A stretch of 35,288 nucleotides of DNA from Clostridia bacterium (GTDB taxonomy: Bacteria; Bacillota; DUOV01; Zhaonellaceae). Below are positions 1-35,288 of this stretch, in pieces; within the stretch, counting starts at the first letter, position 1, and each line of letters begins with the position of its first letter. A model generated the notes under the pieces. That model was not told where the DNA came from, searched no databases, and worked only from the letters and a program-made list of their open reading frames with translations. The translations under genes were made by a program, and so were the position numbers. The DNA lies in the NCBI GenBank assembly GCA_012838615.1, contig DUOV01000198.1, forward strand, positions 1 to 35,288, read 5' to 3'.

Positions 1-68
1 AACCTTAAGCCCAGCCCAACTGCTAGCACTAAAGCAATCGTAGTCAGTAGAAAACCGTGCTTTTTCAT
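1..68 (-). CDS. N-terminal fragment of a probable exported/membrane protein (MKKHGFLLTTIALVLAVGLGLR...), runs off window start
   Basis: Minus-strand ATG at 66-68 after a purine-rich 'gggagaggga' region; signal-peptide-like translation open to window edge. Confidence 0.5.
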   Translation of the reverse strand, partial: MKKHGFLLTTIALVLAVGLGLR

Positions 69-185
69 TCCCTCTCCCACCTATACATTTTTATCCTCCT
101 TGGAACGACCTACACCTTTAAAGTTGTGTTCCTTTTCTAAAAATGTATGTGAGAAAGCTTGCATCTATGCTTTTTAACTGGAACC

Positions 186-213
186 TAACCTCTTTTGTGA
201 ACAAAAGAGGTTA
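186..213 (-). terminator. Hairpin terminator downstream of the restriction-enzyme-like fragments
   Basis: Perfect inverted repeat TAACCTCTTTTGT-GA-ACAAAAGAGGTTA. Confidence 0.65.
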
Positions 214-222
214 GCCTTACTG

Positions 223-653
223 TTATAGCACCTTATGTTTGTCATAAATAGTTTCTACTGAACCATCCTCATTTACCCCTACTACAAAATCTACAAGATG
301 CTTATATTGCTCCGCTCTTCTAGTAAATTTTTTAGTAGGAAGGCCTATACCGTAACGGATAGTATGAACCTTGTACTCTACAACCAGTTCAAATATAGAC
401 TTTTTATAAATATTATCAGTAATCAACTCCTGAACTTTTATATAGTCTGGATAATAAAACCTGTCTTTATTTTTAAAGAAAAGGCATACTCCTTCTTTTT
501 TACAGCAACTATATCAGGAATTATTCCGCCTTTGTTCTTTTCAGAATAATTGCGATCAGGATGAAGCATTATCCCTGTCCCACTTTGGGGAAAATCATAG
601 GCCACTATGTTCCAGCCCTTACTAGAAAGGTAGGATAAAATAGTCTTGGTCAC
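223..653 (-). pseudogene. Type II restriction endonuclease-like protein split by a -1 frameshift (ORFs 438-653 and 223-426)
   Basis: Shifting frame at the 'gccttttcttt' run joins ...VAVKKKEYAF to FFKNKDRFYYPDYIKVQELITDNIYKKSIFEL...HKVL; adjacent to a C5 MTase. Endonuclease assignment is by context. Confidence 0.5.
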
Positions 654-668
654 TTTTTCCTCTGTCAG

Positions 669-1235
669 TTAGCCATCCCTCCAAACTGCGCCATCTGGAA
701 ATATGATGGCATCTGCAAAATATGAATATATCCTTATATGCTTAACTTTAGAGTAGGTAGAACCATACCTTACTTGCATATAGTAACGTGATATCATCTC
801 ATTAGATAACTCATTAAAATCTTTGGTTAGCAAGTTTTTGTCTTCACTCTTTTTTACAGCTGCAAAGAAGTGGTCTATAGATATGTTTTTTGAGTTAGAA
901 ACCTTAATGGTTTTATTTTCATGATCAATTTCTAATCTACCCCATAGCAAAACCAGGTTATTTCTACGCTCTTCGTAGGTTTTTCCTTCCCTACACAACA
1001 AATAATCAAGAGCAGCTAAAGCTCCCGGGTAAGGATCACCACGAAAATTAGCATCAATCTTATAGCTTACTGTATTTTCACGGCTGCGTAGCAACTCACC
1101 TATTTTATAGTTCCGGGATTCATATTGCTGTAAGTAATTAAGAATGTATTCAGTAGGAATAGTTACTGTCGAAGTCACAGGAGACATTTCATGTATGGTC
1201 CTACCTGCACTTTTAGCTGTAAACTCCTGTTGCAT
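669..1235 (-). CDS. Hypothetical protein of the RM cluster, 188 aa, no family recognised
   Basis: Intact ORF between MTase and endonuclease-like fragments, same strand. Confidence 0.5.
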   Translation of the reverse strand: MQQEFTAKSAGRTIHEMSPVTSTVTIPTEYILNYLQQYESRNYKIGELLRSRENTVSYKIDANFRGDPYPGALAALDYLLCREGKTYEERRNNLVLLWGRLEIDHENKTIKVSNSKNISIDHFFAAVKKSEDKNLLTKDFNELSNEMISRYYMQVRYGSTYSKVKHIRIYSYFADAIIFPDGAVWRDG

Positions 1236-1242
1236 AAGATTT

Positions 1243-2279
1243 CTACGTTGCCGGATAATAAGGTTTCCAAGTAAGTTGTTCCTGCCAGCAAGGACACCTG
1301 AACGGTTCCAAATCTAATTCAACTATCAGATCAGGGGTATCTAAATATAAAATTTTTTTAATATGATCAGGCATTGTATGAAAGTATCTAGGATTGTTGG
1401 CATCGCTTTCATACATTTTGTTTTTAATTACCTCATGATTTCTCAAGTCAGTATGGGCAATTATATAATCGGCAAAACTCTCCGTGCTACTGCCCTTTCC
1501 CCTGCTCGGAGGGAAGGCAAATCTCCTATTGCATCTAAGACCGTATAGTATTCTCTACCGGTTTCCGGCCCATTTGTTTTTTCCATATCATTAAAGTCAA
1601 ACACTTTTCCATCTCTAAAACCGACAAAAATTAATCTTTGTCTTTTTTGGGGAACACCAAAGTCAGCAGCATTAATCATCTCACATGCTACTCTGTAACC
1701 TCCCGCTTCAGATATCCCTTTTTTGATACTTTCTACAAATACACCATTTTTTGTGCTTCTCATTCCTGAGACATTTTCTATAACTACAACTTTAGGCTGA
1801 AGTGCCTTTACAAAGCGTAAAAACTCAATATATAAGAAATTTCTTCGATCATCAAATCTTCTTTTTTTATTATTTAATGAAAAGCCTTGACAGGGGATAC
1901 CACCAATTAAGACATCAATTTCCCTATAATCTATTAATCTTTTTATATCTTCAGGAGTTACTTTACGTATATCTCCCAGAATTGTACTTGCCCCAGGATG
2001 GTTTGCCTGAAAAGTTTCAATGGATGGTATATGTATATCTGCCCCTAACAAAATGTCATAACCCGCCATTTCAAATCCACAGGAAGTCCCCCCACAGCCA
2101 CAAAACAACTCCACCACGGTAGGGTTGGTTCCGGTATATAAACTGCCTTGATTATATTTAACATCACCATTATTGTAATAGGTGTTTTCTTCTGTATAAG
2201 TTTTACCTAGTTCACTTGTATCCATTTTAGACTCGCTCCTAAATAGACAATCTGGTTCTTTGCATATTTTCTCAACCAC
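1243..2279 (-). pseudogene. DNA (cytosine-5-)methyltransferase, frameshifted
   Basis: ORF 1461-2279 has VELFCGCGGTSCGFEMAG (motif I), GGIPCQGFS (motif IV, PCQ), VVIENVSG (motif VI), FGVPQKRQRL (motif VIII). A 1-nt correction near 'ggggaaaggg' continues into GSSTESFADYIIAHTDLRNHEVIKNKM... (ORF 1243-1446). No motif IX/X GNAVPP seen. Confidence 0.8.
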
Positions 2280-2350
2280 ATCCCAAAAAACCTTCCGGTC
2301 TTAAAACATTTTGCGTGAGAGGTTGGTTTCATAACTTTCTTTTAAATAAA

Positions 2351-2383
2351 ACAAAGTCCCAATCTTTGTTCTCAGGACTTTGT
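2351..2383 (-). terminator. Hairpin downstream of dnaB
   Basis: ACAAAGTCC ... GGACTTTGT inverted repeat. Confidence 0.45.
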
Positions 2384-2407
2384 ATGATCTCTTTATTAAA
2401 AATTTGG

Positions 2408-3739
2408 TTAAGATACATTGTGAGCTAAATCAACAAACTTAGTAAACTCTGCTAAAAAGCCTACCTCCACCGTCCCTGTGGGACCGTGGCGGTGCTTAGC
2501 TACAATGATTTCAGCAATCCCTTTTTTCTCTGTTTCCGGGTCATAATATTCAGGTCTGTGAATAAACAATACACAGTCACTATCTTGCTCAATTGAGCCT
2601 GACTCTCTAAGGTGACTTAAGGCCGGACGCTTATCATGAGTCTGCTCAACTGCCCGGCTTAATTGGGACAAGGCCAGCACAGGTAAATTAAGTTCCCTGG
2701 CTAGTGCTTTTAGGTTACGGGAAATCTCAGCAATTTCCTGTTGTCTATTCTCTGTTCTCCTGCTGGACTGCATCAGCTGAAGATAGTCGATAATGATCAA
2801 ACCTAAACCGTTCTCTGCTTTCAGTTTACGGGACTTGCCCCGTACCTCCAGGACACTAATCCCGGGAGTGTCATCAATATAGATTGGCGCTTCCGCCAAA
2901 CGCCCTGCTGCCATAGCCAGCCTTTTCCAGTCTTCCTCCAGTAAGTAACCGGACCTAAGTTTACTTTGATCAACTAAAGCCTCTGAGGAAAGCATCCGCA
3001 AAACTAACTGTTCTTTAGACATTTCCAGGCTAAATATGGCTACCGGGATTTTATGCTTTATGGCTACTTTTTGAGCGATGTTGAGACAAAAAGAAGTTTT
3101 GCCCATACCCGGCCGGGCAGCGCAAACAATCAAATCACTATTATGGAGCCCTGACAATAGTTTATCCAAATCACGAAAAGTAGGAACCCCGGTCAGATCT
3201 TCCTTATAGCGAGCCAGATTTTCCAGGTAATCCAGGGTCTCCATCAAGAGGTCCTTAATCGGAACAAATCCTTCCCTACGCCTTTCACTAGAGACCTGCA
3301 TTACCATTCTTTCAGCCTCATCAAGAAGGTGGGCTACGTCTTCCACTCCCTCATATCCTTTTTGGGCGATTTGGGTAGCAGTAGCAATAAGTTGCCGCAA
3401 AATAGCCTTTTCCGCAACAATCTTAGCATAGTACTCAGCATTGGCCGCTGTAGGCACTACACTAGAAAGGACAGCCAGATAAGAAACTCCACCTACTCTT
3501 TCCAGCAAACCGCGAGACCTGAGAGCATCAGTTAAAGTGACCAGGTCCACAGCTTGCCCTCCCTGATGCAGATCTAAGATGGTTTCATAAATAACCTTAT
3601 GGGCATCTTGATAAAAATCTTTTGATTTTACCAGCTCCACAATCTGGTCTATAGCATCTTGATCTAAGAGGAGGGAACCTAATAAAGCCTGTTCGGCTTC
3701 CGTATTTTGAGGTGGTACACGATCAAATAAAACACTCAC
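2408..3739 (-). CDS. dnaB: Replicative DNA helicase DnaB
   Basis: Full-length 443 aa; ARPGMGKTSFCLNIA Walker A, LIIIDYLQLM, LSQLSRAVE. Confidence 0.97.
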   Translation of the reverse strand: MSVLFDRVPPQNTEAEQALLGSLLLDQDAIDQIVELVKSKDFYQDAHKVIYETILDLHQGGQAVDLVTLTDALRSRGLLERVGGVSYLAVLSSVVPTAANAEYYAKIVAEKAILRQLIATATQIAQKGYEGVEDVAHLLDEAERMVMQVSSERRREGFVPIKDLLMETLDYLENLARYKEDLTGVPTFRDLDKLLSGLHNSDLIVCAARPGMGKTSFCLNIAQKVAIKHKIPVAIFSLEMSKEQLVLRMLSSEALVDQSKLRSGYLLEEDWKRLAMAAGRLAEAPIYIDDTPGISVLEVRGKSRKLKAENGLGLIIIDYLQLMQSSRRTENRQQEIAEISRNLKALARELNLPVLALSQLSRAVEQTHDKRPALSHLRESGSIEQDSDCVLFIHRPEYYDPETEKKGIAEIIVAKHRHGPTGTVEVGFLAEFTKFVDLAHNVS

Positions 3740-3763
3740 TCCTTATTCCCCCAAGAGATTCCT

Positions 3764-5680
3764 CTATTTATATGCTATCAAGTAGTTGATAGCCTCTTCA
3801 ATAGTTTTAACAGGAATAACTTCTATTCCTTTTAAACTAACTGGTACATCTTTTTTGTTTTCTTCCGGAATAAGCACCCTTACCATACCGGCCTGTTTGG
3901 CGCCGTAAATCTTTTCGTAGATTCCACCTACCGGTTTTACTTTGCCCTGAATAGATATTTCCCCGGTTACAGCCACGTCCTGCCGTAGGAGCTTATTATT
4001 CAAAACGCTGTAAATAGCTAGACTAATGGCCAGACCGGCAGAAGGACCGTCAATGTTACCACCGCCGACCACATTGATATGGAGATCATAATCGCTTAGT
4101 TCTAAACCACACAGCTTTCTAATAACTGCCCCTGCGTTAAACACCGAATCCTTAGCCATGCTGCCGGCAGTTTCATTAAAACGTATTCTCCCTTTACCCT
4201 TTTCCCTGCAGGGAAAGGCTACCGCCTCAATCTCGATTACTGAACCGATAAAACCGGCTACACCTAGACCAAAGATACGGCCCGTCTCACTTTCGGAACT
4301 GGCTTTTTGGGTCACATAAGGAGTCATACGGGCAGACTGGACTACACTATAGACGTGTTCAGCAGTAATACAAAGCTTATCCGGACTCTCACCTTTAAGG
4401 TGAAGCTGATAAAGAGCTAACCCATAAGCATCTGCCAAAATGTTATTAGCCTTCCGACCTTCTATAGTGTACTCGCTGATGATTTCAGGAACCTGAGGTT
4501 GGATATTAACCTTCAGTCTCGCTGCAGCTTGGACAACAATATTTTGGATTTCAGCGGGAGTTAGGGGTTCAAAAAAAACTTCAGCACACCGGGAGCGGAG
4601 AGCAGGATTTAATTCTCCCGGGTCTCTGGTAGTAGCTCCTATTAAAACAAAATCAGCCGGAGCACCTTCCTCAAATATTTTTTTAATATACTGGGGCACA
4701 TTTTCGTCATGAGGATCATAATAGGATGATTCAAAATCAACCCTCTTGTCCTCCAAAACTTTTAACAATTTATTCAAAAGCAGGGGATCCATTTCCCCAA
4801 TTTCATCAATAAACAGAATACCGCCGTGGGCATCGCTTACCAGACCTAATTTAGGTTCGGGAATACCTGTATCGGCCAGATCTCTTTTTGCCCCTTGATA
4901 AATAGGATCATGTACTGAACCAAGAAGGGGATTAGTCACATCCCTCGGATCCCATCGTAAAGTGGCACCATTTACTTCTATAAACGGTGCATCTTCTGCG
5001 AAAGGAGTGCCACAAATTTTTTTAGCCGCCTCTAAAGCAAGTCTGGCTGCCGTTGTCTTACCTACCCCGGGAGGGCCGTAAAGTAAAATGTGCTGGGGAA
5101 AGGGAGAAGCGATTTTAGAAACCAAGGCTTGAACGCCACGTTCCTGACCTACTATTTCCTCCAACCTTGCCGGCCGCAAAATCTCCATAGCCGATTTGGC
5201 CAGCTTCACCTGTTCCATCTTTTCTAAGACAGCCAGTTTCTTTAAAGTCTGAGCATTTTCAGGACCTGCACTTTCCTTAAGGATTTGCATTTTTATTTCC
5301 TGAACATACTCCTCGTGTCTTTCCTGCATCTTTTCAGAGATCTTACGTTCCAGCTTATCTTCAACTACTTTACGAGCCATGTAATCAGCCAATTCTTCTT
5401 CCAACTCTTCTAAAAGCTCCGGGATTTCTTCCAAAGAAGGCTTATCTTCTAAAGTTGGATCTTCAAAAACAATTTTTTGCAGGGCCAATACCCGTTCAGC
5501 TAAGTCGCCGGAACGGAGTAAATCTAAGGCTTCTAATTTACTTGCTTTTAAAATTACCCTGTCAGCTCCGTACAAGTCATGTAGTATTCCATAAATGGCC
5601 ATGACCTGGCGTCCGATAGGATCTTTCTCCTGCTGTAATGTTTCCATCAATGTCTGGGGTGGATGTTGATCATGTTGCAT
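3764..5680 (-). CDS. lonC: Lon-type ATP-dependent protease (LonC/LonB-like)
   Basis: GPPGVGKTTAAR Walker A, GILFIDEIGEMD Walker B, C-terminal Lon protease domain with GPSAGLAIS catalytic Ser. Confidence 0.88.
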   Translation of the reverse strand: MQHDQHPPQTLMETLQQEKDPIGRQVMAIYGILHDLYGADRVILKASKLEALDLLRSGDLAERVLALQKIVFEDPTLEDKPSLEEIPELLEELEEELADYMARKVVEDKLERKISEKMQERHEEYVQEIKMQILKESAGPENAQTLKKLAVLEKMEQVKLAKSAMEILRPARLEEIVGQERGVQALVSKIASPFPQHILLYGPPGVGKTTAARLALEAAKKICGTPFAEDAPFIEVNGATLRWDPRDVTNPLLGSVHDPIYQGAKRDLADTGIPEPKLGLVSDAHGGILFIDEIGEMDPLLLNKLLKVLEDKRVDFESSYYDPHDENVPQYIKKIFEEGAPADFVLIGATTRDPGELNPALRSRCAEVFFEPLTPAEIQNIVVQAAARLKVNIQPQVPEIISEYTIEGRKANNILADAYGLALYQLHLKGESPDKLCITAEHVYSVVQSARMTPYVTQKASSESETGRIFGLGVAGFIGSVIEIEAVAFPCREKGKGRIRFNETAGSMAKDSVFNAGAVIRKLCGLELSDYDLHINVVGGGNIDGPSAGLAISLAIYSVLNNKLLRQDVAVTGEISIQGKVKPVGGIYEKIYGAKQAGMVRVLIPEENKKDVPVSLKGIEVIPVKTIEEAINYLIAYK

Positions 5681-5711
5681 TACCTTGTTGATACCCCTTT
5701 CGGTTTTTTTG

Positions 5712-6158
5712 TTACTCGGCTACCACTTGGACCATTATTTTGGCAACTACCTGGGGATGAACTCGAATCGTTACGGGATAAGTGCCCAAGGCTTTGATAG
5801 CCTCTTTGATTTCAATTTTTCTTTTATCAATAGAGATGTCAAAATTCTTTTCTAAAAGCTCAGCAATTTCTTTATTAGTAATAGAACCAAAGAGCTTACC
5901 ATTATCACCAACTCTGGTTGCTGCCTGGATTGTTTTTCCCTCAATTTTTTGAGCAGTTTCCTTAGCCTTTTTAAGTTCAAGCTCTTTTTTCTGCTCCTGT
6001 TTTTTCTTCAGATTTTTCAATTCCTTTAAATTTCCGCTGGTGGCTTCTACTGCCAGATTCTTTGGTAAAAGGTAATTTCTAGCGTAGCCATCAGATACGT
6101 TTACCACATCACCTTTTACGCCCAAACTCTTAATATCCGCCTTTAAAATAACTTTCAT
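5712..6158 (-). CDS. rplI: 50S ribosomal protein L9 (ORF extends to 6203; MKVILKADIKSLG is the likely start)
   Basis: MKVILKADIKSLGVKGDVVNVSDGYARNYLLPKNLA, with upstream ggggtga SD. Confidence 0.97.
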   Translation of the reverse strand: MKVILKADIKSLGVKGDVVNVSDGYARNYLLPKNLAVEATSGNLKELKNLKKKQEQKKELELKKAKETAQKIEGKTIQAATRVGDNGKLFGSITNKEIAELLEKNFDISIDKRKIEIKEAIKALGTYPVTIRVHPQVVAKIMVQVVAE

Positions 6159-6222
6159 TAAATCACCCCGTTTTACTTTTGTTATGATATATATCCCGTT
6201 CAATCCGGTTTAAGGGCTTGCT

Positions 6223-7242
6223 TCAAATTTTTTTACCACCGGTTAGTCTACGATAATCAAATAATGTATCAAATATCCCCAAAGACGAAATAAAAATAAA
6301 AGCAAAGGGAAAATACATAAAGGTCATGAGTATTATTAAAAACCTAAAGCCTTTAGCAACTTTAAACTTATCTAAATAAAACTTTAAAATAGCCATGCCT
6401 ATCACGAAAAAAATAGGCCCATAAACCAGCATAACATTTTGACCAATTATCTTTAAAACTTTCCACCGGGTATAATCACCTAATAAAAACAAACCGAAAG
6501 CAACAATAAACCCCCATATGTAGTACCAGGGAATGCGCCAAGTTTGAAAGGGCGGTATACTTGGCAAACTAATATGCATTTTCTTCAAAATAATCCTGCT
6601 CAAAAAGAAACTTAAAAAGGCACTACTCAAAGAGCTTACAACCATAAATCCAGGAATGAGGGAAATAACTACGGTTAACAACCCTTGCATCATACTTTGA
6701 ATTTGGGCTTCTGAAAGACCACGTTCAGCCAGGTTTTCGAGGAAGCCCATTTGCTCATACATTTCCAGAACAGCATCCATAGCTTCCTGGGCTTGCGTTT
6801 GGAGGTAATCAGGCGAAAAGCCCGTTAACATAAAAGAAAGGAAGATGACTAGTATAGTCCCTAAGACAGCAGCCAGACAGCCATAAAAAAGTGTTTTGCC
6901 AACAGAAAGCTTCTTGCGAAAAGCAAAGCCGTAAATAAGGCCCATCAGGCCATATTCTAAAACTAGAGCCAAGCCGCTAAATGGTGTCCCGAACATCATA
7001 ATAAGGACTGTCGACACCAGTAAAACCAGCAAGCCAACCCGCATATCATGTCTTAGACAAATAACAATAATGGGAATGATCCATAAAAAATTGGTGATTA
7101 AGCTTAAGGGCGGTAAAAATAAACCTATAATAGCCAAAATGGTAGCTATCGCTGAAAGTATCGCACCTTCTACCAAGGCTTTTATTTTAATCGTACTATT
7201 CTCATCTCGTTTGCGATAATCCTGCACCTGTCCATCCCCCAA
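6223..7242 (-). CDS. YybS-family DUF2232 membrane protein
   Basis: Multi-TM 339 aa; gene neighbourhood rplI/rpsR typical of yybS. Confidence 0.8.
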   Translation of the reverse strand: MGDGQVQDYRKRDENSTIKIKALVEGAILSAIATILAIIGLFLPPLSLITNFLWIIPIIVICLRHDMRVGLLVLLVSTVLIMMFGTPFSGLALVLEYGLMGLIYGFAFRKKLSVGKTLFYGCLAAVLGTILVIFLSFMLTGFSPDYLQTQAQEAMDAVLEMYEQMGFLENLAERGLSEAQIQSMMQGLLTVVISLIPGFMVVSSLSSAFLSFFLSRIILKKMHISLPSIPPFQTWRIPWYYIWGFIVAFGLFLLGDYTRWKVLKIIGQNVMLVYGPIFFVIGMAILKFYLDKFKVAKGFRFLIILMTFMYFPFAFIFISSLGIFDTLFDYRRLTGGKKI

Positions 7243-7350
7243 AAGACTACATTTCAGTTAGTTCTCTTTACAACTTATTTATCCTTCTGCCAACTTTAGT
7301 GGCTTCTTAATATATCTACCTTAAATGAGAATATTTCCTAAAGCATAGTA

Positions 7351-7369
7351 AAAAAGCCTACGGCTTTTT
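7351..7369. terminator. Small bidirectional hairpin
   Basis: AAAAAGCC-TAC-GGCTTTTT. Confidence 0.45.
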
Positions 7370-7377
7370 AAGTCACC

Positions 7378-7417
7378 ACGACGCCTCCTATATGAGGCTA
7401 GTCCCTGTGGGAGTCCT
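7378..7417. repeat. Structured intergenic repeat copy 1 (outer stem + hairpin1 + TAG + hairpin2)
   Basis: acgac-gcctcctatatgaggc-tag-tccctgtggga-gtcct; same architecture as 33851-33891 and 33907-33945. Confidence 0.6.
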
Positions 7418-7571
7418 CAGTCGCCAGTCACCAGTAAAGGCATGCCTACAAGGAGGCGGATGTTTTGTGGAGCGGCATGTTTTACACTATAGCGCCTTCT
7501 GGCCCCTATCTCCAGTAATATATAGTATAAAACAAGGGGGCATCCATTGCCCCCCAACTTAAGTTACATAA

Positions 7572-7802
7572 TTATTCTGCTGTGGTGAAAGGCAACAAGG
7601 CAATATGTCTAGCTCTTTTAATGGCTGTTGTCAATTGCCTCTGGTGCCCAGCACAGTTACCGGTAATACGTCTGGGTAAAATTTTACCACGTTCTGTAAT
7701 AAACTTTTTTAATCTATTAACATCTTTATAATCAATGGCTTCTACCTTATCAACGCAGAAAGCACATACACGTTTACGACCGCGACGACGTTCACGTTTC
7801 AT
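7572..7802 (-). CDS. rpsR: 30S ribosomal protein S18
   Basis: [17 protein letters not shown]...[28 protein letters not shown]. Confidence 0.97.
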
Positions 7803-7817
7803 TTACTACCCTCCTAT

Positions 7818-8231
7818 CTAAAATGGGAGATCATCGGGAAAATCAAACCCTGTTCCCAAGGGATCGTCTATATTCCCGCTGCCTTGGCCGGCAGGGCTTT
7901 GAGGTTTATCCTTTGGCCAATCCAGAAAGCGCACATTTTCGGCCACAACTTCTGAAATTTGGCGCTTTTGACCTTCTGCTGTATCATAACTCCTGACTTG
8001 CAGTCGTCCTTCCACAGCAACTAACCGGCCTTTGCCCAAATTATTAGCACAAATCTCGGCTAACTTTTGCCAGACAACTATTCTGATAAAATCAGCTTCC
8101 CGTTGTCCTTGTTGGTTAGTAAAAGGACGGTCTACGGCCAAGGTAAAGGTTGCCACAGCAATTCCGTTGGCTGTATACCTGAGTTCCGGATCTCTTGTTA
8201 AACGGCCTATCAATATAACTTTATTCAGCAA
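7818..8231 (-). CDS. ssb: Single-stranded DNA-binding protein
   Basis: MLNKVILIGRLTRDPELRYTANG ... acidic tail DFPDDLPF. Confidence 0.97.
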   Translation of the reverse strand: MLNKVILIGRLTRDPELRYTANGIAVATFTLAVDRPFTNQQGQREADFIRIVVWQKLAEICANNLGKGRLVAVEGRLQVRSYDTAEGQKRQISEVVAENVRFLDWPKDKPQSPAGQGSGNIDDPLGTGFDFPDDLPF

Positions 8232-8248
8232 AGTCTACACTCCTTTGC

Positions 8249-8548
8249 TTAACTGACTTTTTCATCTTCATGCCTAACAACAAGGTGCTTTAAGATCGCT
8301 TCATCGATCTTAATAAGCCGCTCCAGCTCCTGACAAGCTTCTGTTGAACTCTTAAAGTTCATCAGAACATAATAGCCTTCACGGTTTTTCTTTACCTCGT
8401 AGGCCAGTCTGCGCATACCCCATTCTTCAACATTGGCGACTTCCCCACCATTGTCCAGAATGATTTGCTTATACTTTTCAATAACTGCAGGTCTTTGTTC
8501 ATCGTCTACATTCTTGTTGATAATGTACATAAGTTCGTAATTGCGCAT
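8249..8548 (-). CDS. rpsF: 30S ribosomal protein S6
   Basis: MRNYELMYIINKNVDDE...GMRRLAYEVKKNREGYYVLMNF. Confidence 0.97.
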   Translation of the reverse strand: MRNYELMYIINKNVDDEQRPAVIEKYKQIILDNGGEVANVEEWGMRRLAYEVKKNREGYYVLMNFKSSTEACQELERLIKIDEAILKHLVVRHEDEKVS

Positions 8549-8825
8549 GACTTTTCACCTCCCTTCGGACTAACGGCCCCTATATAAATAAGGGCAGGGT
8601 GTGGGTACTAGATAACCACTATTCAAAAATTATAACATTAGAAAAGTCTAATTACAAGAAAATGGTCTAGTTTTTCTAATAAAAAGAGCAATATTTTGTC
8701 TAGTTATAGCAATTTTATAATAGTCAAGGGTTTGGTTTATTCTGTAAAATTAACAATGAATGCTTAGGTTACGTTAAATTTTCCCCACTTTTTTTATTTT
8801 TAGATTTTCAGAAAGGAGCCTTTTG

Positions 8826-11800
8826 ATGAAAAAGAAAAGCCATTTAGCTCTAATTTCTGTTATGTTGCTGGTCTTATTTCTTATTACTTCTTCAGCAGGT
8901 GGTGTTAGCGCCAATGTTGATCCACCGGAAAATCTCCTAGATACATTTCCTTCTGACGAGGTAATTGACGAGTTAATTGTGGACACAACCCCACCCCAAT
9001 TCGGTTCGGAAGGAGTTTTGACTGTAACCAATCTTGATGCAACGAGTATTACTCTTGAGTGGAGTACTGCTGAGGATGATGTAGGGGTAATAGGGTATAA
9101 GCTTTTCCAAGACGGAGCAGAGGTGGCAACTTTAGAGGAAGGACAAACAGGCTATACTGTTACTGAACTTACAGAAAATACAGTCTATTTATTTAAAGTG
9201 GAGGCGGGAGATGGAGCAGGAAACTGGAGTACTGACGGCCCGGAAATAACTATAACTACACTAGCGGCACCTGACACTAAGCTACCGGAGACATCTGCCT
9301 CTGCTCCATCGGTGTGGGCAGAAGGCTATCCTGTGGCTACAGATATTACAGATCAAGGACTTACTCTTTTGCTTCAATCTACTGAGGAAAGAACTGCTTA
9401 CTACCTAATCTTAGAAGGCGAAGCCCAAGCGCCCAGTATAGAGCAAATCAAGGCCGGCCAGAAAAGTAATGGTGAACAACTGCCGGACAAGCGTGCCGGT
9501 TTCATTTCCTTGCCGGCTCATACTGAAATAAAAGTTGATATATCTGATCTGAATTCTGATACTTTCTACAGCATTTTTGTGGTTGCCTGTGATACAGATG
9601 GAAACTTACAGGAACTACCTGTTTGCTTGGAAGTTAGTACATTAGAAATGGAAGAAGAAAAAGAAGAAATATACGATGAAGATGTAACAGAAGAGATAGT
9701 AGCTGAAGAAATAATAGAAGAAGAAATAGCAATTGAAGATGAGACAGAAGTAACGGCATTAGAGGATACACTTCCGTTAGATATTCAGGCTTTAGATCTA
9801 CAAGCAATGATGGAAAATGCCAACATGGCAAATGTCAATGATGCAGGTGCCCCCGAAATCGAGTGGCTAAAAATCATTTCCGCTGAAGGGAAATTGTCTA
9901 AATCTAGTGAACCCAATAGCAACGATAAGGTATGTATATTAAATTCTTTGGACGGTGGTTATTACCTGGTAGGCAACTGCGACCAAGGAATCTACATCTT
10001 AAAAACAGACGCTGAAGGTAAGGTCTTAGCTAAGTATATTAAGGAACCAGATGCCCAACAGCGAATTGAAACTTACGCAGCTACCTTGTGCAGCGATGGG
10101 AGTATTGCCATCGTAGCATCAAAAGTCAAACTAGTTGTAGAGGGTAGTTTGGAGATGCTGCTGTTGAAAGTTAAATTTAACAAAGATCAAGAAAGTGAAG
10201 ATTTTATTGTTGATCAAAATTCCATAATAGAAAAAACTTTTCCATCTTCAACTGACCCGCTAAATGATTCTTACAACGACAGGGTAGGAAAATCAATAGT
10301 CCAGACTAGTGACGGTGGATATATTATTGCAGGCTGTGCTGCCCGTACTTTTACAGAGGCAGAACTTGATAATAGCCCTTGGTCGCGTCAAATAGTTAGA
10401 AATAGCAAATACTGTCAGCTTTTCTATCTAATGAAAGTTGACAGCCAATTTAATCTAATGTGGGAAAAGGTCTATTTTGACAATTTTATGTCTGATAATG
10501 TGGCAAGATCTTTTGATTCCAAAGCCCGATCAGTAAAGCAGGTTTCTGAGGGCGGCTTTATTGTACTAGGTGATGCGGGTTATTATTATCCTCCCCATAA
10601 CGGTGATAATTATCCTAAAAGCGGAGATTGTCTATTTAAAGTTAGTGAGGCGGGGGATTTAATATGGGCAGAGTTTCTAGAACAGTATAATGGTCCTTAC
10701 ATTGCTACAGCACCTGAGACTGTGTTGGAAACAAAAGATGGAGACTTTGTCAGCACCATATTTAAAGATCTAAGCTATGCTGAATTTTATGGCGGTTTAT
10801 ACAAGGTTGATAAGAATGGAAACAAACTCTGGGAAAAATATTATGCTCCTGAAAATGGGCGCTGGATTCCGGAGGCTTTACTGGAAACAGATGATGGCGG
10901 TTATATTGTTGCTGGGAGCATCTATTATGGTATACCGATTTGGAAACGCAATAGTCGTATAATAAAGGTTAGCAAATCCGGAACATTAATTTGGGAGTGC
11001 TACGGGCTAGGCGACCAATTTGGGGATGTGGAGAATAATGCCCATTCCATGGTTTTGACCGAAGATGGGGGAATTATTGTTGGCGGGTATTTGCAGACAC
11101 CTGAAAAAACTAAACCACCAGAGGCATTACTTGCTGGTGGGATAGTGCCTGCCGATACTGAGGTTACTTTTACCTCAGACACAAGTGGTGCAGATATATA
11201 TTATACAACGGATGGAACTGATCCCAATGTAAACAGTCAAAAAGGAAATTCAGTAACTATTAACGGAACACCTGGGGAAGTGGTAACGGTAAAGGCTTTG
11301 GCGGTAAAAGACGGGATGATGGAGAGTGATATAGCTACTTTTACCTATACGATAGCCAAACCTTCAGATTCAAACAAAGTGGCAGCTCCTACGGCAACAA
11401 TTGCTGGTGGGATAGTGCAGGACGAAACTGAGATCGCTCTTAACTCAGATACAGACGGTGCTGTCATATATTATACATTAGATGGTACAGAACCGAATGA
11501 AAAAAGTTTTAGTGGAAGTTATGCAGGTATCAGGGGCACACCGGGGGAAATCGTGACCCTAAAGGCCTTTGCGGCTAAAGATGGAATGATCGCCAGCGAC
11601 ATTGCCACTTTTACTTATACCATAGAGGCTCCCCAGGATGAAGTTAGTGAATATTCACCTTACCTGTTAAAACTCAGACCACCCTTAAATGTAAATGTGT
11701 CTGTAGTCTACAACAGCCAAAACAAGACTGTAGATATAAAGGCATCCGCCTATTGTAGCCAATGTGGTGGTATCTTAGATCGTACAAATACTACAACCGC

Positions 11801-14800
11801 TGTTTATCAGATAGTGGATGAGGGAGGTAACCCATTAGAATTAGATATTTCAGGTGACCTGGGTTGGAACCAGGAAAATGAACAATGGGAGGCCCTAAAT
11901 GTGAACCTCAGCCAGGTTATCTCTCAAGCTGCTGCCGTAGTGGTAACTTTTGAGGATAACAATCAGCATAGGGCAACAGCCCAAGGTGAGATTTATGCGG
12001 GAAATGCCAAATTAGGTCTTTCCACATATAACGTTATACCTGGTGGGAATGTATTTGTTTATGCAGCTTTTACTGATCTTGAAGGAGAAAATGCTCCAAG
12101 AAAAGGGGATTTAAGTGTAAGATTTGAAGGAGGTAGGGATAAGTTTGTACTTTCTGACAATGGTGAATTTGGAGACCTTGTTCCAGAAGATGGCATCTAC
12201 AGTAGTGAGTTTAGTATTTTAGGTAAGGGTTTCGTTGAAATAGAACTCTACCTGGGAAATACGTTAGTAGATAGTAAGATTATCAATGTAATAGATAAGC
12301 CGGAATTAGCAGTCATTACAGATTTTGATGCTCTTTACGCCGAATTTAAAGATACAGGCATGCAAGATGGGGAAGATATTGATGGAAACGGAACTGGAGA
12401 TTACTATGATCTTTTAGAATGTTTAGCCCAGTATGCCGAGGCCCATAAGGGAGTAGTCTTTAACTTGGACCAGGAGATTTCGAAAAATAATGGTTACAAA
12501 TATGACTATGATGCTCTTACCCACGCTGCCAGATATACAAAAGCCAGAGAGATTGATACCTTTATCAAAAATATTAGCCCAGGGGAAAGTATAAAAAACA
12601 TAGCAATTATCGGTGATGATGAAGTTGTACCTTTTGCCAGAAGGCTTGATCCCACCTACAATATAGACGGCGATAACAAGTATTGGGAACAAGAGTACTA
12701 TGATGATATGCGTGGCGGAGGGGATAATCCTACCATCCTAGACTCTCAAAAAGGTTATATCATGACTGACGTTCCTTACGGTTCTTACAGCGATCATAAC
12801 CCTGATTATAGCACCAGGCCCCATTTGGATGCCGGGGTAGGCAGGGTTTTTGCAGATAGACCCTTGCAGCTAAAAAATATTATTCTAGGCTATCAAGAAC
12901 CTATTCGTTTAACTAATGCGGCAGTATTCCAAATGGAAGAAGATACAATTGACTGGCTCAATTCGGCTAATAATACATTGCAGCCCGTTTTAAATGCTAA
13001 TTTTAAGATAGGTTTTGTAAATGACAGCAGCAACCCGGGATTTGAAACAGGAAAGTACTACTCATATGATCGGGTAAACTATCCTGCCGGCTGGACTCCT
13101 GCTGATGTAACTACTGCCCTGCAAAATGTCTGTTTAAATATGCTGTGGACCCATTGTGATCATCTGAGGGCTTTGACACGTAAGGATGGTCCCCTTAAAG
13201 CTGATCATCTTAGAAGCATGATAGAATCACCAGGTCATGTTTTAATCAGCACAGGATGCCATTCCGGATATTCCATTTCCCATGATTCACCTGAGGGAAA
13301 CTATGATTATTACAACAATAGTTTGGTAAAAAGTATTATAGAAAAACAGATTTCCTATATAGCTCCCACAGTTTATGGTATCGGTTTTAAAGACTATGTA
13401 GGCTATCATGATTTGATGATGCAAAGATTCTTAGAAAATCTGCTGGACACCTCCACTTCTACAGTAGGGGAAGCTCAGGTAAAAGCCTACCGTGAGTACT
13501 GGCAAAGAATCCAGCCCAATTTTGCAGGATATTTTAATGTTTATGCTGCTTACGGGACTTGTTATTATGGTCTGCCAACCCAGCCAATAGATCATATCGG
13601 TAGCGGATTTAGAACAACTGCAGCAAATAGCAAGCTAGCCACTTTTACTGCTGAAGCAAGTTCTGTTCCGTCCAAGATCGTGCTTGAACCTGAATTTAAG
13701 GTATCAGAACCCGCCGACGGTAAAACCCTTTTTGAAGCTCAGGGCGAAGGGAGTTTCAACCTGCAGGCATTTGCCCCGGTTATGCCTTTGATTACCAGAA
13801 AGATTACACTTCCGGCAGATACTATAATCAGGGAAGTAGATTTAGCAGCATTTTCTGCTTCTGAATTCCAGGAAGAAGTCATTTTACCTACTGCCATACC
13901 GGTCCATAAGTCCAGGGGAGCCCTTGAAGGCAGTTATGAGCTACCCGACACTTACCCCGAAACTATCTACTGGTGGGATACTTATGATGATGGTACCGGC
14001 CTGGAGTTGGTTCTTAGTGTCATACCAATGCAGTACAACAAAGACAGTAAAAAAGTGACTCTATATGATCGTTTGGAGTTTGAAATAATCACCGAAGCAA
14101 ATGAAGTTTGGACTTGGGGTTCTAATTGCTATGGCCAAATAGGCGATGGAACCAAAGATGACAAAACAGTACCAACAAAAATTGGAAGTGATGGCTGGAC
14201 AGCAGTTGCAGCCGGGGGCAGCCGTACTTTAGCTATAAAAGGAGATGGCTCCCTCTGGCTTTGGGGCGATGATGGCAGCGGAATGGAAAAAACCATACCC
14301 AGCCAAATTGGTAAGGACAAAGATTGGGCGACAGTTACGGCAGGGCCGTTCCACATTTTTGCCTTAAAGAAAAACGGCAGCCTGTGGATTTGGAATTCCA
14401 GTCAGTTAGATGATGGTACACCAAGAGTGCCGACCCAGATTGGCGAAGATTATGACTGGATCTTGGCTGCAGCAGGAGAATCCCATTTTGCAGCTTTAAA
14501 AGAGGACGGCAGTCTTTGGACCTGGGGAAGTAATTATGACGGACAGCTAGGGGATGGTACAAAAGAAAATAAAGTGGTACCAACAATGCTCGATGGTGAT
14601 AAGGATTGGGTAGCTGTGGCTACAGGAAGTAACCATACTTTAGCTATAAAATCCGACGGCAGCCTTTGGAGCTGGGGCAATAACTTTAACGGCCAGTTAG
14701 GTACTGGGGATAAGGAATACAGTTCTTCTCCAAGGAGAGTTGGTACCGAGAATAATTGGGCAAAAGTATTTGCTAATGACATGCGCTCCTTCGCTTTAAA

Positions 14801-16613
14801 AACCGACGGTTCCCTTTGGGCTTGGGGAGGCAATGTTGGTACAGATCCTATACTGACTCCGACCCAGATTGGTACTGAAGATGGTTGGAAAACAGTTGCT
14901 CCCGGAGACCGCCATGTTGTGGCGTTAAAGCTAGACGGAAGTCTTTGGGTCTGGGGTGAAAATTACGCTGGACAGTTGGGCGATGGTACAACAGAAGATA
15001 AGCTTATACCAACCTTAATTAGTAATGATTTAGCTTGGATAGGTATAGCCGCTGGCAGCGATCATTCAGTTGCAATAAAAGACCGTTCCACCGTATTGAG
15101 TGATGATGTAGCTACCGTAGCTATAGACAAGGCAGCTTTGACTTGGAATGTAATTAAAGGTGCAAACGCTACACAAAACAGCGTAACTACCAACTTGAAC
15201 CTAATAACTTCTGGAGCCAACGGCACAACTATCAGTTGGAGTATAAACCCAGACGAAGGCTTGATCAACACCGCTACCGGAGCAGTTACAAGGCCAAGTA
15301 ATAGCCAGGGAGATAAAACAGTAACTTTAACTGCAATTATAAGTAAAGGAGAGTTTAGTCAAACCAAACAGTTTGTACTGACCATCACAGCTCTTTCAAA
15401 GGGCAACCCAGAAGATCCAGGTGATAACGGTAGTGAGCCAAGGGGTGACGGACCAGGTAGCAGCAAAAAAGATAGGGTAAATGAAAATAAAGCAGTCGCT
15501 TATGACGAAAATAGCTTAAATGAAGCTTTCGAAAAGGCCACACCTGACGCTGATGGCAAGAAAATGATCAGCATCGAGCTGACCCAAGTACCGAATACCC
15601 AATTATTTAGAAATGAATTTCCTGCATCTGTCTTTACCTCAGAAAACGGAGACAGGTTGATTAAGTTAACTAGTGATGTGGGTACAATTGTCTTACCTTG
15701 CAATATGCTGGCAGGTACAGAGCTTGAAAGCAAGGATAATATAACTATTAGTATTAGTAAAGCAGAAAAAGCTAATCTTTCACAGGAAATGCAAAATATC
15801 ATCGGTGATAGGCCTATAATAGATTTAAATATCAGCCAGGGAAATCAAAAACTTACCTGGTATAACCCTAGTTCACCGGTAACCGTATCCGTACCCTACA
15901 CCCCTACACCGGAAGAATTGGCTAACCCTGAACATATTGTTGTATGGTATATTAATGAGGAAGGAAATGCGGTTGCCGTACCTAACGGTCGCTACAATAC
16001 TGACACCGGTATGGTGACCTTTACCACTACCCATTTCAGTCAATTTGCCATCGCCTATGTGCATAAGACCTTTAAGGATTTAGATAGGGTGCCCTGGGCC
16101 AAAAAAGCTATAGAGGTGATGGCATCTAAAGGAATCATAAGTGGTACCGGAGAGAACATCTACTCACCTACAGCTAACATTACGAGAGCAGATTACTTGG
16201 TACTGCTGGTAAAAACCATGGGGCTGTCAGCCGATTTTGATAATAATTTTGATGATGTAGAAGCAAGTGCCTATTATTATCAAGCCATCGGGATCGCTAA
16301 AAAACTTGGAATTGCCGCCGGAGATGAGAATAACCGCTTTAACCCTAGAGAGAACATTTCCAGGCAGGATATGATGGTTTTGACGGCCAAGGCACTAGAA
16401 AAGAAGGGTTTGGTGGATAGTGAAGTTTCGGCTTCCTTACTAAATAGATTTAATGACCAAAGAGATATTGCCCAATATGCGGTGCAAAGTGCTGCGACTC
16501 TGCTTAAGGAGGGACTTATAGCCGGTGACGGGGGTAAGCTAAGACCTCGTACACAAACAACCCGTGCCGAAGCAGCTGCATTTTTGTATAATATATATAA
16601 TAGATACGAATAA
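8826..16613 (+). CDS. Giant S-layer-anchored multidomain surface protein: signal peptide, FN3, acidic linker, DGGYIVAG propeller-like repeats, two chitobiase/HEX_C-like repeats, gingipain-like (peptidase C25-type) region, RCC1 repeats, Ig-like domain, three SLH domains
   Basis: Translation: N-terminal signal; VTNLDATSITLEWSTAEDDVGVIGYKL (FN3); DGGYIVAG repeats; ADIYYTTDGTDPN / AVIYYTLDGTEPN; LWTHCDH ... VLISTGCHSGYS; repeated GSLWxWGxNxxGQLGDGT; C-terminal SLH repeats. ATG at 8826 with gaaaggag SD (track starts at TTG 8823). Confidence 0.9.
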   Translation: MKKKSHLALISVMLLVLFLITSSAGGVSANVDPPENLLDTFPSDEVIDELIVDTTPPQFGSEGVLTVTNLDATSITLEWSTAEDDVGVIGYKLFQDGAEVATLEEGQTGYTVTELTENTVYLFKVEAGDGAGNWSTDGPEITITTLAAPDTKLPETSASAPSVWAEGYPVATDITDQGLTLLLQSTEERTAYYLILEGEAQAPSIEQIKAGQKSNGEQLPDKRAGFISLPAHTEIKVDISDLNSDTFYSIFVVACDTDGNLQELPVCLEVSTLEMEEEKEEIYDEDVTEEIVAEEIIEEEIAIEDETEVTALEDTLPLDIQALDLQAMMENANMANVNDAGAPEIEWLKIISAEGKLSKSSEPNSNDKVCILNSLDGGYYLVGNCDQGIYILKTDAEGKVLAKYIKEPDAQQRIETYAATLCSDGSIAIVASKVKLVVEGSLEMLLLKVKFNKDQESEDFIVDQNSIIEKTFPSSTDPLNDSYNDRVGKSIVQTSDGGYIIAGCAARTFTEAELDNSPWSRQIVRNSKYCQLFYLMKVDSQFNLMWEKVYFDNFMSDNVARSFDSKARSVKQVSEGGFIVLGDAGYYYPPHNGDNYPKSGDCLFKVSEAGDLIWAEFLEQYNGPYIATAPETVLETKDGDFVSTIFKDLSYAEFYGGLYKVDKNGNKLWEKYYAPENGRWIPEALLETDDGGYIVAGSIYYGIPIWKRNSRIIKVSKSGTLIWECYGLGDQFGDVENNAHSMVLTEDGGIIVGGYLQTPEKTKPPEALLAGGIVPADTEVTFTSDTSGADIYYTTDGTDPNVNSQKGNSVTINGTPGEVVTVKALAVKDGMMESDIATFTYTIAKPSDSNKVAAPTATIAGGIVQDETEIALNSDTDGAVIYYTLDGTEPNEKSFSGSYAGIRGTPGEIVTLKAFAAKDGMIASDIATFTYTIEAPQDEVSEYSPYLLKLRPPLNVNVSVVYNSQNKTVDIKASAYCSQCGGILDRTNTTTAVYQIVDEGGNPLELDISGDLGWNQENEQWEALNVNLSQVISQAAAVVVTFEDNNQHRATAQGEIYAGNAKLGLSTYNVIPGGNVFVYAAFTDLEGENAPRKGDLSVRFEGGRDKFVLSDNGEFGDLVPEDGIYSSEFSILGKGFVEIELYLGNTLVDSKIINVIDKPELAVITDFDALYAEFKDTGMQDGEDIDGNGTGDYYDLLECLAQYAEAHKGVVFNLDQEISKNNGYKYDYDALTHAARYTKAREIDTFIKNISPGESIKNIAIIGDDEVVPFARRLDPTYNIDGDNKYWEQEYYDDMRGGGDNPTILDSQKGYIMTDVPYGSYSDHNPDYSTRPHLDAGVGRVFADRPLQLKNIILGYQEPIRLTNAAVFQMEEDTIDWLNSANNTLQPVLNANFKIGFVNDSSNPGFETGKYYSYDRVNYPAGWTPADVTTALQNVCLNMLWTHCDHLRALTRKDGPLKADHLRSMIESPGHVLISTGCHSGYSISHDSPEGNYDYYNNSLVKSIIEKQISYIAPTVYGIGFKDYVGYHDLMMQRFLENLLDTSTSTVGEAQVKAYREYWQRIQPNFAGYFNVYAAYGTCYYGLPTQPIDHIGSGFRTTAANSKLATFTAEASSVPSKIVLEPEFKVSEPADGKTLFEAQGEGSFNLQAFAPVMPLITRKITLPADTIIREVDLAAFSASEFQEEVILPTAIPVHKSRGALEGSYELPDTYPETIYWWDTYDDGTGLELVLSVIPMQYNKDSKKVTLYDRLEFEIITEANEVWTWGSNCYGQIGDGTKDDKTVPTKIGSDGWTAVAAGGSRTLAIKGDGSLWLWGDDGSGMEKTIPSQIGKDKDWATVTAGPFHIFALKKNGSLWIWNSSQLDDGTPRVPTQIGEDYDWILAAAGESHFAALKEDGSLWTWGSNYDGQLGDGTKENKVVPTMLDGDKDWVAVATGSNHTLAIKSDGSLWSWGNNFNGQLGTGDKEYSSSPRRVGTENNWAKVFANDMRSFALKTDGSLWAWGGNVGTDPILTPTQIGTEDGWKTVAPGDRHVVALKLDGSLWVWGENYAGQLGDGTTEDKLIPTLISNDLAWIGIAAGSDHSVAIKDRSTVLSDDVATVAIDKAALTWNVIKGANATQNSVTTNLNLITSGANGTTISWSINPDEGLINTATGAVTRPSNSQGDKTVTLTAIISKGEFSQTKQFVLTITALSKGNPEDPGDNGSEPRGDGPGSSKKDRVNENKAVAYDENSLNEAFEKATPDADGKKMISIELTQVPNTQLFRNEFPASVFTSENGDRLIKLTSDVGTIVLPCNMLAGTELESKDNITISISKAEKANLSQEMQNIIGDRPIIDLNISQGNQKLTWYNPSSPVTVSVPYTPTPEELANPEHIVVWYINEEGNAVAVPNGRYNTDTGMVTFTTTHFSQFAIAYVHKTFKDLDRVPWAKKAIEVMASKGIISGTGENIYSPTANITRADYLVLLVKTMGLSADFDNNFDDVEASAYYYQAIGIAKKLGIAAGDENNRFNPRENISRQDMMVLTAKALEKKGLVDSEVSASLLNRFNDQRDIAQYAVQSAATLLKEGLIAGDGGKLRPRTQTTRAEAAAFLYNIYNRYE

Positions 16614-16648
16614 ACATAGAAACTGGCTATATTAAGGATATTATTTCA

Positions 16649-16680
16649 GCAAAAGCAGGGCAAACCGCCCTGCTTTGTTT
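16649..16680 (+). terminator. Rho-independent terminator of the SLH protein gene
   Basis: gcaaAAGCAGGGCaaaccGCCCTGCTTtgttttatt. Confidence 0.85.
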
Positions 16681-16722
16681 TATTCCTCGTGTATTATTGG
16701 CTAGAAACAATTATTATCAGGC

Positions 16723-16746
16723 AAGGGGACAGGTCCCTGTCCTCTT
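16723..16746 (-). terminator. Terminator-like hairpin at end of the minus-strand operon
   Basis: AAGGGGACAGG-tc-CCTGTCCTCTT inverted repeat just downstream of the DUF3343 gene. Confidence 0.5.
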
Positions 16747-16754
16747 GTCTTAAA

Positions 16755-17024
16755 TTAGCCAAGTTTGGTTACCGTACATTTTCCCATATTAGTTTCAACC
16801 TTATAAAATTGATGCAACGATGGATCAATGTTAATCTCAGAAACAGCTTTTTGAATACTTGGGAGATCCTCTGAGGAAAATCGTATGGAAAGACCACAAC
16901 TTGCAGTAATTTTCCTCAGAGTCGGCATTATAGCAATGTTAAAACCTTTTTCTCTAAGATGCTTGTGAGCCTTCATTGCCACATGAGTGTTAGCAAAGGC
17001 AATCAGGTAATAAGAATCCCTCAA
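16755..17024 (-). CDS. DUF3343 (putative Se/S carrier-like) protein
   Basis: 89 aa, YYLIAFANTHVAMKAHKHLREKGFNIAIMPTLRKITASCGLSIRF resembles the DUF3343 family. Confidence 0.75.
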   Translation of the reverse strand: MRDSYYLIAFANTHVAMKAHKHLREKGFNIAIMPTLRKITASCGLSIRFSSEDLPSIQKAVSEINIDPSLHQFYKVETNMGKCTVTKLG

Positions 17025-17077
17025 GTGATGATACTCCTTTACCTGGTCATGAATAAGCAGCCCTCTGTTACTTAATT

Positions 17078-18334
17078 CTAATTCAGTTTAGAGACCCTTT
17101 CGTTATTATTCCACTTTTCTACTTTCTTGCCTACAGTAGTGGAGGGATCGATACCATCAATAATCTCTGCCTTTTCCACCCATTCCAGATAAGGCATGAA
17201 TAAAGGAAACTTTTCATTAATTTTACTTTCATTTAGGAAAGTATCAAAGCTTTCAATACCACAAGCTTCCAAGTAGGTAAGGTCAAAGAAGGATGCCATA
17301 TCCTTGACATAGGGTATTTTTTCTTCCGGTATGCCAAAGCTATACCAGAAATCTAAGTAATTTTGAATATTGGTTTCATCCACATGCCAAGATAAAGTAC
17401 GTCCTTCAGCATTGGTCTTGAGGAACATAGTACGAAGACCTACATCCGGGGATGTCCCAAAGTCATCAGCAAACATCATAGCTGCGTTGTATGGATGCTC
17501 ATACATATACTTAATGGCAAGACAGTGTGCCAGGACCAATCTAGTAGTCAATTCAGGGTGGGCATCGGCAAAATCCCTATTGATAAAGTATCCGCAGTGC
17601 AAGCCCCAGCCAGACTGTAGATCCTCCGAAATGTGCCCGCCCCACTCAACGCCGATTATCTTGCCAATGCCTTCTTCCTCAACTATTGAGGCATAGGGAT
17701 CACAGCACATAAAGCCATCGATCTGACCGGCTTTCAGAGCATACATCGCATCTTCTTGCTTCATATCAACGCCATCATAGAGGGTATAATCGGTCGGTAT
17801 GCCAACCTGTTCACAATAGCTTAACCAGTAAGGGGAATACATATCTTCCTCAGTAACGGTTATCCTTGCCCCTATTAATTCTTCAGCAGAAGTAATATCT
17901 TTTCTAACAACAAAATACTTAGAGCCTCCCAGGTGATTGTTTGCAGGCATAAATACAGGTGCTCCCTTGTTAGCAGCTTTTACCATCGAGCTAAAACCCG
18001 AATATCCGACTACCATATCTCCGGAGCCCATGGCAGCGGCAACCTGTCCAGTTTTAGTAACAACCACATTCAAGTCAAGTGCCTCGTATAAACCAGTAGC
18101 TTCACCGATAATGGCCGCGACCATGTGGTCACAGTCATAATAGCCCATTTGGATAACATAGTCCTTGTCTTCCTCGGGAATGTCCGGAAGATTATCGAGA
18201 TATGGTGCAATCTCTTCATAGGGATCATAATCAGTCTGGACAACATTTGTCTGCTGACCGCTATCTGCGCATCCGGTCAATGCTAGGAGCAGCATTAAAA
18301 TCACTAGTGAACCAGCAATTATTTCTTTTTTCAT
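17078..18334 (-). CDS. ABC transporter substrate-binding lipoprotein, SsuA/NMT1-like (ORF extends to 18349)
   Basis: Lipobox LLALTGCADS; NMT1-like ...GEATGLYEALDLNVVVTKTGQVAAAMGSGDMVVGYSGFSSMVKAANKGAPVF. Confidence 0.85.
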   Translation of the reverse strand: MKKEIIAGSLVILMLLLALTGCADSGQQTNVVQTDYDPYEEIAPYLDNLPDIPEEDKDYVIQMGYYDCDHMVAAIIGEATGLYEALDLNVVVTKTGQVAAAMGSGDMVVGYSGFSSMVKAANKGAPVFMPANNHLGGSKYFVVRKDITSAEELIGARITVTEEDMYSPYWLSYCEQVGIPTDYTLYDGVDMKQEDAMYALKAGQIDGFMCCDPYASIVEEEGIGKIIGVEWGGHISEDLQSGWGLHCGYFINRDFADAHPELTTRLVLAHCLAIKYMYEHPYNAAMMFADDFGTSPDVGLRTMFLKTNAEGRTLSWHVDETNIQNYLDFWYSFGIPEEKIPYVKDMASFFDLTYLEACGIESFDTFLNESKINEKFPLFMPYLEWVEKAEIIDGIDPSTTVGKKVEKWNNNERVSKLN

Positions 18335-18457
18335 AACACAACCTCCCATTTAAACTACCTTGTATACTTTCAAAAGCCTAGAAAACATGGATTTATCTAC
18401 ATTTTTTATTTCCTCACGGGAAATCGTCATTGCAACAAAATACGGAAAGCACACAGA

Positions 18458-19285
18458 TCACTTTTTCCACCTCAACAGGACTGATTCAAATAGAAGCAAA
18501 ATCCTGTCTTGTGCAAAACCAAAGACCCCGGCTAGGATCATAAAAGCTATAACCTTCTCGGTTAGCATCTCTAATTGTGCCTGCTTGATTAAAAATCCAA
18601 AACCCGAATTTGTTGCAATGAACTCAGCTCAGACAACGGACATCCATGCCGAACCCAGGGCAATTCGTACACCGGTAATAAGTCCTGAAAGAGAGCCAGG
18701 AAGTACCACATCGGTAACTAAATCTAAGAAGTTGGCACCCATACTGCGGGCTGCATTGTAAAAATCACTATCTATACTTTGCACCCCAGCCACCGTATTA
18801 AGGATGATTGTAAAAATTGCAGTAAACATAATGACGAAAATTGTTGGACCGTCACCTAATCCAAACCAGATTATAGCCAGTGGAACCCAGGAAGTCGTGG
18901 GAATCTGGCGAAGTGAGTTTATGAAGGGTGCCACGGTTTGCATTACTAAAGGTGAATAGCCCATCAACATCCCTAAGGGATATCCAAAGATTGCTCCATA
19001 AACCACTCCCGTAATCACACGACGCATTGTGATTCCGAAACTCCTCCAAACATGTAGGTCATAAAGTGCAGCAATTACTTCAGCTATGACGCTCTCCAGA
19101 TATGGGAATATAAAGGGTTGATCGATCAGATGCGCCGCAAAATACCAAATAGTAGCCAGAATTAAAAGAGCAATAGCGAAGGAATAATAGTAGTTTTCGC
19201 TAACCATGTTGCGAAAATTACGTCTGTCGGCCATCTTGGTTGCTTGCAGCATCCGATTTATATCTCTATCTGCTTTGTTTGCCAT
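18458..19285 (-). CDS. saoP: ABC transporter permease (SsuC/TauC-like) with in-frame UGA at 18629-18631, candidate selenoprotein (SaoP-like), 275 aa with readthrough
   Basis: ORF 18629-19285 stops at ...GVRIALGSAWMSVV; reading UGA as Sec continues U-AEFIATNSGFGFLIKQAQLEMLTEKVIAFMILAGVFGFAQDRILLLFESVLLRWKK*, the canonical C-terminus of this permease family. Confidence 0.75.
18604..18627 (-). promoter_or_regulatory. Candidate bacterial SECIS hairpin (permease), weak
   Basis: Minus strand: CTGAGTT-cattgcaaca-AATTCGG (7 bp incl. G-U pairs), beginning 2 nt after the UGA. Confidence 0.3.
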
Positions 19286-19295
19286 TATTTTTAGC

Positions 19296-20465
19296 TTATC
19301 TCCTTTCTATGACCATTTCCAGAAATGCCTCAATACGTGTGCGTATTTGTCCCTCATCACCTTTAGAAAAATCAGTTTCTATATGAAGATAAGGAGTATT
19401 GGTTTTTTTGGAGACTTTTTCGATATGATACGACTCAATACCAAACGGGAGGCAGGAGTGAAGTGTAATATTTATAAGACCCTCGACCTTCCATTCGGCG
19501 ATTGTTGCAGCGATCTGATCCATGCGCTTATGATTAGGAGACATTACCGCACATGGTACCTCTAGATATTTTTCTGCAATGCACACAAGGGGATCTCGAT
19601 CTTCAGATTCATCTACGAGGCGTCGGCGTGAAACGATGCCACTACAGCCCTCATAGCAAACAATTGCTCCCCCCAGCTCTTCAATAACAGCAATAACCTT
19701 GTCTACAACGCCTCCCAGTCCGGCCCCTGAGATCAAAATACGCGGTGGCTTTGCGCCGGGTTTGTAAGGACCATTGCCATTTTCCCAATTTTCTTCACAT
19801 TCATCCAAAATCTGTTTGAGTTTTTCATATTTCTCTTCTTTATTGAACATATACTGTTCGCCATCCATAACGTTGCGCATATCCAAGCCGGTAATGGCAG
19901 GTGGGTCATATTTGCCAAGCTCATAGATGCGGGCAGCCTGAATGCGCTCCTTATTGCACCACTTTATTGCTTCACGAAGTTTTTCATCTGTGATTTCAAC
20001 TCCAAAGCGTTCTTCCAAGGCTTCCTTAAAATGCTTGATTTCCATTACCCAGGCAGCTAATGAACGCTCTTTGTCCGGAACGTTAGGTAAATGAATTACT
20101 TGCATCGGTTTGAGCTTCCCCAGTAATTCATACATTTTCTTTTTCCCATCGCAGGTGGTTTCACCAACCACAAGGTCAGAAAAATAAGCATATGGACAGC
20201 TTTCTTCCAAGGCATGACCATAGCTGGCCTTGATAAGAGGACACAGATTGGCTGGCAAATGGGTCTCTGCTGCTGCTATTGGTTCGTTGCTTTTACCACA
20301 AAGACTGACTTTATATAGTCCGGCAGCGTAAATAACCTCTGCAGGAGCGTACTGACAAAAGCTGCCACAAATATTGGCACCGCTCTCCTTCAATTCCATG
20401 ACCTTTAAAAACCCGTTACGCCGAGCTTCCGCAAATTCATTAAAACGTTCAGGCAATGTCAGCAA
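19296..20465 (-). CDS. 2-hydroxyacyl-CoA dehydratase family / double-cubane cluster protein-like (paralogue 1)
   Basis: NLCPLIKASYG, SCPYAYFSDLVVGETTCDGKKKMYELLG; highly similar to the protein at 25567-26739. Confidence 0.88.
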   Translation of the reverse strand: MLTLPERFNEFAEARRNGFLKVMELKESGANICGSFCQYAPAEVIYAAGLYKVSLCGKSNEPIAAAETHLPANLCPLIKASYGHALEESCPYAYFSDLVVGETTCDGKKKMYELLGKLKPMQVIHLPNVPDKERSLAAWVMEIKHFKEALEERFGVEITDEKLREAIKWCNKERIQAARIYELGKYDPPAITGLDMRNVMDGEQYMFNKEEKYEKLKQILDECEENWENGNGPYKPGAKPPRILISGAGLGGVVDKVIAVIEELGGAIVCYEGCSGIVSRRRLVDESEDRDPLVCIAEKYLEVPCAVMSPNHKRMDQIAATIAEWKVEGLINITLHSCLPFGIESYHIEKVSKKTNTPYLHIETDFSKGDEGQIRTRIEAFLEMVIERR

Positions 20466-20570
20466 GTAATATCACTCCTCGAATCTTGTTTCACAACCCG
20501 ACTTAAATTTCCAGAAATCCACGCATTTTCTGTTCTTTTAAATCACGGGGTCTTGACTTTATTCCTTGAC

Positions 20571-20590
20571 ACTTTGCCAAAAGGCAAAGT
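20571..20590. promoter_or_regulatory. Perfect hairpin in the 20466-20645 intergenic gap
   Basis: ACTTTGCC-AAAA-GGCAAAGT; no clear U-tract on the minus strand, so a classical terminator is doubtful. Confidence 0.4.
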
Positions 20591-20645
20591 TAGATGATTT
20601 CCTGTACAGCATAATGTGTGCAGGTCTAAGTACTGCCCATATTCA

Positions 20646-20978
20646 CTAGAGGGTGATAACTTGATCAATGTTTGCTCCGCTTAGTGCAGCATACAAATTT
20701 GGGAAACAACCTATTCCTGCAGGTTCAATTAACTGGTCATCTATCTCCCTTTGATAACAGCATCTATCACAAGCCATCAGAAGCATTCCTGTCTTTTTGC
20801 TGATTGCAGACAGTCTCTTTGCAATATCACTATCCTTATGTAGCATATAAGTGTTATCAAAAAAGAACATCATGCCTGCTACTTCTGCCCCATGATTACC
20901 ATTCTCCAGTTGTGGAATAATCATGTTTTCAAGGATCTCTCTTGCGTAAACGGATTCAAATACATAAGCAACTCTCAT
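20646..20978 (-). CDS. saoD: DsrE-like small protein (SaoD-like)
   Basis: 110 aa; AYVFESVYAREILENMIIPQLENG..FFFDNTYMLHKDSDIAKRL..LLMACDRCCYQREI; DsrE/F-like layout. Confidence 0.65.
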   Translation of the reverse strand: MRVAYVFESVYAREILENMIIPQLENGNHGAEVAGMMFFFDNTYMLHKDSDIAKRLSAISKKTGMLLMACDRCCYQREIDDQLIEPAGIGCFPNLYAALSGANIDQVITL

Positions 20979-21024
20979 TTTTTATCTCCCTTTCTTTTTC
21001 ATAATTATTTAAAGAGTACAATCT

Positions 21025-21906
21025 TTAACAAGCAGAATATTCTTTGCCTTTATTTAGCATGGTTCTTACAACCTTGCTTTTATGCTCATTCTTTTGGATG
21101 AAGTCCAGTAGATCTTCGTCCTCTTCATTTTTAACCTCACCATCTAATGCTGATTTCAGCAATTCCGTCAGTTGTTTCATATAGCTATGATACTGTTCAC
21201 AGTTCCTATCTCTGGGTCGTAGCAAATCAACTTTAATATCGCCTAAAATCCTACCATGGTCCCTGGACATTATGAGAACCCTGTCACTTAAATAAATTGC
21301 CTCATCCACATCGTGGGTTACCATCAATGTGGTTACATTCTTTTTCTGTAAAATAGTCTCTAACTGGATTTGCAGCAGCTGCCTCATTTGAAAATCAACT
21401 GCCCCCAAAGGCTCATCCATAAGTAATATTTGAGGTTCACAGGCCAAGGCACGCAGCAAGGCAACTCTTTGCTTCATGCCGCCGGATAATTCATGAATAT
21501 AGCTATTTTCAGTACCCTCCAGCTGGGCCATCTCCAAAAGAGCTTTTAGCTTTTCCTTCCTGACTTTTTTGGGTATTTTCCTCTTTTTCATGGGATACAT
21601 AATGTTTTCGCCCACTTTCATCCAGGGAAAAAGAGCATAGTTTTGGAACACAAAAGCCCTGTCAGGACCTGGTTTGGTAACCTCCTTGCCGTTGATCAGT
21701 ATCTGTCCCCCATTATGTTTCTGAAAACCTGCTATAATAGTTAATGCTGTTGTCTTGCCACAACCGGAAGGACCAAGCAGGCTAACAAATTCCCCCTCCC
21801 CCACATCAAAGGAGATATCTTTTAATACAAGTTTACTTTTGTTTTTGTCTCTTTTGTTTTTAAATTCTTTGGTGAGCCCTCTAACAGCTATTGACATTTC
21901 ATCCAC
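21025..21906 (-). CDS. saoA: ABC transporter ATP-binding protein (SsuB/TauB-like; SaoA-like)
   Basis: GPSGCGKTT Walker A, ELSGGMKQRVALLRALA signature, LLMDEPLGAVD Walker B. Confidence 0.93.
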   Translation of the reverse strand: MDEMSIAVRGLTKEFKNKRDKNKSKLVLKDISFDVGEGEFVSLLGPSGCGKTTALTIIAGFQKHNGGQILINGKEVTKPGPDRAFVFQNYALFPWMKVGENIMYPMKKRKIPKKVRKEKLKALLEMAQLEGTENSYIHELSGGMKQRVALLRALACEPQILLMDEPLGAVDFQMRQLLQIQLETILQKKNVTTLMVTHDVDEAIYLSDRVLIMSRDHGRILGDIKVDLLRPRDRNCEQYHSYMKQLTELLKSALDGEVKNEEDEDLLDFIQKNEHKSKVVRTMLNKGKEYSAC

Positions 21907-21913
21907 CCCCTCA

Positions 21914-22711
21914 TCACAATTCTAAGAATTTTAAATTAACCATATCCCAAAATTCTTCTGTCATTCCCATGACAGAAATCAAGGTTTCTGTCTTATTCAG
22001 TTCTTCTACTGCTTTGTTATAACTTACAAGAAAGTTATTAAAAGCTTCTGTGCCGATTAAATCCTTTCTCACCACAAGGCTGTAGGAAATATAATCGTCT
22101 TTAGAAATCGGAGCAAAGTTATATTTCGGTAGCAGCACCGCTTTGCTTACATCAATTGCTGCAATATCTACCTGCTTGTTTTCTAAGGTATAGCCCAATG
22201 CTCCAATGACCATTTCTTTAATTTCCTTGAGATTTGGGTGGCTTTTTTGCGCTAACTCTGAGATATGTCTTCGATCCTGTCCTATTCCCAGCACTCGCTT
22301 ATCTGCAATGCTACCCTTATAAGCCAATACTTCTGAATTCATAATGATCGGCCCATAGATCACAAAACGATCATTTGTTTTGACCATATGCAGAGCTTTA
22401 TGACTACAGTAAAAGCCCATATCAATTTCGTCTGAGCTCAAGGCCCATTGAGATGTATTACTTCAGCAGTCTTGGAACTTGTAGGCCTCCATATCAAAAT
22501 CACTATAAACAATCCTCGTGTTACTACCTGCCTCGTGACTTGCTTCTACAATCTTTTCAAGCAGCAAACCACTTGTATCATCTCCTGCTCCAACACGTAA
22601 GACTTTTCCACTATCCCTTCTGCCGGTATCACTAGGCAGTAAGGATATTGTGAAAAAGCTAACAATCAGAGCTGTAGCCATGACCAAAAATATCCTTTTA
22701 TGTATACTCAT
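21914..22711 (-). CDS. saoB: ABC substrate-binding-like selenoprotein (SaoB-like), 265 aa with UGA 22463-22465 read as Sec
   Basis: ORFs 22463-22711 and 21914-22441 are in the same frame, separated by one TGA: ...DMEAYKFQDC-U-SNTSQWALSSDEIDMGFYCSHKALHM...; SECIS-like hairpin follows. Confidence 0.85.
22437..22452 (-). promoter_or_regulatory. Candidate bacterial SECIS hairpin (substrate-binding selenoprotein)
   Basis: Minus strand CTCAA-tgggcc-TTGAG; apical loop 16-21 nt downstream of the UGA. Confidence 0.6.
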
Positions 22712-22727
22712 CTTCTTCTCTCTCTAT

Positions 22728-23240
22728 CTAACAGCAGTCTTCCATGCCTTCTCCAAACAGATCCTTTATCTCACCATCTATCATGCGAAAAACTGCGTAG
22801 CCGACTGCGCCTTCTTTTTCACCAGAAATTATAAACTCCATCTCGGCCTCTTTGTCGATATTCTTGAACCGTATCTTCTGATTCTCTACAGGTGCCGGAA
22901 TCTCAGGGGATATATACCAATCCCCATCATCTTGGGCTATAAGTACAACTAGCCTCGTATGCTCATTTTCCCTGTATATGACCAGCAGATCCTGCAGTTG
23001 ATCATCAGTAATATCTTCCTCACAAGCCAAAACTACTTCTCTTTCAGGGAATTTCTCCCTAAAAAACTGTAAAGCTGGGTTATCATCTGCCACCATTGGT
23101 GCATAGTCTTTTCCTTCCATCCAGCCTTTATCTTCCTTGTTTACTGTTTTTTCGATGCCAATTATAAATTGCCTTGAAGCAAAAGCTATAAGCAAAACTA
23201 TAGTAATAAATAAAGTATTTTTGAGAAATTTTTTATTCAT
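22728..23240 (-). CDS. saoC: Membrane-anchored protein ending in Cys-Cys-COOH (SaoC-like)
   Basis: 170 aa; N-terminal TM FLKNTLFITIVLLIAFASRQF; extreme C-terminus ...GEGMEDCC*. Confidence 0.7.
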   Translation of the reverse strand: MNKKFLKNTLFITIVLLIAFASRQFIIGIEKTVNKEDKGWMEGKDYAPMVADDNPALQFFREKFPEREVVLACEEDITDDQLQDLLVIYRENEHTRLVVLIAQDDGDWYISPEIPAPVENQKIRFKNIDKEAEMEFIISGEKEGAVGYAVFRMIDGEIKDLFGEGMEDCC

Positions 23241-24352
23241 CTTTTCATAATTTCCCTAATAGGTAATCCTTTTGCTTTTTCCCCTTTTAGCTGCTTATAC
23301 AAGGCGTGCAAGGCGTAAGCTACCAAGATAGCCGAACATGTATATTGCAACCAGTCAGGTTGCACCATTATAAACTTATTGGCTGTATTGATTGTACGAG
23401 AGGTGGCATCATAATCCAAAATTGGTGTATAGCCCGGTACTAATAAAAGGTTTGTAATATACCCGGCAACATTAGATAAAACCGTAATTGTTACAAGGAA
23501 CATAAGCATTGCCCTTTTGCCGATAGTTTTATAGATAGTCAGAAGCTCAGGAATATTTGTCGCCGCTCCTGCCATAAGAAAGGTAATGGCAATCCCTGGT
23601 GACGCACCGCTAGCTACGAGAGCCGCAATCATTGGAATATGCCCTACAGCACACACATACATCAAGGCTGCTACAACAGTAATCCCAAAAAGAGTTATAA
23701 AACCAGGGTTCCCTAGATAATTCTGTATTATAGATTGGGGGACGCTGCCAATAATCACACCGGCTAGCAGAACACCGGAAACTGTATATTTAGATATGGT
23801 TACTGCCAATTCTGTAAATGACCATTTTAATCCATCTTTGATTTTCTCAAAATGAGTGGGTTCCTCAAAAATAAGTGTTTTTCTTTCGGTTTCATTAGGC
23901 AAGTCTTTTAAATGAAGCTCATCTCCGGCGAATTTATTGCCAATAATCCCGACAATTATCGGCATAATAAGCCCTGCAGCAATATTAATAATCGCAACTT
24001 CCTTACCCAATAATCCCCAGGTTAGGATAATAGCAACAGGATTAAGCACCGGTGTGGATGTCATAAAGGCTAGAGTGGGACCTAAATAAGCACCTGAATA
24101 ATATAAGCTAACACCCAAAGGAGTGCTGCCGCAGCTACAAATTGGTACAGCTGTACCGGCAAATGTTGTCCATAAAATACCTGAAAGTTTTGTGCTGCCG
24201 ATACTGCTTTTGCGCATCCTTTCTGGGTTTAGATAGGCACGTGCTATTCCTGCAGTACCAAAACTTACAACCATCCAGACGGAAGTGCTGTTCAGCATGT
24301 TGACAATAGTATAAAAAACATTGACTAGGAACTCCCCAAACTCTAGTATCAA
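23237..24352 (-). CDS. saoE: DUF318/ArsP_1-type permease (SaoE-like efflux transporter)
   Basis: Multi-TM; VPICSCGSTPLGVSLYYSGAYLGPTLAFMTSTPVLNPVAIILTWGLLG typical of the ArsP/YraQ permease family; 4-nt overlaps with both neighbours. Confidence 0.85.
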   Translation of the reverse strand: MILEFGEFLVNVFYTIVNMLNSTSVWMVVSFGTAGIARAYLNPERMRKSSIGSTKLSGILWTTFAGTAVPICSCGSTPLGVSLYYSGAYLGPTLAFMTSTPVLNPVAIILTWGLLGKEVAIINIAAGLIMPIIVGIIGNKFAGDELHLKDLPNETERKTLIFEEPTHFEKIKDGLKWSFTELAVTISKYTVSGVLLAGVIIGSVPQSIIQNYLGNPGFITLFGITVVAALMYVCAVGHIPMIAALVASGASPGIAITFLMAGAATNIPELLTIYKTIGKRAMLMFLVTITVLSNVAGYITNLLLVPGYTPILDYDATSRTINTANKFIMVQPDWLQYTCSAILVAYALHALYKQLKGEKAKGLPIREIMKR

Positions 24353-24603
24353 TTCTTTAATGCCTCCTGAAATGCGTTTCGTATCGCTTCCTTACTTAAC
24401 TTTGTTATTACCCTTGCTTCGTTGATTATAAGCATGCTCTTAGTAGTAGGCCCATATTTTTTGATATACTCGAAGTCTTTTCCGACTTTATAAATTTTTA
24501 CTTCAACTTGCCCCTTATATTGCTCTGCGAGAGATTGCACGAATTCTCCATATACTTCGCATCAGGCACAAGCACTGATGTATTCAATGCTAGGTTTATT
24601 CAT
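24349..24603 (-). CDS. saoT: Thioredoxin-like selenoprotein (SaoT-like), 84 aa with UGA 24562-24564 read as Sec
   Basis: MNKPSIEYISACAUCEVYGEFVQSLAEQYKGQVEVKIYKVGKDFEYIKKYGPTTKSMLIINEARVITKL...; strong SD aagggggg upstream of ATG 24603; thioredoxin-fold CxxC position reads C-A-U-C; ORF track gives only 24349-24540. Confidence 0.85.
24529..24548 (-). promoter_or_regulatory. Candidate bacterial SECIS hairpin (thioredoxin-like selenoprotein)
   Basis: Minus strand GAGAATT-cgtgc-AAT(C)TCTC, apical loop 21-25 nt after the UGA. Confidence 0.5.
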
Positions 24604-24794
24604 CGCTCTCTCCCCCCTTAGAATCCAACACAATAATTAAAATATGCTTGCTCAGATTAACATATCACACGGAAATACTGATTTCTATGAGTATAAATAA
24701 ATTTTATATGTTAGCATTTTTTATATAAAAACTTTATAACAGCTATTAAATATTTTAATATATAATTGAATAGGAGAAAGGCGGGAGAAAAAAA
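24604..24794. promoter_or_regulatory. AT-rich divergent promoter region between the selenoprotein operon and the activator/dehydratase pair
   Basis: Divergent starts at 24603 (-) and 24795 (+); AT-rich with tataat-like element near 24770. Confidence 0.55.
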
Positions 24795-25562
24795 TTGTAT
24801 TTTACCGGAATTGATATTGGCTCAACCTCTGCTAAAGTCGTTGTGCTAAATGAAAATAAAGATTTGGTTTACAAAAATGTAATGCCAACCGGGTGGAACA
24901 GTCTGGAAACTGCTGAGAAAATAAGAAAGGAACTTGCAACAATTGGTGTCGATGAAGGAAATAGCAAGTTCGTAGCTACCGGCTACGGCCGAATTTCTGT
25001 TCCTTACGCTGATAAAAGCATCACAGAAATAACCTGTCACGGTAAAGGAGCAGCGTTTTTATTCGATGCAGATTGTTGTACTGTGATTGATATCGGAGGC
25101 CAGGATACAAAAATTATTTCAATTGCTCAAGGTCAGGTTTTGGATTTTATCATGAATGATAAGTGTTCTGCAGGTACGGGCCGTTTTTTAGAAATTATGG
25201 CCAACACATTGGGTATGAGCTTGATCGAGCTATGTGAGCTAGCCAAAACAGGCTCCGGTACAAATATCAGCTCCATGTGTACAGTTTTCGCCGAGTCTGA
25301 AGTAGTAAGCCTGATTGGTAGCGGTGAACCGAAGAAGAATATTGCCTATGGAATAGTAGAATCCATCACAAATAAGGTAAAATCCTTGTGCGGTAAACAT
25401 GCTAGCACAAGTACCCAGTTTTATCTGACCGGTGGCCTTTGCGAATGTGATTACATTATCGAATCTCTATCAGAAAAATTAGGTTCTAAAGTAATTTCTA
25501 GTCCTTTAGGTCGCTACGCCGGCGCTGTCGGAGCTGCCCTCTCGGCAAAATCCCTAAAATAA
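24795..25562 (+). CDS. 2-hydroxyacyl-CoA dehydratase activase / double-cubane protein reductase (HgdC/BcrAD ATPase family), TTG start
   Basis: GIDIGSTSAKVVVL, VIDIGGQDTKII, NDKCSAGTGRFLEIMA, SSMCTVFAESEVVSLI. Confidence 0.93.
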   Translation: MYFTGIDIGSTSAKVVVLNENKDLVYKNVMPTGWNSLETAEKIRKELATIGVDEGNSKFVATGYGRISVPYADKSITEITCHGKGAAFLFDADCCTVIDIGGQDTKIISIAQGQVLDFIMNDKCSAGTGRFLEIMANTLGMSLIELCELAKTGSGTNISSMCTVFAESEVVSLIGSGEPKKNIAYGIVESITNKVKSLCGKHASTSTQFYLTGGLCECDYIIESLSEKLGSKVISSPLGRYAGAVGAALSAKSLK

Positions 25563-25566
25563 TGTT

Positions 25567-26739
25567 ATGAGGTGTGCCATGTCAATAGATTTACCAGCTA
25601 AATTTGAAGAATTTGCAGATGCCCGCAGGCAAGGATTTTTGAAGGTAAAGGAGATAAAAGAAAAGGGTGGTAAGATAGCAGGGTATTTTTGCACTTTTAC
25701 TCCATTAGAAATCTTAGATGCAGTAGGCATTTACCCTGTGGGATTGTGTGGAATGAGCGAAGAAACTATAGTTGATGCCGAAACAGACCTTCCAAAAAAT
25801 CTATGCCCCTTGATCAAATCCAGTTACGGTTTTGCCTTAACCGAAAAATGCCCTTACACTTATTTTGCCGATATTATTATTGGCGAAACCACTTGCGACG
25901 GCAAAAAGAAAATGTATGAGCTTTTAGGTGAAATCAAGGATACATATGTTATGCAGCTACCTCAAGGGGTTGATAGAGAGTACGCTCCTATCATGTGGGA
26001 AAGGGAATTACATCGTTTGATTAAGACCCTGGAGGAAAAATTTCAAGTTGAAATCACGGAAGAAAAACTGAGAGCGGCGGCAGCACTTAGAAATAAGCAG
26101 CGAAAGAACTATAACGAGCTTTTTGAATTGGGCAAAATGGATCCTCCTCCAATCAAGGGCTATAATGTCTACAAGGTGATTGAAGGTTCAGGCTTTAGTT
26201 TTAGCGTAGAAGAAACCTGCCTAAGACTTCGTGAACTGATCGATAGCACCAAAGAAGCCTATGCAGCCGGCAACAGACCGGTTGCTGCGGGAGCAAAAAG
26301 AATACTGGTGACAGGCTGCCCCATAGGTGGGGTTCTGGACAAGGTTGTAAACACTATTGAAAGCAACGGCGGCGTAGTTGTGTGCTTTGAAAATTGTGGC
26401 GGTGTCAAGCCTGTAAGGCATCTGGTAGATGAAAATGCAGAAGATATTGTCAGGGCAATTGCTGACCGCTATTTGAAGATAGGTTGTTCTGTCATGTCAC
26501 CTAATGTAAGACGAATGGAAATGCTGCCTGAATTGCTTCAAGAATTTAAAATTGACGGTGTGATTGAAGTCATTTTACAAACTTGTCACCCCTATAGTGT
26601 AGAAACAAGAACAATCAAAAAGCTTGTTCACGACGCAGGACTACCTCACATGGCCATTGAAACAGACTATTCAAAATCCGACCTTGGCCAGCTTAAAACA
26701 AGAATATCGGCATTTCTAGAAATGAAACCTATCCGGTAG
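25567..26739 (+). CDS. 2-hydroxyacyl-CoA dehydratase family / double-cubane cluster protein-like (paralogue 2)
   Basis: NLCPLIKSSYG, KCPYTYFADIIIGETTCDGKKKMYELLG; adjacent to activase. Confidence 0.9.
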   Translation: MRCAMSIDLPAKFEEFADARRQGFLKVKEIKEKGGKIAGYFCTFTPLEILDAVGIYPVGLCGMSEETIVDAETDLPKNLCPLIKSSYGFALTEKCPYTYFADIIIGETTCDGKKKMYELLGEIKDTYVMQLPQGVDREYAPIMWERELHRLIKTLEEKFQVEITEEKLRAAAALRNKQRKNYNELFELGKMDPPPIKGYNVYKVIEGSGFSFSVEETCLRLRELIDSTKEAYAAGNRPVAAGAKRILVTGCPIGGVLDKVVNTIESNGGVVVCFENCGGVKPVRHLVDENAEDIVRAIADRYLKIGCSVMSPNVRRMEMLPELLQEFKIDGVIEVILQTCHPYSVETRTIKKLVHDAGLPHMAIETDYSKSDLGQLKTRISAFLEMKPIR

Positions 26740-26758
26740 CTCGACAGACTAGAAATAG

Positions 26759-26790
26759 GCAAAAGCAGGGCAAACCGCCCTGCTTTATTT
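26759..26790 (+). terminator. Rho-independent terminator, near-identical to 16649-16680
   Basis: gcaaAAGCAGGGCaaaccGCCCTGCTTtatttttttatt. Confidence 0.85.
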
Positions 26791-26795
26791 TTTTA

Positions 26796-27746
26796 TTACT
26801 TATTGCTAAAAAATCCCTGATCTACTATAAGTATTCTTTGTTCTTTAATTTCTCTAATCCTAGCCGCATTTTTTTGCAGTTCTGCTATCAAGCTGCGCTC
26901 GATGGAAGCAACTTGTATTCTTAAGGCATTGACTCGCTTTTTAGCATCATTAATTCGTGACTGGACTACCCAATCTACTATTAAACCATCAAAAAAATAA
27001 TCAGCAAAGGTAGCCAAACCGCCAATGTCAATCTTTAAATGAGCTTGTATCTTTACATCGGCCAGTTCCCGACTTAAGCGCTCAAGATAACGCTGAGCCC
27101 GCATGGCTTGGCCCTTGGCGTTGTTAATTTTGGAGTGCTTAATAGCTGTGGAAAGCATACCACCGCCTAACATATCCCAAGTTCCCCAATTAGCAGCACT
27201 TAAAAGACTGCCTCTTAAGTCATCTAAGGCTCTAAGCCCTTTTTGGGCAGCTTCTCGGGCTTCCTCCAGTTCTTTAGCTAAAGCCTTGAGGTGGCCTTCT
27301 TCTTCAGCCAAAGCAAAAAGTTTTTCCGCCATTTTTCCTCCTTGGGCTTTAAGGAGCTCTTCCTTTTTCTTAAGTATAGCCCGGTACTTTTGCTTAACAT
27401 TGGCCAGGGGCAAAAGTTGCTCCTTCAGGACCGCAACTTCCCTCTCAAGACTCTTCATGGTGTTTAAAGCAGTTTCATATTTAAGCTCTGCAGCTAAATA
27501 TTCCTGCCTTTCTTTATCCATTTTTTCTGCTTTAGTACCCAAGATGGTAGAAAAAAGTCCCGTCAAACTCAAGCCTTCCAGCCTTTCCAGATCTTTTTTC
27601 TCTTTTTGCCGAATCTTTTCCAGCTCAGTTACCTTTGACTTAGCCTGTCTTAAACTTTCCTCAGCCAAGTAAAGTTTTCTTTCTAATTGCTCAGCTAATT
27701 CCTTTTCCTCTCTTACTTTTTGGAGTTTTTCCTCTAAATCAAGCAT
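26796..27746 (-). CDS. Coiled-coil protein of unknown function
   Basis: 316 aa, long heptad-like Lys/Glu/Leu-rich regions. Confidence 0.7.
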   Translation of the reverse strand: MLDLEEKLQKVREEKELAEQLERKLYLAEESLRQAKSKVTELEKIRQKEKKDLERLEGLSLTGLFSTILGTKAEKMDKERQEYLAAELKYETALNTMKSLEREVAVLKEQLLPLANVKQKYRAILKKKEELLKAQGGKMAEKLFALAEEEGHLKALAKELEEAREAAQKGLRALDDLRGSLLSAANWGTWDMLGGGMLSTAIKHSKINNAKGQAMRAQRYLERLSRELADVKIQAHLKIDIGGLATFADYFFDGLIVDWVVQSRINDAKKRVNALRIQVASIERSLIAELQKNAARIREIKEQRILIVDQGFFSNK

Positions 27747-27794
27747 GGCGGCCTCCCCTTATTTTCCCTATAATTAATATCCTCCAACAGCTAC

Positions 27795-28526
27795 TTATCG
27801 ATGGTTAGTAAACAACTCTCTTAATGCAGTAGGCAAGTAGATCTGTTGATCATTGATGGTTAGTTTGTACAGACCTTCTTCCTCTTCTTCCGAAACGTCT
27901 TTCGTATTGGAAATTTCGTTATGCAGCCATTCCATTTTTTGATCTAAAGCCGTCACCGAATCTGCTGCCGCTTTAAGTTCCTCTAATAGATAGGGCGGGA
28001 CATCCTTTTTATACTTATAGTAAATTTTATGTTCCAGACTTGCCCAAAAATCCATAGCTATAGTCCGGATTTGGATTTCAGCACAAACCCGTTCCTCCCG
28101 GTCTGACATATAAACAGGCACTTCAACCAGCAAGTGAAGACTCTGGTAACCGTTCGGTTTAGGATTTTTAATGTAATCCTGGACCTCCAGGACAGTTAAA
28201 TCCTTATGTTTTTGCAACATGTGGCCCAGGCGATAAATATCTGACCGGAAGGAACAAATAATCCGCATACCGGCTATATCCTTAACATGCTTCTTTATGC
28301 TGGAAAGGGAAACTTCCACCCCTTTCCTCTTAAGTTTACGCAAAATACTTTCCGGTGTTTTAATCCGGGATTTGGTATGCTCGATAGGATTATAATCATG
28401 TAATAACTGAAATTCTTTAATTAAGATTTCAACTTTTGTCTCTAACTCATCTAAGGCAAATTTGTAGGTCATCATAAATCGGGTAATATCGTTTCTAACC
28501 TTACGCAAATTAGCAATTTGCTCCAA
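27795..28526 (-). CDS. Small alarmone synthetase, RelA/SpoT-type GTP pyrophosphokinase
   Basis: KHVKDIAGMRIICSFRSDIY, KPNGYQSLHLLVEVPV, CAEIQIRTIAMDFWASLEHKIYYKYK. Confidence 0.93.
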   Translation of the reverse strand: MEQIANLRKVRNDITRFMMTYKFALDELETKVEILIKEFQLLHDYNPIEHTKSRIKTPESILRKLKRKGVEVSLSSIKKHVKDIAGMRIICSFRSDIYRLGHMLQKHKDLTVLEVQDYIKNPKPNGYQSLHLLVEVPVYMSDREERVCAEIQIRTIAMDFWASLEHKIYYKYKKDVPPYLLEELKAAADSVTALDQKMEWLHNEISNTKDVSEEEEEGLYKLTINDQQIYLPTALRELFTNHR

Positions 28527-28638
28527 AACTTATCCCTTCCTCGCGCGGATTGCTTCGATTTTTGTGAAAAATTTATTCCTATGCCATAAGTATATTATAT
28601 AGCATTAGTAGTCTTTTTACCTTTATTTTCAAACAAAA

Positions 28639-28659
28639 GCGCCCTTTCTCCAAGGGCGC
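28639..28659 (-). terminator. Terminator of the DUF951 gene
   Basis: GCGCCCTT-tctcc-AAGGGCGC followed on the minus strand by ttttgttt. Confidence 0.75.
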
Positions 28660-28672
28660 GTTCTAGAAGCAG

Positions 28673-28867
28673 TTATTCATTTTCTCCTGCACTTTTAACT
28701 ATTCTTTTCAAGCTTTTTTCGAATTTGGGTCGTGGCAACATAACAAGCCTGCCACAGCCTATGCATTTTAAGCGAAAATCCATACCTACCCGTAATATCT
28801 CCCATTGGTAGCTACCGCAAGGATGTTTTTTACGCATTTCTACAATATCGCCAATATTATACTGCAT
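28673..28867 (-). CDS. DUF951 family protein (ORF extends to 28882)
   Basis: MQYNIGDIVEMRKKHPCGSYQWEILRVGMDFRLKCIGCGRLVMLPR. Confidence 0.9.
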   Translation of the reverse strand: MQYNIGDIVEMRKKHPCGSYQWEILRVGMDFRLKCIGCGRLVMLPRPKFEKSLKRIVKSAGENE

Positions 28868-28913
28868 AAACCAACCTCCCAAATCCGCCCGGGTAAATAT
28901 CCGGCGTTAACTA

Positions 28914-29810
28914 TCAATCTTCCAGGCTAACGCCTAGTTCTTCTAAAGCTTCCTTGGCATTAACCTGCACATGCCAAATATGATCAGCACACAGCTTTTT
29001 TAGATCATGTGCTGCTTCTACACAACCTAATAAACCTAAGACCTTGGCTGTCTCAGCCCTTACCTTCCAATCTTCATCTGCCAAGAGGGGAATAAGAAAA
29101 GTACATGCTGAAGGTGAACCTATTGTTCCCAAAGCCTGAACTGTTTTTTGGCGAATTAGGCTGTTGGAGGATTTCAAATAGGGAGCTAAAAGGGTCAAAA
29201 GTTCCTTCTGTTTCATCTCTCCCAAAATTTCAATAAAAACAGCTTTCGCTGGATCAGAAACCTGAGGCAATGTTTTTAAGATACATTCTTGTACTAAATT
29301 CCCTAAAGATATAAGGATGTGAGCACAGCGGGAAGGAACAGCGCCTTTCCCGGTCACTAAAGCGTCCAGCAGCAAGGGGCCACATTCAGGAAGTTTTAAC
29401 TTTTTTATCGCTTCCATAGCCTCTAAGCTTACTTCGTCTTTACTACCTAAAACCTTTACCAGGGAAGTTAAGCTTTTGGGGCCCCCTATAAGACCTAGGG
29501 CCTTAGCAGCCAATACCCGCTGCTTAGGTTCGCCACTTAAACCGGCTATCAGCACACCTTCTAAACCACTTTTTTTAAGCACTTCCTTAAGCTCTGGCCA
29601 TAGCTCATCTTTGGAAGCAAAACGACCAACTACCCAATCTGCCACTTCCCAAGGATCGGCCAGAAGTAATTTGTCCTCCAGGGCTTTTTTGTTCCAAGCG
29701 GGAGTTGGCCAATGAGTATTATAGCCACTAAAAGATGTCTTCTTTCTAACCCACCACACCCCTAAAACTACTAAGGCTATGGCCAAGGCTGGCCATAAAA
29801 AGTAAGCCAT
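28914..29810 (-). CDS. HEAT-repeat protein with N-terminal TM
   Basis: Repeated ...LIRQKTVQALGTIGSPSACTFLIPLLADEDWKVRAETAKVLGLLGC... units. Confidence 0.82.
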   Translation of the reverse strand: MAYFLWPALAIALVVLGVWWVRKKTSFSGYNTHWPTPAWNKKALEDKLLLADPWEVADWVVGRFASKDELWPELKEVLKKSGLEGVLIAGLSGEPKQRVLAAKALGLIGGPKSLTSLVKVLGSKDEVSLEAMEAIKKLKLPECGPLLLDALVTGKGAVPSRCAHILISLGNLVQECILKTLPQVSDPAKAVFIEILGEMKQKELLTLLAPYLKSSNSLIRQKTVQALGTIGSPSACTFLIPLLADEDWKVRAETAKVLGLLGCVEAAHDLKKLCADHIWHVQVNAKEALEELGVSLED

Positions 29811-29842
29811 CTAAAAATCTCCTTTAAATTTAACTTCTGTTT

Positions 29843-30427
29843 CTATATAGTGATAACTTTAGTTGCTGTACTCATCTTCTCTAAAATTGCGTACATATTA
29901 GAAACAGAACCGACGCATAATTTTTCCTTTAGTTTATAATAATCCAGGCAGGTTCCACAAGCCAAAATCTCAGTTCCGTTCTTTTCTAAGGCCATTAATT
30001 CGGTTAAAACCTGTGAACCCTCACTAACTAAGTTAACTCCTGAATTCATAAAAATCAAGGTGCCTGGTTTAATTTCGCTTTCCGCTAGGCTATAGAAAAA
30101 GCTGCGCATCAACACGCTACCTAGCTCATCTTCACCCCGGCCCAGCTTATCACCAAGTATTACGTATACTAATTCGGAACTGGTTTGTAGTGTTGTTTCC
30201 ATCCCTGCGGACATTCCCTTGCAAATGCGGATATAGTAATTTTCATCTTTCTGTTCTACTTCCACATCATAGTTAGCATTTTTGGCAAAGCGTACCACGT
30301 TATCCCGGGCAACCTCGTTATCGACAATAGTGACAACTGTCGTCACGTCATCCTTTTCTAATTCCTTCTTAGTTAAAATAACCGGTTGTGGGCACTCCAT
30401 TCCCCTGACATCTAATTGGTTTTCCAT
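29843..30427 (-). CDS. yedF: Selenium metabolism protein YedF (SirA-like + DsrE-like)
   Basis: LDVRGMECPQPVILTKKEL; ILACGTCLDYYKL; adjacent to selD. Confidence 0.9.
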   Translation of the reverse strand: MENQLDVRGMECPQPVILTKKELEKDDVTTVVTIVDNEVARDNVVRFAKNANYDVEVEQKDENYYIRICKGMSAGMETTLQTSSELVYVILGDKLGRGEDELGSVLMRSFFYSLAESEIKPGTLIFMNSGVNLVSEGSQVLTELMALEKNGTEILACGTCLDYYKLKEKLCVGSVSNMYAILEKMSTATKVITI

Positions 30428-30429
30428 TG

Positions 30430-31479
30430 TTATTCCCCCTTCACCATAATTTTTCCCGGATTGTCCTGGCTTGTATAGCCGATAATGAAGCCTTCGCCAC
30501 CTGATTCCTCTAACTTATCTAAGTAAAGTAAAGCATCCTTTTCAGATAAAGCTAAAAGCAAGCCTCCCGAAGTCTGAGGATCACATAAAATATCCTTGTC
30601 CTCCGGCTTGACTTTTGGATCCCAAATTATCTTGTCCTCCACATGGTCTAAGTTACGTCTTGCGCCGGCAGGCACAATTCCCATGGCTGTATACTCCTTA
30701 ATTCCAGTCAAAACCGGAACCTGCTCCAGATTTATGACAAAACTAACCTGACTTCCTGCTACCATTTCGTAGGCATGACCCAACAAACCAAAACCTGTTA
30801 CATCTGTACAAGCATGGACATGGAAAGCCTGAGCTACATCGGAAGCCACTTTATTAAGAGTCGTCATATTTTTAACTGCAGCTTTTTCTTCTTCCGAGCT
30901 GGCTAATTCCCCTTTAATAGCAGTAGAAATAATCCCGACTCCGATAGGCTTGGTCAATACTAAGACATCTCCAGGCTTAGCCCCCTGGTTAGCCCACACT
31001 TTTTGGGGGTGAACAATGCCGGTTACTGCCAAGCCAAACTTAGGCACATCATCTTCTACCGTATGACCTCCAACCAACAAAGTTTCGGCTTCTATAAGTT
31101 TATCAGCCCCGCCGGCTAGAATTTCCCGTAAAATGGATAAATCCATACAATTAGTAGGAAAAGTCGTTACATTCATGGCCGTGAGGGGTTTGGCTCCCAT
31201 GGCATAGACATCACTTAAACTGTTAGCAGCGGCAATTTGACCAAAAACATAGGGGTCGTCAACCATCGGTGTAAAAAAGTCTACTGTTTGCACCAGGGCA
31301 ATCTCAGGAGTCAATTGATAGACACCTGCATCGTCCATGGTTGAGCCACCGATTAAGAGCCGCGGGTCTTCAAACTTAGGTAGTGTTTCAAGAATGGCTG
31401 TAAGGGTCCCCGGACCCACTTTAGCTGCTCAGCCGGCAGCTTTAGCCGTTTGAGTCAGACGAACTTTATCTTCCATCAT
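30430..31479 (-). CDS. selD: Selenide, water dikinase SelD, itself a selenoprotein (UGA 31429-31431)
   Basis: Readthrough gives MMEDKVRLTQTAKAAG-U-AAKVGPGTLTAILETLP..., the expected SelD N-terminus with catalytic Cys/Sec; SD ggaggaga upstream; ORF track starts late at 31419. Confidence 0.96.
31404..31417 (-). promoter_or_regulatory. SECIS-like hairpin of selD
   Basis: Minus strand GGGTCCGGGGACCC 12-25 nt downstream of the UGA. Confidence 0.65.
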
Positions 31480-31500
31480 CTCTCCTCCTTTCCTGGGCGC

Positions 31501-32913
31501 CTACTGGAAAAAGGCTTTATACGCTTTGTAAGACATATATAAATCGGCTTTACTGGCTACCTCGAAAGGAGAGTGGAGCCCTAACAAAGCAGGACCACAG
31601 TCAATTGTTTCTATCCCCTGGTTTGCCAGATACTGGGCTATAGTACCTCCACCTCCCTGGTCAACCTTACCCAGCTCGCCTATTTGCCAAGCTACACCAG
31701 CCTGGTTAAACAGTCTTCTTATTTTACCTACATACTCGGCGTGAGCATCGTTAGCATCATACTTGCCTCTGGCACCTGTATATTTAGTTAGCACAACACC
31801 TTTGCCTAACCAAGCACTATTTTGTCTATCACTTACTTCCTCATAATTAGGATCAAGAGCGGCTGTTGTATCAGCCGAAAGGGCTTCAGAATTATTTAAG
31901 ACTTCCAGTAAGGTGTCTATTCTTTCTAAGTTGCTAAGAGCACAAAGCTTAGCGATTACATATTCTAAAAATCTGGACTGAGCTCCCGTATTGCCCGTAC
32001 TGCCTATCTCTTCCTTATCGCTAAAAAAGGCAATGGCCGTCTTTTGCGGCTTATCTATGGCCAGGATTGCTTTGAAGCTAGCAAAGACACATATCCTGTC
32101 ATCCTGACCGTAAAAGCCTACCATGCTGCGGTCAAGGCCAACATCCCGGGCCTCACCAGCCGGTACTATTTCGATTTCAGCGCTGACCAGATCTTCTTCA
32201 ACCAAACCATAAGTACCTGCCAAGTATTCCAAAACAGTCAACTTAACCCGCTCTTTAACTTCTTCGTCAGCATGGGGAATAGTAGCTAAAAGCAGATTTA
32301 AACTTTCTCCTGCCACTCCCTCAGCCATGGTTTTCTTCATCTGATCTTTGGCGAGATGAGGGAGAAGATCTGGGATAGTAAAGACAGGATCTTCCGGCTT
32401 TTCACCGATTGTTAAATTGATTTTCTCACCCTTATCGGTAACAACTACTCCGTGTAAGGCCAGAGGGATCCCCGGCCACTGATATTTCTTTATACCCCCG
32501 TAATAATGGGTTTTAAAAAGAGCAAAACCGCAGCTTTCATATATAGGATTAGGCTTGCCGTCTAAACGGGGTGCGTCCACATGGGAACCTACAATGCGAA
32601 CCCCGGCAGTCAAAGGCTCACTTCCTAAAACACCGGCTACCAACATCTTGTCCCTGTTTACAATATAAAACTTATCACCTGGCTTTAACCCCTGGCTTGC
32701 TGTTTTTAAATCTTTAAAGCCCCTAGCCTCGAGTTCAGCCACCATTACGTTAACAGCTTCCCGCTCCGTTTTGGCCTGATTTAAAAACTGTTTGTATTCT
32801 TCAGCAAAGGCCATGGTCTTCTTCTTATCTTCCTCGCTCATCTTATCCCAGGCATTCTTTACTTGCCAGCTTAAACGTTTTTCTATTTCTTTTCCAATAG
32901 TATCCTGAGCCAT
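31501..32913 (-). CDS. M18 family aminopeptidase
   Basis: VGSHVDAPRLDGKPNP, FFSDKEEIGSTGNTGAQS, DANDAHAEYVGKI. Confidence 0.93.
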   Translation of the reverse strand: MAQDTIGKEIEKRLSWQVKNAWDKMSEEDKKKTMAFAEEYKQFLNQAKTEREAVNVMVAELEARGFKDLKTASQGLKPGDKFYIVNRDKMLVAGVLGSEPLTAGVRIVGSHVDAPRLDGKPNPIYESCGFALFKTHYYGGIKKYQWPGIPLALHGVVVTDKGEKINLTIGEKPEDPVFTIPDLLPHLAKDQMKKTMAEGVAGESLNLLLATIPHADEEVKERVKLTVLEYLAGTYGLVEEDLVSAEIEIVPAGEARDVGLDRSMVGFYGQDDRICVFASFKAILAIDKPQKTAIAFFSDKEEIGSTGNTGAQSRFLEYVIAKLCALSNLERIDTLLEVLNNSEALSADTTAALDPNYEEVSDRQNSAWLGKGVVLTKYTGARGKYDANDAHAEYVGKIRRLFNQAGVAWQIGELGKVDQGGGGTIAQYLANQGIETIDCGPALLGLHSPFEVASKADLYMSYKAYKAFFQ

Positions 32914-33635
32914 TATAGGGCCCTCCTTTTTTTTGTTTTTTCACCCCAAGGGCAGCAAGCTAAGCATCTGCCGCAAATTCTTTTCCCAAAGCTGACTCTT
33001 ACTTTGGCCAGATACTCATCACAAGCTTTAGCATTTAACCAAACATCTAGAGATTCCCCTTCTTTAAAACCTCGGCCGGTAATAGCTGCAGCTGGACAAG
33101 CTTCTACACAAGCTTGGCATGTACCGCAACGATTTTTCATAGGTTTATCAGTAGGCAAAGGGGCATCTGTTAAAACTGTTACCAGTCTTACCCGAGGACC
33201 GTACTCCTCTGTTATCAGGTTTGCACTCTTACCAATCCAGCCTATTCCGGCCAGGTTGGCCGCTAAGCGGTGGGAAAATATCCCCCCCAGCTTATCTTCT
33301 GTAACCCGCTGGGAGGCGGGGATAGGAAAAGCTTCATACCCTTTATCCTGAAGGTGTAAAGCAATTTTAAAAGCCATATCGTCTAAGCTGGTGTTAAGAA
33401 TTTTATAGTAATACAGGTAAGTATGGGTTGGCCCCTTTTGAAGCTGATTAACTACTGCCACCGGATAAGGCATGGCCATAACTACTGCCCGCTCTAAATG
33501 AAGGAGTTCCGGGCCGTAGTACTCCTCAATATAGTCACGAGCGGGCTTCAAATCAGCCACTCCAAAGAACCTTGCCCCTCCCGCCTTGGCGATGTTTTCT
33601 ATTTCTAGGCGTAGTATGTCTCCCTTTTCAGTCAA
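32913..33635 (-). CDS. Epoxyqueuosine reductase (QueG)-like 4Fe-4S double-cluster protein
   Basis: GIGWIGKSANLITEEYGPRVRLVTVLTDAPL; CGTCQACVEACPAAAI ... CGRCLACCPWG. Confidence 0.85.
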   Translation of the reverse strand: MTEKGDILRLEIENIAKAGGARFFGVADLKPARDYIEEYYGPELLHLERAVVMAMPYPVAVVNQLQKGPTHTYLYYYKILNTSLDDMAFKIALHLQDKGYEAFPIPASQRVTEDKLGGIFSHRLAANLAGIGWIGKSANLITEEYGPRVRLVTVLTDAPLPTDKPMKNRCGTCQACVEACPAAAITGRGFKEGESLDVWLNAKACDEYLAKVRVSFGKRICGRCLACCPWGEKTKKRRAL

Positions 33636-33850
33636 AAAAACTCCTCCTTTATGCCGGCTGACTTAGTGTAACAGTTCAGCCCTAGTCGGCAACCGAAAGC
33701 TTGTATTATAAAACTTGTTTATAATTGTAATTAATAAAGTTCTGCTAATCTCTCTCATAAATTGTACCTCTTTTACTTCATATTGTCACTTCCAACTTTT
33801 CAGAATTAGCATAGCCAAAAGAAGAAAAGGGGATACATGCTTTAGTCGTT

Positions 33851-33891
33851 ACGACGCACCCAGTAGGGTGCTAGCCCCTTTAGGGGGTCGT
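33851..33891. repeat. Structured intergenic repeat copy 2
   Basis: ACGAC-[GCACCC agta GGGTGC]-TAG-[CCCC ttta GGGG]-GTCGT. Confidence 0.7.
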
Positions 33892-33906
33892 TAGTCGTTA
33901 GTCGTT

Positions 33907-33945
33907 GCGACGCCAGCGTTAGCTGGCTAGTCCTTTAGGGGTCGT
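33907..33945. repeat. Structured intergenic repeat copy 3
   Basis: GCGAC-[GCCAGC gtta GCTGGC]-TAG-[TCC ttta GGG]-GTCGT. Confidence 0.7.
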
Positions 33946-34066
33946 TAGCTTTTATTAAGTTTTAGTTAAAAGTTGAGAGTTAAGGGTGAAAAAGTTATGC
34001 TCTATTTAGTATTACTTTTGAGTCCAATTTTGAATTATGAATTTTTAATTTTGAATTGGAATTGCT

Positions 34067-34175
34067 GGGGACTGGGGTCTGGGGACTGGGGACTGACCAT
34101 AGTAAAGTCCCCAGTCACCAGTCACCAGTCCTCAGTTTTGCTTAATCAACTACTGGGGACTAGGGACTGGGGACT
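34067..34175. repeat. GGGGACT/AGTCCCC inverted and tandem repeat cluster with a G-quadruplex motif
   Basis: GGGGACTGGGGTCTGGGGACTGGGGACT ... AGTCCCCAGTCACCAGTCACCAGTCCTCAG ... CTGGGGACTAGGGACTGGGGACT. Confidence 0.75.
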
Positions 34176-34223
34176 TATCGGTGTCTCAAAGAAGAAACTG
34201 ATACGCCCCGTTTTTAAGATTAT

Positions 34224-34679
34224 TTATCTTATTAACCCCACCAGCTTTAATAATACTGCTGCAATACCTCCTGCCATCAAAGGGCCTACAGGTATGCCGC
34301 CAAAAGTAAGCACACCTATAATCGAACCTAAAACCAAGCCGATCATCAAAGAAGGCTCTTCCTGCAGCAGATCAAGGCCGCTTCCGTTCATAACCGTTGC
34401 TACGGCACCGCTGATTATGGCTATCAGCCCAGGGATAGTAGCAAAGGATTTTAACAGTTCTTTTGGGGGAACGCGGCCGGTGGCAAAAGGTACCAAAACA
34501 GCAATTACTAAGAGAATCAGGCCCCACTCCAATCCTCGCCTCTCTAAAAGCGGCATCAAGGATTGCAGGTTGGCAAACTGCAACACTAAAAGAATCCCGG
34601 CTGCTGCAGCTATGACACTCGATTTGCCCCAAATACCGAGCAAAAAAATTAATAACATCAATAAAGTTGAACTTTGCAT
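34224..34679 (-). CDS. DUF441 family membrane protein (ORF extends to 34724)
   Basis: LLLIFLLGIWGKSSVIAAAAGILL-type hydrophobic pattern, GGIPVGPLMAGGIAAVLLKLVG. Confidence 0.82.
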   Translation of the reverse strand: MQSSTLLMLLIFLLGIWGKSSVIAAAAGILLVLQFANLQSLMPLLERRGLEWGLILLVIAVLVPFATGRVPPKELLKSFATIPGLIAIISGAVATVMNGSGLDLLQEEPSLMIGLVLGSIIGVLTFGGIPVGPLMAGGIAAVLLKLVGLIR

Positions 34680-34786
34680 CCTTGGCCCCCAAGATAGCGA
34701 TTCTTGTTCAATTATATGCAGCAATAATCCTTTTAGAAGGTATATTCAATGCCCGAGCTTTAAAGAAGCAAAGTTCAAGCTTCCAG

Positions 34787-35288
34787 TTAAGATAGTTTTA
34801 TTTTTCCATCCTTCAAATAAGGTACACAGGGAAAAATATTAGGCTTAGCACAGTACTCAATATCCTCTGTAAAGCCTAGGGAAGTTAGTACTTTGGCATG
34901 CTTGCTCAGCTTAACAGCCTGTAGCAAATCAGCCTCATAATGACGATACAAGGCCAAAGCAGCAACTGCCCGATCTAATAACACCAGATCAGGTTTGTAG
35001 GTTAATAACTCATGTATAATTAAACCGGCAGCCAAGGTATCTTCTAAAGAAAAAGAACCTTTGGTGCCAGCACACACTACAAGCAGGGGCTCATCATATG
35101 CTTTTAACTCCTGAGCCACCCCCTTGCCGTTGACCAAGGCGCCTAAAAAAAGCCTTTTAGCCTGAGCAGCCTTGTTTATAGCCAGAGTTCCGTTAGTAGT
35201 ACAAAAGATCAGCTTCTTGCCCTTAATAAGCTGATCGCTATACTCTAAAGGAGAATTCCCTAAATCATAGCCGGAGATGATTAACCCG
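34787..35288 (-). CDS. comB: 2-phosphosulfolactate phosphatase ComB, N-terminus beyond window edge
   Basis: GLIISGYDLGNSPLEYSD...KLIFCTTNGTLAINKA...LLVVCAGTKGSFSLEDTLAAG, open to window end. Confidence 0.87.
   Translation of the reverse strand, partial: GLIISGYDLGNSPLEYSDQLIKGKKLIFCTTNGTLAINKAAQAKRLFLGALVNGKGVAQELKAYDEPLLVVCAGTKGSFSLEDTLAAGLIIHELLTYKPDLVLLDRAVAALALYRHYEADLLQAVKLSKHAKVLTSLGFTEDIEYCAKPNIFPCVPYLKDGKIKLS

Follow-up and report, generated by a model that had tools for sequence, protein, structure and literature searches.

Does an in-frame UGA codon in the gene of an ABC transporter permease mark a broken gene, or is it read as selenocysteine (Sec) within a transport segment? The question is raised by a locus in a 35,288-nucleotide stretch of DNA from a Clostridia bacterium, which is referred to here as the window. 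The locus belongs to the Sao systems, the name standing for selenocysteine-assisted organometal.

The permease gene and its surroundings

The gene occupies positions 18458 to 19285 on the minus strand. It starts with an ATG (19283-19285), runs for 275 codons by way of one UGA at 18629-18631 (codon 219, predicted to encode selenocysteine), continues in sense codons to K275 and ends at a TGA (18458-18460). An earlier, sequence-only reading had described an open reading frame of 18629-19285 that ends in ...SAWMSVV, which proved exact, and had proposed that readthrough restores the C-terminus of the family; translation through the UGA did yield U-AEFIATNSGFGFLI...LLRWKK. The product was recognized by the SaoP model NF040733 ('ABC_perm_U', cut-off 295) at 313.1 bits with a 272-residue reading as the query and at 314.7 bits in the genome search.

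The remaining Sao genes (saoA, B, C, D, E, T and X) were all found above curated cut-offs within 17078-24603, on the same minus strand. These are saoX, a substrate-binding subunit (17078-18349; NF040735, 434 bits); saoD, a DsrE-related protein (20646-20978; NF040732, 188 bits against a cut-off of 169); saoA, the ATP-binding subunit (21025-21906; NF040729, 425 bits); saoB, a substrate-binding selenoprotein with a C-U motif (21914-22711; NF040727, 254 bits); saoC, a Cys-Cys-COOH protein (22728-23240; NF040734, 184 bits); saoE, an efflux transporter (23237-24352; NF040736, 510 bits); and saoT, a thioredoxin-like selenoprotein with a CAUC motif (24350-24603; NF040730, 109 bits against a cut-off of 65). 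Two further Sec-UGAs had been reported for the operon, and they lie in saoT (24562-24564) and saoB (22463-22465). A gene for a double-cubane-cluster anaerobic reductase is located inside the operon, also on the minus strand (19296-20465; NF040772, 472 bits). Divergent from the sao block, on the plus strand, are an activator ATPase of the 2-hydroxyacyl-CoA dehydratase activase type (24795-25562; TIGR00241, 236 bits) and a second double-cubane-cluster reductase (25567-26739; NF040772, 507 bits). Double-cubane genes occur beside or inside many sao loci.

Several other features of these loci were recorded. The Sec of SaoT is at the third motif position (CxUC) in the clade of the window and in L118, and at the first (UxxC) in Tissierella, C. 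difficile and others; the loci that define these alternatives are the window, L063, L067, L070, L096, L099, L101 and others. SaoX residue 216 is Cys in the window (C-C-DP) and is encoded by UGA in some relatives (L044, L050, L053, L055 and L057), in one of two tandem copies in L053 and in both in L044. Immediately after saoX, and on its strand, comes a small Se_S_carrier protein (PF11823, 16755-17024), a possible selenium-related partner. Positions 8823-16613 hold an open frame of 2596 residues with, as judged by eye, a repeat region and an S-layer-like C-terminus; its product is probably a secreted surface protein. The 'SaoB' that appears in a paper on Thermacetogenium denotes syntrophic acetate-oxidising bacteria and is unrelated to the Sao locus.

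Conservation and decoding of the UGA codon

The genomes of 84,980 species were scanned for related loci, which yielded 80 loci and 86 SaoP sequences besides that of the window. At column 219 the codon was UGA in 63 of the 86 and Cys (TGT or TGC) in 23, with no other codon represented. No further in-frame stop was present in the SaoP sequences examined, nor did the family have a second conserved Cys column, 219 being its sole conserved Cys/Sec position. The equivalent residue in 24 non-Sao permeases of the same superfamily was Ala (16), Val (5), Gly (2) or Ser (1, the second match of L099). The expectation of the sequence-only reading that Ala or another small residue is usual at this site therefore held for all 24 non-Sao permeases, but not for the SaoP orthologues, all of which have Cys or Sec. 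That reading had also named orthologues with neither Cys nor Sec as grounds for abandoning selenocysteine, which survived the comparison with all 86 sequences.

These counts bear directly on the simplest alternative, that one nonsense mutation, or an error in base calling, has truncated an ordinary permease and that the UGA is a true stop. The weak local hairpin described below is in keeping with such an event, as is the origin of the window in an assembly of 222 contigs. However, UGA is found in the same column of 63 sequences from independent assemblies, and the other 23 have Cys, one base removed from UGA, while none has the Ala of ordinary permeases.

Selection on the codons past the UGA argues in the same direction. 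In a quick maximum-likelihood tree of SaoP, built with column 219 left out, the window sequence fell with high support inside a clade of 40 rows, all with UGA. Its nearest neighbor was L039, a Lutispora metagenome-assembled genome (MAG), at 77% identity. Across the tree, the Sec and Cys labels switched at least four times by parsimony, with at least two of the switches forced by well-supported branches. When the window and L039 were compared over the 56 codons past the UGA, dN was 0.152 and dS 0.772 (dN/dS about 0.20), similar to the values for the 218 codons ahead of it (dN 0.156, dS 1.072). As dN is low relative to dS, the stretch of saoP beyond the UGA is kept as protein under purifying selection. 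We rejected a nonsense mutation because the UGA is retained throughout the 40-row clade, the downstream codons are under purifying selection and the Sec machinery is complete. The orthologue column and the dN/dS ratio exclude for practical purposes both a base-call error and a nonsense mutation, the latter being what the sequence-only reading had left as its alternative; we now consider either very improbable.

The genome has a tRNA-Sec (71.6 bits, UCA anticodon) and adjoining genes for SelB and SelA on contig 177, and SelD is encoded within the window. With tRNA-Sec, selA, selB and selD all present, the organism is, by its gene content, able to decode Sec-UGA. The selD gene is itself a selenoprotein gene, with a UGA (31429-31431) at the expected place, AGUAAKVGPG; the mechanically called open reading frame begins past this codon. 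Among 44 genome entries of SaoP carriers, some of them genomes entered twice, tRNA-Sec was present in 25 of 25 entries with UGA SaoP and in 17 of 19 with Cys SaoP. The full machinery also weighs against generic readthrough and against decoding of the UGA as a different residue such as Trp or Cys. These genes also use UGA as a normal stop, as at the end of saoP, and the only alternative residue in orthologues is Cys; we give this explanation almost no weight.

A weak SECIS-like hairpin with a G-first loop, AAATTCG-GGTTT-TGGATTT, is located at 18593-18611 on the minus strand. Its stem begins 17 nt past the UGA and its GG loop is at the expected place, but the predicted fold is only about -1.4 kcal/mol, which agrees with the weakness already noted from the sequence, and it is no more stable than synonymous shuffles (z +0.73). 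The hairpin at this place is much stronger in most SaoP orthologues, and in most UGA copies of saoP a good hairpin presents a G-first loop about 25 nt past the UGA. Mean z against synonymous shuffles was -1.33 for UGA copies and -0.38 for Cys copies, a contrast that is only indicative as the rows are related. The hairpin is likewise weak in the sister L039 and in several members of that sub-clade. An Rfam search of the window found no RNA element above gathering thresholds. Bacterial SECIS elements vary, and folding found no textbook hairpin after the Sec-UGAs of saoB and saoT either, so the hairpin, too weak in this copy to be taken as proof, does not outweigh the evidence from conservation.

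The UGA itself, the Cys/Sec-only column, the family assignment, the operon and the Sec machinery together indicate, with a probability of roughly 97%, that this is the saoP gene of a Sao ABC transporter, coding for its permease, with an in-frame UGA that encodes selenocysteine 219.

A possible role for Sec219 in transport

An AlphaFold model of SaoP (mean pLDDT 78.6, eight sequences) has residue 219 in a long predicted helix, 186-224, that follows the coupling region. This agrees with the earlier placement of the residue within a membrane helix, although position in the membrane is something we infer from the model. Residue 219 should lie close to the outer end of TM5, the fifth transmembrane helix. 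The best fold matches of the model were the permeases of CmpBCD and NrtBCD. A literature search found no NrtBCD structure papers that name pore residues. In the related spermidine importer, the substrate cavity is lined by TM3-TM5 and residues from the stretch between TM5 and TM6 join in the outer gate (PMC11414716).

CmpB is described as likely homodimeric (PMC13249358), and if SaoP dimerizes in the same way each transporter would have two Sec219 residues. By this analogy SaoP could plausibly work as a type I importer dimer with two Sec, each close to the outer end of TM5, an arrangement to which we give somewhat under even odds. Six loci of the Flavonifractor / Lawsonibacter group (L053, L058, L060, L064, L066 and L068) have a tandem pair of saoP genes, and in all six both copies have UGA at column 219, as expected if both halves of the permease need the residue. 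The tandem genes probably encode a heterodimeric permease with two Sec.

Our best guess is that Sec219 would act as a ligand for a soft metal or organometal near the outer gate, on the pore helix. The permease has no conserved chalcogen residue other than Sec219, so a metal coordinated by a pair of them, one from each subunit, would bridge both permease subunits. We tentatively suggest that each permease subunit contributes one selenolate, that the two may be opposed across the translocation path, and that a soft metal or organometal may be held by this pair as it passes through; the tandem UGA genes of the Flavonifractor group would then give heterodimers that keep the pair. Were this so, the pore of the transporter would itself be a selenium metal site. 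An organometal as the substrate of Sao systems is a published inference from gene neighborhood.

The main competing explanation accepts Sec219 as real but gives it a redox function: instead of binding a metal, it would form a diselenide or selenenylsulfide reversibly and so act as a switch or gate between subunits. A single conserved Cys/Sec per subunit, with no other conserved Cys, would allow an intersubunit bond, and thioredoxin-like SaoT with its CxUC motif and the double-cubane reductases at many Sao loci count in its favor. Residue 219 is nevertheless predicted to be within a membrane helix, the corresponding region serves as pore or outer gate in related importers, and the adjacent CC or CU pairs of several Sao proteins would seem suited to metal binding. 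A redox role is for these reasons unlikely in our view. Taken whole, saoP with Sec219 and the proposed dimer and metal mechanism is very probably the best explanation of the locus.

Relation to known transporters

SaoP (NF040733) is listed among prokaryotic selenoproteins in a 2026 review that cites Haft & Gwadz 2023, and the Sao operon is described there with six selenoprotein genes (PMC13188914). SaoP is thus already catalogued as a selenoprotein family, and the window locus adds a well-supported member to it, not a new family. The published Sec is most likely the residue of column 219, as no other in-frame stop occurs in the sequences of the family that were examined. A Sec in a transport helix, and not in a soluble redox site, is unusual. 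Since Cys or Sec at 219 is strict in every SaoP found, the role of Sec in a transporter could be tested cleanly at this one residue, as Sec, Cys or Ala. The locus is also a warning that such permeases are truncated by ordinary gene calling.

The window SaoP resembles known members of the family in its score above the curated NF040733 cut-off and in its Sao neighbors, and it shares the Cys/Sec column with the SaoP of C. difficile, Tissierella and Pelotomaculum. In its sub-lineage (Lutispora, Dorea, Tissierella, Flavonifractor) every copy found uses UGA, and saoP-saoX is often separate from the saoE-C-B-A block. The window locus differs from those of other SaoP in having a double-cubane reductase gene between saoD and saoP. 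TauC and SsuC permeases belong to the same superfamily as SaoP (BPD_transp_1), but SaoP scores far under the curated cut-offs of the TauC and SsuC models, and of the NrtB model as well. The nearest solved structures are those of NrtB and CmpB, from nitrate and bicarbonate importers (PDB 8w9m, 9u9z), which share the fold and helix order of SaoP; unlike SaoP, both have Ala at the Sec position and work with other substrate-binding and ATPase subunits.
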